DNA from: Acidimicrobiia bacterium
Lineage (GTDB): Bacteria; Actinomycetota; Acidimicrobiia; Spongiisociales; UBA5794
Length of the DNA stretch: 64,000 nt
Assembly: GCA_026985095.1 (NCBI GenBank)
Contig: JALSQW010000046.1
Coordinates: 62,001-126,000, forward strand
Reading direction: 5' to 3'
Each line of letters starts with the position of its first letter. Position 1 is the first letter of the stretch. This document shows, piece by piece, positions 1 through 64,000 of the stretch. The translations under genes and the position numbers were made by a program. The notes under the pieces are model-generated. The model did no database searches. It saw only the letters and a program-made list of their open reading frames with translations, and had not been told where the DNA came from.

Positions 1-2
1 AG

Positions 3-494
3 ACGCCCCGCGAGCTCGTCGACAGCCTCTTCGCCCTGGCCCGGCTGCATCGCACCTACGGTCATATCCAGGAGATCATCGTCCAGAACTTCCGCGCCAA
101 GGCCAACACGCGGATGCGTCACCGGCCGGAACCGACCCCGGAGGTCTTCCGCCGGGTGGTCGCGGTGGCGCGATGGATCATGGGACCCGAGATGAACATC
201 CAGGTCCCGCCCAACCTGTCGGAGGATCTCGCCGCCCATCTCGACGCCGGGATCAACGACTGGGGCGGGGTGTCACCGCTCACCATCGACTGGGTGAACC
301 CGGAGGCCCCATGGCCGCAGCTCGATCGACTCGACGCGGTCACCCGGGCGGCCGGTTTCGAGCTTCGGCCCCGGCTCCCGGTCTATCCCGAGTACATCTC
401 CGAGGAGTGGATCGACCCCGGGCTCTTGGCCAAGGTCTCGGCCGCGGTGGACGATCGTGGCTACGTGCGACCCATGGAAGGAGCCCGCCCATGA
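3..494 (+). CDS. cofG: F0 synthase CofG subunit (FbiC N-terminal half), 5' truncated by window edge
   Basis: This is the C-terminal 163 residues of the radical-SAM subunit that, with CofH, makes 7,8-didemethyl-8-hydroxy-5-deazariboflavin (F0), the deazaflavin core of coenzyme F420. The reading frame is open from base 3. Family-typical segments are HIQEIIVQNFRAK just inside the edge and SPLTIDWVNPEAPWP near residue 95 of the fragment. The CxxxCxxC cluster motif lies outside the window. The stop overlaps the cofH start by four bases (ATGA), so the two halves, which are fused as FbiC in most studied actinobacteria, are separate but coupled polypeptides here. Confidence 0.9.
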   Translation, partial: TPRELVDSLFALARLHRTYGHIQEIIVQNFRAKANTRMRHRPEPTPEVFRRVVAVARWIMGPEMNIQVPPNLSEDLAAHLDAGINDWGGVSPLTIDWVNPEAPWPQLDRLDAVTRAAGFELRPRLPVYPEYISEEWIDPGLLAKVSAAVDDRGYVRPMEGARP

Positions 495-2389
495 CCATCT
501 CGTTCCTCCAACTCCGTCCCGCCGAGGCGGTCAACGAGCTGTGGGCCACGACCCGCCGGAAGGAAGGCACCACCACCGTCGAGGTCCCGACGCTCACGGC
601 CGAGGACCGGGCGGGGAGCCTGGCCGGAGGGCTGCTGCCGGTGGCGACGGCCATCGCTCCGGTCGCACCCGCCGCATGGGTGGTCCCACCCGAGGACGCC
701 GTGGCGCTCGCCGCCGCCGGAGAGCCCGGATGGCGCATCACCGTGGTCGACGATCCCCGGCGCGACGTCGTGGTGGACGCCGTTGCGCGCTCCGCCGCGG
801 CCTACCTTCGAACGCGACGAAGCACGGTCGAGGCGGCCGCGTCGATCGCGTCGCTTCCGGGGTTGTCGCTCGTCGTGTCGGTCTTCGTCGACTCGGTGGG
901 CGAGGCGATCGCGGCCGTTGCCGCCGGCGCAGGCGACCTGCTGGTGCGGGGCTGGACCACCGACATGGTCGCCCAGCTGCGCGACGCTCTCGACGGGAAC
1001 CTGGTCGAACGGGTCGCGGTGCCGCCGCAGGTGACCGTCGACGAGGCCCGCGCCCGGTTCGACGGGGACCTGTTCGCGGTCTACCTGGATCAGGTCGACG
1101 CCACCGGCCATGCCCGCCCCCGTGACGGGTGGGCCCCCGGCAAGGACCTTCCCGTCCCGGTGCCGCAGGCCCGCTTCTCGGCCGCCTGGCCCGACCCGAC
1201 ATGGCGGCGGCGGACCTCGCCGCTGCCGGCGGAGGTGCGGCCGCGGGTGCGGGCCATCCTCCGACGCTCGGCCGCCGGCATCCCACCGGACCGTGATGAC
1301 GTCCAGGCGCTCTTCGAGGCGCGAGGCGCCGAGATCGACGCCATCGTCGAGGTCGCCGACGAGCTGCGGCGCGCGATGGTGGGCGACACCGTCACCTACG
1401 TGGTGAACCGCAACATCAACTACACGAACCAGTGCTATTTCCGCTGCGGCTTCTGTGCCTTCAGCAAGGGCCCGCGGTCGCTCAACCTTCGCGGGGAGCC
1501 GTACCTCCTGTCCATCCCGCAGGTCGTCGAACGCACCGTCGACGCGCATCGCAGGGGCGCGACCGAGGTCTGTCTCCAAGGCGGCATCCATCCCGAGTTC
1601 ACCGGCGACTTCTACGTGCACGTGCTGGAGGCGATCAAGGAGGCCGTCCCCGAGATGCACGTGCACGGGTTCACGCCCCTGGAGGTGTGGCAAGGCGCCG
1701 AGACGTCGGGCACGTCGGTGGCGGCGTTCCTGGAGCGGCTCCGTGACGCCGGTCTCGGCACGCTCCCAGGGACCGCGGCGGAGATCCTCGACGATCGGAT
1801 CCGCCGTCACCTCTGCCCCGACAAGATCCGCACCGCGCAATGGGCCGAGGTGATGATCACCGCCCACGAGCTCGGACTCCGGTCGACGGCGACGATGATG
1901 TTCGGACACATCGACGATCCCGGCTCCTGGGCCGAGCACTTCGAGGTCCTGCGGGCCATCCAGCGACGGACCGGAGGCATCACCGAGTTCGTGCCGCTGC
2001 CCTTCGTCCACATGGGAGCACCCATCTACCTGCGGGGCCGCGCCCGTCCCGGTCCGACCTGGGACGAGGTCGTCCTCGTGCACGCCGTCGCCCGGATCGC
2101 CTTCGCCGGGCTCATCGACAACATCCAGGCATCCTGGGTCAAGCTGGGTCTCGACGGCGGCATCCGCCTCCTCGACGCCGGATGCAACGATCTGGGCGGA
2201 ACGCTCATGGACGAGACCATCTCGCGATCCGCCGGCGCCGCCCACGGCACGACCATGGATCCCTCCGACTTCCAGACGGCGATCGTCGCCGCGGGACGCC
2301 GCCCGATGCAACGCACGACGTTGTACGCACCCGTCGACGGCGGCGTCCCGCTCCACCTGAAGGCCCCACGCCGCCAGGGCGCGCCGTAG
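491..2389 (+). CDS. cofH: F0 synthase CofH subunit with about 240-residue N-terminal extension
   Basis: Radical-SAM enzyme that condenses a tyrosine-derived unit with the flavin precursor 5-amino-6-ribitylamino-uracil in F420 biosynthesis. The protein has 632 residues. The cluster-binding motif is C315-x3-C319-x2-C322 (CYFRCGFC), followed by CLQGGIHPEF, HGFTPLEVWQ and GTLPGTAAEIL, all typical of CofH. The recognisable CofH part starts near residue 250. Residues 1 to about 240 match no linker I know; they read as alternating hydrophobic strands and helices (for example LSLVVSVFVDSVGEAI) and include an Ala/Val-rich beta-alpha pattern. The ATG at 491 is chosen because it overlaps the cofG stop as ATGA. 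Identity is firm; the role of the extension is unknown. Confidence 0.9.
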   Translation: MTISFLQLRPAEAVNELWATTRRKEGTTTVEVPTLTAEDRAGSLAGGLLPVATAIAPVAPAAWVVPPEDAVALAAAGEPGWRITVVDDPRRDVVVDAVARSAAAYLRTRRSTVEAAASIASLPGLSLVVSVFVDSVGEAIAAVAAGAGDLLVRGWTTDMVAQLRDALDGNLVERVAVPPQVTVDEARARFDGDLFAVYLDQVDATGHARPRDGWAPGKDLPVPVPQARFSAAWPDPTWRRRTSPLPAEVRPRVRAILRRSAAGIPPDRDDVQALFEARGAEIDAIVEVADELRRAMVGDTVTYVVNRNINYTNQCYFRCGFCAFSKGPRSLNLRGEPYLLSIPQVVERTVDAHRRGATEVCLQGGIHPEFTGDFYVHVLEAIKEAVPEMHVHGFTPLEVWQGAETSGTSVAAFLERLRDAGLGTLPGTAAEILDDRIRRHLCPDKIRTAQWAEVMITAHELGLRSTATMMFGHIDDPGSWAEHFEVLRAIQRRTGGITEFVPLPFVHMGAPIYLRGRARPGPTWDEVVLVHAVARIAFAGLIDNIQASWVKLGLDGGIRLLDAGCNDLGGTLMDETISRSAGAAHGTTMDPSDFQTAIVAAGRRPMQRTTLYAPVDGGVPLHLKAPRRQGAP

Positions 2390-2417
2390 GACGCCGAGGA
2401 CGCGTACACTCGACACG

Positions 2418-3014
2418 ATGGCCGCGGGCAGCAACATCCGAGGGAGGACGACACGCGACGCGTTGTTCGACGCGGCGAAGCGCCTCTTCGCCGAGGTCGG
2501 ATACGCCAGGACCTCCCACGCCGACATCTCTGCGTTGGCGGGCATCGGTCGGACGACCTTCTACGAGCACTTCTCGTCGAAGGAGGAGCTCCTCGTCAAG
2601 CTCGTGGAGCGGGACCTCCCCGAACTGATGGACGAGATCATCGCCGCCGTGGACGAGGACCTGCCGCCCGATCGCCGACTGGCCGAGTTGGCGGCGCGGA
2701 TGGTCGAGTTCGTCGCCACCGATCACCTCGGCCTGATCCTGCACACCGAGGTCCCTCGCCTCTCCCTCGAGGCTCAGGCGGCCATCGCCCGAACCCACGC
2801 CGGCATGGCCGAAACGATCATGGCGATCTACGCCCAAGGGGTGAAGCAAGGACGGTTCCGGAAGATGCCGCCGATGTTGGCGGGGCGACTCGTCGAACAG
2901 ACCATCATGACCGGAGGTCGCGTCGTCATGGACACCGACGAGCCGAAACAGCACGTGCACGCCATCGCCGACGCCACCGCGGAGTTCCTCGTCAGCGGCC
3001 TCACCGTCGACTGA
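2418..3014 (+). CDS. TetR/AcrR family transcriptional regulator
   Basis: A 198-residue one-component regulator. The N-terminal helix-turn-helix covers roughly residues 12-58 (DISALAGIGRTTFYEHFSSKEELL is the usual recognition-helix block). The rest is an all-helical ligand domain with no recognisable ligand specificity. A TACACT hexamer at 2405-2410 sits seven bases before the ATG with no Shine-Dalgarno, suggesting a leaderless mRNA. It lies between cofH and an acyl-CoA dehydrogenase gene on the same strand. Control of the neighbouring fatty-acid gene is a reasonable guess but is not shown by the sequence. Confidence 0.9.
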   Translation: MAAGSNIRGRTTRDALFDAAKRLFAEVGYARTSHADISALAGIGRTTFYEHFSSKEELLVKLVERDLPELMDEIIAAVDEDLPPDRRLAELAARMVEFVATDHLGLILHTEVPRLSLEAQAAIARTHAGMAETIMAIYAQGVKQGRFRKMPPMLAGRLVEQTIMTGGRVVMDTDEPKQHVHAIADATAEFLVSGLTVD

Positions 3015-3049
3015 CGGTCCGGATCGGCCCGTCACGTAAGCTTCCGGCC

Positions 3050-4282
3050 ATGCATCCAGTCGACTCACCGCAGGAGGCCGCGTTCCGGGCCGAAGCCCGG
3101 GCGTTCCTGGAGGCCAACGCGGAACCGCTTCCTCCCTGGGTCGTGGCGCCTTCGGCGATCGTCGCCGAATGGACGCCCGACGAGGAGGAACGCAAGCTCG
3201 ACGAGGCCCGACGATGGCAGCGCCGCAAGTTCGACGAAGGGTGGGCCGGGATCGCCTGGCCTCGCCGCTACGGCGGTCGCGGTGGCACCCTGATCGAGCA
3301 GCTCATCTTCTCCGAGGAGGAGGCCGGCTTCGACGTCCCCTCGGACGCGCTGATCATCGGGACGGGATGGTGCGGCCCGGCGGTCCTCGAGCATGGCACC
3401 GACGAGCAGCGCGATCGGTTCCTGCGGCCGCTCCTGCGGGGCGACGAGGTGTGGTGTCAGCTCTTCTCGGAACCTGCCGCAGGCTCGGACCTCGCCGGTT
3501 TGGGGACCCGGGCGGTCCGGGACGGGGCGCAATGGCGGATCACCGGGCAGAAGGTGTGGACGACCTTCGCCCATCGTTCCGACTGGGGACTGCTCATCGC
3601 CCGGCACGATCCGGACCTGCCCAAGCATCGCGGTCTCACCGCGTTCATCGTCGACATGAAGGCGCCGGGGATCACCGCCCGACCCCTTCGGCAGATGACG
3701 GGCTCGGCCAACTTCAACGAGGTGTTCTTCGACGATGTCGTCGTCGCCGACGCGTACCGGCTCGGTGCGGTGGGTGACGGCTGGCGGGTCGTCATCTCGA
3801 CGTTCATGTGGGAACGGCTCAGCCTGGTGTACGGGAGCGACCGGGTCCTGGAGGCGCTCGGTGCGCTCATCGCCGAGCGGGGCCGAGCGACGGATCCCGT
3901 CGTTCGTGACCGCTACGCCGCCATCTACGCAACCGGCGAGGCGCTGCGGTTCACGGGCCTGCGGATGATGACCGCCGTGTCACGAGGGGCGATGCCCGGT
4001 CCGGAAGGGTCCATCGTGAAGCTGCTCGCGACCTCCATGCTGGAGGCGGCCCACACGATGGCGTTGGACCTGTTCGACGCCGTCGGGACATTGGCCGCGG
4101 AGGTCGCTCCGTGGCATGGGGAGTGGCACGCCGCCTTCCTCGGCATGCCCGGACTGCGGATCGGGGGAGGTACCGATCAGATCCAACGGAACATCATCGG
4201 CGAACGCGTCCTCGGGTTGCCCTCGGAGCCTCGTCCGGACCGGTCCGTGCCGTGGGGTCAGATCCCGCGAGGTGAACGGTGA
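3050..4282 (+). CDS. Acyl-CoA dehydrogenase family protein
   Basis: FAD-dependent alpha,beta-dehydrogenase of acyl-CoA thioesters (410 residues, normal length). Visible blocks are the middle-domain FSEPAAGSDLAGL, the FAD/substrate strand QKVWTTFAHRSDWG and the C-terminal GGGTDQIQRNIIGERVLGLP. In classical medium-chain enzymes the position before the GTxQIQ motif holds the catalytic Glu; here it is Gly. The base may therefore lie elsewhere, or the protein may be one subunit of a heteromeric FadE. TAAGCT at 3037-3042 precedes the ATG by seven bases (leaderless pattern). The stop is eight bases before trmD, an unusual partner. Confidence 0.88.
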   Translation: MHPVDSPQEAAFRAEARAFLEANAEPLPPWVVAPSAIVAEWTPDEEERKLDEARRWQRRKFDEGWAGIAWPRRYGGRGGTLIEQLIFSEEEAGFDVPSDALIIGTGWCGPAVLEHGTDEQRDRFLRPLLRGDEVWCQLFSEPAAGSDLAGLGTRAVRDGAQWRITGQKVWTTFAHRSDWGLLIARHDPDLPKHRGLTAFIVDMKAPGITARPLRQMTGSANFNEVFFDDVVVADAYRLGAVGDGWRVVISTFMWERLSLVYGSDRVLEALGALIAERGRATDPVVRDRYAAIYATGEALRFTGLRMMTAVSRGAMPGPEGSIVKLLATSMLEAAHTMALDLFDAVGTLAAEVAPWHGEWHAAFLGMPGLRIGGGTDQIQRNIIGERVLGLPSEPRPDRSVPWGQIPRGER

Positions 4283-4289
4283 TGCGTCC

Positions 4290-4964
4290 ATGAAGATCAA
4301 CGTGGTGACGATCTTCCCCGGCTACTTCGATTCCCCGTTGGAGGTCAGTCTCGTCGGGAAGGCGAGACGGGAGGGACGGCTCGATGTGCGGCTCGTCGAT
4401 CTCCGGGCCCACGGGAAGGGCCGGCACCGGCAGGTCGACGACGCGCCGTTCGGTGGTGGCCCCGGGATGGTCATGATGATCGAGCCGTTGGCGGCCGCGC
4501 TCGATCCGCTCGCCGACACCCACAGGATCCTGTTCTCGGCCGCCGGCACCGTGCTCACCCAGGCGCATCTCGACCGATGGTCGACGCTGGACGAGCTCAC
4601 CCTCGTGTGCGGACGGTACGAGGGGGTGGACGAGCGAGTGGCGGAGCATCTCGTCGATGAGGAGATCTCCCTGGGGGACTACGTCCTGCTCGGCGGCGAG
4701 GTCGCCGCCTTGGCGGTCATCGAAGGGGTCACGCGCCTGTTGCCGGGCGTCGTGGGCAACCCGGAGTCGATCCGGACCGAGTCGTTCCGAGACGGGACGG
4801 TCGAGGAACCTCAGTACACGAGACCGGCGGAGTTCCGGGGATGGCGGGTCCCCGACGTGCTGCTCAGCGGCGATCACGCCGCCATCGCCCGCTGGCGCGA
4901 GGAGCAGCGCCGAGCGCGAACGACCCGTCGACGCAGCGGAGCGGAGGCCCCGCCGGGGCCCTGA
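4290..4964 (+). CDS. trmD: tRNA (guanine(37)-N1)-methyltransferase
   Basis: SAM-dependent SPOUT enzyme that makes m1G37 in tRNAs reading CNN codons and so prevents +1 frameshifting. It has 224 residues. The trefoil-knot SAM site shows at residues 107-116 (CGRYEGVDER) and 125-140 (EISLGDYVLLGGEVAA); GGGPGMVM at 55-62 and the RDG near 167-169 also match. The ATG at 4290 is in frame and gives the family start MKINVVTIFPG. rpsP, the KH-domain gene and rimM, usually just upstream, are absent; the preceding gene is an acyl-CoA dehydrogenase. rplS follows, as usual. Confidence 0.96.
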   Translation: MKINVVTIFPGYFDSPLEVSLVGKARREGRLDVRLVDLRAHGKGRHRQVDDAPFGGGPGMVMMIEPLAAALDPLADTHRILFSAAGTVLTQAHLDRWSTLDELTLVCGRYEGVDERVAEHLVDEEISLGDYVLLGGEVAALAVIEGVTRLLPGVVGNPESIRTESFRDGTVEEPQYTRPAEFRGWRVPDVLLSGDHAAIARWREEQRRARTTRRRSGAEAPPGP

Positions 4965-4995
4965 GCGCCGGCTTCCCATAGCGAAGACCGTCGGG

Positions 4996-5001
4996 TACAC
5001 T
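4996..5001 (+). promoter_or_regulatory. Candidate -10 element (TACACT) for rplS
   Basis: TACACT between trmD and rplS; transcription would start near 5008 and give a leader of about 34 bases containing the Shine-Dalgarno GGAGGA before the GTG at 5042. No convincing -35 is visible. It suggests rplS-lepB can be transcribed independently of trmD. Confidence 0.5.
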
Positions 5002-5041
5002 TCCCGCCTCGCACGTCTTTCCACCGCGTCCGGAGGACCCC

Positions 5042-5386
5042 GTGAACACGATCGACCAGATCGAAGCCGCATACCTGCGCGACGACATCCCCGACTTCGG
5101 CCCCGGCGACACCGTCCGCGTCGACGTCCGGGTGATCGAAGGTGGCCGGGAGCGGATCCAGTCGTTCGAGGGTGTCGTCATCGCCCGGTCCGGCGGCGGG
5201 GTCCGTGAGACCTTCACCGTGCGGAAGATCAGCTTCGGGGTCGGCGTCGAACGCATCTTCCCTGTTCATGCTCCGATCATCAGCGAGATCGAGGTCCTTC
5301 GCCGAGGCGACGTTCGCCGCGCGAAGCTCTACTACCTCCGCGATCGCGTCGGCAAGGCCGCCCGGATCAAAGAGAAGCGCGACTGA
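5042..5386 (+). CDS. rplS: 50S ribosomal protein L19
   Basis: Ribosomal protein at the 30S-50S interface, 114 residues, normal size. It starts [19 protein letters not shown] and contains [40 protein letters not shown] and [17 protein letters not shown], all L19 hallmarks. The GTG start is supported by GGAGGA seven bases upstream. It lies directly after trmD, its usual partner, and before the signal peptidase gene. Confidence 0.97.
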
Positions 5387-5528
5387 TCGGAGGATCGCGC
5401 GCGGGTCGTCGTCGACCGCGGGGCCCTCGAGGTCCATCTTGCCGACTGTCGCTCGACCTGGGTCCGAGGGAGCGTCCGACACGGGAGACGGGAGGAGATT
5501 GGGTGGAGCGTCGGGTAACGTCCTCGCC

Positions 5529-6200
5529 GTGACCGACACGAACCCGGACCCGTTCCGCTCGACCGAATCGATCCGCGCGGAGGCGACCGCGTCGTCGCGG
5601 GTGGTCGACAAGGGCAAGGAAGCGTTGCCGTTCTGGCTGGAGCTCCCGATCCTCGTCGTTGTGGCGCTGCTCGTGGCGGTGGTCATCAAGACCTTCTTCG
5701 TGCAGGCGTTCTACATCCCGTCGTCGTCGATGGAGGACACGCTGTTGATCAACGATCGGGTGCTGGTCAACAAGCTGGCGTATCGCCTCGGGGATCTCGG
5801 CCGGGGCCAGGTGATCGTCTTCGACGATCCCCGTGGGCCCACGACGCCCGAGGAGTCGGTGCTCGATGCGGCCCGGCGCAACGTCGCCGAGGCGATCGGC
5901 CTGTCGACCCCGCGTTCGGAGTTCATCAAGCGGGTCATCGGTCTTCCCGGCGAGACCATCGAGATCCGCGACAGCACCGTCTTCGTGAACGGGCAAGGGC
6001 TCGTCGAGCCGTACCTCAAGGATGGCTCGTTCATGCCGGACTTCGGGCCGGTGACGGTCCCCGCCGGGCAGGTGTTCGTGATGGGCGACAACCGCAACGC
6101 AAGCCAGGACAGTCGAGTGTTCGGCCCGATCCCCGTCGACGAGATCGTGGGACGAGCGTTCGTCATCATGTGGCCGCCGTCACGCTGGCAGGGCCTCTGA
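5529..6200 (+). CDS. lepB: Signal peptidase I
   Basis: Membrane-bound serine protease that removes signal peptides from Sec and Tat substrates (223 residues). A single N-terminal transmembrane helix spans roughly 38-60. The catalytic Ser67 lies in IPSSSMEDTL and the general-base Lys134 in EFIKRVIGLPGE; the box MGDNRNASQDSR is at 185-196. The chosen GTG start has TAACGT at 5516-5521 exactly seven bases before it and no Shine-Dalgarno, the leaderless arrangement seen repeatedly here. The rplS-lepB order is common in actinobacteria, where rnhB often follows; rnhB is not present. Confidence 0.95.
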   Translation: MTDTNPDPFRSTESIRAEATASSRVVDKGKEALPFWLELPILVVVALLVAVVIKTFFVQAFYIPSSSMEDTLLINDRVLVNKLAYRLGDLGRGQVIVFDDPRGPTTPEESVLDAARRNVAEAIGLSTPRSEFIKRVIGLPGETIEIRDSTVFVNGQGLVEPYLKDGSFMPDFGPVTVPAGQVFVMGDNRNASQDSRVFGPIPVDEIVGRAFVIMWPPSRWQGL

Positions 6201-6378
6201 CCGGCCTGTGGAGGGCTCGGGTCGGCTGGGCGAGCGGATCCCGGCCCGGATCTGTCGCAGGGGCCGTGTAGGACAGGGACGAGGGAACCGGTCGGCTCCC
6301 GCATTGCGACCCACCGGCGCTACCGTAGCGAGGAGCGACGGCACGCTCGCACCGGTGGAGAACGAGGAGTGGAACTCG

Positions 6379-6690
6379 ATGGGCGAAGAGGACCTGGAAC
6401 GTTACGAGACCGACGTCGAGCTGCAGATCTACCGGGAGTACCGGGACGTCCTGCCGATGTTCCGCTACGTCGTCGAGACCGAGCGACGGTTCTACCTCGC
6501 CAACAAGGTCGACCTCCAGACCCGACGGTCCGACGGTGGGGTGTTCTTCGAGCTGGAGCTCGAAGATGCGTGGGTGTGGGACATGTACCGTCCGGCGCGG
6601 TTCGTCACCAGGGTCAAGGTCCTCACCTTCCGTGACGTCAACATCGAAGAGGTCGACAGCCCATCTCCGGTGGACGTCGACTCTCTCTGA
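6379..6690 (+). CDS. DUF2469 family protein
   Basis: A 103-residue acidic protein conserved in actinobacteria and lacking a known function. The signature EDLERYETDVELQIYREYRDV and VVETERRFYLANKVDLQTR identify the family. The ATG at 6379 follows a GAGGAG-containing leader. TACCGT at 6321-6326 is a candidate -10. It usually neighbours rnhB and yraN; yraN follows 15 bases downstream, rnhB is missing. The 178 bases before it (6201-6378) hold only this candidate promoter. Confidence 0.92.
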   Translation: MGEEDLERYETDVELQIYREYRDVLPMFRYVVETERRFYLANKVDLQTRRSDGGVFFELELEDAWVWDMYRPARFVTRVKVLTFRDVNIEEVDSPSPVDVDSL

Positions 6691-6705
6691 GGCCGCTGGG
6701 GCATC

Positions 6706-7086
6706 ATGACCTCCGACGGCATCGGCGCACCGCCGGCAGGCCCCGACGGGACGCCTCCGCATCTGGCCGTGGGACGCGTCGGCGAGCGGATCGCCGCGTC
6801 GTTCCTCCGACGTCGCGGGTTCGCCGTCGTCGCCACGAACGTGCGGGTGGGCCGCGACGAGATCGATATCGTCGCCGTAGGCCCGACCGGCACGGTGGCG
6901 GTGGAGGTCAAAACCGTGGTCGTCGGCTCCGGCATCGATCCTGCCGATCACTTCGACGCCGCCAAGGTGAGGCATCTGCGTCGAGCCATGCGCCGCTCAC
7001 GGCCGCCCATCGGCCGTCTCGACCTGATCACCGTGGAGCTGACCGGGCGCGGCGCCTCGGTGCGGTGGCTGGCCGACGTGGCGTAG
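6706..7086 (+). CDS. YraN family (UPF0102) endonuclease-like protein
   Basis: A 126-residue member of the YraN family, which has a restriction-endonuclease-like fold. The nuclease-type residues are visible as GRDEIDIVAV (about 49-58) followed by VAVEVKT (64-70), matching the D...ExK pattern. Members are often placed between rnhB and comM/dprA, and comM and dprA occur 2.7 kb downstream, so the context fits. The cellular role is not established. The first 20 residues are Gly/Pro-rich and poorly conserved, so a start at a later codon cannot be excluded. Confidence 0.9.
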   Translation: MTSDGIGAPPAGPDGTPPHLAVGRVGERIAASFLRRRGFAVVATNVRVGRDEIDIVAVGPTGTVAVEVKTVVVGSGIDPADHFDAAKVRHLRRAMRRSRPPIGRLDLITVELTGRGASVRWLADVA

Positions 7087-7098
7087 GCGCCGCGATCC

Positions 7099-7293
7099 TC
7101 ACGACCCCCGGCGCCGCCGCTCCTTGTACCAGCAGCCCCGGTGCCAGTGTCGACGGAGGTCGGGTGCGTCTTCGGGAACGACGACGACGTGACCGGTGCC
7201 GGGAGGGATCGTCGATTCGCACCCGGGGCATCGGTAGGTCTTGGATGCCTGGTAGGGCTGGATGGGTCGCACGATCTCGGCTCCGTGGATCAT
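7099..7293 (-). CDS. Small zinc-ribbon-like actinobacterial protein
   Basis: A 64-residue basic protein. CPGC near residues 22-25, followed by HWHRGCW near 49-55, forms a probable treble-clef or zinc-ribbon metal site. The pattern YRCPGC...IPPGT.H...RRHWH..CW matches a widespread actinobacterial family often labelled ATP/GTP-binding protein although no nucleotide motif is visible. The ATG overlaps the stop of the upstream 36-codon gene as ATGA, so the two are translationally coupled. Function unknown; nucleic-acid binding is a guess. Confidence 0.75.
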   Translation of the reverse strand: MIHGAEIVRPIQPYQASKTYRCPGCESTIPPGTGHVVVVPEDAPDLRRHWHRGCWYKERRRRGS

Positions 7294-7400
7294 CCGAAGA
7301 ACCCCCAGGCGACCACGGCCGCGGTGAGCGCGAGGAACACGACGACGATGACGACGTCGACGGTGGCGGCTCTGCCTTCCCGGAACGGATTGAAACCCAC
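7290..7400 (-). CDS. 36-residue single-pass membrane protein
   Basis: A tiny ORF starting at GTG (7400-7398) with a strong Shine-Dalgarno (GAGGAGGT, about five bases upstream on the minus strand). The product starts VGFNPFREGRAAT, then has one hydrophobic helix (about residues 13-33) and ends WGFFG. Its stop overlaps the ATG of the zinc-ribbon gene as ATGA. GATACT about 35 bases upstream on the minus strand is a possible -10. The start signals and the coupling make it real; function unknown. Confidence 0.7.
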   Translation of the reverse strand: MGFNPFREGRAATVDVVIVVVFLALTAAVVAWGFFG

Positions 7401-7479
7401 CGGCACCTCCTCGGATGTCCCAAGTATCGCCGGTCGTCGCCGGTACCGGCGGACCTCGCCAGCGGGTAGCGTGTCGCAC

Positions 7480-8256
7480 ATGAGCGAGTACATCACGATC
7501 GAGGACCGCGGCGTCGTCCGCTGGCTCCGACTCGACGCCCCCGACCGGAAGAACGCGATCCCCGAAGACGGATGGGAGCCTCTCGCCCAGGCGCTCGACG
7601 ATTTCGACGCGTCCGACCAGCGTGTCCTCGTCGTCGCGGGTCGAGGCAGCGACTTCTGTGCCGGTGCGGACCTGTCCGACGTGGCCGTCGCGGAGAGCGC
7701 CTGGGTCAACGCCCAGCGCATGGCGGGACCGAACGCGGCGGCGATGGCCCTCCATCGGGTGGCCAAGCCCACGATCGCGGCGGTCGACGGGGTCGCCGTC
7801 GGCGCCGGGATGAACCTCGCGCTCGGCTGCGATCTCATCGTCGCCACCGACCGCGCCCGGTTCGCGGAGATCTTCGTTCGGCGGGGGCTGACCCTCGACT
7901 TCGGAGGGTCATGGCTTCTTCCCAGGGTCGTCGGGCTCGCCAAGGCCCGCGAGCTGGCGTTGACCGGGCGGTTCCTCGACGCGGCCGAAGCGGAGGCCCT
8001 CGGCATCGTGGCCCGTGTCGTGGCCTCGGAGGACCTGGTGGGAGCGGTCACGGACCTGGCCGACGAACTCGCCGCCGGCGCTCCGCTGGCGCAGCTCTTC
8101 ATCAAGCGAGCGCTCGATCGGTCCGCCACGATGACCTTCGAGCAGGCCCTGGCCTTCGAAGAGCAGTCCCAGGCCATCCTGCTCGGGTCGAGAGACGTCC
8201 GCGAGGCGGCCGCCGCGTTCGGCGACAAGCGCGATCCACGCTTCACCGGCACGTGA
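7480..8256 (+). CDS. Enoyl-CoA hydratase/isomerase family protein
   Basis: Crotonase-fold enzyme (258 residues) acting on acyl-CoA thioesters in the cytoplasm. The oxyanion-hole blocks are CAGADL (60-65) and GAGMNLALGCD (108-118), followed by EIFVRRGLTLDFGGSWLLPRVVG. The catalytic region has Asp140 in the LTLDFG block, which resembles PaaG/isomerase-type members more than the two-Glu hydratases; substrate unknown. TAGCGT at 7467-7472 lies seven bases before the ATG (leaderless pattern). It is divergent from the small minus-strand pair, with a 79-base gap. Confidence 0.9.
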   Translation: MSEYITIEDRGVVRWLRLDAPDRKNAIPEDGWEPLAQALDDFDASDQRVLVVAGRGSDFCAGADLSDVAVAESAWVNAQRMAGPNAAAMALHRVAKPTIAAVDGVAVGAGMNLALGCDLIVATDRARFAEIFVRRGLTLDFGGSWLLPRVVGLAKARELALTGRFLDAAEAEALGIVARVVASEDLVGAVTDLADELAAGAPLAQLFIKRALDRSATMTFEQALAFEEQSQAILLGSRDVREAAAAFGDKRDPRFTGT

Positions 8257-8310
8257 CGGTCGATCCGCCGGTCGGGGAACGACCGGCGGCCCGACGGCGT
8301 TGACGGGACG

Positions 8311-9711
8311 ATGACGGCGAGCCGGCCTCCGCGGAACGAGCGCACGAGACGGTGGCTCGCGGCGGTGATGACCGTCGGGATGGTCGTGGCGGTGGTCGCG
8401 GCAGGTGCGACGACCCGGACACGTCGGGGCCCGGCGGTGACGCAGAGCCGCGCCGCGGACCCGCTGCTGGCCGACGCCATGGCGCTCGCCCTCGGTGCGA
8501 CACCCGAGCAGTTGGCAGCTGTCGCCGCGGAGATGGCCGGTACCGGTGACGTCGGTTGGGTCCCGTATCTCGTCGACATGACCCGGATCTTCCGAGTGGA
8601 GGGCTCCGTTCGGCGCTTCGGCGCCGCCTTGGAGTCACTGACCGGGGTTCTGGTCCCCGACGATCCGCGGGACGTGTACACGACCTACGGCACCTGGATG
8701 TACGACCACGATGTGGTGCCGGTGGCGGGGTACCGACGGTGGAAGGCGACGATGTACGGCATCGTCGGTCCCGAGTTCGTCCCGCTGCTGGAGTCGGTCG
8801 ACGATCCACGCCTCGCCGCCGAGCTCCAATGGGGCGGTGTACGGCGGGGCGGCATCGCCGAGCTGAACGCACCGCCGGTGATCCCGGTGTCGGCGGCGGG
8901 GTACATGATCGACACCGAACTGACCTTCGGCGCCACCGTGGCGGGGGAGAGTCGCGCCTACCCCCACCGGATCCTCGACCGCCATGAACTGGCCAACGAC
9001 GTGCTTGGTGGCGAACCGGTCGCCCTCGTCGACTGCACCCTGTGCCGGACCGGGGTGCTGTACTCCCGCCGGGTCGGCGGGCAGGTCCTCGACTTCGAGA
9101 CCTCGGGCTTGCTGCTCAACTCGAACAAGATCATGGTCGACCGCCAGACCGACTCGTTGTGGGTGCAGCTGACCGGTGAGGCGATCGCCGGTCCCCTGCA
9201 GGGGGTGGTCCTCGATCGCTTCCCGCTGACCGTCACCCGGTGGGGTGCGTGGCGGGCCGAGCATCCCGATTCGTCGGTGGTGGCGATCCCGACCGGGATC
9301 CCGTCGGACTACCCGCCGGGAGCGCCCTATCGGAACTACTTCGAGGCTCCCGAGCTGTGGTTCCCCGCCGCTTCGGTCCCGGACGTCTTCGCAGCGAAAG
9401 AGCGGATGGGGACGGTGGAGCTCGACGGTGCCTTCCTGGCGGTGTCGGTGTCCGCGCTCGCCCAAGCGGGTCCGCAGGTGCTCGGCGTGGGAGGGGCGAG
9501 CGTCTTGGCGGTCCCGACACCGGCGGGGATCCGCTTCTACGGGGATGCTCGTCCGGGGGACGCCGAGGTGCTCGTCGAGTCCTCCGACGGGGCGGCGGTC
9601 CTGTCGGATGGCACCGCCCGTCCCAGGGTGCTCGATGGGCAGTCGTTCTGGTTCGCGTGGTACGCCGCCCATCCCGATACCGCCTGGTGGCCGCAGGCCG
9701 GGCAGGGGTAG
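8311..9711 (+). CDS. DUF3179 domain-containing secreted or membrane-anchored protein
   Basis: A 466-residue protein with an N-terminal hydrophobic segment (about 14-36) after a basic stretch, so it is probably anchored or exported. The DUF3179 core is clear: YPHRILDRHELANDVLGGEP, VDCTLCRTGVLYSRR, LLLNSNKIMVDRQTDSLW and LTGEAIAGPLQG. DUF3179 has no established biochemical role; proteins of this family in bacteria and archaea carry conserved Cys and His residues consistent with a metal or redox site. The start has only a weak GGGA upstream. It stands alone between the hydratase and comM. Confidence 0.85.
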   Translation: MTASRPPRNERTRRWLAAVMTVGMVVAVVAAGATTRTRRGPAVTQSRAADPLLADAMALALGATPEQLAAVAAEMAGTGDVGWVPYLVDMTRIFRVEGSVRRFGAALESLTGVLVPDDPRDVYTTYGTWMYDHDVVPVAGYRRWKATMYGIVGPEFVPLLESVDDPRLAAELQWGGVRRGGIAELNAPPVIPVSAAGYMIDTELTFGATVAGESRAYPHRILDRHELANDVLGGEPVALVDCTLCRTGVLYSRRVGGQVLDFETSGLLLNSNKIMVDRQTDSLWVQLTGEAIAGPLQGVVLDRFPLTVTRWGAWRAEHPDSSVVAIPTGIPSDYPPGAPYRNYFEAPELWFPAASVPDVFAAKERMGTVELDGAFLAVSVSALAQAGPQVLGVGGASVLAVPTPAGIRFYGDARPGDAEVLVESSDGAAVLSDGTARPRVLDGQSFWFAWYAAHPDTAWWPQAGQG

Positions 9712-9797
9712 CCGGCGGCGGCGCGCCCCCACACCACGGAGGGTGACCCGCCGGGTGACGAGCGGTTCCTGTCCCAGCCGCGACGTACGGTCGTCCC

Positions 9798-11267
9798 ATG
9801 TTCTCTTCCATCACGTCGTGTGCGTTGGTCGGGGTCGAACCTCGACCGGTCGTCGTCGAGGCCCACGTCACCGGCGGGGTCGGCGGGTTCTCGATCGTCG
9901 GTCTTCCCGATGCCGCGGTCCGGGAAGCCAAGGAACGGGTCAAGGCCGCCTTCGCGATGTCGGGTCACCGGTTCCCGAGGGGACGGGTCGTCGTCAACCT
10001 GTCACCGGCCGACCTGCCCAAGGCGGGATCGTCGTACGACCTGCCGATCGCCTTGGGCATCATCGGGGCGGCCGGGCTCCTGGACCGGCCGCTCCCCGGG
10101 ATCGTCGCCCTGGGGGAGCTCGCCCTCGACGGATCGGTCCGAGGCGATCGCGGTGGTCTGGCGGCCGCCATGGTGGCCCGCGACCGATCCCGGCCATGCC
10201 TGTTGTCGATAGCGGCTGCCCGTCAGGTCGGGACGGGGCGGCCCTTCGACGTCCGGGCCGTCCGCAGCCTCAACCATGCGGTCCAGGTGGCGTTGGGCTC
10301 CGCCGATCCCGAGCCGATCGAACCGGTGCGGCCGGCGCTGCCGGCGGCGCCGGCCGGTGTGGACCTGTCGGAGGTGCGTGGTCAGTCGGTGGCCCGGCGT
10401 GCCCTCGAGGTGGCCGCCGCCGGCGGTCATCATCTGTTGCTCTCCGGCTCGCCGGGCGCCGGCAAGACGATGCTGGCACGGTGTTTGCCGGATCTGTTGC
10501 CACCGTTGACGGCCGCCGAACGCGACGAGGTCACGTTGGTGCGGACCGCGGCGGGGATCGACCGCGCCGAGCCGGCCGGTCGCCCCTTCCGGTCCCCGCA
10601 TCATTCGGCCAGCCTCGCGGCCATCGTGGGCGGCGGCAACGGGATCGCGCGTCCCGGAGAGGTCGCCCTGGCCCATCACGGGGTGCTGTTCCTCGACGAG
10701 CTCGGGGAGTTCCCTCCCGCCGTGCTCGACGCGCTCCGCCAACCCTTGGAAGACGGTGAGGTCTCGGTGGCCCGATCGATGGGGACGGTTCGGTTCCCCT
10801 GCCGGTTCCAGCTCGTGGCGGCGACGAACCCGTGCCCCTGCGGGTTCCGTGACGACCGTTTGCGGGCGTGCGTCTGCTCGGATCGCAGGCTCGAGCGGTA
10901 CCGGAACCGGTTGTCGGGTCCGCTGCTGGACCGGATCGACATCCGGGTGTCGGTTCCTCGGCTCCGCATCGGGGATCTCGGCGCCCCCGAAGGGGAACCC
11001 TCCTCGGTGGTGCGGCAGCGGGTCGTCGCGGCTCGGCAGCGACAAGCCGCACGGGGGCGCCTCAACCGGGAGCTCTCCAGACGAGATCTCGACGACCTCA
11101 GGTGGCCGGCGGCGACGGTGGGCGCGCTGGCGCATGGCGCCTCCGAGACCATGACCGCCAGGGGTTGGGATCGTGTTCGGCGTCTGGCGCGCACGATCGC
11201 CGACCTCGCTGGAGCCGACGACGTCGCTCCCGACCACGTCGTCGAGGCGCTGGAGTTGCGGGCGTGA
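9798..11267 (+). CDS. comM: ComM/YifB-type AAA+ ATPase (Mg-chelatase-like)
   Basis: Hexameric AAA+ helicase that promotes branch migration during natural transformation and recombination. The protein (489 residues) has an N-terminal Lon-like domain (GFSIVGLPDAAVREAKERV, LSPADLPKAGSSYDLP), Walker A GSPGAGKT at 217-224, Walker B GVLFLDELGE near 295-304 and a Cys-rich CPCGFRDD...CVC element. TACGGT at 9786-9791 sits six bases before the ATG. The stop overlaps the dprA GTG start (GTGA), joining two DNA-processing genes in one operon. Confidence 0.94.
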   Translation: MFSSITSCALVGVEPRPVVVEAHVTGGVGGFSIVGLPDAAVREAKERVKAAFAMSGHRFPRGRVVVNLSPADLPKAGSSYDLPIALGIIGAAGLLDRPLPGIVALGELALDGSVRGDRGGLAAAMVARDRSRPCLLSIAAARQVGTGRPFDVRAVRSLNHAVQVALGSADPEPIEPVRPALPAAPAGVDLSEVRGQSVARRALEVAAAGGHHLLLSGSPGAGKTMLARCLPDLLPPLTAAERDEVTLVRTAAGIDRAEPAGRPFRSPHHSASLAAIVGGGNGIARPGEVALAHHGVLFLDELGEFPPAVLDALRQPLEDGEVSVARSMGTVRFPCRFQLVAATNPCPCGFRDDRLRACVCSDRRLERYRNRLSGPLLDRIDIRVSVPRLRIGDLGAPEGEPSSVVRQRVVAARQRQAARGRLNRELSRRDLDDLRWPAATVGALAHGASETMTARGWDRVRRLARTIADLAGADDVAPDHVVEALELRA

Positions 11268-12190
11268 GCTCCGATGCCCTCTTGCGGCTCGCCAACGCCG
11301 CCCTCCCGCCCGCGCGTCTGCGGGCGCTGCTGGACGCGGCGTCACCCGAGAGGGTCCTTCGCCGGCTCTCGGCCGGTGGCGGGGACGTCCCGGACGGGAC
11401 ACGGGCCGCCGTCGCGGTCGATGCCGCGGAGCGTCGCCGGGAGCTCGCGGCCGTCGGGGCGGAGTTCGTCGCCCTCGGTCGGGCCTTCCCTCCCGACCAT
11501 CCCCTCGGGCGGTTGCGTGGCCTCCCGGACGCTCCGGCCGGGCTGTTCGTCCTCGGTGTCGTTCCTCGGGGGCCGACCGTGGCGGTGATCGGCACCCGCC
11601 GGTGCACGGCCTACGGACGGGACCTGGCGTTCGCCTACGGCCGAGCGATCGCCGAGGCGGGATGGATCCTCGTCAGCGGCCTGGCTCGAGGCATCGATGG
11701 GGCCGCCCATCGGGGCACGGTGGCTGCACGGGGACGGGGGATCGCCGTGCTGGGATGCGGGATCGACGTGGCGTACCCGAGAGGGCACGTGGGTCTCAAG
11801 CGGCGCCTCGTCGAACTCGGCGGTGCGGTGGTGAGCGAGTACCCGCTCGGGACCCGTCCCGAACCGTGGCGGTTCCCACCGCGGAACCGCATCATCTCGG
11901 GACTGTCCCAGGCGGTGGTCGTGGTGGAGGCACCCGTGAAGGGCGGATCGGGGATCACCGTCGCCCATGCGCTCGATCATGGCGTTCCCGTGTTCGCCGT
12001 CCCGGGGGATGTCGATCGGGTGTCGTCGGAGGGATGCAACCGGCTCATCCGTGACGGTGCCCAGCCCGTTCTGGATCCCCAAGACCTGATCGAAGAGCTG
12101 TCCCTGGTGGTCGGACCCCCGCGACCGGCCTCGGGGGGCGGCCCGGGTGCGTTGCGACCCGCCGACGGCCAGACTGCGGGTGATGACTGA
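11264..12190 (+). CDS. dprA: DNA-processing protein DprA (Smf)
   Basis: ssDNA-binding protein that loads RecA on incoming or recombining DNA (308 residues). The Rossmann-like core shows GTRRCTAYG at 110-118, SGLARGIDGAAHRG at 138-151, GCGIDVAYPRGH and RNRIISGLSQAVVVVEA. A C-terminal winged-helix domain, present in many DprA proteins, is not evident; the last 25 residues are low complexity. The GTG start is set by the GTGA overlap with comM. A small membrane-protein ORF overlaps its 3' end. Confidence 0.94.
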   Translation: MSSDALLRLANAALPPARLRALLDAASPERVLRRLSAGGGDVPDGTRAAVAVDAAERRRELAAVGAEFVALGRAFPPDHPLGRLRGLPDAPAGLFVLGVVPRGPTVAVIGTRRCTAYGRDLAFAYGRAIAEAGWILVSGLARGIDGAAHRGTVAARGRGIAVLGCGIDVAYPRGHVGLKRRLVELGGAVVSEYPLGTRPEPWRFPPRNRIISGLSQAVVVVEAPVKGGSGITVAHALDHGVPVFAVPGDVDRVSSEGCNRLIRDGAQPVLDPQDLIEELSLVVGPPRPASGGGPGALRPADGQTAGDD

Positions 12191-12362
12191 CCACCACCAG
12201 GGCACGAAGCGGGAGGTCCGCGAGGCGTTGCCTGGGTTCCTGCGATCATTGCGGGGGCTTCGCATCGTCGGGCTGTTCGTCCTGTTGGTCTCCGTGGTCT
12301 CGGCCGTCGGGTTCGCGGCCGGATCGCTGTGGCTGGCCTGTCGAGCGATCGGTGCGTGCTGA
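12183..12362 (+). CDS. Hypothetical 59-residue single-pass membrane protein
   Basis: A short ORF whose ATG lies inside the last codons of dprA (eight-base overlap), suggesting coupled translation. The product has a polar, charged N-terminus (residues 1-24), one hydrophobic segment (about 25-50) and a CRAIGAC end with two Cys. No family recognised. Length, overlap and the transmembrane segment favour a real gene, but GC-rich chance ORFs of this size occur, so the call is tentative. Confidence 0.45.
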   Translation: MTDHHQGTKREVREALPGFLRSLRGLRIVGLFVLLVSVVSAVGFAAGSLWLACRAIGAC

Positions 12363-12421
12363 TCGTCGCCGGTGCTCGCCGGGTCGTTGACGGGACCGTA
12401 TCCCTCGGCGACCATGACCCC

Positions 12422-13300
12422 ATGGGCCACACCGGGCCGCTCGCCGCGGCCGTCTCCGACTACGTCGAGCGTCTCGACCTCGAACGAGGGCTGTCGCCAC
12501 ACACCGTGGCCGCATACCGCCGCGACCTGAGCCAGTTCGTGGAGTTCTGTGACCGCCTCGGCATCGCCGAGCTGGAGTCCGTCGATCGCCGCGTCGTCCG
12601 GCGCTTCCTCGCCCACCTCGATAGTCGCCGGTACGCCCGTCGCAGCGTCGCCCGCAAGGCATCGGCGGTCCGGAGCTTCTTCCGGGACGCGGAGCGTCGC
12701 GGTCTCGTCGCCGGTGATCCGGCTGCCACCGTCGCCCACCCGAAACGTCCCCGCACGCTGCCCAAGGCGATCCCCGCCGGGGCCCTCGGCCGGGCCCTCG
12801 ACGCCGTCGACGGATCCGATCCGGTGTCGGTGCGGGACCGAGCCATCCTCGAACTGCTCTACGGCACGGGCCTCCGGGTCTCGGAGGCGGCGTCCCTGCG
12901 TGTGGACGACGTCCGCGGCTCGTTCCTGACGGTCACCGGCAAGGGCGACAAGCAGCGGGCCGTCCCCATCGGGCGTCCCCTGCACGAAGCGGTCGCCCGG
13001 TACCTGAGGACCGCCCGTCCCCGGCTCGTGACCGACCGATCCGGCGACGCCCTCTGGTTGGGAGTCCGCGGGGGCGCTCTCGGGACCCGAGGTCTGCGTC
13101 GGGTGGTGGCCGCGCGCCTCGGAACGTTCCCTCACGCCCTCCGACACTCCTTCGCCACGCATCTCCTCGAAGGAGGAGCCGACCTGCGCAGTGTCCAGGA
13201 TCTGCTCGGCCATACCGACCTGGGAACCACGCAGATCTACACTGCCGTCAGTCGAGATCACCTGAAAGCGACCTATGAGCGGAGCCACCCACGTGCATGA
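12422..13300 (+). CDS. xerC: Tyrosine recombinase XerC/XerD
   Basis: Site-specific recombinase that resolves chromosome dimers at dif (292 residues). The N-terminal SAM-like domain (about 8-95) is followed by the catalytic domain with the full set of residues: R152 (GTGLRVSE), K174 (GKGDKQR), H238 and R241 (FPHALRHSFATHLL), H264 (LLGHTDLGTTQIY) and the nucleophile Y273. The dprA-xerC-whiG order is a conserved chromosomal arrangement, which favours XerC over a phage integrase. The start is the ATG that gives MGHTGPLAAAV; a short TTGACG lies about 30 bases upstream. Confidence 0.93.
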   Translation: MGHTGPLAAAVSDYVERLDLERGLSPHTVAAYRRDLSQFVEFCDRLGIAELESVDRRVVRRFLAHLDSRRYARRSVARKASAVRSFFRDAERRGLVAGDPAATVAHPKRPRTLPKAIPAGALGRALDAVDGSDPVSVRDRAILELLYGTGLRVSEAASLRVDDVRGSFLTVTGKGDKQRAVPIGRPLHEAVARYLRTARPRLVTDRSGDALWLGVRGGALGTRGLRRVVAARLGTFPHALRHSFATHLLEGGADLRSVQDLLGHTDLGTTQIYTAVSRDHLKATYERSHPRA

Positions 13301-14072
13301 GCAGGGCGATCAGGAGCTCGCGGAGCTGTGGGGCCGGTTCAAGGCCACGGGTGACCTCAAGGCCCGAGAGGGTCTCATCCTCCACTATTCGCCCTTGGTG
13401 AAGTTCGTCGCCGGTCGTCTCCGGGCGGGTCTGCCCCGCAACGTCGACCCGGCAGATCTGACGTCCTACGGCACCTTCGGTCTGATCGACGCCATCGACA
13501 AGTTCGAACCGGAGCGGGGATACAAGTTCGAGACCTACGCGGTCAACCGCATCAAGGGTGCCATCCTCGACGAGCTCCGCGCCCTCGACTGGGTGCCCCG
13601 GTCGGTCCGTGCCCGGGCCCGCGAGATCCAACGCTCGATGGCCGAGCTCGAGCACGCACTGCAACGCACCCCGACCGAGGAAGAGCTCGCCGAGCACATG
13701 GACATCCCCCTCGAGACGCTTCGCGACCAGCTCGGGGAGATCTCCAGTCTCGGCTTCGTCGCCCTCGACGAGCTGCTGAACCCGACCGAGCGCGACTCGG
13801 GCGCGGTCCGGGATCTCCTCGCCGATCCGAAGGCCCTCGATCCCAGCGGGTCCTTCGAGAAGGAGGAGACCCGCTACGTCCTGGCGGACTCCATCAACCG
13901 GCTCCCGGAACGGGAGCGTCTGGTCGTGACCCTCTACTACTACGAGGGGCTCACGCTCGCCGAGATCGGCTCGATCCTCAACGTGACCGAATCCCGGGTG
14001 TGCCAGATCCACACCAAGGCGGTGATGAGCATGCGGAACCGGTTGATCGAGCCGCCCTACCGCAAGACCTGA
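13275..14072 (+). CDS. whiG: RNA polymerase sigma factor, WhiG/FliA family
   Basis: A sigma-28-type factor (265 residues) with region 2 (HYSPLVKFVAGRL, DLTSYGTFGLIDAIDKFEPERGYKFETYAVNRIKGAILDELR), region 3 (RTPTEEELAEHMDIP) and region 4 (LPERERLVVTLYYYEGLTLAEIGSILNVTESRVCQIH). In actinobacteria this family directs sporulation or motility genes; which applies here cannot be told from the window. The ATG at 13275 overlaps xerC by 26 bases; a GTG at 13293 with GGAG eight bases upstream is an equally good start (259 residues). The CdsA-to-Pnp housekeeping block begins downstream. Confidence 0.9.
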   Translation: MSGATHVHEQGDQELAELWGRFKATGDLKAREGLILHYSPLVKFVAGRLRAGLPRNVDPADLTSYGTFGLIDAIDKFEPERGYKFETYAVNRIKGAILDELRALDWVPRSVRARAREIQRSMAELEHALQRTPTEEELAEHMDIPLETLRDQLGEISSLGFVALDELLNPTERDSGAVRDLLADPKALDPSGSFEKEETRYVLADSINRLPERERLVVTLYYYEGLTLAEIGSILNVTESRVCQIHTKAVMSMRNRLIEPPYRKT

Positions 14073-14106
14073 CGCGAAGGGTTTCGCCCTACGGTTCGGG
14101 CATCGG

Positions 14107-14169
14107 TACACTCGCTGCGCAATCCGCACGTCCATCGTGACCCCGTCGGGTCGGCCGCGAGCGCGGCCG
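14107..14169 (+). promoter_or_regulatory. rpsB promoter -10 (TACACT) and leader hairpin
   Basis: TACACT at 14107-14112 would start transcription near 14119 and give a leader of about 110 bases before rpsB. Within it, 14152-14158 pairs with 14163-14169 (seven G-C pairs, four-base loop). Long structured rpsB leaders are sites of S2 autoregulation in several bacteria; whether this one binds S2 is inference. The rest of the 158-base gap before rpsB has no other recognised element except the Shine-Dalgarno GAGGAGG. Confidence 0.4.
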
Positions 14170-14230
14170 TGAGGGGAGTGCATCGCGTGGGCGGACGTAC
14201 CAACCCGGAACACAACGAGGAGGAACCGCC

Positions 14231-14986
14231 ATGTCCCAGGTGACGATGCGGCAGCTCCTGGAGGCCGGAGTTCACTTCGGCCACCAGACGCAACGATGGA
14301 ACCCGAAGATGCGTCCCTACATCTTCGGTGAACGCAACGGGATCCACATCATCGATCTGCGCCAGACCCTGGAACAGATCCAACGCGCCCACCAGCAGGT
14401 CAGGGACATCACCACCGCTGGCGGTGCAGTCATGTTCGTCGGCACCAAGAAGCAGGCCCAGGCCGCCATCCAGGAAGCTGCCGAACGCGCCGAGATGCCG
14501 TACGTGAACCACCGCTGGCTGGGTGGCATGCTCACGAACTTCCAGACGATCCACAAGCGGATCATGTACATGCGCGAGCTCGAGCGCATGGAACAGACCG
14601 GGGAGATGGAATCGTTGCCCAAGAAGGAGCGCCTCCGCCTGCGGAGGGAGTTCGTCAAGCTGGAGGCGGTCCTCGGCGGGGTTCGCACCATGCAGCGGCC
14701 GCCCGACGCCGTGTTCATCATCGACGTCAACACCGAGCACATCGCGGTGCGGGAGGCCAACCGGCTGGAGATCCCGATCATCGCCGTGGTGGACACGAAC
14801 TGTGACCCCGATCCGATCGATGTCGTGATCCCCGGCAACGACGACGCGATCCGGGCTGCCCATCTGCTGGCGGGCGCCATCGCCGACGCCGCGATCGACG
14901 GCAGACGGATCGGCCAGGCCGGCAGGAAGGACCGTGAACCCGAGCCCGCGACCGTCGGCTCGGGCGACGAGAAGGAGACCCCATGA
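14231..14986 (+). CDS. rpsB: 30S ribosomal protein S2
   Basis: Small-subunit ribosomal protein (251 residues). Diagnostic segments are [19 protein letters not shown] near the N-terminus, [41 protein letters not shown] and [25 protein letters not shown]. The ATG has a strong GAGGAGGAA Shine-Dalgarno. The stop overlaps the tsf start by four bases (ATGA). It opens the conserved rpsB-tsf-pyrH-frr translation operon. Confidence 0.98.
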
Positions 14987-15603
14987 GCGACTTCACCGCC
15001 AAGGACGTTCAAGCGCTGCGCCAGGCCTCCGGTGCCGGGATGATGGACGCCAAGCGGGCCCTCCAAGAGGCAGGCGGCGACATGGAACGCGCCAAGGAGA
15101 TCCTGCGCGAGAAGGGCCTCGCCGATGTCAAGAAGCGCAGTGGTCGCCGTCAAGGTGAAGGCGCCATCGGCCACTACCTGCATTCGCAGGCGGGTCGTCC
15201 GGTGATCGGGGTGCTCGTCGAGCTCGCCTCCGAGACCGACTTCGTCGCCAAGTCCGACGAGTTCCTCGAGATGGCCGACGACATCGCCATGCACATCGCG
15301 GCCGCGCGGCCCCGCTGGGTCACCCGCGAGGACGTTCCCGCCGAGGTCGTGGACAAGGAACGTGAGCTCATCGCCGCCCAGGCACGCAACGAGGGCAAGC
15401 CGGACCACATCGTCGACAAGATCGTCGAAGGGCGGATCGGGTCGTTCTACCAGGACAACGTCCTGTACGACCAGACCTTCGTCCGCTCCGAGAAGTTCGA
15501 AGGCACGATCGGTGAGATGGTCGGAGCGCTCGCCGCGAAGATGGGGGAGAACATCTCGGTCGCTCGGTTCGCCCGGCTCCAGGTCGGGGAGGCGGACGGC
15601 TAG
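14983..15603 (+). CDS. tsf: Translation elongation factor Ts
   Basis: Guanine-nucleotide exchange factor for EF-Tu (206 residues, the short form usual outside proteobacteria). The UBA-like N-terminus ([22 protein letters not shown]) and the [10 protein letters not shown] motif that contacts EF-Tu are present; the dimerisation region is reduced to one subdomain. The ATG overlaps the rpsB stop. pyrH starts at the very next base after its TAG stop. Confidence 0.97.
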
Positions 15604-16311
15604 ATGGGTATTCGCCGGGTCGTGCTCAAGCTGTCGGGAGAGGCCTTCGCCGACCCGGAATTGAACTACGGCATCGACCCGAAGACGGTCGAGCGGGTCG
15701 CCGCCGAGATCGCCGGCGTCCATCGGGAGGGGCACGAGATCGGCATCGTCGTCGGAGGCGGGAACATCTTCCGCGGGATGAGCTCCACCGCCAAGGGCAT
15801 GGATCGAGCCAGCGCCGACTACATGGGGATGCTGGCCACCGTGCTCAACGCGATGGCGCTCCGGGACGCCTTGGAACGGGCGGGATCGCCGTGCCGGGTC
15901 CAGACGGCCATCAACATCCAGCAAGTCGCCGAACCGTACCTGCGGCTGCGGGCGATCCGCCATCTCGAGAAGGGCCGGATCGTCGTGTTCGCCGGGGGGA
16001 CGGGGAACCCGTTCTTCACCACGGACACGACCGCGGCGCTCCGGGCGGCGGAGATCGGCGCCGATGTGGTCCTCAAGGCGACGCGGGTGGATGGGGTCTA
16101 CGACGCCGATCCCGAATCGGACCCCGACGCGTCGCTCCTCCACGACATCACCTACATGGATGTGCTCTCACAGCGCCTCAACGTGATGGACTCCACGGCC
16201 ATTACGATGTGCATGGACAACGCGTTGCCGATCCGCGTCTTCAACATGATGATCCCCGGCACGATCGCCGCCGCGATCCGAGGAGAGGATGTCGGGACGC
16301 TGGTGCACTGA
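15604..16311 (+). CDS. pyrH: UMP kinase
   Basis: Amino-acid-kinase-fold enzyme phosphorylating UMP to UDP (235 residues). Seen are the N-terminal [11 protein letters not shown], the glycine loop [28 protein letters not shown] and the ATP-site [12 protein letters not shown]. The order frr after pyrH is near universal. The ATG immediately follows the tsf stop, so translation is probably coupled; allosteric control by GTP and UTP is known for the family and cannot be read from this sequence. Confidence 0.97.
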
Positions 16312-16326
16312 CCGGGAGGAGAGCCC

Positions 16327-16872
16327 GTGATCGACGAGCTGCTGATCGAAGCAGACCACAAGATGGATCAGGCGGTGGCGCACACCGCCCAGGAGTTCTC
16401 CGGGGTCAGGACGGGCCGGGCCAACCCTGGCCTCTTGCAGCGGATCACGGTCGACTACTACGGGACCAAGACGCCACTCCAGCAGCTCGCCGGGTTCACC
16501 GTCCCCGAAGCGCGGCTGCTGGTCGTCCAGCCGTACGACAAGTCGGCCATCCCGGCGATCGAACGCGCCATCCAGGAAGCGCAACTCGGCCTCAATCCCT
16601 CGAACGACGGTACGGTCATCCGTCTCGCGTTCCCTTCGCTGACCGAGGAACGTCGCAAGGAGCTGATCCGCATGGTGCGGCACCTGGCCGAGGAGGGCCG
16701 CGTCGCCGTTCGCAACGTCCGTCGCCATGCGAAGGAGGCGATCGAGGCGGAGGACGTCTCCGAGGACGACATCCGCCGGGCGGAGAAGGAACTGCAGACG
16801 CTGACGGACCGTCACATCGCCAAGATCGACGAGCTGCTCGAGAAGAAGGAAGCGGAGCTCCTCGAGGTATGA
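16327..16872 (+). CDS. frr: Ribosome recycling factor
   Basis: Splits post-termination ribosomes with EF-G (181 residues, normal length). The family blocks FSGVRTGRANPGLL, YYGTKTPLQQLAGFTVPEARLLVVQPYDK and NPSNDGTVIRLAFPSLTEERRKEL are intact, as are the two C-terminal coiled-coil helices. The GTG start at 16327 has GGGAGGAG seven bases upstream. Confidence 0.97.
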   Translation: MIDELLIEADHKMDQAVAHTAQEFSGVRTGRANPGLLQRITVDYYGTKTPLQQLAGFTVPEARLLVVQPYDKSAIPAIERAIQEAQLGLNPSNDGTVIRLAFPSLTEERRKELIRMVRHLAEEGRVAVRNVRRHAKEAIEAEDVSEDDIRRAEKELQTLTDRHIAKIDELLEKKEAELLEV

Positions 16873-16897
16873 GGCATCTGGGGCGAGGACGGTCGCA

Positions 16898-18910
16898 GTG
16901 AGCGACGCGACGGGGGACCATCCTCATCCGGGCGATCCCTGGCATCCCGACTGGCATGGCCCGGGCGAGGAGGAGGACGATCTGTTCACGGTCCCGGAGC
17001 CGGAACCGGGCGAAGGTCGAGCCGGCTTCCTGAGCAGGCTCCTGGGCCGCCGCCGGAGCGAAGGCGACCTCGACGACCCCGGTTCCTCGGTGGACGGTTC
17101 CTCGGTGGACCATCTCTACGACGATCTCCGCGTCGACGAGCCGTCGGCGACCGACGGCGACGACCAGAAGATGCCCGAAGCGAGCGGCGAGCAGGTAGCG
17201 TCCGTCCCCATGGACGGCGACGGTCACGGAGAGACACTCGATTTCGACGACTGGCTCGAGGGTGACGAGACGGCGGAGCTCCCCGTGGTGTCCGCCGATG
17301 AGCCCGAGTCCGATCCGGAGCCCGAGCCCGAGCCCGAGCCCGAACCGCTGGCGGGGCCAGGGCCCGAGCCCGAGCCGGAACCCGAGCCGGAGCCGGAGCC
17401 CGAGTCGGAGGTGAAGGCTGGCTTCGAGACGCCGGCCATCGACCCGGAGTCGGACACGGAGCCGGAGGCCGAGATCGACCAGTGGCTGGCCTTCGTCGAC
17501 GGCGAGGTCCCGCCGGAGACCACGAGCGAGATCCCGGCGTCGCCGCGGTCGACGCCGGCGGCCGAGCTTCCCGACTGGATCGACGAGACGACCGAACTGG
17601 AGGCCATCGCCGTCGCACCCGACGAGGACCGCTCCGACGACACCGACGAGCTGGTGGCGCTCGTCCACGGCCCCGACGATGCCGACGTGGTCGAGCAGAC
17701 CTGGAGCGTCGACGCCCTCGAATGGGAGGGTGACGCCGAGGATCCGGCCGAGCCCCGCGACCCACAGGCCGAAGAGCCGGCGCCCGAGGACGGCACCCCG
17801 CCGGTGTTCGATCAAGAGGAGGACACCGGCGAGCTCCCCGTCGTCGACGTCGAAGGCGAAGAGTTCGTGCTCGCCGCCGAGGAACTCGAGTACGCCGAGT
17901 TCACCGACGTCGAGGACCTCGCCGAGGACGCGTACGTCCACGCCTCCACGCGGGACCACGCCGACCTCGCCGAGGCGATCGCCATCGCCGCGGAGGAGGA
18001 CACCGAACAGGTCGCCGTCGCTGCCGCCATCCCCGGACTCGAATCCGGCGTGGTCGGATTCGACGACGTCGTCGCCGCAGAACGTGGCATCGAACCCGCC
18101 GCCGGAGGAGCGAGGGCCACCGACCTGGGTCTCCGCATCGGCACCGGGCTGCTTCTCGCCGCCGCCTTCGCCCTTTCGGTCTTCTGGCGGCCGGCGCTCG
18201 TCGTCCTCGCGCTCGGCGTGTTCGTCCTCACCGCGGGAGAGTTCTACGGGGCGTTGATGCGCCATCGGTACCGCCCCATGGCGCTGCTGGGATTCCTCGG
18301 GCTGCTCGCCGCGGCGGGCGGAACGATCCGCTGGGGGGTCGTCGTCATCCCGCTCGCCCTCGCCGTCACCCTGACCGTCCTGCTGCTCTACTACGCGGTG
18401 GTCCCCAACCGTGTCGAGCCCATGGCCGGGGTCTCCTCCACCATGCTCGTGCTCGCCTGGATCGGCGGCTCGACCGCCTTCGCCTACCCGATCATCGGCG
18501 CCGAGCGATACCGGCCCCTCGTCCTCGGCCTCGTTGCCATCGTCGTGCTCACCGACGTCGCCCAGTACTTCGTCGGCCGGAACCTGGGTCGACGGAAGCT
18601 GGCGCCCGTCCTGTCACCCAAGAAGACGATCGAAGGCCTCGTCGGCGGGGTCGTGGTCGCCCTCACCCTCGGCGCCGCGCTCGGGTTCGTCGAACCCTTC
18701 GACCTCGGCTCCGGCTTGGCGCTCGGTGCCATCGTCGCCGTGTTCGCTCCGCTCGGGGACCTGGCGGTCTCTGCGGTGAAGCGATCGCTCGGGATCAAGG
18801 ACATGGGGTCGATCCTGCCCGGACACGGTGGCCTCCTGGATCGGATCGACGGTCTGGTGTTCGTCATCCCCGTGGCGTGGGCGGCCTTCACGTGGGCGGG
18901 GCTCCTCTGA
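16898..18910 (+). CDS. cdsA: Phosphatidate cytidylyltransferase with about 405-residue acidic N-terminal region
   Basis: Makes CDP-diacylglycerol, precursor of all membrane phospholipids. The C-terminal 260 residues (from about 408) form a normal multi-pass CdsA: hydrophobic segments from LGLRIGTGLLLAAAFAL onward and the signature SAVKRSLGIKDMGSILPGHG with LLDRIDGL. Usual CdsA length is 260-300; here residues 1 to about 405 are Asp/Glu/Pro-rich, predicted disordered and cytoplasmic. They include a Glu-Pro dipeptide tract (about 138-171) and repeated (T)(A/G)ELPVV motifs near 126 and 310. The frame is continuous with no internal start signal near the catalytic part. The GTG start has only a weak GAGGAC site. 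dxr overlaps the 3' end. Confidence 0.93.
   Translation: MSDATGDHPHPGDPWHPDWHGPGEEEDDLFTVPEPEPGEGRAGFLSRLLGRRRSEGDLDDPGSSVDGSSVDHLYDDLRVDEPSATDGDDQKMPEASGEQVASVPMDGDGHGETLDFDDWLEGDETAELPVVSADEPESDPEPEPEPEPEPLAGPGPEPEPEPEPEPEPESEVKAGFETPAIDPESDTEPEAEIDQWLAFVDGEVPPETTSEIPASPRSTPAAELPDWIDETTELEAIAVAPDEDRSDDTDELVALVHGPDDADVVEQTWSVDALEWEGDAEDPAEPRDPQAEEPAPEDGTPPVFDQEEDTGELPVVDVEGEEFVLAAEELEYAEFTDVEDLAEDAYVHASTRDHADLAEAIAIAAEEDTEQVAVAAAIPGLESGVVGFDDVVAAERGIEPAAGGARATDLGLRIGTGLLLAAAFALSVFWRPALVVLALGVFVLTAGEFYGALMRHRYRPMALLGFLGLLAAAGGTIRWGVVVIPLALAVTLTVLLLYYAVVPNRVEPMAGVSSTMLVLAWIGGSTAFAYPIIGAERYRPLVLGLVAIVVLTDVAQYFVGRNLGRRKLAPVLSPKKTIEGLVGGVVVALTLGAALGFVEPFDLGSGLALGAIVAVFAPLGDLAVSAVKRSLGIKDMGSILPGHGGLLDRIDGLVFVIPVAWAAFTWAGLL
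17311..17410 (+). repeat. Glu-Pro dipeptide tandem repeat inside cdsA
   Basis: About 100 bases of six-base units (GAGCCC/GAGCCG/GAACCC variants) encoding alternating Glu-Pro, interrupted once by LAGPG. A coding microsatellite in the disordered N-terminal region of the CdsA protein; length is likely to vary between strains by slippage. It lacks the spacer structure of a CRISPR array. Confidence 0.85.
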
Positions 18911-20049
18911 AACCGGTCGTCGTCCTCGGCGCGACGGGATCCATCGGGCGCCAGACGATCGAGGTCGCCGAGCGCCTCGAACGTCCCGTCGTCGGACTCG
19001 CCGCCGGGCATGTGTCCGAAGCGCTCATCGAGCTCGCCGCCGCCCTTCCCGACGCGGCCGTCGCCGTCGCGGACCCGAAGGCGAGCCAGGACGTCCCTCC
19101 CGCCCTCACCGGCAGGATCGCGTTCGGTCCCGATGCGGTCGACGAGTTGGCTCGCCTCCCCGGCGCCACCATCGTCAACGGTATCGTCGGGTCGGCCGGG
19201 CTCCCTCCCACCTTGGCGGCATTGACGGCCGGCAACGAGGTGGCGCTGGCCAACAAGGAGTCCCTCGTGGCTGGAGGACCGCTGGTGGCTGCCGCGCTCG
19301 AGCGGGGCGGGTCGCTGATCCCGGTCGACAGCGAGCACTCCGCCATCTGGCAGTGTCTGGCCGGCGAAGATCCCGCCACCGTCGCACGGCTCATCGTGAC
19401 GGCCTCCGGTGGACCGTTCCGGGGTCGGGCCGCCGCCGAGCTCGAGACCGTGACCCCGACGGACGCCCTGGCACATCCCACATGGCAGATGGGGCCGAGG
19501 ATCACCATCGATTCGGCCACCCTCATGAACAAGGCGTTCGAGGTGATCGAAGCCCACTGGCTCTTCGCGATCCCCTACGAACGGATCGACGTGGTGGTCC
19601 ACCCCCAGAGCTTCGTCCATTCCCTCGTGGAGTTCGTCGACGGCACCGTCAAGGCCGAGGTCGGTCCGCCCGACATGCGGAAACCGATCCAGTACGCCCT
19701 CACCCATCCACGTCGGAGACCCGCCCCTCACCCTCCCCTCGATCTGGTCGGTCGGATGCTCACCTTCGAGGTGCCGGATCGGGCCGTCTTCCCTTGCCTC
19801 GAGCTCGGATACGAAGCCGGCCGACGCGGGGGAGTGGCGACCGCGGTGCTCAACGCCGCCGACGAGGTCGCCGTCGAGGCGTTCCTCGACGGGGCGATCG
19901 GGTTCCGAGCCATCGCCCGGGTCATCGAGCGAACCCTCGACGGTTTCCCCGATCGTGTGCCGGTCTCGCTCGAGGATGTCCTCGACGCGGACCGCCAGGC
20001 GAGGGAGCGGGCACGCCAGGCCGTCGCACGGGAGGCATCCCGCAGGTAG
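18892..20049 (+). CDS. dxr: 1-deoxy-D-xylulose 5-phosphate reductoisomerase
   Basis: Second enzyme of the MEP isoprenoid pathway, NADPH-dependent (about 385 residues). Seen are the Rossmann GATGSIGRQT, LANKESLVAGG, the metal/substrate block VDSEHSAIWQ, TASGGPFRG, HPTWQMGPRITIDSATLMNKAFEVIEAHWLF and VVHPQSFVHSLVEF. The gene starts inside the end of cdsA; GTG codons at 18877 and 18892 are both in frame, and neither has a clear ribosome site, so the exact start is uncertain. It is followed by rseP and ispG, a common actinobacterial cluster that places two MEP genes in one operon. Confidence 0.95.
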   Translation: MGGAPLKPVVVLGATGSIGRQTIEVAERLERPVVGLAAGHVSEALIELAAALPDAAVAVADPKASQDVPPALTGRIAFGPDAVDELARLPGATIVNGIVGSAGLPPTLAALTAGNEVALANKESLVAGGPLVAAALERGGSLIPVDSEHSAIWQCLAGEDPATVARLIVTASGGPFRGRAAAELETVTPTDALAHPTWQMGPRITIDSATLMNKAFEVIEAHWLFAIPYERIDVVVHPQSFVHSLVEFVDGTVKAEVGPPDMRKPIQYALTHPRRRPAPHPPLDLVGRMLTFEVPDRAVFPCLELGYEAGRRGGVATAVLNAADEVAVEAFLDGAIGFRAIARVIERTLDGFPDRVPVSLEDVLDADRQARERARQAVAREASRR

Positions 20050-20096
20050 GCATCCTCGGCCGGTAGCGTATCGCCCGCACACGACCTGGAGGAAAC

Positions 20097-21254
20097 GTGG
20101 GCGCCATCGTCGTCCTCATCGGCATCGCTCTCATGATCATCGTCCACGAGGGCGCCCACTTCGCCGCCGCCAAGGCGTTCGGCATGAAGGCGACCGAGGC
20201 GTTCTTCGGGTTCGGACCCACGCTGTGGTCGGTCCGCCGCGGGGAGACCGAGTACGGCATCAAGGCCATCCCCCTGGGCGGGTACGTCAAGATCATCGGG
20301 ATGAACCCGTTCGAGGAGGTCGCCCCCGACGAGGAGGAACGGACCTACCGCACGGCGCCGTTCTGGAAGAAGTCGGTGGTGGTCCTCGCCGGCATCGCGT
20401 CGCATCTGGTGGTCGCGTTCGCCTTGTTCTTCATCGTTACCGCCGCATACGGTGTCCCGAAGACCGGCCCAGATGGCGGACCTGTCCCGACCACCGTCGT
20501 CGCCGCGGTGAGCGCCGTCACCCCCGACGGCGAGCCTTCCCCGGCGGCAGCCGCCGGTGTGCGGCCGGGGGACCGGATCGTGGAGGTCGACGGGCGCCCG
20601 ATCGAGTCGTGGAGCGACTTCACCGAGGAGGTCGCGAGCCGACCCGGTGCCGACGTCGAGGTCGTCATCGAACGAGACGGGACCCGCATCCCGCTGCAGG
20701 TGACGCTCGCCACCATCCAGCGGCCGGTCGTCGTCGACGGGGAGATCGTCACCGGCGACGACGGCGAGCCGATCACCGAGACCGTCGGGTTCTTCGGCGT
20801 GTCGCCCGAACTCGAGACCGAACGCCCCGATGTCGTCGCCGCCGTTGGCATCGCCGCTCGCGACATGCGTGTCGCCGTCGAGCAATCCGTGGTCGGCCTG
20901 TGGCAGCTCGTCGCCAACTTCGGGAAGGTCGTGGGAGCCATCTTCGGGGGCAACGACGAGATCCTCGACGAGGTCCGGCCGATCTCCCCGATCGGGCTGG
21001 TCCGTATCGCCGGACCGGTCGAGTCGAGCCTCGTCCTGCTCGCCCTCGTCAACGTGTTCGTGGCGGTCCTCAACGTCGTGCCGCTCTATCCCCTCGACGG
21101 GGGCCATTTCGCCGTGGCGCTCTACGAGAAGGTCACCGGGCGGGAGCCGGACGTCCGCAAGCTCATGCCCGTGGCCGTGGTCGTGTTCGGGTTCATCGTC
21201 ATGCTGGGCCTGATCGGCATCTACCTCGACATCTTCAAACCCATCCAGCTCTGA
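20097..21254 (+). CDS. rseP: Site-2 intramembrane metalloprotease RseP/Rip1
   Basis: Zinc protease that cuts transmembrane anti-sigma factors or signal peptides within the membrane (385 residues). HEGAH at residues 17-21 lies in the first hydrophobic segment and gives the two zinc His and catalytic Glu; the third ligand is in NVVPLYPLDGGHF near 333. A PDZ domain occupies roughly 130-225 (GVRPGDRIVEVDGRPIESWSD). The GTG start is preceded by TGGAGGAAAC. TAGCGT at 20064-20069 could serve as a -10. The neighbours dxr and ispG match mycobacterial rip1 context. Confidence 0.95.
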   Translation: MGAIVVLIGIALMIIVHEGAHFAAAKAFGMKATEAFFGFGPTLWSVRRGETEYGIKAIPLGGYVKIIGMNPFEEVAPDEEERTYRTAPFWKKSVVVLAGIASHLVVAFALFFIVTAAYGVPKTGPDGGPVPTTVVAAVSAVTPDGEPSPAAAAGVRPGDRIVEVDGRPIESWSDFTEEVASRPGADVEVVIERDGTRIPLQVTLATIQRPVVVDGEIVTGDDGEPITETVGFFGVSPELETERPDVVAAVGIAARDMRVAVEQSVVGLWQLVANFGKVVGAIFGGNDEILDEVRPISPIGLVRIAGPVESSLVLLALVNVFVAVLNVVPLYPLDGGHFAVALYEKVTGREPDVRKLMPVAVVVFGFIVMLGLIGIYLDIFKPIQL

Positions 21255-21358
21255 GGCCCATGGGACGCGGACCCCGGCGGCCGGAGCCGGAGCGCCCGGT
21301 CCCCGACGACGGGGCGCATCGATCCTCCAGCGCGGTCCACGGGCCTACCATTGCGGGG

Positions 21359-22582
21359 ATGACCACACGTCGAGCCACCCGCCAGATCCACGTCGGACCG
21401 GTCGCGGTCGGCGGCGGGGCTCCGGTGTCGGTCCAGTCGATGACGACGACCAAGACCGCCGACGTCGACGGCACCCTGGCCCAGATCTACGCCCTGTCGG
21501 GCGCAGGCGCGGACATCGTCCGGGTCACCTGCAACGACGTGGCCGCGGCGCAGGGTCTCGCCGAGATGATCCCCCGGTCGCCGGTGCCCATCGTGGCCGA
21601 TATCCACTTCCAGTACCGCCTCGCCCTGGCGGCCATCGAGGCGGGAGTGGCCGGGCTGCGGCTCAACCCGGGCAACATCCGCAAGGAATCCCACATCAAG
21701 GCGGTCGCGGCGGCGGCAGCCGCCGCCGGCATCCCCATCCGGGTCGGAGTGAACGCCGGCTCCCTCGACAAGGACATCCTCGCCGCCCACGGCGGACCGG
21801 TCCCCGAAGCGCTCGTCGAGTCCGCCCTCACCGAGATCCGTTACCTGGAGGAGGTCGGCTTCCACGACATCAAGATCTCCGTCAAGCATTCCCATGTCCC
21901 GTCGATGGTGGCGGCGTACCGGCTGCTGGCCGACGCCGTCGAGTACCCGTTGCACCTCGGCGTCACCGAGGCCGGCCCACCGCCCGGTGGCCTCATCAAG
22001 TCCGTCGCCGGGATCGCGTCGCTCCTCCTCGACGGGATCGGCGACACCATCCGGTTCTCGCTCACCGCCGACCCGGTGGAGGAAGCGAAAGCGGGCAGAT
22101 CCCTTCTCGAGTACCTCGGGCTCCGAGAACGGCGAGGGCTCGACCTGATCGCCTGCCCCTCGTGTGGGCGGGCCGATGTCGACGTCATCGGGGTCGTCGA
22201 GCGAGCCAGGGCGGCCCTCGAAGACGCCGGTCTTCCCATCCAGGTGGCGATCATGGGATGCGTCGTCAACGGCCCCGGTGAGGCTCGAGAGGCCGATATC
22301 GGGATCGCCGCGGGCCGGGGGAAGGGCCACCTGTTCATCAAGGGGGAGGTCGTCAGGGTCGTCGACGAAGGGTCGATGGTGGAGGCTCTCGTCGAGGAGG
22401 CGCAACGGCTCGTCGACGAAGGCGTCGAGGCCCGGCTCGCAGCCAAGGACGTCACCGCGGCCGATCTGGCCGAGGAGACGCGGCTCGAGCTGATCGGGAT
22501 CCAGGGTGACGCCAACGCGACGGCGCGGCGCCGGGCCGCGGTCGCCGAGGTCGCCGAAGGCACCGCCGGCCGAGACCGGTAA
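21359..22582 (+). CDS. ispG: 4-hydroxy-3-methylbut-2-enyl diphosphate synthase
   Basis: Iron-sulfur enzyme of the MEP pathway converting MEcPP to HMBPP (407 residues). Visible are VQSMTTTKTADV, DIHFQYRLAL, LRLNPGNI, KISVKHS and the [4Fe-4S] ligands in ACPSCGR and IMGCVVNGPGEAREADIGIA. TACCAT at 21346-21351 lies seven bases before the ATG with no Shine-Dalgarno, so an independent leaderless transcript is likely even though the gene follows rseP. The C-terminus runs about 20 residues past the conserved core. Confidence 0.96.
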   Translation: MTTRRATRQIHVGPVAVGGGAPVSVQSMTTTKTADVDGTLAQIYALSGAGADIVRVTCNDVAAAQGLAEMIPRSPVPIVADIHFQYRLALAAIEAGVAGLRLNPGNIRKESHIKAVAAAAAAAGIPIRVGVNAGSLDKDILAAHGGPVPEALVESALTEIRYLEEVGFHDIKISVKHSHVPSMVAAYRLLADAVEYPLHLGVTEAGPPPGGLIKSVAGIASLLLDGIGDTIRFSLTADPVEEAKAGRSLLEYLGLRERRGLDLIACPSCGRADVDVIGVVERARAALEDAGLPIQVAIMGCVVNGPGEAREADIGIAAGRGKGHLFIKGEVVRVVDEGSMVEALVEEAQRLVDEGVEARLAAKDVTAADLAEETRLELIGIQGDANATARRRAAVAEVAEGTAGRDR

Positions 22583-22614
22583 GCTCTCGGCCCGACCACA
22601 AGAGGGAGACCGCA

Positions 22615-24333
22615 GTGCGTTGGTCCGAGGCATTCATCCCCACCTTGCGCGACGACCCGGCAGACGCCGAGGCCGCCAGCCACCGGCTCTTGGTGCGTGC
22701 GGGGTTCATCCGCCAGCTCATGGCCGGCGTGTACTCCATGTTGCCGCTGGGGTTCCGGGTCCGGGGGAAGGTCATGCAGATCATCCGAGAGGAGATCGAA
22801 GCCATCGGCGGACAGGAGTTCCTGCTCCCCGAGCTGCATCCGCGGGAGATCTGGGAACGAACCGGCCGGCTCGAGGGGATGAAGGACATCCTCTTCACGC
22901 TGGAGGACTCCCGCGGTGGCGACCTCGTCCTCGGCCCCACCCACGAGGAGATCTTCACGACGATCGCGGGCGAGCTGACGTCGTACAGGCAACTCCCTCA
23001 GTTGTGGTACCAGATCCAGACGAAGTTCCGCGATGAGCCTCGCCCGAAGGCTGGGCTCCTGCGGGTACGCGAGTTCACCATGAAGGACTCCTACAGCTTC
23101 GATATCGACGCGGAGGGGCTCGACCGGCAGTTCGACGCCCACTTCGACGCGTACACGCGGATCTTCCGACGGCTCGGCCTCCCGGCCATCCCCGTCGTGG
23201 CCTCCTCGGGGGCCATGGGCGGCTCGGGTTCCGTCGAGTTCATGGTGGCCTCCGAGGCCGGCGAGGACGACGTTGCACACTGCGAGAGCTGCGGGTACGC
23301 GGCCAACGTGGAACGGGCGACCGCCCGACCCCCCGCCGTCGATGACGGCGAAGGCGCCGCGGCCCCCGAACGGTTCCCGACACCGGGGGTCCGGACGATC
23401 GCCGATCTCGAGACGTTCCCCGGAGGCGCCGAGGCGGCCCGGCAGATCAAGACCCTCGTCTACATCGTCGACGGCGAACCGACCGTCGTGCTCCTCCGCG
23501 GCGACGACGCGTTGATGGAGCAGAAACTGCAGGACGTCACCGGAGCCGTCGAGGTCCGACCGGCCACCGGATCCGAGATCGTCGAGCTCCTCGGGGCGTC
23601 TCCGGGGAGCCTCGGCGCCGTCGGCCTGCGGGACGTGCGGATCCTGGCCGACGAGGCACTGCGCGGGCGGCGCAACATGACCACCGGCGCCAACATCGAC
23701 GACCATCATCTCCGCGGCGTCGACGTCGAACGCGACATCGCGGTCAGCGAATGGGTCGACGTCCGGACCGTCCGGCCCGGCGAGCCGTGTCCGAGCTGCG
23801 GTGCTCCTCTCGAGGTGTTCCGGGCCATCGAAGCGGGCCACATCTTCAGGCTCGGCACGACGTACTCCGAACCGCTCGGCGCCACGGTGCTGGACGCCGA
23901 AGGCAAGACGGTCCCGGTCATGATGGGATCGTACGGGATCGGGGTCGAGCGCAACATGGCCGCGGTCGTCGAGGTCCACCACGACGACAGGGGCATCGTC
24001 TGGCCGGTGTCGGTGGCGCCCTACGAGGCCGTGGTGACCATCGTCAAGGTTTCCGACACCGACAGTTGGGAGACCGGGAAGCGGATCTACGAGGAACTCC
24101 TCGCCCTCGGGGTGGACGCCATCGTCGACGACCGCGTAGAGCGTCCCGGCGTCAAGTTCAACGATGCCGAGCTCATCGGGTTCCCGTACCGGATCACCGT
24201 GGGACCTCGCGGTCTGGCCGACGGCGTCGTCGAAGTGACCGAACGCCGATCCGGCACCTCCGAGGAGGTGGTCGTGGCCGCGGCCGCGGCGCGGGTCGCC
24301 GACCAGATCGCGGCGGCCACGGCGCGTCCCTGA
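22615..24333 (+). CDS. proS: Prolyl-tRNA synthetase (bacterial type)
   Basis: Class II synthetase charging tRNA-Pro (572 residues, typical bacterial form). Motif 2 region (GPTHEEIFTTI, YRQLPQLWYQIQTKFRDEPRPKAGLLRVREFTMKD) and motif 3 (MMGSYGIGVERNMAAVVE) flank the editing insertion domain (about 225-400, with AHCESCGYAANVE and VFRAIEAGHIF). The anticodon-binding domain follows from about 455. GTG start with AGGGAGA upstream. It closes the dxr-rseP-ispG-proS block; a new promoter for rimP follows. Confidence 0.96.
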   Translation: MRWSEAFIPTLRDDPADAEAASHRLLVRAGFIRQLMAGVYSMLPLGFRVRGKVMQIIREEIEAIGGQEFLLPELHPREIWERTGRLEGMKDILFTLEDSRGGDLVLGPTHEEIFTTIAGELTSYRQLPQLWYQIQTKFRDEPRPKAGLLRVREFTMKDSYSFDIDAEGLDRQFDAHFDAYTRIFRRLGLPAIPVVASSGAMGGSGSVEFMVASEAGEDDVAHCESCGYAANVERATARPPAVDDGEGAAAPERFPTPGVRTIADLETFPGGAEAARQIKTLVYIVDGEPTVVLLRGDDALMEQKLQDVTGAVEVRPATGSEIVELLGASPGSLGAVGLRDVRILADEALRGRRNMTTGANIDDHHLRGVDVERDIAVSEWVDVRTVRPGEPCPSCGAPLEVFRAIEAGHIFRLGTTYSEPLGATVLDAEGKTVPVMMGSYGIGVERNMAAVVEVHHDDRGIVWPVSVAPYEAVVTIVKVSDTDSWETGKRIYEELLALGVDAIVDDRVERPGVKFNDAELIGFPYRITVGPRGLADGVVEVTERRSGTSEEVVVAAAAARVADQIAAATARP

Positions 24334-24390
24334 CGATCCACGACCAGCCACAGGCGGTCGCGGTCGAGACCGTCGGAACGCCTGCGCGCT

Positions 24391-24399
24391 TGGTATACT
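24391..24399 (+). promoter_or_regulatory. Extended -10 promoter for the rimP-nusA-infB operon
   Basis: TGG followed by TATACT is the best consensus extended -10 in the window. No good -35 is present. It lies 58 bases after the proS stop and would start transcription near 24406, giving an 87-base leader that contains the hairpin at 24430-24452. Confidence 0.6.
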
Positions 24400-24429
24400 C
24401 CGAGCCAACCAACCGAGGTGATCTCTTCT

Positions 24430-24452
24430 CGAGGTGGGCGTTGCCCGCCTCG
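24430..24452 (+). promoter_or_regulatory. rimP leader hairpin
   Basis: CGAGGTGGGC (24430-24439) pairs with GCCCGCCTCG (24443-24452) through ten pairs, one of them G-U, around a three-base loop, with no T-tract. A GC-rich hairpin just before rimP is a recurrent feature in many bacteria. It ends about 28 bases before the GAGGAGGAG ribosome site, so it could be a regulatory leader rather than a terminator. Confidence 0.55.
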
Positions 24453-24492
24453 TCGTGTGAAAGGACCACCTCGGCCGAGACGAGGAGGAGCA

Positions 24493-24990
24493 GTGGCCGA
24501 CACGGCGCAGCGCCTGTGGGGCGTGATCGAGCCGTACGTCGCCGCCGAAGGGATCGAGTTGGACGACATCGAGCTTCAGGGTGGCGGCGGAGCGCAGACG
24601 GTGCGGATCGTCGTCGACTCGCCCGAAGCGATCGACGTCGAACGGATCGCCGAGCTGTCACGCGGGATCTCCCGGCTCCTCGACACCGAGGACCTCATCG
24701 ACGGGTCGTACACCCTCGAGGTCAGCTCGCCGGGTCTCGAACGGAAGCTGAGGAGGCCCCGCCACTTCGAGAAGTCGATCGGCCGGGAGGTGAGGGTCAA
24801 GACCTTCGCCCCCGTCGGCGGGGATCGCCTCCATCGAGGCAGGTTGGTATCGGCCGACGACGAAGGGTTCGACGTCGAGATCGAAGGGACGCCGCGACGG
24901 ATCGCATACGACGACGTGGCGTCGGCCCGGACGGTGTTCGTCTGGGAGAAGGGCGCGAAGCCCGGCAAGAAGCGAAGTAGGAGAAGGTGA
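24493..24990 (+). CDS. rimP: Ribosome maturation factor RimP
   Basis: Assists 30S assembly (165 residues). Family blocks are LWGVIEPYVAAEGIELDDIEL, VRIVVDSPEAIDVERIAELSRGISRLLD and YTLEVSSPGLERKLRRPRHFEKSIGREVRVKT. The GTG start at 24493 has GAGGAGGAG two to three bases further upstream. The C-terminal KKRSRRR tail is basic. The stop overlaps the nusA GTG start (GTGA), as expected for the rimP-nusA-infB operon. Confidence 0.96.
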   Translation: MADTAQRLWGVIEPYVAAEGIELDDIELQGGGGAQTVRIVVDSPEAIDVERIAELSRGISRLLDTEDLIDGSYTLEVSSPGLERKLRRPRHFEKSIGREVRVKTFAPVGGDRLHRGRLVSADDEGFDVEIEGTPRRIAYDDVASARTVFVWEKGAKPGKKRSRRR

Positions 24991-26207
24991 CGATGGACTA
25001 CAACCTGTTGGACGCACTCGAGCTGGTCGAGCGGGAGAAGGGTGTGCCCGCCGAGACCATCCTCGACGCGCTCGCCAACGCGCTCGTCTCCGCCTACAAG
25101 CGCACCCCCGGCGCCGCCGAGGAAGCCCGCGTCACCATCGATGCCGACACCGGCGAGATCATCGTCTACGGCCAGGAGCTCGACGAGGAAGGCAACGTCG
25201 TCAAGGAATGGGAGGACACGCCGGAGGACTTCGGGCGGATCGCCGCGCAGACCGCCAAGCAGGTCATCCTCCAACGCCTCCGCGACGCCAAACGCGAACA
25301 GGTGTACGAGATCTACGAGGGGCGCGAGGGCGACCTGATCACCGGCATCGTCCAGCAGTCCGATCACCGGTACGCCATCTTGGACCTCGGTGATGCCGAG
25401 GCCATCATGCCCGCCTCCGAGAGGATCCCCTACGAGCGGCTCGAACGAGGCAACCGGGTCAAGGCCTACATCCTGGAGGTCCGCGGCGAAGGGAAGGGCC
25501 CGCAGATCGTCGTCTCCCGCAGCCACCCCGAGTTCATCCGCTCGCTGTTCGAGCTGGAGGTCCCCGAACTGGTCGACGGTGACGTCGAGATCAAGGCGAT
25601 CGCCCGTGAACCGGGCCATCGCACCAAGATCGCCGTCGTGTCGCACGATCCGAACGTGGACCCCGTGGGCGCCTGTGTCGGCGCTCGCGGTTCACGGGTG
25701 CGCCAGGTCGTCAACGAACTGCGAGGGGAGAAGGTCGACATCGTCGAATGGCGGGACGACACCCGATCGTTCATCGCCGAGGCCCTCAGCCCGGCCAGGG
25801 TCAAGGACGTCCGTCTCGACGAGGAGAACAAGGTCGCCGAGGTCATCGTGCCGGACCATCAGCTCTCCCTGGCGATCGGCAAGGAAGGCCAGAACGCACG
25901 CCTCGCCGCGCGGTTGACGGGCTACAAGATCGACATCCGCTCCGAGAGCCAGGACCTGGGACTCGACGTCGAGGAGGAAACCGCCGAGGAGCCGTCTGGC
26001 GTGCCGGCGGCCGACGAGGTCCAGACCGAGGCGCCTGCGGAAGCCGGTGAGGCCCCGGAGGGAGCCGGCTCCGAGGCGACGGAGGCCGTCGAGTCTGCGG
26101 AGACGGGCGGAGACGAAGCAGCGACGGGTGGAACGGACCGCGACGAGGAGACACCCGGCGGGGATACGGGGACCGAGATCGCGGCGTCCGACGATGCGAG
26201 CGTCTGA
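24987..26207 (+). CDS. nusA: Transcription termination/antitermination factor NusA
   Basis: RNA-polymerase-associated factor (406 residues). Order of domains: N-terminal RNAP-binding domain (1-125), S1 domain (about 130-200, GDLITGIVQQSDHRYAILDLGDAEAIMP), KH1 (GACVGARGSRVRQVVNELRGEKVDIVEW) and KH2 (LAIGKEGQNARLAARLTGYKIDI). The terminal ~70 residues are Glu/Ala/Thr-rich and disordered instead of the acidic repeats of proteobacteria. The GTG at 24987 overlaps the rimP stop; an ATG at 24993 is an alternative. ylxR, usually between nusA and infB, is absent. Confidence 0.97.
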   Translation: MTMDYNLLDALELVEREKGVPAETILDALANALVSAYKRTPGAAEEARVTIDADTGEIIVYGQELDEEGNVVKEWEDTPEDFGRIAAQTAKQVILQRLRDAKREQVYEIYEGREGDLITGIVQQSDHRYAILDLGDAEAIMPASERIPYERLERGNRVKAYILEVRGEGKGPQIVVSRSHPEFIRSLFELEVPELVDGDVEIKAIAREPGHRTKIAVVSHDPNVDPVGACVGARGSRVRQVVNELRGEKVDIVEWRDDTRSFIAEALSPARVKDVRLDEENKVAEVIVPDHQLSLAIGKEGQNARLAARLTGYKIDIRSESQDLGLDVEEETAEEPSGVPAADEVQTEAPAEAGEAPEGAGSEATEAVESAETGGDEAATGGTDRDEETPGGDTGTEIAASDDASV

Positions 26208-26242
26208 ACGAACGGGAACGAAGAGAACGGTCGGAGGTGACG

Positions 26243-28333
26243 GTGGCGAAAGTACGGGTCTATGAGCTCGCCCGAGAACTCGGGAGAGAATCCAAGGAGG
26301 TCCTGACGCGCGCCCAGGAACTGGGGATCGCGGTCAAGACCGCCTCCTCGGGTCTCGACGAGGAAGCCGCGGAACTCGTCCGCCTCGCCTTCGCCGAGGA
26401 ACCAGCCGGCGCGGCCGGCGAGACGGAGGAGCCCGGTGCGGTGGAGGAAGCCACCGGCCCCACGGCCGAGGTCGCCGAGACGCCGGCCCCGGCGCCCGAG
26501 CCGGAGACGGAACCTCGGGCAGCGCGGACCGAAGCCGAAGCGGAGGAGGCCGAGGAAGAGCGGATCCTCATCGTCGAACCGGGAGTCACCGCCCACGAGT
26601 TCGGACGGATGGTCGGCCAACGGACCACCGACGTCATGCGCCAGCTCATGGCCATGGGGGCGATGGTGCCCGGGTCGGGAGAGATCCCCCGCGATGCCAT
26701 CGAGGAGCTCGGCCGGCACTTCGGGTACGAGGTCCTCGTCTCCGAGCCAGAGGAAGAGGAACAACCCGAGATCACCGCCCCGCTCCGTCACATCGTGGAG
26801 TTCCACGACGACGAGGCGAGCCTCCAACCGCGGCCGCCGGTGGTGACCGTCATGGGCCACGTCGACCATGGCAAGACCCAGCTGCTCGACACGATCCGGC
26901 ACGCCAACGTGGTCGCCGGAGAAGCCGGAGGCATCACCCAGCACATCGGCGCCTACCAGGTCGAGATCGACGGCGCCAAGATCACCTTCATCGACACCCC
27001 CGGTCATGAGGCGTTCACCGCCCTGAGGGCCCGCGGTGCGAACGTCACCGACATCGTCGTGCTCGTCGTCGCCGCCGACGACGGCGTCAAACCGCAGACC
27101 GTCGAAGCGATCGACCATGCCCGCGCCGCCGACGTGCCACTCATCGTGGCGATCAACAAGATGGATCTCCCCGCTGCCGACCCGAACACCGTCCGGGCCC
27201 AACTCACCCAGTACGGGGTCATCGTCGAACAACTCGGCGGTGACGTCCCCTCGGTCGAGGTATCGGCGTTGCAGGGCACCGGTATCGACGAGCTGCTCGA
27301 GATGATCGCCCTGGTGGCCGAGGTGGAGGAGCTCAAGGCGAACCCGAAGGCGCCCGCCGTCGGCACGATCGTCGAGGCGCAGCTCGAGATCGGTCGCGGA
27401 CCGGTCGCGACCGTCATCGTGCAACGGGGAACGCTCAAGCGGGGCGACGCCATCGTCGCGTGGAGCGTCCCCGGCCGGGTCCGGGCCATGTTCGACGATC
27501 GGGGAGACCAGGTGAAGGCCGCCGGCCCATCGACCCCGGTCCTCGTTTCGGGCTGGGACGAGGTACCGACGGCCGGCGACATGTTCGAGGTCGTCAAGAA
27601 CGAACGGACGGCTAGGAAGCTCGCGGAGCGTCGCAAGGAAGAGGACCGTGCGGCCGAACTGACCGTCCCGACGGCCGCGGAACGGCTCGGTGCGCTCCTG
27701 GAGTCCCTGCGAACCGCCGAACACGCCGAACTGCGGGTCATCGTCAAGGCCGATGCGCACGGGTCGCTCGAGGCGCTGCGCGACTCGATCGGCAAGATCT
27801 CCCGCGAGGACGCGACCGTCAAGATCATCCACGCCGGCGTCGGCGGCATCACCGCCAACGACGTGATGCTGGCGGAAGCCTCCGACGCCATCATCTACGG
27901 CTTCAACACCCGACCGGATGCCGCCGCTCGGGCCGCGGCGAAGGAACACGGCATCGATATCCGGACCTTCAACATCATCTACGAGCTGCTCGACGATGTC
28001 GAGTCGCTCATGGTGGGCGAGCTGGCACCCGAGGAGGTCGAGTCGTTCCTCGGGGTGGCCGAAGTACGGGCCACCTTCCGGGCGCCCCGCTACGGCACCG
28101 TCGCTGGATGCTACGTCACCGAAGGCGCCATCAACCGCAACGCACGGGCTCGGCTCGTACGCGACGGGGTCGTCGTGTACGACGGGAAGATCGCCTCGCT
28201 GCGACGGTTCAAAGAGGACGTGCAGCAGGTGGCCACCGGGTTCGAATGCGGGATCGGTCTGGAGAACTTCCGTGACATCAAGGAAGGCGACATGATCGAG
28301 TCGTACGAGGTCCGTGAGGTCGCTCGCACCTGA
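26243..28333 (+). CDS. infB: Translation initiation factor IF-2
   Basis: GTPase that places fMet-tRNA on the 30S subunit (696 residues, short compared with the 900-1,000 of Streptomyces). The N-terminal IF2N domain ([25 protein letters not shown]) is followed by a short Ala/Glu/Pro-rich linker, a second IF2N ([21 protein letters not shown]) and the G domain with G1 GHVDHGKT (205-212), DTPGHEAF and NKMD. The second GTG (26243) is preferred because the near-perfect GGAGGTGA lies two bases ahead; GTG 26237 lies inside that site. Confidence 0.97.
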
Positions 28334-28340
28334 GCCGCCC

Positions 28341-28643
28341 ATGGCCGGACTCCACGCTGCCGTCATGCGGGCCGACCTGCGGATCCCCTCGTCGGGTTCG
28401 CTCAAGGCGAAACGTCGGGTCCTCAAGTCGCTCATCGCCCGCCTGTCGGCCCCTTCGCCCGTCGCGGTCGCCGAGGTCGATCATCAGGACCTCTGGCAAC
28501 GCGCCACCCTCGGGATCGCCGCCGTCGCGCCGCAGGAGGGTCAGGTGATGCGACTCCTGCACGTCGCCGAACGGACGATCCGGGAGTCGCACGAGGTCGA
28601 GCTGCTGGGCACGGCGATCGAGCGCTGCGGAGTGCCGGAATGA
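28341..28643 (+). CDS. DUF503 family protein (YlxP-like)
   Basis: A 100-residue protein of the DUF503 family, which is often encoded between infB and rbfA. Recognisable are LRIPSSGSLKAKRRVLKSLIARL and AVAEVDHQDLWQRATLGIAAVA. The product is small and cytoplasmic; function unknown, though the context suggests ribosome assembly or translation. The first ATG (28341) is eight bases after the infB stop; a second in-frame ATG at 28365 would give the more usual short N-terminus. The stop overlaps rbfA (ATGA). Confidence 0.9.
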   Translation: MAGLHAAVMRADLRIPSSGSLKAKRRVLKSLIARLSAPSPVAVAEVDHQDLWQRATLGIAAVAPQEGQVMRLLHVAERTIRESHEVELLGTAIERCGVPE

Positions 28644-29056
28644 GCCGACGACCCAGCCCGCGTATGCGCAAGGTCAACGAGACGATCCGGGAGATCGTCG
28701 CCGACGAGCTGACGAGGCTCGGCGATCCGGGGATCGGGTTCGTCACCGTCACGGGTGTCGACACCGCACCCGATCTCCGTACGGCGATCGTGTACTACTC
28801 GGTGCTGGGCGATCAGGAGGACCGATCCGCCACCGCCGAGGCGCTGGAGCGAGCCCACGCCCGTCTCCAGGCAGCCGTGGCCCGCCAGGCCCGCCTCAAG
28901 TACACGCCGCGACTGTCGTTCGAGATCGACGCCTCGATCGACCGGGGCTTCCGGATCGATGCCCTCCTCCACGAGCTCGAGGAGGAACGCGCCGACGGAT
29001 CCGGCGGCGGTGACGGCCGCTACGGTGCCGACGACGACGGGAAGGACATCGCATGA
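28640..29056 (+). CDS. rbfA: 30S ribosome-binding factor RbfA
   Basis: KH-fold 16S rRNA maturation factor (138 residues). Family features: RMRKVNETIREIVADELTRLGDPGIGFVTVTGVDTAPDL, VYYSVLG and RLKYTPRLSFEIDASIDRGFRIDALLHEL. The tail after residue 115 is Gly/Asp-rich. ATGA overlaps on both sides tie it to DUF503 and nrnA, so these genes are one transcript. Confidence 0.95.
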   Translation: MSRRPSPRMRKVNETIREIVADELTRLGDPGIGFVTVTGVDTAPDLRTAIVYYSVLGDQEDRSATAEALERAHARLQAAVARQARLKYTPRLSFEIDASIDRGFRIDALLHELEEERADGSGGGDGRYGADDDGKDIA

Positions 29057-30027
29057 CCGCGCGCGAATGGGGCCGGTTCGTCCCCGATGAGATCGTTCGC
29101 GAGCTGGCTGCAGCGACCTCGGTCGGGGCCGTCGGTCACGTCGGCCCCGACGGCGACGCACTGGGTTCCATCCTCGGGCTCACGCTCGCGGCCAGGGCTG
29201 CAGGCAAGGAGGCCTACGCCTCGTTCGGGGAGCCCTTCACCCTGACCGAGAACTTCGACTACCTGGATCGCTCCACCCTGGTGCCGCCGAGCGAGTTCCC
29301 CGAGGGTCTCGATGTCGTCGTCGCCTGCGACACGGCCGCCCGCAGCCGCCTCGGCAGCATCGTCGATCGGGTCGAGACCGCCCACCGGTTGATCGTCGTC
29401 GACCATCATCGGTCCAACGGCGGGTTCGGGGACCTCGAGTGGATCGACCCGGAGGCCGCCGCCACGGCCCAGATGATCTTCCATCTGCTGCGACGGCTGA
29501 CATGGCCCGTCGACCGCTCTGCCGCCACGGCGCTGTACACGGGGATCATCACCGATACGGGTCGGTTCCAGTACTCGTCGATGACCCCGGACGTCCATCT
29601 CATCGCAGCCGAGCTCCTCGCGGCGGGGGTCCGTCAGGATCTCGTCGCCGAGAAGCTGTTCGAAGAGGCACCGTTCGGGTACTACCGGGTCGTCTCCAAC
29701 GTGATGGGTCGGGCCGTGCTCGAGGCCGAGATCGGGCTCGTGTGGTCGGTGCTCTACCATGCCGACCTCGACGAGGCCGGGATCCGCTACGAGGACACCG
29801 ACGGTCTCATCGACCTGGTCAGGATCGCACGCGAAGCCGGCGTCGCCTGTCTCCTCAAGGAGCGAGACTCTGGCCTGATCAAGGGCAGCCTCCGGTCGCG
29901 GGGGCGGATCGACGTCGCCGCCATCGCGGCGACCTTCGGCGGCGGGGGCCACCACAACGCCGCCGGGTTCACCTTCGAAGGAACCGTGGACGAGGCCATG
30001 GCCAGGGTTCGGGCCGCGCTGTCATGA
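29053..30027 (+). CDS. nrnA: DHH-family nanoRNase/pAp phosphatase (NrnA type)
   Basis: Manganese phosphoesterase that degrades 2-5-nt RNAs and dephosphorylates pAp (324 residues). The DHH domain motifs are GHVGPDGDALGS, VVACDTAARSR, VVDHHRSN and TGIITDTGRFQYS; the DHHA1 domain ends with the glycine box FGGGGHHNAAGF that binds the substrate base. The rbfA-nrnA-truB order is widespread in Gram-positive bacteria. ATGA overlaps join it to rbfA upstream and truB downstream. Confidence 0.95.
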   Translation: MTAREWGRFVPDEIVRELAAATSVGAVGHVGPDGDALGSILGLTLAARAAGKEAYASFGEPFTLTENFDYLDRSTLVPPSEFPEGLDVVVACDTAARSRLGSIVDRVETAHRLIVVDHHRSNGGFGDLEWIDPEAAATAQMIFHLLRRLTWPVDRSAATALYTGIITDTGRFQYSSMTPDVHLIAAELLAAGVRQDLVAEKLFEEAPFGYYRVVSNVMGRAVLEAEIGLVWSVLYHADLDEAGIRYEDTDGLIDLVRIAREAGVACLLKERDSGLIKGSLRSRGRIDVAAIAATFGGGGHHNAAGFTFEGTVDEAMARVRAALS

Positions 30028-30926
30028 GCGAGGCACCGACCGCCGGGTTCCTCCTCGTGGACAAGCCGGGAGGGTGGACCTCGCACGACGTCGTCGCCAA
30101 GATCCGCGCCTCGACGGGTGCCAAGGCAGGGCATGCCGGGACCCTGGACCCCATGGCGACGGGTCTCCTCGTCGTCGGTCTCGGTCGAAGCACCCGGCTC
30201 ATCCGGTTCGTCCAGGGCCAGGCGAAGGAGTACGTCGCCCGCGCACGTCTCGGGGTCGCCACCGACAGCCTCGACGCCGACGGCGCCATCTTGAGCCGGT
30301 CGCCCCTACCGGTTGACGAGGCGGCCGTGCGTGGGGCGATGGAGCGCTTCGTCGGGGACATCATGCAGATCCCTCCGATGGTCTCGGCCAAGAAGGTCGG
30401 AGGGAAGCGGCTCTATGCCTTGGCTCGGGAGGGGGTCGAGGTCGAACGGTCGCCGCGACCGGTCACGGTGTACGAGTTCGAGCTGCTCGACCTCGCTCCC
30501 TGCGACTACCCGGAGATCGAGTTCCGCGCCGTGGTCTCGACCGGAACCTACATCCGGACCTTGGCCGACGACCTCGCGCAGGCCCTCGGTGGCCATGCCC
30601 ACCTGACGTCGCTGCGCCGGACCCGGATCGGTGCTCTGCGCGTCGACGCCGCGTCGACGCTCGAAGCGATCGAGGAGGCGGTGTCCGCGGGGACGCTCGA
30701 CGAGCTCGTCGTCGCCCCCGCCGACGCCCTGTCGCCGATGCCGAGGATCGTCGTCACCGAGGAGCTGGCGGCAGCCGCCGCGCACGGCGTCGCCCTCCCG
30801 CTACCTGCAGTGGGAGCCGAGGTGCCCGATGACGCTCCGATCACCCTTCTCGACCCGTCGGGAGCCATGCTGGGCGTGTTCCGCTCCCGCGGCGGGGTGC
30901 TCCGGCCGGAGGTGGTGACCGCGTGA
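30024..30926 (+). CDS. truB: tRNA pseudouridine(55) synthase
   Basis: Converts U55 to pseudouridine in the T-loop of tRNAs (300 residues). The N-terminal GFLLVDKPGGWTSHDVV and the catalytic-Asp motif GHAGTLDPMATGLLVV (Asp near residue 42) are intact, along with RLYALAREG and VSTGTYIRTLADDLAQALG. A small PUA-like C-terminal domain follows. ATGA overlap with nrnA and GTGA overlap with ribF. Confidence 0.96.
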   Translation: MSEAPTAGFLLVDKPGGWTSHDVVAKIRASTGAKAGHAGTLDPMATGLLVVGLGRSTRLIRFVQGQAKEYVARARLGVATDSLDADGAILSRSPLPVDEAAVRGAMERFVGDIMQIPPMVSAKKVGGKRLYALAREGVEVERSPRPVTVYEFELLDLAPCDYPEIEFRAVVSTGTYIRTLADDLAQALGGHAHLTSLRRTRIGALRVDAASTLEAIEEAVSAGTLDELVVAPADALSPMPRIVVTEELAAAAAHGVALPLPAVGAEVPDDAPITLLDPSGAMLGVFRSRGGVLRPEVVTA

Positions 30927-31846
30927 TCGTCTTCGAGGGGGATCCGACCCGATGGCAGACGCCTGCAGGTGGGACCGCCGTGGCGGTGGGCGTCTTCGAT
31001 GGTGTCCACCTAGGTCACCGCGCGGTCTTCGGCGCGCTCGCCCCGGCACCGGACGACACGGTCCCCGGCGTGGTGACGTTCGATCCGAACCCGGCAACGG
31101 TTCTCGGCAGCGGAACGACGGCGTTGACGACCCTCCGGCGGCGATTGGAGCTGATGGCCGATGCCGGACTCGCCGTCGCCTCCGTGGTGACCTTCGACGA
31201 GGAGCTCGCCGCGCGTTCGCCGCAGGACTTCATCGACAGCTTCCTCGTCGAGGCCCTCGCCGCGAAGGTGGTGGCGGTGGGAGAGGGGTTCCGGTTCGGC
31301 CACGGCGCGTCGGGAACCACCGACACCCTCGTCGAGGCGGGTCGCCGGCACGGATTCGAAGTCCGGGTCGTGCCGATCCTCGAGATCGATGGTGTACCGG
31401 TCCGCTCGTCGCTGATCCGTCGTCGGATCGTGACCGGTGACGTCGGTGGGGCAGCCCGGTTCCTCGGCCGACCCCATGAGCTCGAAGGTTCCGTCGTCCC
31501 CGGCGACGGGCGGGGCCGAACGATCGGGATCCCCACCGCCAACATCGAGATCGACGACGACCTCACCGTCCCGGCCCGTGGCGTCTACGCCGTCAGGGTG
31601 CATGTGGGCCCGGCGGTCGTGGACGGAGTCGCCAACATCGGGACCCGCCCGACCTTCGACGGCATCGAGGAGGTCGTCGAGGTCCACCTCCTCGACGTTT
31701 CCCAGGACCTGTACGGTGCGCATCTTCGGATCGAGTTCCTGGACCGGATCCGAGGGGAACGTCGGTTCCCCGACGTGGAGGCGCTCGTCACCCAGATCCA
31801 CGACGACATCGCCGCAACCCGGCGGATCCTCCATCCCGACGGCTGA
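30923..31846 (+). CDS. ribF: Bifunctional riboflavin kinase/FAD synthetase
   Basis: Makes FMN and FAD from riboflavin (307 residues). The FAD-synthetase half shows GVFDGVHLGHRAV, TFDPNPATVL and RSSLIRRRIVTGDVGGAARFLGRPHEL; the riboflavin-kinase half has GRGRTIGIPTANIEIDDD and GVANIGTRPTFDG. The GTG start overlaps the truB stop (GTGA). The end of the rimP operon is probably here: a hairpin lies 12 bases after the stop. Confidence 0.96.
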   Translation: MIVFEGDPTRWQTPAGGTAVAVGVFDGVHLGHRAVFGALAPAPDDTVPGVVTFDPNPATVLGSGTTALTTLRRRLELMADAGLAVASVVTFDEELAARSPQDFIDSFLVEALAAKVVAVGEGFRFGHGASGTTDTLVEAGRRHGFEVRVVPILEIDGVPVRSSLIRRRIVTGDVGGAARFLGRPHELEGSVVPGDGRGRTIGIPTANIEIDDDLTVPARGVYAVRVHVGPAVVDGVANIGTRPTFDGIEEVVEVHLLDVSQDLYGAHLRIEFLDRIRGERRFPDVEALVTQIHDDIAATRRILHPDG

Positions 31847-31857
31847 TCGCCGTCTCT

Positions 31858-31876
31858 GCGAGGGTCTTGCCCTCGC
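31858..31876 (+). terminator. Hairpin after ribF, possible terminator without T-tract
   Basis: GCGAGGG (31858-31864) pairs with CCCTCGC (31870-31876) around a five-base loop. No T-run follows, so it is a weak or non-canonical terminator, of the kind common in high-GC actinobacteria. Confidence 0.4.
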
Positions 31877-31919
31877 ACGGTCGCTCCGGCATGGTGACCG
31901 GGTCGGAGAAAGGATCCCC

Positions 31920-32963
31920 GTGCCGGTCGTCGTGTCCCTCGTCGTGTCCCTCGCTCTCGCCGCCGGGTCGCCACCTGCTCCTGTCGCCGGGTTGGCCCTC
32001 GACGGATCCACCACGACGGTGTCGGTGCTGGGCGTTCCCGTACGGGTCCCGGTGCGGGCGCCGACGCTCCCGCGCTGGCCCTGGCCGCCGATCCCGGTTC
32101 CTCCCCTCCCGATCCCGCTCCCGGTTCCCGGTCGCGGTGGGCGTCCCGGCCGGCGGCGCGGCCGGCGGCGCGGTGAAGGGACCGGTGAGACGTTGTTCAT
32201 CTACGTTCCCGGCCACGGCGGCGATCCGGACGGTTTCGCCGATCTCGCCCGCCGCATGGGAACGCCACCGGATCGGGTCCAGCGGTTCGACTACACCATG
32301 GTCGGTCCGTGGAACGACCCGGTGGAGGCGTCGAAGTGGGTTCCGGTGGACGACGCCGCCGACGTGCTGGCGTGGGTGATCGAACGCGAAGCCCAGCGCA
32401 ACCGGCGCATCTACGTCGTCGGCCACTCCAAAGGCGGCGCGGTCGTCACCCAGATGATCGCCAACTGGGACGCCGGCATCGGCCGTCCGCCGCCGGAGCT
32501 CGTCGGTGCCGCGCTGCTCGACCCCGCCATCGCCCCCGGCGGGCTCGGAGCGCTGCAACGGCTCGGGACCGTCGTCGGCGACGTCCCCGACAACGGTGGG
32601 TTCGACCCGATCCGTTGTGGCCCGGAGGGCTGTCGCGACGTGCGGGTGGGTCTGGGTCGACGATCCGGCATCGAGGTCATCGCGATCCGGAACCGGGAGG
32701 CACTGGTCATGAACTTCCTCGACGATCCCGACGGCCTTCGGGTGTACGACGTCGACTCACCTGCTGGCGACCCGTTCGCCCGGTTCCTCGATCCGCTGGG
32801 TTCCCTCGGTGACGCTCACCGATCGATGCTGCACGACGACGCCACCGCGAGCTGTATCGCTGCCGAGGCGAGCCGACCGGGGAGCTGCCGGTGGCGGGCG
32901 GCGTCCAAGTGGCGGCTTCGTCCGTTCGGACGCGGGAGAGGGGCCGGCCCCCTCGTGGAGTGA
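31920..32963 (+). CDS. Secreted alpha/beta-hydrolase (lipase-like)
   Basis: A 347-residue exported protein. The signal peptide covers about residues 1-25 ([21 protein letters not shown]). A Pro-rich linker (about 48-75, [18 protein letters not shown]) and an Arg/Gly stretch precede the catalytic domain. That domain has [15 protein letters not shown] and the nucleophile elbow [11 protein letters not shown] (Ser near 168), typical of lipase/PGAP1-like hydrolases; the acid and His are not certain. The GTG start has AAAGGA five bases upstream. It interrupts the usual ribF-rpsO-pnp order. Substrate unknown. Confidence 0.75.
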
Positions 32964-32989
32964 ACCGGGACCGGTAGCGTCCGCGAGCG

Positions 32990-33018
32990 TGCTAACCTGC
33001 CGTTCGGGCGTTCGCCCG
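32990..33018 (+). promoter_or_regulatory. rpsO extended -10 promoter and leader hairpin
   Basis: TGC-TAACCT (32990-32998) is an extended -10; TAGCGT at 32975-32980 is a second candidate. The transcript would begin with a small hairpin, 33005-33009 paired with 33014-33018 around GTTC. S15 controls its own leader in several bacteria; here that is only a possibility. Confidence 0.4.
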
Positions 33019-33051
33019 CGCAATCAGTCGCGAAGGAAGACAGACACCTCC

Positions 33052-33309
33052 GTGAAGGACACTCAAACCATCATCGAAGAGTTCGGCATGCACGGCACCG
33101 ATACCGGATCGCCGGAGGTGCAGGTCGCGCTGCTCACGCAGCGGATCAACCACCTGACCGAACATCTGAAGGTCCACAAGAAGGACCATCACAGCCGTCG
33201 CGGCCTCCTCATGATGGTGGGGCAGCGCAGGCGGCACCTCCGGTACCTCCGCGAACAAGACGTGGAGCGGTACCGATCGCTGATCGCGAAACTCGGACTG
33301 CGTCGCTGA
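33052..33309 (+). CDS. rpsO: 30S ribosomal protein S15
   Basis: Primary 16S rRNA-binding protein (85 residues, slightly short of the usual 89 at the N-terminus). [53 protein letters not shown] is present across residues 14-66. The GTG start has a GGAAG about 12 bases upstream, a poor spacing. A strong hairpin terminator follows and separates it from pnp. Confidence 0.97.
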
Positions 33310-33316
33310 CGTAGCG

Positions 33317-33339
33317 AGAAGGCGGCTCTGCCGCCTTCT
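33317..33339 (+). terminator. Intrinsic terminator after rpsO
   Basis: Perfect ten-base-pair stem, AGAAGGCGGC with GCCGCCTTCT, around a TCT loop; the right arm and next base supply a short CTT run. It starts seven bases after the rpsO stop. Confidence 0.8.
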
Positions 33340-33473
33340 TCCGTATCCGATCCGCATCGACAGAACCGGAGGACGCGGTACCAGTTGTCAGTGGCCGGGC
33401 CTCGACCTGTGCGAGACCCGACCACTGCCAATTGGGACGCTCCTCCCCGAGACAACGCAAAGGAGCGTGCCGC

Positions 33474-35825
33474 GTGGCAGAAACCACCGTTCGCACTCGA
33501 ATCGGCGACGCCGAGTTCTCACTTCAGACCGGCAAGCTGGCCCAACTGGCCGACGGGGCGGTCCTCGCCCGGGTCGGCGACACCGAGGTCCTCGTGACCG
33601 CAACCGCCTCCCGCCGGCTTCGCGAGGGCGTGGACTTCTTCCCGCTCACCGTCGACGTCGAGGAGCGCATGTACGCCGTCGGGCGTATCCCCGGCTCGTT
33701 CTTCCGCAGGGAGGGACGTGCCACCGAGAAGGCGATCCTGACGGCTCGCCTCATCGACCGTCCACTGCGTCCCAACTTCCAGGAGGGGTTCCGCTCCGAG
33801 ACGCACATCGTGGCGACCGTCATCTCGGCGGACCTCGTCAACGCCTACGACGTACCGTCGCTCAATGCGGCATCGGCTGCGTTGACGATCTCGGCCATCC
33901 CGTTCGAAGGGCCGCTCGGTGCGGTTCGTCTCGGCCTCATCGACGGGTCATGGGTTCCGTTCCCGACCTACGAGCAGCTCGAGGGGGCGGTCTTCGAGAT
34001 CGTCGTCGTCGGGAAGCGCAACTCGTCGGGGGAGATCGACATCGCCATGGTGGAGGCGGGTGCGACCGAGAACGGTCACCGGCTCGTTCTCGCCGGCGCC
34101 CAGCCCTCGGACGAGGAGACCGTGGCTCGGGGCCTCGAAGAAGCCAAACCGCTCGTGGCTCGGCTCATCGACCTGCAGCTCGAGCTCAAGGAGCTCGTCG
34201 GCGAGCCGGAGCCGGAGGAATGGCCGGTCGTCGTCGACTACACCCCGGACTTCTACGAGCGCGTCGAAGCGGTGGCCCGCCCCAAGCTCGAGGCGATGGG
34301 CGTCATCGTCGACAAGCGGGAACGCCGCACGACCGAGGAGGCGATCTTCGAGGAGGTCGTGGCCGCGCTCGCGATCCCCGACGATGACGTGGCCGCCGCC
34401 AAGGCCGTGTCGAAGGCGTTCCGGGCGGTCCAGAAGAAGGTGATGCGGGAACGGGTCGTCCGCGAGGGTGTCCGCATGGACGGACGATCCCTTGACGAGA
34501 TCCGCCCCATCTCGATCGAGGTGGGGCTCGTCCCCGAGGCCCATGGATCGGCGTTGTTCCAACGGGGCGAGACGCAGGTCCTGAACGTCGCGACCTTGGG
34601 CATGCTCCGCATGGAGCAGATGCTCGACACGATCTCGATCGAGGAATCCAAGCGCTATATCCATCACTACAACTTCCCGCCGTTCGCCACCGGCGAGACC
34701 GGGTTCATGCGGGGACCGAAACGGCGGGAGATCGGCCACGGGGCGCTGGCGGAGAAGGCGTTGCTGCCGGTCATCCCCGACGAGGAGGCCTTCCCGTACG
34801 CGTTCCGGCTCGTGTCGGAGGTCCTGATGTCCAACGGTTCGTCGTCGATGGCCTCGGTCTGCGGGTCGACGCTGTCGTTGATGGATGCCGGTGTCCCGAT
34901 CGCGGCTCCGGTGGCGGGCATCGCCATGGGACTCATCGCCCACGACGGCGAGTTCGTGACGTTGACCGACATCCTCGGCGCCGAGGACGCCCTCGGCGAC
35001 ATGGACTTCAAGGTCGCCGGGACCGATGGCATGATCACGGCGCTTCAGCTCGACACGAAGATCGAGGGGCTCCCGGCCCAGGTGCTCATCGACGCGATGC
35101 GCCAGGCCCGAGAGGCGAGGCTGTTCATCCTCGGGCGGATGGCCGAGGTGCTTCCGGCACCCCGAGAGGAGCTCGCTCCGTCGGCGCCGAAGATCGAGGC
35201 GGTCACCGTTCCCAAGGACAAGATCGGCGAGGTCATCGGACCGAAGGGCAAGACCATCCGGGAACTCGAGGAAGAGACCGGAGCGACGATCGAGATCGAG
35301 GACGACGGGACGATCCGGGTCGGCGCACCCGACACGACGTCGTTGGAGCTCGCCAAGGAGCGCATCCTCGCGATCGGCTTCCCGCCCGAGGCGAAGGTGG
35401 GGGAGACCTACGAGGGCGAGGTGGTGAACATCACCAAGTTCGGAGCGTTCGTCAACATCCTCCCCGGTCGCGACGGTCTTCTGCACATCTCGAAGATCGG
35501 CGGCGGCAAGCGGATCGACAAGGTCGAGGACGTGCTCGCTCTCGGTGACAAGGTCGAGGTCGTCGTTCGCGAGATCGACGATCGGGGCAAGGTCTCTCTG
35601 GATCTGGCCGGTACCGCACCCGAGGCCAAGGAACCGGCGGCGGAAGCCCCGTCGTCGGGGAACGGGGAACGTCGCTCCGAACGCGGGGGGCGTGACCGTG
35701 GTGGCCGCAGGGATCGCGGTGGTCGTGGTGAGCGGAAACGCTCGGAAGGCGACTCCACGCCGGCGGCGAAGCCAGGACGGACGGTCGTCTCGTTCGAGGA
35801 CGAGTTCGAGGCCGGTCGCGACTGA
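33474..35825 (+). CDS. pnp: Polyribonucleotide nucleotidyltransferase (PNPase)
   Basis: Trimeric 3'-5' phosphorolytic exoribonuclease of RNA turnover (783 residues). Two RNase PH domains (1-150 and about 330-560, with MFNF-type FPPFATGETGFMRGPKRREIGHGALAEKAL), a KH domain (VPKDKIGEVIGPKGKTIRELEEETGA) and an S1 domain (YEGEVVNITKFGAFVNILPGRDGLLH) are in order. After S1 comes an Arg/Gly-rich tail (about 730-765, RGGRDRGGRRDRGGRG) that likely adds RNA binding. The GTG start has AAAGGAG eight bases upstream. It ends the plus-strand housekeeping block. Confidence 0.97.
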   Translation: MAETTVRTRIGDAEFSLQTGKLAQLADGAVLARVGDTEVLVTATASRRLREGVDFFPLTVDVEERMYAVGRIPGSFFRREGRATEKAILTARLIDRPLRPNFQEGFRSETHIVATVISADLVNAYDVPSLNAASAALTISAIPFEGPLGAVRLGLIDGSWVPFPTYEQLEGAVFEIVVVGKRNSSGEIDIAMVEAGATENGHRLVLAGAQPSDEETVARGLEEAKPLVARLIDLQLELKELVGEPEPEEWPVVVDYTPDFYERVEAVARPKLEAMGVIVDKRERRTTEEAIFEEVVAALAIPDDDVAAAKAVSKAFRAVQKKVMRERVVREGVRMDGRSLDEIRPISIEVGLVPEAHGSALFQRGETQVLNVATLGMLRMEQMLDTISIEESKRYIHHYNFPPFATGETGFMRGPKRREIGHGALAEKALLPVIPDEEAFPYAFRLVSEVLMSNGSSSMASVCGSTLSLMDAGVPIAAPVAGIAMGLIAHDGEFVTLTDILGAEDALGDMDFKVAGTDGMITALQLDTKIEGLPAQVLIDAMRQAREARLFILGRMAEVLPAPREELAPSAPKIEAVTVPKDKIGEVIGPKGKTIRELEEETGATIEIEDDGTIRVGAPDTTSLELAKERILAIGFPPEAKVGETYEGEVVNITKFGAFVNILPGRDGLLHISKIGGGKRIDKVEDVLALGDKVEVVVREIDDRGKVSLDLAGTAPEAKEPAAEAPSSGNGERRSERGGRDRGGRRDRGGRGERKRSEGDSTPAAKPGRTVVSFEDEFEAGRD

Positions 35826-35831
35826 TTGGAC

Positions 35832-35866
35832 CGACGAGGCCCCCGGTTCGGCCGGGGGCCTCGTCG
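35832..35866. terminator. Bidirectional terminator between pnp and dodecin
   Basis: Perfect 15-base-pair stem (35832-35846 with 35852-35866) around a five-base loop, lying between two convergent stops. No T-tract on either side. It can serve both transcripts. Confidence 0.85.
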
Positions 35867-35880
35867 CGTTCGTGGCGTGG

Positions 35881-36090
35881 TCAGTCGTCCTCGAGCAGGA
35901 ACGTGAGCTTCATGTCGACACGGAAGTGCTTGATCGTTCCGTCTTCGGCCAGTTCGACCTTCTGCTCGGAGATCCATGCCCCGCGGATCCCGTCGATCGT
36001 CTTGTGTGCTCTGGCCAGGCCCTTCCTGATGGCGTCCTCGAAACTCCCCGGCGACGTGGCTGTGATCTCGATCACCTTCGCTACCGACAC
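35881..36090 (-). CDS. Dodecin, flavin-storage protein
   Basis: Small dodecameric protein that sequesters flavins (69 residues, full length). It reads VSVAKVIEITATSPGSFEDAI, then LARAHKTIDGIRGAWISEQKVEL, the family core with the flavin-stacking Trp39, and ends FRVDMKLTFLLEDD. The GTG at 36090 is chosen for its AAGGAG seven bases upstream; longer in-frame extensions are shadow ORF. TAGCCT at 36128-36133 on the minus strand is a candidate -10. Its divergent neighbour is imuA. Confidence 0.92.
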   Translation of the reverse strand: MSVAKVIEITATSPGSFEDAIRKGLARAHKTIDGIRGAWISEQKVELAEDGTIKHFRVDMKLTFLLEDD

Positions 36091-36216
36091 GTAGGGGCTC
36101 CTTTCGGTTGCGTGCTCCCTGCAGGCAAGGCTAGTGCTCCACGATGGGGCCAGCGGTTGGGCGCGGGGTGGAAGGCCGGCGCCTGTCGACCGCCGTGTGG
36201 GATGCGGGTCGGCGGC

Positions 36217-36246
36217 TTGACCGATCGAACATACGTTCGATAGGAT
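36217..36246 (+). promoter_or_regulatory. SOS-controlled promoter of imuA-imuB (LexA box in the spacer)
   Basis: TTGACC (36217-36222), an 18-base spacer and TAGGAT (36241-36246) form a complete promoter. The spacer contains TCGAACATACGTTCGA (36225-36240), the actinobacterial/Bacillus-type LexA operator CGAAC-N4-GTTCG, directly abutting the -10. LexA bound here would block polymerase. The same 16 bases recur before dnaE2. The remaining 200-base dodecin-imuA gap holds only this and the dodecin promoter. Confidence 0.92.
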
Positions 36247-36292
36247 GGCGCCCCGGTGGGTGACATCGGTGAGACACGGAGGGCGTGAACCG

Positions 36293-36934
36293 GTGGAGAT
36301 GAGGGACCGCAGGTCGATCCTCGAGTCGACCGACGGCGGGGACGTCTCGCTGCTGGTGCCTGCCCCGGGGCACGTGCTCGCCTTGGAGTCGCCTCCCGGT
36401 TTCGGGCTGACCCGGCTCGCATTGGAGATGATGGCGCGTGTCACGGTCGGGCCGGTCGTCTCGGTCGATGCCCGAGGATGGTTCTCACCACTGGGGGCGT
36501 GGGAGGCAGGTGTCGATCCGGAGCGTCTCGTCGTGGTGCGATGCTCGGATCCCGTTCGCTGGGCCAGGACCGTGGCGGCGCTGCTCGACGGCATCGACGT
36601 CGTCCATGCCGAGGTTCCCGAGGGCGTCGGCGCCGCGGCGTTGCGGCGTTTGGCGGCACGAGCCCGTTCCCGGGGGACGTCCCTGCTGCTCAGGCCGTTG
36701 CGGGGTCGGGTACCGACCGGGATCGCGCATCTGCGCGTGGAGGCGCTCTCGGTCCGTTGGGACGGCCTCGACCGGGGGCACGGCAGACTCCGCCGCCGGT
36801 GGATCACCCTCCGGATCTCGGGGAAGGCCGTTGGAGGGACGACGAGGACGATCGAGATCGAGGACGATGGAACGAACGCTCTGCGTGTGGTTCCCGGCCT
36901 GGCCGTTACGGCGCCCGGACGCGCCGCGGGATGA
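36293..36934 (+). CDS. imuA: ImuA' (RecA-like accessory protein of the mutasome)
   Basis: RecA-related partner of ImuB and DnaE2 in damage-induced mutagenic translesion synthesis (213 residues). It has the degenerate RecA core HVLALESPPGFGLTRLALEMM in place of a true Walker A, an RRLAARARSRGTSLLLRPL block and a C-terminal WDGLDRGHGRLRRRWITLRISG region typical of ImuA'. The nominal first ATG (36245) lies within the -10, before any possible transcript start, so the GTG at 36293 with GGAGGG upstream is chosen; ATG 36299 is close behind. imuB starts 68 bases before its end in another frame. Confidence 0.85.
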   Translation: MEMRDRRSILESTDGGDVSLLVPAPGHVLALESPPGFGLTRLALEMMARVTVGPVVSVDARGWFSPLGAWEAGVDPERLVVVRCSDPVRWARTVAALLDGIDVVHAEVPEGVGAAALRRLAARARSRGTSLLLRPLRGRVPTGIAHLRVEALSVRWDGLDRGHGRLRRRWITLRISGKAVGGTTRTIEIEDDGTNALRVVPGLAVTAPGRAAG

Positions 36935-38333
36935 ACCGTGCCAGGCCGTCGGGGACGATGAGATCGTCGTCGCCGTGAACGAACGCGCCATCGCCGCGGG
37001 CCTCCGGGCCGGGATGCATCGTCGGGAGGCCGAGGGGATCTGCCCGGCGGTGACCACCGTGCGACGAGACCCAGAGCGCGAGATGATCGTGTTCGATCCG
37101 GTCGTCGCGGCCGTCGAGGGGGTCGTCCCTCGAGTCGAGGTGACCGCCCCGGGCATGATGCTGGTGCCGTTGTCCGGGGCGGTTCGGTACTACGGCGGGG
37201 AGGCGGCGATCGTCGAGCGGATGGTCGAGGTCCTGGACGCGACCGCCGGCCCGGGGCATCGGATCGGTGTCGCTGCCGGGCCGTTCGCGGCGCGGAAGGC
37301 GGCGGAGCTGGCATCCCCTGCCGCGCCGTACCTGGTCGAGGACGACGCCGCGTTCCTGGCCGGCCTCGACGTCGCCGACCTCGGGGTGGAGGAGCTGGTC
37401 GCGACGTTCCGCTGGTTAGGGATCGGGACCTTGGGCGAGCTGGCGGAGCTTCCCCGGCCGGTGGTCGTGTCCCGTTTCGGCCGGCTGGGGTTGGAGGCGC
37501 ATCGCATCGCATCGGGGGAGGATCGTGATCCCGTCCCGCGGGCGCATCCGGCGGATCGATCCGTGGAGGAACGGTTCGACCCTCCGCTCGGCGACATGGA
37601 GCGGGCCGCGTTCGCCGGTCGGGCGTTGGCGCATCGGATGTTCGCCGGGTTCGAGGGGATCGCCCCGTTCCGGATCGTGGTCGAGATGGAGGACGTTGCC
37701 GGAGCGCTCAGGAGCCGAACGTGGCGGAGCCTGGATCCCTTCGACGAGCGGATGGTGGCGGAGCGGATCCGATGGCAGCTTCGGGCGTGGATCGAGGGAG
37801 GGGGAGCAGGGATCGGCAGGGGGATCGCCGCGGTGCGGATCCGGCCGGCCGCGTTGTCCGGTGGCGGTCGACAGCTCGGTTTGCTCGGCGGTCATCGAGG
37901 CTCGGTGGAGGCCCAACGAGCCCTCGGTGAGGTGCAGGCCATCGTCGGTCCCGATCGGGTCCTGCAGGCTCGGCCCCAAGGCGGTCGGGATCCGGGAGAG
38001 CGGGTCCGGTGGCGCAGATGGGGTGAGGCGGACACCGGAGACGAACGGGATCCGGGGGCGCCATGGCCGGGGCAGATCCCGGCTCCTTCGCCGGCGATGG
38101 TTCCTCCGCAGCCGGAGCTCGTGGAGATCGAATGGGACGGTGGCTTCCCGTTCCGGATCCGTCTGGGGAGCCGATGGGAGCCGGTCCGTTCCTGGGCGGG
38201 CCCCTGGCGGCGGATGGGACGATGGTGGGACGGGGAACCGGCATCGGACCGGTACCAGATCGTGACCTCGGCGGGAGCGTTCCTGTGCGAGGTCGTGGAC
38301 GGACGTGCCGCCCTCATCGGTATCTACGACTGA
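36867..38333 (+). CDS. imuB: ImuB, catalytically inactive Y-family polymerase-like protein
   Basis: Hub of the ImuA'-ImuB-DnaE2 mutasome, linking DnaE2 to the beta clamp (488 residues). It starts MERTLCVWFPAWPLRR; the Y-family metal ligands are lost, since APGMMLVPLSG occupies the place of the S-x-D-E motif. Palm, finger (helix-hairpin-helix WLGIGTLGELAELP near 185) and little-finger segments remain. The C-terminal third (about 345-400) is low-complexity and the end (GSRWEPVRSWAGPWRRMGRWW) matches actinobacterial ImuB. Overlap of 68 bases with imuA implies coupling; both are under the SOS promoter. Confidence 0.92.
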   Translation: MERTLCVWFPAWPLRRPDAPRDEPCQAVGDDEIVVAVNERAIAAGLRAGMHRREAEGICPAVTTVRRDPEREMIVFDPVVAAVEGVVPRVEVTAPGMMLVPLSGAVRYYGGEAAIVERMVEVLDATAGPGHRIGVAAGPFAARKAAELASPAAPYLVEDDAAFLAGLDVADLGVEELVATFRWLGIGTLGELAELPRPVVVSRFGRLGLEAHRIASGEDRDPVPRAHPADRSVEERFDPPLGDMERAAFAGRALAHRMFAGFEGIAPFRIVVEMEDVAGALRSRTWRSLDPFDERMVAERIRWQLRAWIEGGGAGIGRGIAAVRIRPAALSGGGRQLGLLGGHRGSVEAQRALGEVQAIVGPDRVLQARPQGGRDPGERVRWRRWGEADTGDERDPGAPWPGQIPAPSPAMVPPQPELVEIEWDGGFPFRIRLGSRWEPVRSWAGPWRRMGRWWDGEPASDRYQIVTSAGAFLCEVVDGRAALIGIYD

Positions 38334-38355
38334 CCGCGGTCGCCCGGTGGGGCCG

Positions 38356-39117
38356 TCAACGGACCGACGGCCTGCGGCGGCGGGATCGTTGCTGCTCGTA
38401 CACCTCGAGCATCCGGGCCCGGGTCAGCTCGGTCAGCTCGCCGATGTCGACGTTGCCGGCTCGACCCGTCGTCTCGATCGGGTCGAGGATCGTCACCGAA
38501 GCCGAACCCGGGTAGAACACCTTCGCTCCGGGCGGCCACACATCTTGGGTCCCCTCCAGCACCACCGGGACGATCGGGACCTGATTGTCGATGGCGATCC
38601 GGAAGGCGCCCTTCTTGAAGCGCTGCATCTCGCCGGTCCTGCTGCGGGTCCCTTCCGGGAACACGATGAGCGAATAGCCGCGTCCCAGCACCTCGCGGGC
38701 GGCGGCGTTGATCGCCTCGTGGGCGGTCATCGCCCGGGTCCGGTCGATCTTGACGATGCCGACCTTGTCCATGGCCTGACCGAACACCGGGATCTTGTAG
38801 AGCTCCTTCTTGGCGAGGAACCGCACCCGCTCGGGGATGGCCCGGAGCAGCAGTGGGATGTCGAAGTTCGACAGGTGGTTGGCGACGAACACGTAGCGCC
38901 GCTCGGGATCGATCTTCTCCGCTCCGTGGACGACGGAGTCGACGGGAGCCAGAGCGAGGAAGCGTTCCGACCACCACTGGATGACCCGTTCGATCCGTGG
39001 ATCGTCGGCGTCTCTCCAGGCCAGGGTGAGGACGAGCGCGGCCAGGGCGATGGTCACGAGGAAGAACGCGGGGACGAGCACGATCGTCTTCAGCCCGGCC
39101 CGCAGGGTGCGTCGCAT
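38356..39117 (-). CDS. plsC: 1-acyl-sn-glycerol-3-phosphate acyltransferase (PlsC family)
   Basis: Membrane acyltransferase making phosphatidic acid (253 residues). An N-terminal transmembrane helix (about 8-34) is followed by the catalytic motif NHLSNFD (H-x4-D) and FPEGTRSRTGEMQRFKKGAF plus VPIVPVVLEGT, the acceptor-site blocks. It is divergent from the YcaQ-like gene with a gap of 19 bases; TACGCT on the minus strand (39130-39125) lies seven bases before the ATG, so the mRNA is probably leaderless. Confidence 0.93.
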   Translation of the reverse strand: MRRTLRAGLKTIVLVPAFFLVTIALAALVLTLAWRDADDPRIERVIQWWSERFLALAPVDSVVHGAEKIDPERRYVFVANHLSNFDIPLLLRAIPERVRFLAKKELYKIPVFGQAMDKVGIVKIDRTRAMTAHEAINAAAREVLGRGYSLIVFPEGTRSRTGEMQRFKKGAFRIAIDNQVPIVPVVLEGTQDVWPPGAKVFYPGSASVTILDPIETTGRAGNVDIGELTELTRARMLEVYEQQRSRRRRPSVR

Positions 39118-39123
39118 GGTGGG

Positions 39124-39130
39124 TAGCGTA
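39124..39130. promoter_or_regulatory. Overlapping divergent -10 hexamers (plsC and YcaQ-like gene)
   Basis: The seven bases TAGCGTA contain TAGCGT on the plus strand (39124-39129) and TACGCT on the minus strand (39130-39125). Each is seven bases from the ATG of its own gene. The two promoters cannot be melted by two polymerases at once, so the genes should compete for transcription. Confidence 0.6.
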
Positions 39131-39136
39131 GCGACG

Positions 39137-40351
39137 ATGGCTGGACGATCCGGAGAGAGGGGACATCGGATGCCGCGGCGGATCCCGCTCGAGCGAGCAC
39201 GCCGGATCGCGCTCGGCGCGCAGGGGATCGGCGGGAGGCGTGATCGTCGGCGGGTCGATCGTCGGGCATTCCGCCGGGTGGTGGCCGCCGTCGGGCTCGT
39301 TCAGCTCGACTCGGTGAACGTGCTCGCCCGGGCCCACTACATGCCCTTCTTCTCACGTCTGGGTCCCTACGACGTCGAGGCGCTCGATCGGTGGCTCAAC
39401 GTGTCGGGGGAGATGGTCGAGTACTGGGGTCACGAGGCCTCCACCATGCCGACCGGCCTCCTCGGGTCGTTCGTGTGGCGGATGGACGAGACGCGGCCGT
39501 GGCGTCGGGTCCGTGAGGCGCTCGCGGACGATCCGGCCCTGCTCGATCGCGTGCAGGAGGCGGTGCTCGCCGACGGGCCCCTGACCGTGTCCGACCTGGC
39601 GGAGCCGGGTCACCGGTCGGGGTCGTGGTGGGGGCACGGGCCCGCCAAGACGGCATTGGAGTTCCTGTTCGCCACCGGCCGGATCACTGCCTCGCGGGAC
39701 CACCGTTTCGTTCGTCGCTACGACGCCTTTCATCGGGTGATCCCCGGGTTCGATCGTGCGTCGGCGCCGTCCAAGGAGGAGGCGTACCGTGGGCTGCTGC
39801 GGTCGGCGGTCCGTCATCATGGGATCGGGACGGCCGCCGACCTGGCGGACTACCACCGCCTCCACGGTCCGACCGCCCGCCGCATCCTCCATCGGATGGC
39901 CGGGGCAGGGGAGGTCGAGACGGTCGAGGTGCCGGGGTGGCCAGGTCCGGTCTTCCTCGATCCGGATGCTCGGGTTCCTCGAGGCTTCGATGGTGGCGTC
40001 CTGCTCAGCCCCTTCGATCCGGTCGTGTGGAACCGGCAGCGGATCGAGCGCCTGTTCGGGTTCCGGTACCGCATCGAGATCTACGTTCCCGAGTCGAAAC
40101 GGGTCCACGGGTACTACGTGTTGCCGTTCCTGCTCGACGGGAGGCTCGTCGCTCGTGTCGACCTGAAGGCGGATCGGCCCGAAGGGCGCCTCGTGGTGCG
40201 TTCGGCGTTCGTGGAGGAGGGCGAGGACGAGACGCACGTCGCCGCCGAGCTGGCGTCGGAGCTGTGGCGTCTCGCGGGCTGGCTCGGCCTCGTCGACGTG
40301 GTCGTGGCTGAGCGGGGGGATCTCGCCGCGGGGCTCCGCAGGGCGGTGTGA
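39137..40351 (+). CDS. YcaQ/AlkX-like DNA glycosylase (HTH_42, winged-helix)
   Basis: A 404-residue protein of the winged-helix HTH_42 (DUF1006) family; characterised members unhook interstrand crosslinks as DNA glycosylases. The N-terminal IALGAQGIGG...RRVVAAVGLVQLDSVNVLARAHYMPFFSR holds the QLD motif (Q56, D58), the QxD form of the catalytic motif in YcaQ-type members. YWGHEASTMP, RFVRRYDAFHRVIP, LLSPFDPVVWNRQRIERLFGF and PESKRVHGYYVLPFLL follow. Start set by TAGCGT seven bases upstream and the absence of a ribosome site. Stop is two bases from the convergent neighbour. Confidence 0.88.
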   Translation: MAGRSGERGHRMPRRIPLERARRIALGAQGIGGRRDRRRVDRRAFRRVVAAVGLVQLDSVNVLARAHYMPFFSRLGPYDVEALDRWLNVSGEMVEYWGHEASTMPTGLLGSFVWRMDETRPWRRVREALADDPALLDRVQEAVLADGPLTVSDLAEPGHRSGSWWGHGPAKTALEFLFATGRITASRDHRFVRRYDAFHRVIPGFDRASAPSKEEAYRGLLRSAVRHHGIGTAADLADYHRLHGPTARRILHRMAGAGEVETVEVPGWPGPVFLDPDARVPRGFDGGVLLSPFDPVVWNRQRIERLFGFRYRIEIYVPESKRVHGYYVLPFLLDGRLVARVDLKADRPEGRLVVRSAFVEEGEDETHVAAELASELWRLAGWLGLVDVVVAERGDLAAGLRRAV

Positions 40352-40353
40352 CG

Positions 40354-41541
40354 TCAGCGGGCGTCGACGGCGACGATCCGCTTCCCGAGGGTGGGGAGCG
40401 CGATCAACGTGCCGCTGCGTGCGTCGACGAGGAGCAGCTCTTTGTCGTCGAGGGTCTGGAGGGCCACGTAGCGGTTGTGGGCGACGAAGCCGATCGGTCG
40501 TGCAGCCCTGGGTGCCGACACGACGGTGGTCACGGCCCGGTCGGTTCCCACGACGGTGATCGACGTGCGCTCCCCGGGCATCACGAAGGAGAGGGCGATG
40601 CGGCGCCCGTCGTCGGAGATGACCACCTCCGGCCGATCGGAACGATCGAACCCGGTGATGGACACGTCGATCGGCTGGAGCTGGGCGTCGACGACGACGA
40701 TCCCGTCGGGGAGCGAGACGAAGGGGACGTCGTCGATGGGCGGCGGGATCGTCGACGGCATCGCTTCGATCAGCGTGTAGCCACCTCCGGTGGCCAGGAC
40801 CCGGCCCGAGGCGGCGGCGACGGGGGTTCCGTCCGCTCCGAGCGCCAGGAGCCGATCGTCGGGCAGCGCCAGGACGAACCCGGTGCCGGTCCATGAGAGC
40901 AGCTCGGCGTCCCGTGGGATCGTGGTCACCTCGGTGCGGTCTCCTCCGTTGGGGAGGAGGGTGAGCAAGGTGGTGTCGGCGTCGGCGTCGCCGAAGACGT
41001 GCGGATCGACGACGGCGGCGATGGCGAAGGGTGTCCCGTCTCCTCCCCACACCGCCGAGGTCACGTGATAGGCGACCGGCTCGTCCTTCAGCGAGGCGAG
41101 TTCGCCGGTGGTCCACAGCGCTCCGCCTCCCTCGACGAGGACGGTGCGGGTGCCGGCGGGCTCGAAAGCGACGGTTTCGGGGATGCCGGGAAGGACCTCG
41201 GCGATCGGTGCGGTGTCGTCGGCTCGCCACAGGACGAGGTCGGTGCGGTCGCCGTCGCGCTGGATCCACGAGATCTCCTCGATACCGCGACCGAGCTGTC
41301 GGAGGGTGGGGATCGTGGTCGTGGGTGCAGGCGGACCGGCCTCGGCGGCGAGGCCGGGCGGGACGGTGGTCGGCGACGGTACCGCGGTGGGGGTTGCGTG
41401 GGGTCGTCCGGCGAGGACGAACACGCCGATGGCGGCGATGACGGCGACGGCGCTGACGAGGGACGATCGATCGGCGGTCCGGCGGGGTTCGGGATGGTCC
41501 CCGTCGGGAGGCAGATGTCGGATCCGCGACTCGTCGCTCAT
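40354..41541 (-). CDS. Membrane-anchored protein of unknown function, beta-propeller-like
   Basis: 395 residues. A cytoplasmic N-terminal tail (1-27), one transmembrane helix (about 28-46, SLVSAVAVIAAIGVFVLAG), a Pro/Thr-rich spacer (47-82) and a long extracytoplasmic region of repeated beta-strand pairs such as TDLVLWRADD, GGALWTTGELASL, DTTLLTLLPNGG and RLLALGADG. The spacing resembles a WD40- or TolB-like propeller but no named family was recognised. TAGCAT six bases before the ATG on the minus strand suggests a leaderless mRNA. Confidence 0.75.
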   Translation of the reverse strand: MSDESRIRHLPPDGDHPEPRRTADRSSLVSAVAVIAAIGVFVLAGRPHATPTAVPSPTTVPPGLAAEAGPPAPTTTIPTLRQLGRGIEEISWIQRDGDRTDLVLWRADDTAPIAEVLPGIPETVAFEPAGTRTVLVEGGGALWTTGELASLKDEPVAYHVTSAVWGGDGTPFAIAAVVDPHVFGDADADTTLLTLLPNGGDRTEVTTIPRDAELLSWTGTGFVLALPDDRLLALGADGTPVAAASGRVLATGGGYTLIEAMPSTIPPPIDDVPFVSLPDGIVVVDAQLQPIDVSITGFDRSDRPEVVISDDGRRIALSFVMPGERTSITVVGTDRAVTTVVSAPRAARPIGFVAHNRYVALQTLDDKELLLVDARSGTLIALPTLGKRIVAVDAR

Positions 41542-41657
41542 GGGTGGATGCTAGTGCCCGATTCCCGTCGGCGGGATCGCTGCGGAGGCCGCCGAGGGTC
41601 GTAGACGGCGTGGCTATCGTGCCGCAGGTCATGGTCGACGAGCGAGGAGGAGCAACC

Positions 41658-42563
41658 GTGATCGGCTTCGAGGATCGGGTGGCGATCGTCACGGGCGCCG
41701 GTGGAGGTCTCGGACGGGAGCATGCCAAGCTGCTCGCGGCGCGGGGGGCGGCGGTGGTCGTCAACGATGTCGGCGGCAGCGTCCATGGAGAAGGCTCCGA
41801 TGCGTCGGCGGCCGATCATGTGGTGGCCGAGATCGTCGCCGATGGCGGCGTGGCGGTCGCCGACTACTCCTCGGTGGCGACCCCCGAGGGTGGCGAAGCG
41901 ATGGTGCAGCGGGCCCTCGACGAGTTCGGTCGTATCGACATCGTGGTCAACAACGCCGGGATCCTCCGTGACCGGTCCTTCGCGAACCTCGAATGGGAGG
42001 ACCTCCGTTCGGTCCTGGCGGTGCATCTGGAGGGGGCGTTCTACGTCACCCGTCCCGCGTTCCGGAAGATGAAGGAACAGGGGTACGGCCGGATCGTGTT
42101 CACGTCGTCGGGTTCGGGCCTCTTCGGGAACTTCGGGCAGTCGAACTACGGGGCGGCCAAGGCCGGCTTGATCGGCCTCATGAACGTCCTGAAGCTGGAG
42201 GGGGCCAAGTACGGCATCAAGGTCAACGCGATCGCCCCGATCGCCAGGACCCGGATGACCGAGGAGCTGCTCGGAGAGATGGCCGACAAGCTGGAGCCGA
42301 AGGCGGTCGCGCCCGCCGTCGGATACCTGTGCTCGGAGGCGTGCGAGCTGACCGGTGAGATCTGGTCCGTCGGCGGAGGGTCCGTGAGTCGCATCTTCAT
42401 CGGGTTGTGTGACGGCTACTTCAAGCACCCCGACGAAGGGGGCCTGCTCACCATCGAGGACGTGGCGGAGCATCTCTCCGACATCCGTGACGAGGACGGC
42501 TACATCGTGCCGTTCTCCGCGCAGGACGAGTTCGCCAAGCTGGGCCCTCGGTTGTTCTCGTGA
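41658..42563 (+). CDS. Short-chain dehydrogenase (3-hydroxyacyl-CoA dehydrogenase-like SDR)
   Basis: NAD(P)-dependent oxidoreductase (301 residues). TGAGGGLG at 12-19 binds the cofactor; NNAGIL, Ser in FTSSGSG and Y164-x3-K168 (NYGAAKAG) form the catalytic set. The C-terminal extension past residue 230 and the overall pattern AIVTGAGGGLGREHAKLLAARGAAVVVNDVGG resemble the dehydrogenase unit of peroxisomal-type multifunctional enzyme 2, suggesting acyl-CoA beta-oxidation. The GTG has GAGGAGGAG seven bases upstream; TATCGT (41615-41620) is a candidate -10. A terminator hairpin follows. Confidence 0.88.
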   Translation: MIGFEDRVAIVTGAGGGLGREHAKLLAARGAAVVVNDVGGSVHGEGSDASAADHVVAEIVADGGVAVADYSSVATPEGGEAMVQRALDEFGRIDIVVNNAGILRDRSFANLEWEDLRSVLAVHLEGAFYVTRPAFRKMKEQGYGRIVFTSSGSGLFGNFGQSNYGAAKAGLIGLMNVLKLEGAKYGIKVNAIAPIARTRMTEELLGEMADKLEPKAVAPAVGYLCSEACELTGEIWSVGGGSVSRIFIGLCDGYFKHPDEGGLLTIEDVAEHLSDIRDEDGYIVPFSAQDEFAKLGPRLFS

Positions 42564-42569
42564 CGCCGG

Positions 42570-42597
42570 GCATCAGGTCCGTTCGCGGACCTGATGC
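42570..42597. terminator. Bidirectional terminator overlapping the sufE 3' end
   Basis: Perfect 12-base-pair stem GCATCAGGTCCG with CGGACCTGATGC around a TTCG tetraloop, six bases after the SDR stop. The sufE stop codon (42575-42573 on the minus strand) and its last six sense codons lie inside the structure, so it is both coding and terminating. Confidence 0.8.
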
Positions 42598-43010
42598 TTG
42601 ATGGCTCCGAGCACGGCACCCATGCCGCGAAGGCGCAACGGGGTGAGGACCTCGTCGAGGCCCATCCGGAGGTAGAAGTCGTCGGGGATGGCCAGGATCT
42701 CGGAGGGGGCGGCACCGTCGAGGCCCTCGGCGAGGATCCCGGCGTACCCGCGGATCGTCGGCGATTCGCGGGGCACGTCGAAGACGAGATGGACGGTTCC
42801 GTCGGTGGTCGGCTCGACCGCCACGAAGAACGGGGTCTGGCATTCGTGGACCCGTTGGAGTTCGGCCGATCCGATCATCTCGGGCGGCGGCGGAGGGAGA
42901 CGGTCCGAGTAGTCGACGAGGGCCTGGACCTTGACGTGCTTGGGAGCCGCAGCGAACAGGTCGACGAGGCGGGCGAGCTTCGGGGGGAGCTGGTCGTCGA
43001 GGGTTCTCAC
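42573..43010 (-). CDS. sufE: SufE family cysteine desulfuration protein
   Basis: Sulfur-acceptor partner of a SufS-type cysteine desulfurase in Fe-S cluster assembly (145 residues). Family blocks: [43 protein letters not shown] with the acceptor Cys in HECQTP (near residue 56), and [22 protein letters not shown]. The GTG at 43010 is seven bases downstream of TATCAT on the minus strand (leaderless pattern). It is divergent from a thiosulfate sulfurtransferase, another persulfide enzyme, a pairing seen in other actinobacteria. Confidence 0.92.
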
Positions 43011-43076
43011 CCGTCGGATGATAACTACTATGGCGGTAGTGACAATTCAGCCGGCGATGTCGACGAGGAGGGTGCG

Positions 43077-43976
43077 ATGAGCGAGATCCACGGTGATCCC
43101 AAGTTCGCGGGGTACGCCCATCGAGGGATGGTCGTGTCCACCGGTTGGCTGGCCGAGCATCTGGACGATCCCGGGATCGTCGTGGTCGAATCCGACGAGG
43201 ACGTCCTGTTGTACGAGACCGGGCACATCCCTGGAGCGGTCAAGATCGACTGGCAGGACGACCTCAACGATCCGGTGACCAGGGACTACATCGATGGAGA
43301 GGCGTTCTCCGCGTTGATGTCGTCGAAGGGCATCTCGAGGGACGACACGGTGATCTTCTACGGGGACAACTTCAACTGGTGGGCGGCCTACGCCTTGTGG
43401 GTGTTCACGCTGTTCGGGCACCCGGAGGTGAGGCTCCTCGACGGGGGCCGGCAGAAGTGGATCGCCGAGCAACGCCCGATGACCCGCGAGGTCCCCGAAC
43501 GCTCCCCGTCGACCTATCCGGTCGTCGAGCGTGACGACCGGCCGATCCGGGCGTTCCGCGAGGACGTCCTCGCCCACATCGAGGCGGGAGGCTCTCTGGT
43601 CGATGTGCGCTCGCCCGAGGAGTATCGAGGTGAGCTGCTCCACATGCCGGGATATCCCCAGGAGGGGGCCCTGCGGGGCGGGCACATCCCGCGGGCCGAG
43701 AACGTGCCATGGAAGCGCGCCGCCAACGACGACGGCACGTTCCGGTCGGCCGACGAGCTGCGGGCCATCTACGAGGCCGAGGCGGGGCTCCGTCCCGACG
43801 AGCCCGTCATCGCCTACTGTCGGATCGGGGAGCGCTCGGCCCACACGTGGTTCGTGCTGCATCACCTGCTCGGCTTCCCCGACGTTCGCAACTACGACGG
43901 CTCGTGGACCGAATGGGGCAACATGGTCCGGATGCCCATCGAGCGTCCCGGCTTCGGGGTCCGGCCGCCGATGTGA
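43077..43976 (+). CDS. Thiosulfate sulfurtransferase (tandem rhodanese, CysA2-like)
   Basis: Transfers sulfane sulfur to thiophilic acceptors (299 residues, two rhodanese domains). Domain 1 (about 15-130) lacks the active Cys; domain 2 (about 155-290) has the active loop [12 protein letters not shown] with catalytic C248. [40 protein letters not shown] and [13 protein letters not shown] match mycobacterial CysA2/SseA proteins. The ATG has GAGGAGGG five bases upstream. The 66-base gap to sufE contains divergent promoters. Confidence 0.92.
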
Positions 43977-44032
43977 CGTGCGCCGGGCTGGAGAGTCGCT
44001 AGCGTGGACCGCCGGCGAGCGGGGAGGACCGC

Positions 44033-44590
44033 GTGACGGCATGGACGGACAGCACGGCGCTCGTCGTCGTCGACGTGCAGAAGGGCTTCGACGACGAGAC
44101 CCACTGGGGTCCACGCAACAACCCCGAATGTGAGACGAACGTCGGTCGACTCATCGCCGCCTGGCGGGAGCACGGTTGGCCGATCGTCTACGTTCGGCAC
44201 GATTCGACCGAGCCGGCATCTCCGCTGTACCCGGGGAAGCCGGGCAACGCGTTCAAGGATGTCGTCGCAGGGTCCCCGGACCTGTTGGTGGCCAAGTCCG
44301 TGCACTCGGCGTTCCTGGGCGAGCCCGATCTCCATGCCTGGTTGCAGGAGCATCGCATCGCCGGGATCGCGGTCTGCGGCATCCAGACGAACATGTGCTG
44401 TGAGACGACCGCCAGGCATGGTTCCGATCTCGGCTACGACCTGTTGTTCGTCATCGATGCCATGCACACGTTCGACATCGTGGCGGCCAACCATCAGGTC
44501 TACCGCGCCCGAGAGATCTCCCGCTACTCGGCGTTGACGATCGAGGCCGGATTCGGTCGCGTCGTCTACACCGAGGAGCTGGTCGGCTGA
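44033..44590 (+). CDS. Isochorismatase-like cysteine hydrolase
   Basis: A 185-residue alpha/beta hydrolase of the isochorismatase/nicotinamidase superfamily. The catalytic triad is visible: D14 (VVVDVQKGF), K88 (LVAKSVHSAF) and C122 in GIQTNMCCETTAR. The substrate cannot be told; nicotinamidase, ureidoacrylate and N-carbamoylsarcosine hydrolases share this form. TAGCGT at 44000-44005 and GGGGAGGA before the GTG give a conventional leader. It converges with thiQ nine bases away. Confidence 0.88.
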   Translation: MTAWTDSTALVVVDVQKGFDDETHWGPRNNPECETNVGRLIAAWREHGWPIVYVRHDSTEPASPLYPGKPGNAFKDVVAGSPDLLVAKSVHSAFLGEPDLHAWLQEHRIAGIAVCGIQTNMCCETTARHGSDLGYDLLFVIDAMHTFDIVAANHQVYRAREISRYSALTIEAGFGRVVYTEELVG

Positions 44591-44599
44591 CCCGGCCCT

Positions 44600-45616
44600 T
44601 CAGCGTGCCAGCAGCGCCACGGCGTCGGGGTCGATCCGGAGCCGAACGGGCGTACCCGGCGGCGGGGCGTCGCGGGTGTCGACGGTGAGCTCGGCGCCGT
44701 CGGCGCCGTCGGCGACGGCGACCCGGACGAGATAGCTGCCGCCGCGAAAGCGTGCTTCGACGACCGTGCCTTCCAGATCGCCCGCCGGGTCGATGACGAT
44801 GTGCTCGGGAGGGATGGCGATCGCCACGGGACGGGGGTGCGAGGCCGGCACCGGGATCGCGAGCCATCCAGTGGTCGCGACGTCGTGGTGGGTCGTGACG
44901 TCGAAGACGTTCTCCAGTCCGAGGAAGGAGGCGACGAAGCGCGAGGGTGGACGTCGCCAGAGGTCGGCGGCGGTGCCGTGGGCGACCGGCTTGCCTCCTT
45001 CGACGACGGTGATGCGATGGCCGATGGCGAAGGCTTCTTCCCGGTCGTGGGTGACGTACACCACGGTGGAGCCGAGACGGTCGAAGATGGCCGGCATGTC
45101 GGTGAGGAGACGATCCCGTAGGGTCCGATCGAGCGATCCGAGGGGCTCGTCGAGGAGGACGAGCGATGGTCCGGGGGCGAGGGTCCGTGCGAGGGCGACG
45201 CGTTGTTGCTCGCCGCCCGACAACGTCGCGACGGCGCGGCGCTCGGCGCCGGGGAGGCCGACGAGATCGAGCGTGTCGGCGACCCGCCGTGCGATCTCGT
45301 CACGCGGGAGGCCCTGCATCTCGAGACCGTAGGCGACGTTCCTGCCGACGTCACGATGGGGGAAGAGGGCGTAGTCCTGGAACATCAGCCCGAACCCGCG
45401 GCGGTGCGGAGGGACATCGTCCAGGTACCGGCCGTTCCACCGGACGGTACCGTCATCGGGCACCTCGAGTCCGGCGATGACCCGCAGGAGCGTCGACTTG
45501 CCGGAGCCCGAAGGCCCCATGACGACGGCCCGTTCCCCGTCCAGGACGGTGAGGTCCATGCCGTCGAGGGCGGCGGTGTCCTCGTAGCGGACTACGATCC
45601 CGGAGACCTCGAGCAT
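44600..45616 (-). CDS. thiQ: Thiamine ABC transporter ATP-binding protein
   Basis: ATPase subunit (338 residues). Walker A GPSGSGKST at 34-42, Q-loop MFQDYALFPH, signature LSGGEQQR, Walker B LVLLDEPLGSLD and the switch His in VTHDREEA are intact. A TOBE-like regulatory domain follows residue 240. Thiamine specificity is taken from the operon (TPP riboswitch, thiN, thiB, thiP), since the ATPase alone resembles spermidine/putrescine or iron transporters. Its ATG shares one base with the thiP stop (TGATG). Confidence 0.9.
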   Translation of the reverse strand: MLEVSGIVVRYEDTAALDGMDLTVLDGERAVVMGPSGSGKSTLLRVIAGLEVPDDGTVRWNGRYLDDVPPHRRGFGLMFQDYALFPHRDVGRNVAYGLEMQGLPRDEIARRVADTLDLVGLPGAERRAVATLSGGEQQRVALARTLAPGPSLVLLDEPLGSLDRTLRDRLLTDMPAIFDRLGSTVVYVTHDREEAFAIGHRITVVEGGKPVAHGTAADLWRRPPSRFVASFLGLENVFDVTTHHDVATTGWLAIPVPASHPRPVAIAIPPEHIVIDPAGDLEGTVVEARFRGGSYLVRVAVADGADGAELTVDTRDAPPPGTPVRLRIDPDAVALLAR

Positions 45617-47238
45617 CAGAGCTCCTCGACGGCGCCGCCCCGAGCGGCTTCGATGGCGAGGACCGCGAGGGCGGTGAGGGCCATGAGGATGACACTGAGA
45701 GCCATGGCCCGGCCGGTGGTCTCGGCTCCGGGTTGTCCGAGGAGCCGGAAGATCGCCACGGGGAGGGTCGGGGCGGCGGGACGGGCGAGGAAGGCGGTGG
45801 CGCCGAACTCGCCGACGGACACGGCGAACGCGAAGGCGGTCCCCACGGCGAAGGCGCGGGCGGCGAGGGGGGCGTCGACGGTCCACCAGGCCCGTCCGGG
45901 GGAGGCGCCCAGGACCATGGCGGCTTCTCGAAGGCGAGGACGGATGGCTCGCAGCACCGGCAGGGCGCTGCGCACCACGAAGGGGATGGCGACCAGGGCG
46001 TGGGCGATGGGGATGAGGAGCAGGGAGCGGCGCAGGTCGATGGGTGTCCCCATCGACACGAGGAGCCCGAATCCGATCGTGACTGCCGACGCCGCCAGCG
46101 GCAACATCAACAGCAGGTCGACGCCGCGGGCGAGGGGGCCACGGACGTAGGCGATCGTGGCCGCGGCGACGATCCCGACGGCGACGGCGAGGACGGTGGC
46201 GGCGACGGCGAGCCGAACCGAGTTGACGACGGCCTCGAGAGGTGGGACGAACAAGGCCGTGGTGCGCTCGCCGAGGCCGGTGTAGTTGCCGATCCCGAGG
46301 CCGTCGGCGGTCACGAACGAGCGCCCGACGAGGACCGCGAGGGGCGTGAGGAGGAGCGCCGAGGTGGCGGCGACGATCCCGACGGCGACCGTCCGGCCCG
46401 TCCGCGACCGGGGTCGGCGCGCCGACGAGGCGCCCGTCCGGAGGCGGATCCCGACGGCGCGTCGCTCCTGGTAGCGGTTGTAGGCGGCGAGGACGGCGGT
46501 GAGGAATCCGAGCTGCAGCAGCGAGAGGGCAGCGGCGACGTCGAGACGCAGGAACGCGGTGGTCTGCCGCCAGATCTCCACTTCGATCGTGGCGTTGCGG
46601 AACCCACCGAGTACGAGGATCACGCCGAAGGAGGTGAAGGTGAACAGGAACACGAGCGCGGTCGACGACACGACCGCCGGGGCGAGCAGCGGCGCGGTGA
46701 CGGTGCGGAACACGCTGAGCGGTCCGGCTCCGAGCGTCCGGGCGGCGTCGGTGACCTGGGGGTCGAGCTGTTCCCAGAAGGAGCCGACACCCCGGACGAT
46801 GACGGGCACGTTGTAGAACACGTGGGCCACGACGATCGCCGTGATGGTGCCTTGGAGGTCGATTCCGAGGGCACCGCCGGGGCCGACGAGGGCGACGAAC
46901 GCGGCACCAACGACGAGGGTGGGAAGCACGAACGGGATGGTCATGAGCGCCCGCAGGAACGTCTTGCCGGGGAACCGATAGTGGGCGAACACGTAGGCGG
47001 CGGGGAAGCCGACGACGAGGGTGATCGACGTCGACAACGCCGCCTGCCAGAGGGTGAACCAGGCGACACCGACGAGGTCGGGGTCGCGGAGCACGTCGAT
47101 GAAGACCGTCAGGTCGGGTGCTCCCCGGGGTGCGAGGGCGAGGATCGAGATGCGAGCGAGCGGGTAGACGAAGAAGTAGCCGAGGAAGGCGATCGGGAGG
47201 ACCGCCAGCAGTCGGAGGGCGAAGGGGCTGCGCCTCAC
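45616..47238 (-). CDS. thiP: Thiamine ABC transporter permease (fused double domain)
   Basis: Inner-membrane channel (540 residues) with two binding-protein-dependent transport domains fused, about 12 hydrophobic segments. The EAA-type loops are VTDAARTLGAGPLSVFRTVTAPLLAPA and LREAAMVLGASPGRAWWTVDAPLAARA. The two-domain fusion is the usual ThiP/FbpB architecture. The GTG start overlaps the thiB stop (GTGA) and the stop overlaps thiQ. Confidence 0.92.
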   Translation of the reverse strand: MRRSPFALRLLAVLPIAFLGYFFVYPLARISILALAPRGAPDLTVFIDVLRDPDLVGVAWFTLWQAALSTSITLVVGFPAAYVFAHYRFPGKTFLRALMTIPFVLPTLVVGAAFVALVGPGGALGIDLQGTITAIVVAHVFYNVPVIVRGVGSFWEQLDPQVTDAARTLGAGPLSVFRTVTAPLLAPAVVSSTALVFLFTFTSFGVILVLGGFRNATIEVEIWRQTTAFLRLDVAAALSLLQLGFLTAVLAAYNRYQERRAVGIRLRTGASSARRPRSRTGRTVAVGIVAATSALLLTPLAVLVGRSFVTADGLGIGNYTGLGERTTALFVPPLEAVVNSVRLAVAATVLAVAVGIVAAATIAYVRGPLARGVDLLLMLPLAASAVTIGFGLLVSMGTPIDLRRSLLLIPIAHALVAIPFVVRSALPVLRAIRPRLREAAMVLGASPGRAWWTVDAPLAARAFAVGTAFAFAVSVGEFGATAFLARPAAPTLPVAIFRLLGQPGAETTGRAMALSVILMALTALAVLAIEAARGGAVEEL

Positions 47239-48293
47239 CGAACGATCCGGGTCCAGGTTTCGATCCAGCGTTCCCGGTTGGCGTCGATCACGTCGGGGGC
47301 GACGGTCGCGGGTCGGTCGGGGATCTGGGAGAACTCGATGAACACATCGGGGAGCCGAGCCTGGGTGTTGGCCGGGTACACGAACATGTTGAGGGGGATG
47401 TCCTCCTGGAAGCGACGCGACATCATGAAGTCGATGAGCTTCCGGGCGATCTCGAGCCTGTCGGTGCCGGCGAGGATCCCGGCGTATTCGATCTGGCGGA
47501 AGCACCCGTCGGTGACGACCCCGGTGGGGGCATGGTCCAGCCCGGAGAAGTACACCTCGGCCACGGGCGACGATGCGTAGGACACGACCAGGGGCCGGTC
47601 ACCTTCCCCGGATCCGCCCGAGAATCGACCGTAGTACGCCTGCTCCCAGCCGGGCACGACCTCGACGCCGTTGGCGACCAGCGCCTGCCAGTAGTCCGTC
47701 CACGGCGTCGCCGAGTCCTCGGGGAAGGTGGCGACGGTGGCGAGCAGGAAGGCGAGGCCCGGGCTGGAGGTGGCAGGGTCCTCCACGACGAGCATGTCCC
47801 GGTAGGCCGGGTCGGTCAGGTCGGTGAGGCTCGCCGGTGGGGGAAGGTCGCCGTCGAAGGCGTCCTCGTCGTAGTTGACGCAGACGTCGCCGTAGTCGAT
47901 CGGGACGACGTGACCTTCAGGGTCGACATCGGTCGGGACGAGGTCCGGGTCGACGTCGGCGAGGGCGGCGGGCGAATAGGGGAGGAACAGGTCTTCGGAG
48001 AGGGCGCGGCCGAGGAACGTGTTGTCGACGCCGTAGAGCACGTCGGCGACGGGGGCGTCCTTGGTCAGGATCGCCTGGTTCAGCATGGAGCCGGCATCGC
48101 CGGCTTCGAGGATGGTGATCGGCACGCCGGTCTCGTCTTCGAAGGCGGCCAGCACGTCGTCGGAGATGGCGAACGAGTCGTGGGTCATCAAGACCACCTC
48201 GCTCGGTGGGGCGGCGGAGGGGCCGGAGGCACAGGCGGCGGCGATCAGGGCGATCGCCGCGAGGAGGGCCGTGAAGGTGGCGCGCAGGGTCAT
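47235..48293 (-). CDS. thiB: Thiamine-binding periplasmic lipoprotein
   Basis: Solute-binding protein (352 residues) anchored by a lipoprotein signal (LLAAIALIAAACASG, lipobox Cys near 21). ThiB hallmarks: VLMTHDSFAISDDVLAAFEDETG, VLYGVDNTFLGRAL, VPIDYGDVCVNYD, PGLAFLLATVATFPE and PLVVSYASSPVAEVYF. ATGA overlap with thiN upstream. In the four-gene operon it delivers thiamine (or TPP) to ThiPQ. Confidence 0.93.
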   Translation of the reverse strand: MTLRATFTALLAAIALIAAACASGPSAAPPSEVVLMTHDSFAISDDVLAAFEDETGVPITILEAGDAGSMLNQAILTKDAPVADVLYGVDNTFLGRALSEDLFLPYSPAALADVDPDLVPTDVDPEGHVVPIDYGDVCVNYDEDAFDGDLPPPASLTDLTDPAYRDMLVVEDPATSSPGLAFLLATVATFPEDSATPWTDYWQALVANGVEVVPGWEQAYYGRFSGGSGEGDRPLVVSYASSPVAEVYFSGLDHAPTGVVTDGCFRQIEYAGILAGTDRLEIARKLIDFMMSRRFQEDIPLNMFVYPANTQARLPDVFIEFSQIPDRPATVAPDVIDANRERWIETWTRIVR

Positions 48294-48961
48294 GGGCGGA
48301 TCCTTTCGTGGATGACGAGGAGGGTCCCGGTGGCGACGGAGACGGAGGCGTCGGGGCGTTCGAGACGGTTGGAGATGCCGAGGGTCGTGCCGGCGGTCAG
48401 GGTCCGGCCGTCGAGGCGCCAGCGGAGTCCGGTGGTCGTCACTCCGGTGGCGTCGCCTCCCATGGGGACGAGAGAGACGAGGTCGTCGACGGTCCCACGG
48501 ACCGGGGCCGGTGCTCCGGGGCGACAGACCCGTACGGTGGCGTCGCGGCTCTCCCAGACGATGGTGATGCCGGCGAACCTGGGCGATGCCAACAAGGTCG
48601 CGTTGCCGAGGAGGTGGTCGAGCCGTCCACCGGTTCCGCCGACGAGCACGATCCGGTCGGCGGAGTGCTCGACGGCGTAGTCGAGGGCGAGCTCGAGGTC
48701 GGTGGCGTCCTTGTCGACGGGGTACTCGACGATGGCGGCGCCCGCGTCGCGGGCCCATGCCAGCGACGGAGGCGAGACGGAGTCGAGGTCCCCGATCACG
48801 ACGTGAGGGGTCACGTCGACCTGGAACATGGCGTCCGCTCCCGCATCGGCGGCGATCCGGAGCGGACATTCGGCGATGACCTCGGGGATGGGCGTGGGGA
48901 GGTCGTCGGGGCCGCCGCCGGCGAAGACGACGGCCGTGGTGTCCGATGGTGTGGTTTCCAC
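48290..48961 (-). CDS. thiN: Thiamine pyrophosphokinase
   Basis: Converts imported thiamine to TPP (223 residues). Recognised by CPLRIAADAGADAMFQVDVTPHVVIGDLDS, YPVDKDATDLELALDYA, VGGTGGRLDHLLGN and the C-terminal beta domain LVSLVPMGGDATGVTTTGLRW. The GTG start has GGAGGA five bases upstream; this ribosome site directly follows the 3' arm of the TPP riboswitch. Salvage kinase first, transporter genes next: uptake and activation are switched off together by TPP. Confidence 0.94.
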   Translation of the reverse strand: METTPSDTTAVVFAGGGPDDLPTPIPEVIAECPLRIAADAGADAMFQVDVTPHVVIGDLDSVSPPSLAWARDAGAAIVEYPVDKDATDLELALDYAVEHSADRIVLVGGTGGRLDHLLGNATLLASPRFAGITIVWESRDATVRVCRPGAPAPVRGTVDDLVSLVPMGGDATGVTTTGLRWRLDGRTLTAGTTLGISNRLERPDASVSVATGTLLVIHERIRP

Positions 48962-48966
48962 TCGCT

Positions 48967-49086
48967 TCCTCCGCTGGTACGAACCAGATCAGGTTCCACG
49001 GGTCGGTGGCATGGACGGGGTTCCGTCTGGCCACCCTCTCAGCTCGGCGGCACCCGAGCTCCCCGGGGTGGGACACCTCCAGTGTA
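48967..49086 (-). promoter_or_regulatory. TPP riboswitch (THI element) with its promoter
   Basis: Read on the minus strand, the extended -10 TGG-TACACT (49086-49081) starts a transcript near 49074. Conserved THI-box parts follow in order: a stem-loop AGCTCGG-GTGCCG-CCGAGCT (49060-49041), CTGAGA (49042-49037), GAACCTGATCTGG (48996-48984) and ACCAGC (48978-48973). The thiN Shine-Dalgarno GGAGGA (48972-48967) is contiguous with the last element, so TPP binding can block ribosome access; no terminator hairpin intervenes. It controls thiN-thiB-thiP-thiQ. Confidence 0.95.
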
Positions 49087-49170
49087 CCAGCCGCCGACGC
49101 CGGGCGCCCCCTTCGGCCCTGTCGCTCCGGGGGATCCTGCGGCGAGGCGTCCGGGCTAACGTTGCGGCTC

Positions 49171-49854
49171 ATGGCGATCGATCTGCCCAGCATCTTGGAG
49201 GCGAACGGTGCCTGGCCGATGGCGGGGGAGGATCGGTCGTTGATGATCGCCATCGCCGGAGGCTCGGGATCGGGGAAGACGACGATCGCCCAGAGCGTGG
49301 TGGAGATCGTGGGCCCCGATGTCGTTCAGCTCGTCCCCCACGATGCCTACTACCGGGACCAGTCGGCGCTGTCGTTGGAGGAGCGGGCGGCGATCAACTA
49401 CGACCATCCCGACTCGCTCGAGAACGAGCTCCTCGTCGAGCATCTGCTCGAGTTGCGGGCCGGCCGGCCGGTGGAGCGTCCGACCTACGACTTCTCGAGC
49501 CACACCCGGGCACCCGAGACGGTGGTGGTCGAGCCGGGTCCGGTGATCGTCGTCGAGGGGATCTTGGTGCTGGTCGAGCCTCGGCTGCGGGAGCTGTTCG
49601 ACCTGCGCATCTACATCGACACGGACGCCGACTTGCGGCTCCTCCGCCGTCTGCAGCGGGACATCGTCGAGCGGGGTCGTACGTTCCAGTCGGTGCTGGC
49701 CCAGTATGAGGCGACCGTGCGGCCGATGCATCTCCAGTTCGTGGAGCCGTCGAAGCGCTACGCCGACATCATCGTCCCCGAGGGCTACAACCCGGGAGCG
49801 GTGGGCACGGTCACGTCGATGATCCACCATTTCATGGCCGACCGTGCCCGTTGA
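49171..49854 (+). CDS. udk: Uridine kinase
   Basis: P-loop kinase phosphorylating uridine/cytidine (227 residues). Walker A GGSGSGKTT at 30-38, DAYYRDQSALSLEERAAINYDHPDS (nucleoside site), RPVERPTYDFSSHTR, VVEGILVL and YIDTDADLRLLRRLQRDIVERGR are typical. TAACGT lies eight bases before the ATG (leaderless pattern). It is divergent from the riboswitch operon and overlaps the convergent SGNH gene by 23 bases at its 3' end. Confidence 0.93.
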   Translation: MAIDLPSILEANGAWPMAGEDRSLMIAIAGGSGSGKTTIAQSVVEIVGPDVVQLVPHDAYYRDQSALSLEERAAINYDHPDSLENELLVEHLLELRAGRPVERPTYDFSSHTRAPETVVVEPGPVIVVEGILVLVEPRLRELFDLRIYIDTDADLRLLRRLQRDIVERGRTFQSVLAQYEATVRPMHLQFVEPSKRYADIIVPEGYNPGAVGTVTSMIHHFMADRAR

Positions 49855-50584
49855 GGAGCCGCTCGACCAGCGGGATCGTCTCGTCGGCGTACAGGGCATG
49901 GCCGGCGCCGGACGCGTGGAACAGATCGCCTGCCCACACCGACAGGTCGGTCTCGAAGGGTGCCCAGCGCGGTCCCCAGGCGTTGGTTTTGAGGACGCCT
50001 CGGTGGCGGGCGACGATCCGGGCGATGGCCCGGTCGACGCTCCGGCCCCGCACCCGGGCGACGCCCTGGGCCAGTGCCGGGAGGCGGGGGATCGTACCGA
50101 GGTCGCCGACACCGCAGGCGATGAGCGGCGCCGCGGCGGCGATGTTCCCGACGAGCTCGTCGTAGTGCGCTTCGAAGCGGCGGATCGGGGTCCCGCGGAG
50201 GGCGTCGTTCCCGCCCACCGAAAGCACGACGATGTCGGGCTCGGAGCCCAGGACCGTCGGCATCTGGTCCTCGAGCACGTCGCGGGCCTTGGATCCGCCG
50301 ACCGCGGTGACGATGAGCTCGACATGGCGTTCCCGGGCGAGGTGGCGGGCCACCCGACGGGGCCAGGTGTCGTCGATCGGTTCGACGCCAGGGGCGGTGA
50401 CGGTGGAGTCGCCGGCGAACACGATCCGCAGGGGTGCGGCGCCGGGCTCTCCGAAGACGCCGTCGAGGGCCTGGTCGGTGTAGGAGGGGAGGTCGGGTCG
50501 ATGCGCGGCGTGGAGGATCTGCGCGGCGAGGATCCCGCCGACGGCGAGCGTTCCCTTCGTGAACCCGCGGACGCCTCTGGCCAT
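49832..50584 (-). CDS. SGNH/GDSL-family hydrolase
   Basis: Esterase/lipase-fold protein (250 residues). Block I FAGDSTVTAPG with nucleophile Ser60, block III SVGGNDALRG and block V DLFHASGAGHALYAD (Asp and His) make a complete triad. A hydrophobic N-terminal helix (about 11-26) suggests membrane anchoring with the catalytic domain outside. ATG 50584 is chosen because TAACGT on the minus strand is eight bases upstream. The last 23 bases overlap udk tail-to-tail. Substrate unknown. Confidence 0.85.
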   Translation of the reverse strand: MARGVRGFTKGTLAVGGILAAQILHAAHRPDLPSYTDQALDGVFGEPGAAPLRIVFAGDSTVTAPGVEPIDDTWPRRVARHLARERHVELIVTAVGGSKARDVLEDQMPTVLGSEPDIVVLSVGGNDALRGTPIRRFEAHYDELVGNIAAAAPLIACGVGDLGTIPRLPALAQGVARVRGRSVDRAIARIVARHRGVLKTNAWGPRWAPFETDLSVWAGDLFHASGAGHALYADETIPLVERLLNGHGRP

Positions 50585-50629
50585 GAGGGTGGACGTTACC
50601 GGCTCCGGCGGCGAGGGCACGGCGCCTCC

Positions 50630-51721
50630 TCAGACGTTGAACCGGAAGTGCATCACGTCGCCTTCCTGGACCACGTAGTCCTTCCCCTCGAGCCGTAGCT
50701 TGCCGGCCTCCTTGGCGCCCTGTTCGCCGCCGTAGGCGACGAAGTCGTCGTAGGAGACGACCTCGGCCCGGATGAAGCCCTTCTCGAAGTCGGTGTGGAT
50801 CTGGCCTGCGGCTCGGGGGGCGGTCGCGCCGCGGTGGACGGTCCAGGCTCGGACCTCCTTCGGTCCGGCGGTGAAGAAGGTGAGGAGGCCGAGGAGGTGG
50901 TAGGCGGCCCGGATCACCTTGTGCAAGCCGGGCTCGTCGAGGCCGTACTCGGTGAGCATCTCGGCGGCATCGGCGGTGTCGAGGGCGGCGAGCTGCGCTT
51001 CCAGGTCGCCGGAGATGACGACCAGGTCGGCACCTTCGGCCTCGGCGATCTTGCGGACCGGATCGACGAGGGGATCGGCGGGTCCCGACCCTTCGGCGAC
51101 GTTGGCGATGTACATGACCGGTTTGGCGGTGAGCAGGAACAGGTCGCGTAAGGCGGCTCGCTCGGCGGTGGTCGCATCGAGGGCCCGGACGGGGGTCCCG
51201 GCGGCCAGTGCCTGCTCGACCCTCTCGAGGATCGAGAGCGTCCCCGCGGCGTCCTTGTCGCCGGCCCGGGCTTGGCGGCGGGTCTTGTCGATGGCCTTGT
51301 CGACGGTGGCGAGGTCGGCCAGGGCGAGTTCGGTGTCGATGGTCTCGATGTCGGCGGCCGGATCGACCGTCCCGGCCACGTGGACGACGTTGGGGTCCTC
51401 GAAGCAGCGGACGATGTGGGCGATGGCGTCGACCTCCCGGATGTGGCCGAGGAACTGGTTGCCGAGTCCCTCACCTGCGGACGCGCCGCCGACGAGCCCG
51501 GCGATGTCGACGAACTCGACGGTGGTGGGGACGACCTTGACGGGGTGGACGATCTCGGCCAGCGCGTCGAGGCGCGGATCGGGGACCGTGGCGATCCCGA
51601 CGTTCGGGTCGATGGTGCAGAACGGGTAGTTCTCCGCCGCGATGCCCGCCTCGGTGAGCGCGTTGAAGATCGTCGACTTGCCGACGTTGGGGAGACCGAC
51701 GATGCCGCATCGGATGGCCAT
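50630..51721 (-). CDS. ychF: Ribosome-binding GTPase/ATPase YchF (OLA1)
   Basis: Conserved P-loop NTPase (363 residues) that hydrolyses ATP and associates with ribosomes. G1 [24 protein letters not shown]3 [10 protein letters not shown], a coiled-coil insertion (about 125-165) and the C-terminal TGS domain ([42 protein letters not shown]) are in order. The ATG has GGGAGGTT upstream; TAACCT at 51761-51756 (minus strand) is the likely -10. It shares an intergenic region with a divergent hypothetical gene. Confidence 0.96.
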
Positions 51722-51840
51722 GTTGAACCTCCCTCGGGGAAGGGGAGCGCATCGAAGGTTACCGTCTCGTCGACGCCTTCCTCCGGCCGCCGTCGCGACG
51801 GTGGCTGCGGTGGGGGCCCCCGAGCCGTAACGTTCCTGCC

Positions 51841-52815
51841 ATGACCGATCCGCTGCGCGACCTCATCGAGGGCTCCGACTTGGCTGGGCTCGTGCGTCAC
51901 GTGGAGCGGTTGGCGCGGGAACGGGAATGGGACGGGCTCGTCGCGCTGCGGGATCGGTGCCGGGAGGCGGTCGAGCGAGGCAAGCAGGTGTGGGCACCGG
52001 CGGAGTACGCCGAGTACCGTCTGGCTCTGGACGCTCCGGCCGGCTACGCGGCGGCCGTGGTCGCCGACGGAAAGGGACGGTACGGGCCGGGTCCCTTGTG
52101 GGAGGTGGCGGCGTCGACGCACACCTTCGCGGAGCTGGACCCTCTCCTCGAGGCGCCGACGGTGCGGGCGCTCGTCGCCCACGAACGCGCCATCCGGGGC
52201 GAGGACGTCTCGGGCGCCGACATCGATCCGTCCATCGTGCCGGTTCCGCTCCGTCTCGAGGTGTGGGAGCCGACCTATCCGGTGGCCGTCTACGGGCCGG
52301 ACCGGGCCGACTTCCCCGAGACGGAAGGCACGTCGATGACCTGGACCGAGCTGGGCGGACCCGCCGAGCGGGAGGCCGACGACGGGCCTGCCGATGCGCT
52401 GTTGGAGCTGGTGCGGCCCTGGTGGGAGGATTCGAGCGGCCATGCCGAGGCGGTGCAGGTGCGCGGCGATGCCTTCGGCGCCATCCGGGCCCTGGGGCCA
52501 CGTCGGGTGCGGATCGCCGAAGTGCCACCGGACGAGGCGTTGGCGGTGATGGTGTGGGCCGGGGCGTCCGGTGGCGCGCACGGGCGTCGGCGGGGCACGC
52601 CGGTGGGAAGGGTCAACGCCTGGTGGGCGGTGGCCGAGCTCCTCGGCTACGACGAGGTGCCGGCCGACACGACGGAGCTCGGGGACGAGCTGGCCACCCT
52701 GCGGTGGTTCCGGTGGGACCCGGGAGATCGGGTCGGCGGATGGTCGCTGCACCTGGCGGTCGAGGATCCCGAGGACGGTGTTGCGTGGGCGCTCACCGCG
52801 GTCGACATGCGGTGA
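51841..52815 (+). CDS. Conserved hypothetical actinobacterial protein
   Basis: A 324-residue soluble protein rich in Trp, Asp and Glu. N-terminal helices ([33 protein letters not shown]) precede [22 protein letters not shown] and [22 protein letters not shown]. The second half has [33 protein letters not shown] recognise similar uncharacterised actinobacterial proteins but no named domain or catalytic motif. TAACGT at 51828-51833 sits seven bases before the ATG. It stands alone between divergent ychF and convergent ACT genes. Confidence 0.8.
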
Positions 52816-52848
52816 CGATCCGTCGCGGCGTCGGCTTCGGGCGTGCGC

Positions 52849-53232
52849 TCAGCCGGCGTGGAGGCGGGAACGGGCGGCCTCGGTGTCGTCGACGATGAGG
52901 GCGAAGTGCCTGCCCTCGGCATTGGTGTGGAGCAGGTACATCGATTCGATGTTGACGCCCGCCGCGGCGAGCTGCTCGGTGAGGTCCACCAGCGCGTCGG
53001 CGTCGCCGTGGATGAAGGTGTCGAGGACGGGGTGTTCCTCGTAGTGGAGACCGGCCTCCTGGAGGGCGCGGCGGGCCAGGCCGGGTTCCTGGGGGAGGAA
53101 CCGGACGATGCTCTCCCCATCGATCCCGACCGCCGCCAGCGTCTCGAGATGCACCCCGTGATCGGCGAGCAGCTTGGCGAGCTCGGCGAGCTGTCCGGGG
53201 CGATTGGCGAGGGTCACCGAGAACTCCTTCAT
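52849..53232 (-). CDS. Tandem ACT-domain protein
   Basis: A 127-residue protein built of two ACT domains: KEFSVTLANRPGQLAELAKLLADHGVHLETLAAVG (1-65) and a second half with FIHGDADALVDLTEQLAAAGVNIESMYLLHT. ACT domains bind amino acids or other small ligands; stand-alone pairs are probably regulators. TAGCAT six bases before the ATG on the minus strand suggests a leaderless mRNA. Its promoter region is shared with the divergent SOS-controlled dnaE2. Confidence 0.85.
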   Translation of the reverse strand: MKEFSVTLANRPGQLAELAKLLADHGVHLETLAAVGIDGESIVRFLPQEPGLARRALQEAGLHYEEHPVLDTFIHGDADALVDLTEQLAAAGVNIESMYLLHTNAEGRHFALIVDDTEAARSRLHAG

Positions 53233-53278
53233 ACCCCCATGCTACGCCGTCCCCACCATCTGCGCAGGTCGAGAACGG

Positions 53279-53301
53279 TCGAACATACGTTCGATTACGA
53301 T
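53279..53301 (+). promoter_or_regulatory. SOS box and -10 of dnaE2
   Basis: TCGAACATACGTTCGA (53279-53294) is identical base for base, including the central ATAC, to the imuA operator. TACGAT (53296-53301) begins one base later and lies six bases before the dnaE2 GTG, so the operator covers the promoter and the transcript is probably leaderless. No good -35 is visible. Confidence 0.9.
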
Positions 53302-53307
53302 GGTGGG

Positions 53308-56300
53308 GTGTCCCGTTACGCCGAGCTCCACTGTCACACCAACTTCTCCTTTCTCGACGGCGCCTCGCATCCGGCCGACCTGGTGATCCGGGCCGCCGAG
53401 CTGGGCTACACGGCGCTGGCGATCACGGACCACGACGGCTTCCGGGGGGTCGTCCCGTTCCACGAAGCCGCCAGGGAGGTCGGGCTGCCGGTCGTCTACG
53501 GCACCGAGGTGGGGATCGCCCGAGCCGCAGGGAGCGACGATCCCATCCCCGGGCCGGGACCGGTCGGCGGATCCCCAGTCGGTCCCCGTCGGGGCCGGAT
53601 CCGGCGCATGCACGGCACCAAGCCGCGCACCGAGGCCGCCACCGACCACCTGGTCCTCCTGGCCGCCGACCCGGTGGGATACGCCGCCCTCGGCCGTTTC
53701 GTCACTCGCGGCCAGTTCCGGGGAGCGAAGGATGCCCCGGTCTACACCCGCGATGACCTGGCCGCGGCCTCGCAGGATGGCCGGCTCGTGGCGTTGACCG
53801 GCTGCCGCCGCGGCGCCGTGGCCCGGGCGGCCGCGGCGGCCGACCTGGAGGGGGCGATGGAGGCCGCCGCCCGACTCCGGGAGCTGTTCCCAGGTCGGCT
53901 CTACGTCGAGTTGTGGCATCACGGCATGCCCGGCGACGACGACCGCAACGACCTCCTGTGGGAGGTCGCCTCCCGGCTGTCGCTGCCGACGGTGGCGACC
54001 AACAACGTCCACTACGCCCACCGGCGCGATGCCGACCTGGCCGAGGTGCTCGCCGCCGTCGCCGGTCGTCGCAGCCTGGAGGAGGCCGACGGGTTCCGCC
54101 CGGCGACGGATCTTCGTCATCTCCGGGACCCGGCGGAGATGACGGCCCGCTTCGCCCGTTACCCGGGGGCCGTCGAACGGGCCGCGGACCTCGGCGCGGC
54201 GCTGGCCTTCGACCTGGATCTGCTCACCCCTGAGCTGCCCGACTTCCCGATGCCGGGGGCGTTCACCACCGAGGACGAGTACCTCCGGCACCTGGTCGTC
54301 CGTGGCGCCAGGGACGTGTACCCGGGGACCGGGAAGGACGGCATCGATCCGGAGGCGGTCCGTCGCCTCGACCACGAACTGTCGGTCATCGCCGCGCTCG
54401 GGTTCGCCGGTTACTTCCTCGTCGCCTGGGACATCGTGACCTTCGCCCGGTCGCGGGGTATCTACTGCCAGATCCGCGGTTCGGGCGCGGACTCGGCCGT
54501 CTGCCGCTGTCTCGGGTTGACCCGCGTCGATCCGATCCGCCTCCACCTGCCCTTCGAGCGGTTCCTGTCGTCCGAACGGGGACGTCCGCCCGACATCGAC
54601 ATCGACTTCGAGGCGGAACGACGCGAGGAGGTCATCCAGTACTGCTACCGCCGCTATGGGCGGGAACGGGCCGCGATGGTCGCCAACGTCATCACCTACC
54701 GGGCCCGTTCGGTGCTCCAGGACGTCGGGAAGGCCTTCGGTCTGACCCAGGCGCAGGTGAACGGGCTGACCCGTTACATCGACACCCGCGACCCGAAGGC
54801 GATCGCCGACGTCGCCGATCTGCCGAAGGGTCTGACCGCCGAGCTGATCGTCGACGTGTGCACCCGACTCGACGGGTTCCCCCGTCATCTCGGGATCCAT
54901 TCGGGCGGCATGGTCGTCTCCAACCGTCCCCTGTGGGAGACGGTTCCGCTCGAGTGGGGACGGATGGAGGACCGGTCGGTGTTGCAGTGGGACAAGGACG
55001 CGTGCGCGGCGATGGGGGTCGTCAAGTTCGACCTCCTCGCCCTCGGCGCCCTCAACGCCTTGCACCTGTCGGTCGACGCCATCGCCGCCTATCACGGCGT
55101 CGCCGTCGACCTGGCCACGATCGACCAGGAGCCGGTGATCTACGACATGTTGACCCGGGCGGACACCGTCGGGGTGTTCCAGGTCGAGTCCCGGGCACAG
55201 ATGGCGACCCTGCCGCGGATGAAGCCGCGCACGTTCTACGACCTGGCGGTGGAGGTGGCGTTGATCCGGCCCGGCCCGATCCAGGGCCAGTCGGTCCATC
55301 CGTACCTCCGACGCCGCAACGGCGAAGAGCCGGTGACGTACCCGCATCCGGCGGCTGAACCGATCCTGGCCAAGACCCTCGGGGTGCCCATCTTCCAGGA
55401 GCAGCTCATGGAGCTGGCCCGGGTCTGTGCCGGCTTCACGCCCGGGCAATCGGATCGGCTTCGGCAGGCCATGACCCACAAGCGGTCGTCCGAGGCGATG
55501 GGGCGGCTCCGCGACGAGGTGTACGCCGGGATGGCGGCCAACGGGGTGACGGGCCGTGCTGCCGACGAGATCTGGGAGAAGCTGCAGGGGTTCGCCTCCT
55601 TCGGGTTCCCCGAGTCCCATTCGGTGTCGTTCGCCTACATCGTGTACGCCGCGTCGTGGTTGAAGTACCACTGGCCGACCGAGTTCTTCCTCGGGCTCCT
55701 CAACGCGCAGCCGATGGGTTTCTACACGCCGAACTCGTTGGTTCACGACGCCATGCATCACGGTGTGGTGGTGCTGGCTCCCGACGTCGAGGTCTCCGGC
55801 TTCGACTGCACCGTGGAGGACCACGACGCCGATCCCGACGACATCGTCACCCATCTGGGGGGTGCGTGGCGGCGGGGTCGAGGTCCGGTGGACGACCCGC
55901 TGCGTCCCGCCGTCGCCTTGCGGCTCGGGCTCCGCTACGTGCGGGGCCTCGGGGAGTCCGAGATCGTCCGTATCGAGGCGGCCCGGGCCACCGGCGGGCC
56001 GTTCCGGTCGCCCGAGGACCTGGCCCAGCGTACGGGGCTTCCTCTCGAGGCTTACGAGGGGCTCGCCGCCGCCGGGGCCTTGTCGTCGCTCGGGGTGGGG
56101 CGGCGCGACGGCCTGTGGGCGGCGGGGGCCTTGGCCGAGCTCGGGCCGGGCCGTCTGGCCCTCGTCCCGGGGGCGGAGGCTCCGGTTCTGTCGCCGATGC
56201 CCCGCCGCGACGAGATGCTGGCGGACCTGTGGTCGACCGGGATCTCCACGACCCATCCGGTGTCCTTCCTCCGGGAGCGTCTGACGACGATGGGATGCCG

Positions 56301-56616
56301 GCGGATCGTCGACGTCCTGGAGTCGAAGGGCCACGGGGGACGGGTACGGGTCGGCGGGATGGTCACCCACCGGCAGCGTCCTTCGACGGCGAGGGGGGTG
56401 CGGTTCATGAACCTCGAAGACGAGACGGGTCTCCTCAACGTCGTGGTCCTGCCTCAGGTGTGGGAGACCCATTGGGAGGTGGCCCGCAAGGCGATCGGGG
56501 TGGTGATCGACGGTGTCGTCGAACATCGCGACGGCGTCACGAACCTCGTCGCCCGACGGTTCGAGCCCTGGCCGGTCGATGCGCCCGCCGGCGTGCGGTC
56601 GCGAGATTTCCGCTAG
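53308..56616 (+). CDS. dnaE2: Error-prone DNA polymerase DnaE2
   Basis: C-family translesion polymerase of the SOS mutasome, working with ImuA' and ImuB (1,102 residues). PHP domain at the N-terminus (ELHCHTNFSFLDGASHPADLV, AITDHDGFRGV). The polymerase aspartates are in PDIDIDFE (D429, D431, with D433). HHH and OB-fold regions follow (VRVGGMVTHRQRPSTARGVRFMNLEDETG). FQEQLMELARVCAGFTPGQSDRLRQAMTHKRS and ESHSVSFAYIVYASWL-type blocks match. The GTG start has no ribosome site. It is 15 kb from imuA-imuB, not in an operon with them, but under the same operator. Confidence 0.96.
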   Translation: MSRYAELHCHTNFSFLDGASHPADLVIRAAELGYTALAITDHDGFRGVVPFHEAAREVGLPVVYGTEVGIARAAGSDDPIPGPGPVGGSPVGPRRGRIRRMHGTKPRTEAATDHLVLLAADPVGYAALGRFVTRGQFRGAKDAPVYTRDDLAAASQDGRLVALTGCRRGAVARAAAAADLEGAMEAAARLRELFPGRLYVELWHHGMPGDDDRNDLLWEVASRLSLPTVATNNVHYAHRRDADLAEVLAAVAGRRSLEEADGFRPATDLRHLRDPAEMTARFARYPGAVERAADLGAALAFDLDLLTPELPDFPMPGAFTTEDEYLRHLVVRGARDVYPGTGKDGIDPEAVRRLDHELSVIAALGFAGYFLVAWDIVTFARSRGIYCQIRGSGADSAVCRCLGLTRVDPIRLHLPFERFLSSERGRPPDIDIDFEAERREEVIQYCYRRYGRERAAMVANVITYRARSVLQDVGKAFGLTQAQVNGLTRYIDTRDPKAIADVADLPKGLTAELIVDVCTRLDGFPRHLGIHSGGMVVSNRPLWETVPLEWGRMEDRSVLQWDKDACAAMGVVKFDLLALGALNALHLSVDAIAAYHGVAVDLATIDQEPVIYDMLTRADTVGVFQVESRAQMATLPRMKPRTFYDLAVEVALIRPGPIQGQSVHPYLRRRNGEEPVTYPHPAAEPILAKTLGVPIFQEQLMELARVCAGFTPGQSDRLRQAMTHKRSSEAMGRLRDEVYAGMAANGVTGRAADEIWEKLQGFASFGFPESHSVSFAYIVYAASWLKYHWPTEFFLGLLNAQPMGFYTPNSLVHDAMHHGVVVLAPDVEVSGFDCTVEDHDADPDDIVTHLGGAWRRGRGPVDDPLRPAVALRLGLRYVRGLGESEIVRIEAARATGGPFRSPEDLAQRTGLPLEAYEGLAAAGALSSLGVGRRDGLWAAGALAELGPGRLALVPGAEAPVLSPMPRRDEMLADLWSTGISTTHPVSFLRERLTTMGCRRIVDVLESKGHGGRVRVGGMVTHRQRPSTARGVRFMNLEDETGLLNVVVLPQVWETHWEVARKAIGVVIDGVVEHRDGVTNLVARRFEPWPVDAPAGVRSRDFR

Positions 56617-56803
56617 CGGCGCGAACGGGGACCGACCGGTGGTCTTTCGCCATCACCGCCGCCGGCGCGCCCGACGCGATGATCGCCGGTTTCGCCGCCA
56701 GGGCGGTGGCGGGCTTCATCACCGGACCGGTCGTCGCCGACGAGCTGGTCCGCTGGGTCTCGCCGATGGCCGGGAGATGGAGATGCTTTGGCATACTGGA
56801 GGG

Positions 56804-57670
56804 GTGACCAGCAGCTCCCAGGAACGACCCGAGCCGCGACCTGCCGCGGCGGACGTGTTCGATCGGATCCCCGTCGATCGGATCGAACCGCTGCTCCATC
56901 GGGCCATCGAGCTCGAGGCGGTCTCCGGGCCCGACGACGGCACCATCGATCGTCGCTCCCTGGAGGAGATCGCCAGGGAGCTCCGCATCGATCCCCGCAA
57001 CCTGCGGAGGGCGATCGCCGAGGATCGGGTGCGTCCACTGGTGGCCGAGCCCGACGTCTGGGACCGGATCTTCGGCTCCGACCACATCGTCGTCAGTCGA
57101 ACCGTCGCCGGCTCCGCCGAGCAGGTCCGTGCCGATGTCGAAGGATGGTTGGCCCGGCGGGAAGGGATGCGATTGCGGGTGCGGACCGCCGAGGCCGAGG
57201 TCTGGGAGCGCGACGACTCGTTGGTCTCGAAACTCCGGATGAAGCTCACCCGGGGGCCGGGGGCGTTGCGGACCGCCAAGCGGGTCAGTGTCCGCATGTA
57301 CCCGGTGGACCACGACGAACAGCTCGTCACCCTCGAAGCGGACGCGGGGCCGCTGCAGCGCCTCGGCCGATGGCTGCTCGGCGGGGTGGCCGCCGTCACC
57401 GGCATCGCCTTGGTGGGAGGCGTCGCGGCGACCGGATCGCTGGTCGGTGGTCTCGGAGCGTTGGCGGGTCTGGTGCTCGCCGTTCCCGTCATCGCCGGGG
57501 TGCGTCTCGCCACCGAGCGTCTCCAGGACGGCGCCGAGACGGCCATGGACGGGATCGCCAACGCCGCCACCAGCGGCGCTCGTGCCACCGACGCCGACCG
57601 GTTGCTGGCCATGGCCGGCTCGTGGGCAGACGCGCTGCGGAGCATCTTCGGGCGGACGCCTCGACCGTGA
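56804..57670 (+). CDS. Hypothetical protein, helical N-terminus and membrane-associated glycine-rich segment
   Basis: 288 residues. An N-terminal helical, DNA-binding-looking domain (about 20-65, IDRRSLEEIARELRIDPRNLRRAIAEDRV) resembles small domains found before membrane proteins in several phyla. A middle alpha/beta part (VSRTVAGSAEQVRADVEGWLARREG) is followed by two glycine-rich hydrophobic segments (about 185-235). No named family. CATACT at 56792-56797 is six bases before the GTG. The 187 bases between dnaE2 and this gene hold no other gene signal I trust. Confidence 0.65.
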   Translation: MTSSSQERPEPRPAAADVFDRIPVDRIEPLLHRAIELEAVSGPDDGTIDRRSLEEIARELRIDPRNLRRAIAEDRVRPLVAEPDVWDRIFGSDHIVVSRTVAGSAEQVRADVEGWLARREGMRLRVRTAEAEVWERDDSLVSKLRMKLTRGPGALRTAKRVSVRMYPVDHDEQLVTLEADAGPLQRLGRWLLGGVAAVTGIALVGGVAATGSLVGGLGALAGLVLAVPVIAGVRLATERLQDGAETAMDGIANAATSGARATDADRLLAMAGSWADALRSIFGRTPRP

Positions 57671-57759
57671 GGGAGATCCCGCGCGAACGGGTTCAAGTTC
57701 TCGCCGGTCGAATGCCGATGGTTACCTCGGGGGCCGACCACGAGCCAGGAGGAATTCGG

Positions 57760-58263
57760 ATGACCCAGGTGTTCCGCGGGGATGTGCTGCTGCCGGGAGA
57801 CGCAGGCGGGTTGAACGCCGCGTTCAAGCTCGACCACGACAACGTGACGTTGACCGCAGGTGACGAGCTCCTCGGTTCGTGGTCCAAGCACGACTACCAG
57901 GTCGGAGCGTTCGAAGACGGCGGGTTCCATCTGTCCCTGGGCGGTGAGTCGGTGGTCTTCAAGCCCGAGTCGCCCGCCGAGTTCGCCACCGCCATGGCGG
58001 TCCCTCTGCAGCCCCACACCGACGACCGGCGGGATCGCCGGGAGGCCAAGGCCGAGCGGCGAGCCGAACGAAAGGCCGCCAAGGAGAAGGCGAAGGCGGA
58101 GGCGGCCAACGCGGTCGAGGAGTTCGACCTCATCGCCAGCATCAAGCCGGTGAAGGACCTGACCTCCGACGACGACTTCATCTCCCCGGCGTTGATGCGG
58201 CTGATCATCGTCTCGGCGGCGGTCGTGACCACCATCGCCGTCGTCGTGATCCTGTTCGTCTAG
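57760..58263 (+). CDS. Hypothetical tail-anchored protein
   Basis: 167 residues. Residues 1-80 form a beta-rich, PH-like domain ([52 protein letters not shown]). A charged Lys/Glu/Ala coiled region (about 87-115) and one C-terminal transmembrane helix (about 147-166) follow, leaving almost nothing outside the membrane. An excellent AGGAGGAA site is seven bases before the ATG. No named family. Its TAG stop shares bases with the stop of the convergent threonine aldolase gene. Confidence 0.75.
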
Positions 58264-59306
58264 ACGCCGCCGGTGCGGGCGGTCGCGACCTGCCGGACGA
58301 TGTCGATGGCGCGGTCGGTGTCGGCATCGGACACCCCGAGGTGGAAGACGGCCCGGATCTGGGTGGGGCTCAGCGCGATCATGTCGAGACCTTCGTGACG
58401 GCATCGGGCGGCGAAGGCTTCACCGTCGTCGACGGCGAAGTACACCATGTTGGTCTGTACACGAGCGAGATCGACCTCGATGCCGGGGAGCTCCGCCAAG
58501 GCCTCGGCGAAACGTCGGGCGCGGTCGTGATCCTCGACGAGGCGCGCGCGATGGTGGTCGAGGGCGTACAATGCACCGGCCGCGACGATGCCCGCCTGAC
58601 GCATACCGCCGCCGTACATCTGCTTGAACCGTCGGGTGGCGTCGATGACGTCACGGTTCCCGACGAGCGCCGAACCGACCGGCGCACCGAGGCCCTTGGA
58701 GAAACAGACGCTCGTCGTGTCGAAGACCCGCGCGTAGTCGGCTTCGGAGATCCCCGTCCCGGCGGCCGCGTTCCACAAACGAGCTCCGTCGAGATGCGTC
58801 GCGAGGCCGAGGGCGTGGCCGGTGTTGGCGACGTCGACGAGCTGCTCCAGCGGCCAGATGGTGCCTCCGGCCGCGTTGTGCGTGTTCTCGGCGGCCACCA
58901 CGGTCACGGGTGGGAACAGCCAGTACGGCAGCGACGGCGACGGCTGGGGGACGGCGGCGCGGACCTGCGCGGAGGTGAAGGTTCCGTCGGCGCCGGGAAG
59001 CTCGTGGACGGTGACGCCCGACAACGCCGCCGGCGCGGCGATCTCGTGGATGGCGATGTGAGCGTCCCGCGCCGTCAGGATCGTGTCGCCCGGTTCGGTG
59101 TGGAACCGCAGCGCGACCTGGTTGGACATGGTGCCCGATGGGAGGTAGACGGCGGCCTCCTTGCCGAGGAGCTCGGCGACCCGTTCCTCGAGCCGGTTGA
59201 CGGTCGGGTCGTCGTGGTACACGTCGTCGCCGACGGGGGCATCGGCCATGGCTCTGCGCATGGCGTCGGTCGGCTGGGTGATGGTATCGCTGCGTAGGTC
59301 GATCAC
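58260..59306 (-). CDS. ltaE: Low-specificity L-threonine aldolase
   Basis: PLP enzyme cleaving (allo-)threonine to glycine and acetaldehyde (348 residues). [36 protein letters not shown] at the start, [38 protein letters not shown] and the PLP Lys204 in [12 protein letters not shown] are diagnostic. The GTG start has AGGAGGA four bases upstream. The promoter is not evident and the acyl-CoA dehydrogenase gene ends nine bases upstream, so it is probably co-transcribed with sixA and that gene. Confidence 0.93.
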
Positions 59307-59315
59307 GGGGTCCTC

Positions 59316-60485
59316 CTACAGGATGCGTTTGGCGACGATCTCGCGCATGATCTCACTGGTACCGCCGCCGATGGCGAGGATACGGGCGTCCCGATACAGG
59401 CGCTCGGCGACGTTGCCTCTCAGGTAGCCGGCACCGCCGAAGAGCTGCACGGCGGCGTAGGTGGCGTGCTCGGCGGCGGCGGTGGCCAGGAGCTTGGCCA
59501 GCGAGATCTCGGTCGTCCGGTCCTCGCCGCGTTCGATCCCTTCGGCCGCCCGGTAGGTGAACTCCTTGGCCGCGGTGGTCTCGGCCACCAGGTCGACGAA
59601 CCGGTGTCTGTTGGCTTGGAACCCGGCCACCGGGCGGCCGAAGACGGTCCGGTCGGTCGCGTATCTCCACGCTTCGACGATGGCCGTCTCGGCGGTGACG
59701 TAGCCGCTGACGGCGAGCTGGAGCCGTTCCATCTGGAAGTTCTCCATGATGATGCGGAACCCGGCGTTCTCGGGACCGACGCGGTTGGCGACCGGCACCC
59801 GCACCCGGTCGAAGTACAACGTGGCCGTATCGGACGGCCACCAGCCCATCTTGGCCATCGGGCCGCTCCGAGTGAACCCGTCGACGTCCGCTTCGACGAC
59901 CAGGAGGGAGATCCCGTCGTGTCCGGGACCGCCGGTGCGGACCGCGACGGTGATCTGATCTGCCCTGACCCCGGAGGTGATGAACGTCTTGGATCCGTCG
60001 ATCAGGTAGTGGTCGCCGTCGCGGACCGCCCGGGTCATGAGGTTCGCGACGTCACTGCCGGCCCCCGGCTCGGTGATGGCGAGGGCGGCGATGCGGTCCC
60101 CGGCGAGCACCGGTGAGACGAATCGGGCCTGCTGTTCCGGCGTTCCGTGGGCGACGATCGGCGGGAGTGCGATGTGATGCGATCCCAGGGATGCTGCGAT
60201 GCCGCCGGAGGTACATCGGGCCATCTCCTCCCACGTCGCGATCTGTCCCCACAGCCCGGTCGGGGTGCCGCCGACGTCTTCGGGATAGCCGACCCCGAGG
60301 ATCCCGACGTCGCCCGCCCTCGGGTAGAGCTCACGTGGGAACGTGCCGGCTTCCTCCCATCGGTCGACGTGGGGGAGGATCTCGGTGGCGACGAAGCTCC
60401 GAACCGTGGCCCGGATGAGGTCGGCCTCGGGACCGAAGCGTCCGGCTTCGGGCTCGGACAGAACGGCGCGCAGGCGATCGCTCAC
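59316..60485 (-). CDS. Acyl-CoA dehydrogenase family protein
   Basis: FAD-dependent acyl-CoA dehydrogenase (389 residues). It shows ITEPGAGSDVANLMTRAVRDGDHYLIDGSKTFITSG, PMAKMGWWPSDTATLYFDRVRVP, and QLFGGAGYLRGNVAERLYRDARILAIGGGTSEIMREIVAKRIL, with Gly before the GTSEIM motif, as in long-chain or glutaryl-like members. The GTG start overlaps the sixA stop (GTGA). The pairing with sixA and threonine aldolase is unexpected. Confidence 0.9.
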   Translation of the reverse strand: MSDRLRAVLSEPEAGRFGPEADLIRATVRSFVATEILPHVDRWEEAGTFPRELYPRAGDVGILGVGYPEDVGGTPTGLWGQIATWEEMARCTSGGIAASLGSHHIALPPIVAHGTPEQQARFVSPVLAGDRIAALAITEPGAGSDVANLMTRAVRDGDHYLIDGSKTFITSGVRADQITVAVRTGGPGHDGISLLVVEADVDGFTRSGPMAKMGWWPSDTATLYFDRVRVPVANRVGPENAGFRIIMENFQMERLQLAVSGYVTAETAIVEAWRYATDRTVFGRPVAGFQANRHRFVDLVAETTAAKEFTYRAAEGIERGEDRTTEISLAKLLATAAAEHATYAAVQLFGGAGYLRGNVAERLYRDARILAIGGGTSEIMREIVAKRIL

Positions 60486-60979
60486 GAGCCGAAGCCATCG
60501 AACAGGCGTGGTTGGAGCACGTAGAAGATGGACCCGCGGGGCATCGGTTCGGGAGCCCAGTCGTCGGGGAGGTCGATGCCGACGACGGTGGCCGTGCGCA
60601 TCGCGACGGCCGCACCGGTGAGATGTCGGGTCAGCAGCGACCACGTCGGCTCGTGGCCGACGACGAGGAGGCGGGACGCTCGGGCACCGTGGGCGTGGGC
60701 GGCGCTCAGCGCGCCGGCAGGGCCGGTCTCGTAGAGGCGCTCATCGAGCACGAGTGGGGCGTCCCAACCACCGGCGATGCGGGCGAGCTCGGCGGTCGAT
60801 TCGGCCCGCACCGCCGGGGAGGACACGACCACGTCGGGGGCCTCGCCGATGCCGGTGAGGAGGCGGCCCATGGCGGAGGCGGCTCTGGTGCCTCGGGGGT
60901 CGAGAGGTCGGGCGCGGTCCGCTCCGCGATGGTTGGCTCGGTCCGACTTCGCGTGGCGCATCAGGATCAGCCGCGGCAT
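60482..60979 (-). CDS. sixA: SixA-type phosphohistidine phosphatase
   Basis: Histidine-phosphatase superfamily (165 residues). The RHG-type motif MRHAKSD has catalytic H9 flanked by R8; the second His lies in VVGHEPTWSLLTRHL. SixA dephosphorylates phosphohistidine in phosphotransfer proteins, but related actinobacterial proteins may act on other phosphomonoesters. TAACCT on the minus strand is six bases before the ATG. First gene of the sixA-acyl-CoA dehydrogenase-ltaE unit. Confidence 0.9.
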   Translation of the reverse strand: MPRLILMRHAKSDRANHRGADRARPLDPRGTRAASAMGRLLTGIGEAPDVVVSSPAVRAESTAELARIAGGWDAPLVLDERLYETGPAGALSAAHAHGARASRLLVVGHEPTWSLLTRHLTGAAVAMRTATVVGIDLPDDWAPEPMPRGSIFYVLQPRLFDGFGS

Positions 60980-61067
60980 GGGGCGAGGTTACCCGCGGAT
61001 CGTCCGGCGCCGGCGTGTCGTCGGTTGATACCATCTCGCGCGAGCCGAGCGCCCTGAGGAGTGGAGC

Positions 61068-61574
61068 ATGCAGATCGAAGCAGCGATGGAGACGGCCTTC
61101 AACGAGCAGACGACGCGGGAGTTCGCGTCGGCCTACATCTACACGGCGATGGCCGGCTGGCTGCATGGGGAAGGCTTCCCCGGCGCGGGGTCCTGGATGG
61201 AGGCCCAGGCGGCCGAGGAACGCGACCACGCCATGCGCCTGTTCCGTTTCGTGCTCGACCGCGGAGGGCGGGTCGACCTCGGGCCGATCGCGGCCCCACC
61301 GGCGACGTACGATTCGATCCTCGACGTGTTCGAGAAGGCCCTCGAGCACGAACGGGCGATCTCGGCGGCCATCAACGAGCTGTACGCGCTGGCGATGGAG
61401 TACGCCGACTACGCCAGTGTCCCGTTGCTCGATTGGTTCGTCAACGAGCAGGTCGAAGAGGAGGCCACCGTGTCGCAGATCGTCGACGACCTGCGCCGCG
61501 CGGCGACGCATCCCCAGGCGCTGCTCCTGCTGGATCGGGAGCTCGGTGCCCGGTCGCCGGCGGCTACCGGGTAG
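61068..61574 (+). CDS. ftn: Ferritin (FtnA-like, non-heme)
   Basis: Iron-storage cage protein (168 residues) with the ferroxidase ligands at E18, E51, H54, E95 and Q128, which line up with FtnA numbering plus one. No heme-binding Met is needed or evident, so it is ferritin rather than bacterioferritin. The extended -10 TGA-TACCAT (61026-61034) gives a 30-base leader with GAGGAG before the ATG. It overlaps the convergent amidase gene by 11 bases. Confidence 0.93.
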   Translation: MQIEAAMETAFNEQTTREFASAYIYTAMAGWLHGEGFPGAGSWMEAQAAEERDHAMRLFRFVLDRGGRVDLGPIAAPPATYDSILDVFEKALEHERAISAAINELYALAMEYADYASVPLLDWFVNEQVEEEATVSQIVDDLRRAATHPQALLLLDRELGARSPAATG

Positions 61575-63069
61575 CGACCAGCGGTGGGATCCGCTCGGCC
61601 CACGGTCGGGCCCGTTCGAGCTGACCCGCCAGCGACAGCAGCAGGGCTTCGTCGCCGTAGCGGCCCAGGAAGTGGGATCCGACGGGGAGTCCTTCGTCGG
61701 TCCACGAGAGGGGAACGGACATGGCCGGGAGACCGGCGAAGTTGGCGAGCGGGGTGAACGCGACGTACTCGAAGAGCTTCTCGGTGAGCTCGTCCCAGCT
61801 CTGGGATTGGTCGATGGCGCCGATCGGCAGCGGCGGGCTGCCCAGGACCGGGGAGAGGAACAGGTCGTGGTGTTCGAGGAAATCGGCGGCGGTCTGGGCG
61901 ATGGTCTGCAGGCGGACGATCGACGTCTGCAGCATGCCGGGTGTGCGCCGTCGGGACCGGTCGCCGAGGGCCCAGGTGAACGGCTCGAAGGCGGGCCGAC
62001 CGGCTCTGCGGGACTCGGCGGCGGCGATGACCTTGACGGCGCGCCAGTCGCCGAGGAGGGAGCGCAGCACGCGCACGGAGCGGTGCTCGGCGCCGGCGTC
62101 GACGAGCAGTTCGAACATCGCGCCGGCCAGGGAGGCCCACACGTCCAGGAACGCGGTGGCGAGGGCCTCGCCGTCGATGGCCGGGCGCTCCTCGACGAGT
62201 TCGTGTCCGAGGCTTTCGAGGAGCCCAGCGGTGTCGAGGATCGCCTGCCGGCATTGGGGATGGACCGGCGCACCGCGGAAGTCGACGGTCGTGAAGGCGA
62301 TCCGCAACGGTCGCGGGTCGCGGGTGGCCGCCTCGCGGAAGGGACCGGCCGGCGGGGGTGCCTGGTACTGATCGCCGGGAGTGGCGCCGGCGACGGCGTC
62401 GAGGAACGCGGCGCTGTCGCGTACGCTTCGGCTCAGTGCGAGCTCGACAGAGAGGTAGTCCGAGGTGGCCGCCGGGCGGCGAGGCATCCGGCCGCGGCTC
62501 GGTTTGAGACCGAACACGCCGCACGCCGATGCCGGGATCCTGATCGATCCGCCGCCGTCGCTGCCTTGGGCCAGGGGGACGTAGCGAGCCGCCACCGCCG
62601 CTGCGGCACCGCCCGAGGAGCCGCCGGCGGACCGTCCGAGGTCCCACGGGTTGCGGGTCGGGCCGTGCAGGGCCGGTTCGGTGGTCGGCAGGAGGCCGAA
62701 CTCGGGGGTGTTGGTGCGCCCGAGCCTGATGAACCCGGCACGCCGGATGCGGGAGGCGAATTCGGTCGTGTAGGGGCCGCGGTAGGCGCGGAAGAAGACC
62801 GATCCGAACGTGACGGGTTCGTCGGCTTCGAGGACCAGGTCCTTGATGAAGGTGGGAACGCCTCGGAAGGGGGCATCGGCGGCGAGGCGGTCGGCCTCCT
62901 CGAGGGCGCGTTCGAACCGTCTCGAGACGACCGCGTTGACGGCGCCGTCGGTGGCTTCGACGCGGGCGATGGCGGCGAGGGCCAGCTCCACCGGGTGCGC
63001 GTCGCCGCGGGCGACGAGGTCGGCGAGGCCGACCGCGTCGTACCGGTCGTAGTCGGGGAACGCTTCCAC
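61564..63069 (-). CDS. Amidase signature family protein
   Basis: AS-family hydrolase (501 residues). The Ser-cisSer-Lys triad is K76 (FIKDL), S151 (AGGSSGGA) and S175 ([26 protein letters not shown]). Family members include indole-acetamide, nylon-oligomer and Glu-tRNA-Gln amidases; lacking gatB/gatC neighbours, it is not GatA. Substrate unknown. The GTG is six bases after TAGAGT on the minus strand (leaderless pattern). Divergent from aspC. Confidence 0.88.
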
Positions 63070-63133
63070 GGGGGCACTCTACGTCGTGCGACCAGGTCTA
63101 TCGTGCGGACCTCCGGTCGATGAGGAGGATGCA

Positions 63134-64000
63134 GTGACCGATCGCAGTGCCGTCTCCCGGCGGGCGATGAACATCGCCGAGTCGGCGACGTTGGCGATCA
63201 CCGCGAAGGCGAACGCGTTGCGGGCCGAGGGCCGTTCGGTCATCGGGTTCGGCGCCGGGGAACCGGACTTCCCGACTCCCGATCCGATCGTCGAGGCGGC
63301 CAGGGCGGCCGCCCTCGACCCGAGGAACCATCGTTACAGTCCCGCCGCCGGGTTGCCCGAGCTCCGTTCGGCGGTGGCGGCCAAGACCGTCCGGGATTCG
63401 GGCTACGAGGTCGATGGCGGCCAGGTGCTGGTGACCAATGGGGGCAAGCAGGCGGTGTACCTGACCTTCCAGGCGTTGTTGGACCCCGGTGACGAGGTGC
63501 TGCTTCCTGCCCCGTACTGGGTGACGTATCCCGAGTCGATCCGGCTGGCAGGTGGTGTTCCGGTGCCGTTGGCGACCGACGAGTCGACGGGGTTCACCGT
63601 GTCGGTGGACCAGCTCGACGCGGCCGTGACGGATCGGACGAAGGCGCTGGTGTTCGTGTCGCCGTCGAATCCGACCGGTGCCGTGTACTCGCCCGAGGCG
63701 ACCGAAGCGATCGGGCGTTGGGCCGCGGAGCGGGGTATCTGGGTGGTGACCGACGAGATCTACGAGCACCTCGTGTACGGCGACGCGGTGTTCCGATCCG
63801 TGCCCGTGGTGGCCCCCGAGGCGGCTCCCCGGACGGTCGTGATCAACGGGGTGGCCAAGACGTACGCGATGACGGGATGGCGGGTGGGATGGATGATCGC
63901 TCCGCCGGAGGTCGTCGCGGCCGCGACCCGCCTCCAGAGCCACATCTCGTCGAACGTCAACAACGTCGCTCAGCGGGCGGCTCTGGCGGCGGTGAGCGGG
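63134..64000 (+). CDS. aspC: Aspartate aminotransferase (fold type I), 3' truncated by window edge
   Basis: The first 289 residues of a PLP aminotransferase; the frame stays open to the last base. [70 protein letters not shown]207 and Y210 in [12 protein letters not shown] and the PLP Lys242 in [16 protein letters not shown] are all present, matching aspartate/aromatic aminotransferases of the AAT Ib group. GTG start with GAGGAGG six bases upstream; TATCGT at 63099-63104 is the likely -10. About 100 residues are missing at the C-terminus. Confidence 0.95.

Follow-up and report, generated by a model that had tools for sequence, protein, structure and literature searches.

A conserved symmetric -10 element between plsC and ycaQ is a probable bidirectional core promoter in a family of Acidimicrobiia

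How can two divergent genes be transcribed when the -10 hexamers of opposite strands occupy almost the same bases? The question is raised by a plsC-like gene and a ycaQ-like gene in a 64,000-nucleotide stretch of DNA from an Acidimicrobiia bacterium (the whole stretch analysed is referred to as the window; its GC content is 69%). By direct reading, the plus strand at 39115-39139 is CAT GGTGGG TAGCGTA GCGACG ATG. A preliminary description of the locus had stated that TAGCGT (plus) and TACGCT (minus) overlap in TAGCGTA, each exactly 7 bases from an ATG, and the letters confirm this. We conclude that TAGCGTA is very probably a conserved bidirectional core promoter that would give rise to a leaderless plsC mRNA on one side and a mostly leadered ycaQ mRNA on the other. 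The features of the locus are as follows, in window coordinates.

38356..39117, minus strand: plsC-like 1-acylglycerol-3-phosphate acyltransferase gene, 253 aa, probably leaderless (PF01553, E 1e-34; TIGR00530 above cut-off)
39115-39117, minus strand: plsC ATG, read as CAT on the plus strand (direct reading)
39124..39130, no strand: TAGCGTA, pseudo-symmetric, common to both putative -10 hexamers (TANNNTA in 34/38 family loci, TAGCGTAG in 33/38)
39125..39130, minus strand: putative plsC -10 hexamer TACGCT, 7 nt from the plsC ATG, which is leaderless spacing
39124..39129, plus strand: putative ycaQ-direction -10 hexamer TAGCGT, RNA start predicted at about 39136-39137
39131..39131, no strand: G, eighth base of the octamer TAGCGTAG (38/38 family loci)
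39137..39139, plus strand: in-frame ATG, the ycaQ start of the preliminary description and a possible extra leaderless start in the window species (ACG in the nearest relative)
39152..39163, plus strand: Shine-Dalgarno-like GGAGAGAGGGGA, 7-18 bases before the ATG at 39170 (by eye)
39170..40351, plus strand: YcaQ/AlkX-like DNA glycosylase gene, 393 aa from the probable main start, ATG 39170 (PF06224, E 3e-63)

The minus-strand gene matches PF01553 and scores above the cut-off of TIGR00530, as is expected of a PlsC acyltransferase. Six further plsC matches occur in the window genome, so the lipid step named here for this copy is tentative. The plus-strand gene matches PF06224, the AlkZ-like family of Pfam, and its product contains VQLD, an instance of the Q-Phi-D motif that defines the YQL clade of YcaQ-like glycosylases in the available text of PMC9040887. 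These are the features that it has in common with the YcaQ-like (YQL/AlkX) glycosylases described there, and the assignment is made here from sequence alone. An IMS (Y-family polymerase-like) gene lies tail to tail with plsC at 36867-38333, so plsC sits between two repair genes. IMS-like proteins were also seen by eye to be encoded beside plsC in two other genomes, G016 and G003.

The assignment of TACGCT to plsC draws on a signal that is found throughout the window genome (G000). In 851,882 bases of this genome with 740 called starts, the distance from the end of TANNNT to the start codon is 6 nt in 51 cases, 7 nt in 31 and 8 nt in 22, and every other offset from 0 to 39 accounts for 0-12 cases. 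The peak at 6-8 nt recurs with retrained calls in G000 (729 starts), in G008 (344 starts; genome GC 59%) and in G069 (269 starts). A Shine-Dalgarno-like stretch precedes 0/60 leaderless-type operon-first genes in the first 464 kb, compared with 39% of other operon-first genes, a contrast that is partly built in because the TANNNT hexamer takes up part of the Shine-Dalgarno space. No -35 signal was seen in the 104 leaderless promoters of G000. Scans for consensus sigma-70 promoters and terminators gave no match at the locus and are uninformative where the genome is 69% GC and its promoters are of the TANNNT type. Because of the genome-wide offset peak, the plsC RNA is predicted to start at its ATG, and the plsC mRNA is thus probably leaderless. 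Both hexamers are of common types in the pooled G000 and G069 samples: TACGCT ranks third among leaderless hexamers (14/147) and TAGCGT joint first among TANNNT sequences at 22-34 nt from starts (9/98).

This signal resembles that of leaderless genes in other Actinobacteria, for which PMC3160421 and PMC3898074 place TANNNT about 12 nt upstream of the start codon and describe no conserved -35; for the leaderless promoters of M. tuberculosis, what is available of PMC3898074 likewise reports no -35. The spacing of TANNNT and the lack of a conserved -35 are alike, whereas here the leaderless -10 would also serve a facing, mostly leadered gene as its -10. Within the collection of papers searched, none combined Acidimicrobiia, promoter and leaderless. 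Several other observations were made on the same signal. The base before the leaderless TANNNT was T in 0/104 cases in the G000 sample. A lesser second TANNNT peak occurs at 26-28 nt from the 740 starts (8, 12 and 10 cases) and perhaps reflects the preferred leader length of genes led by a Shine-Dalgarno site. In other families, TANNNT lies 5-9 nt before an in-frame plsC ATG in 19/20 fetched loci and is thus near universal in the order.

On the plus strand, the start codon is less straightforward. The preliminary description had ycaQ begin at 39137 and gave a 19-bp gap between the genes. Nineteen bases do separate the ATGs at 39117 and 39137, but the gene-to-gene distance is probably 52 bp, since the start at 39137 is doubtful. 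A codon-usage caller that is blind to upstream motifs called the gene from 39170. In G001, a member of the same genus with 95% identity to the window genes in plsC and 88% in ycaQ (tblastn), the codon at 39137 is ACG and the next in-frame ATG, at 39170, is common to both. Together with the Shine-Dalgarno-like GGAGAGAGGGGA, these observations make 52 bp the most likely intergenic gap. Ancestrally, ycaQ is unlikely to have started at 39137, and ATG 39170 is the probable main start. An RNA starting at 39137 would open with AUG, however, so this codon could serve as an additional, leaderless ycaQ start in the window species. The preliminary description had also placed the -35 space of each direction inside the opposite gene; this holds for the plus direction, whose -35 space falls inside plsC, and fails for the minus direction unless ycaQ starts at 39137.

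Elsewhere in the family, in-frame ycaQ start candidates mostly lie 21-42 nt past the plus hexamer, many of them after a Shine-Dalgarno-like stretch (by eye). In 20/38 loci, the distance from TAGCGT to a candidate is exactly 24 nt, a count biased upward because the candidate nearest 24 was chosen; the rules applied in our scripts for choosing starts and for recognizing a separate ycaQ hexamer were simple. One locus has a different layout. In G009 (C189, ~300-325), a GTG candidate for plsC and an ATG candidate for ycaQ lie 6 and 7 nt from the common TAGCGTA. With its ycaQ candidate 7 nt from TAGCGT, G009 seems to be a double-leaderless divergent pair of the kind that had been pictured for the window.

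A set of 149 genomes including the window's own was searched, of which 119 had a ycaQ match and 146 a plsC match. The window's family is represented by 50 of these genomes (own included), and 38 of the 50 have a divergent plsC/ycaQ pair on one contig. The remaining 12 comprise G003 and G016, in which plsC does not adjoin ycaQ, six genomes without a ycaQ match and four with a partial or contig-end match. The anchor for the 38 loci was the minus hexamer, taken as A...TA with an in-frame start codon 5-9 nt away, and it was found in 38/38. The minus hexamer lies 6, 7, 8 and 9 nt from plsC in 19, 11, 7 and 1 of the loci, respectively (6-8 nt in 37/38). The octamer is TAGCGTAG in 33 loci, CATCGTAG in two, and TAAGTTAG, CAAGTTAG and CAGCGTAG in one each. 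Information content is 1.4-2.0 bits within the octamer, three of whose eight columns are fixed by the A...TA anchor and five of which are free. Outside the octamer it is at most 0.85 bits in 80 columns, save for 1.15 bits at a G two bases to the left. Judged from these alignments, it is by its conservation, and not by the geometry of a single site, that the element stands above chance. A single melted region common to both -10s, as first proposed for the window, is the best-supported reading after comparison of the 38 loci.

Such conservation might also be expected of an operator, in which case TAGCGTAG would be kept as the binding site of a repressor or activator that controls both genes. Conservation of the core GCG and of the eighth base does exceed the needs of a TANNNT promoter, and the octamer is rare in the window genome, with 6 sites. 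However, the octamer occupies precisely the position required of a -10, its core differs in G029 (AAG) and in family f8 (GGC) with TA...TA unchanged, and neither a second half-site nor a wider conserved footprint was found among the 38 loci. We therefore regard an operator as highly improbable. A genome-wide operator role for TAGCGTAG was set aside, its 6 copies in 2.93 Mb comprising the plsC/ycaQ site and five others in mixed settings. Among these, a second TAGCGTAG in G000 (C58, 18660-18724) lies between divergent called starts 30 and 24 nt away and is a candidate for another bidirectional promoter, with both arms leadered.

Loci were also fetched from three other families, as a subset of the genomes in each. 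In 7/7 fetched loci of family f8, the sequence between plsC and the facing gene contains TAGGCTA, so that the TA...TA frame is kept with a different core; in the single locus tested, the product of the facing gene resembles an enoyl-CoA hydratase. In family f7, TAGCGTA precedes ycaQ in 3/3 fetched loci, and ycaQ faces a radical-SAM/TRAM gene in the two loci looked at (UPF0004/radical-SAM/TRAM by Pfam in one). In family f6, the distance from the plsC match to ycaQ residue 16 is 93-121 bases, wider than elsewhere, and a symmetric plsC hexamer was found in 0/3 fetched loci.

The base that can separate the two directions is the T at 39124. It belongs to the plus hexamer and lies outside the minus hexamer, where it is read on the minus strand as an A just after the -10. 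The TANNNTA frame with this T is kept in 34/38 family loci and lost in four. An A follows ordinary leaderless hexamers in 4/104 cases in G000, 3/67 and 1/40 in the other two genomes, or 8/211 over the three, and plsC itself is one of the four A-flanked hits in G000 and the single hit in G069 (TAGGCTA). In other families, A follows the plsC hexamer in 0/19 readable loci (20 fetched, on contigs without a listed ycaQ match). Since A is rare after ordinary leaderless -10s, the retention of T in 34/38 loci needs another cause, of which the plus hexamer TAGCGT is the obvious one.

Three of the four losses point in the same direction. Three loci have a separate ycaQ hexamer: G007 (TATGGT, 6 nt), G024 (TAGGGT, 6 nt) and G011 (TACGCT, leadered, 22 or 31 nt). 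In all three, T is replaced by C. The T is thus kept in 34/35 loci without a separate ycaQ hexamer and in 0/3 with one; the probability that all three such loci would fall among the four losses is 35/73,815 if loci are independent. Full independence does not hold, since G007 and G024 belong to one genus, which leaves two independent events of decoupling. In a tree of 31/38 ycaQ proteins, from which G024 is absent, three separate losses are seen (G007, G011 and G025), the first two with a separate ycaQ hexamer. G025 is the exception, having CAGCGTAG, with T lost and no other ycaQ hexamer.

These data also bear on a unidirectional explanation, in which the element is the leaderless -10 of plsC alone and contains the plus hexamer only incidentally; transcription of ycaQ would then begin inside plsC or at an unrecognised promoter. 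G025 fits such an explanation, as does the variable distance between TAGCGT and the ycaQ start. So do G016 (TACCCTA) and G003 (TACGCTA), where plsC does not face ycaQ and the A after the plsC hexamer is nevertheless present (2/2). The link between the T and ycaQ is thus not strict; the A retained in these two genomes could be a relic or could reflect an unseen partner, and a search for a tRNA in G003 and G016 that might account for it found none. On the other side stand the rarity of A after leaderless hexamers in the three genomes and after plsC hexamers in other families, the retention of T according to whether ycaQ has another hexamer, and, with the bias noted above, the in-frame start candidates at exactly 24 nt. 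On balance, we consider a plsC-only element to be improbable. As a separate observation on G003 (C65, 2918-3870), repetitive GC-rich blocks with no obvious gene were seen by eye where a gene facing plsC was expected.

It is therefore the bidirectional reading that we develop here. RNA polymerase would engage TAGCGTA in either orientation, since both strands of TANNNTA present TANNNT. Leftward, RNA would start at or next to the plsC ATG to give a leaderless mRNA. Rightward, it is predicted to start near 39136-39137 to give a ycaQ mRNA with a leader of about 33 nt and a Shine-Dalgarno-like site before ATG 39170; in the window species this RNA may also open with AUG at 39137. A recognisable -35 is lacking, as it is in other leaderless promoters of the genome, which suggests that the -10 does most of the work.

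Among known systems, the best reading of the element is as a promoter of the kind described by Warman and colleagues. In symmetric -10 bidirectional promoters, as set out in the available part of PMC10268837, -11A and -7T pair reciprocally and starts are about 18 bp apart. Across the accessible portions of PMC10268837 and PMC12825309, opposite start points of bidirectional promoters are 7-25 bp apart, usually 18, and -18T is usual. At plsC/ycaQ, the opposite-strand hexamers share bases (34/38 loci), A2 of the plus hexamer lies opposite T6 of the minus hexamer and the reverse, and the start points predicted from a 6-7 nt spacing are 18-20 bp apart. The overlapping opposite -10s and the reciprocal -11A/-7T pairing are thus common to the known promoters and to this element, and both products here would likewise be mRNAs. 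The T at -18, which is usual, ancillary and not required, is absent, with G at -18 for starts at 39117 (minus) and at 39136 or 39137 (plus). The plsC/ycaQ element further differs from the promoters of Warman and colleagues in its TANNNT-type GC-rich -10 without a visible -35, in having one arm that is probably leaderless, and in start points that are predicted. Family-wide conservation and changes of partner are also seen at this element.

Whether such an arrangement regulates the two genes against each other is a further question. The preliminary description had proposed a mutually exclusive switch between plsC and ycaQ, in which polymerase competition at the common -10 is used for regulation. 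Its premise that the two directions cannot initiate simultaneously is sound, as two polymerases cannot sit there at once. In E. coli, a 2026 study by Warman and colleagues found that one direction can be repressed when the other is strongly activated, with competition only at raised activity (PMC12825309). For all five E. coli bidirectional promoters tested, however, the same study describes basal activity as too weak for the two directions to influence each other. At the locus itself no regulator site can be seen, and conservation is almost confined to the octamer in the 38 family loci; given no sign of an activator site, two ordinary, weak and independent directions are likelier than a switch. 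Partner genes also differ between families, which does not point to a dedicated functional pairing. The switch is accordingly very improbable in our estimation. It is somewhat more conceivable, and still unlikely, that the symmetry itself is selected, such that the common -10 couples the expression levels of a membrane-lipid acyltransferase and a crosslink-repair glycosylase across the family, with different genes as partners on the free side in other families. Coupling of this type would operate by competition or by limiting noise.

The element does not appear to exemplify a general rule for closely spaced divergent genes. Closely juxtaposed divergent promoters are termed a common feature of M. 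tuberculosis in the available text of PMC3898074. In G000, TANNNTA occurs in 3/23 divergent gaps of 1-80 bp, compared with a shuffle mean of 0.76 and a 95th percentile of 3. The corresponding counts are 0/11 in G008, whose plsC/ycaQ pair has TAGCGTAG and falls outside the tight-gap set because of the starts called there, and 1/13 in G069, the single case being plsC with TAGGCTA. TANNNTA as a general rule for tight divergent gaps is thus not borne out, and the plsC/ycaQ site is a particular conserved case.

Transcript maps have led to the description of bidirectional promoters as common among prokaryotes. In the present case, a comparison of sequences by itself points to the retention of such a promoter across a family, with each base assigned to a direction, and relatives that have a separate promoter for the second direction have lost the common base. 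The locus would therefore offer a natural test of whether selection holds -10 symmetry in place or the symmetry is only a by-product, the setting being GC-rich bacteria with a seeming reliance on the -10 alone. The type of element is already known, and what makes it useful is its long conservation across a family of little-studied bacteria.
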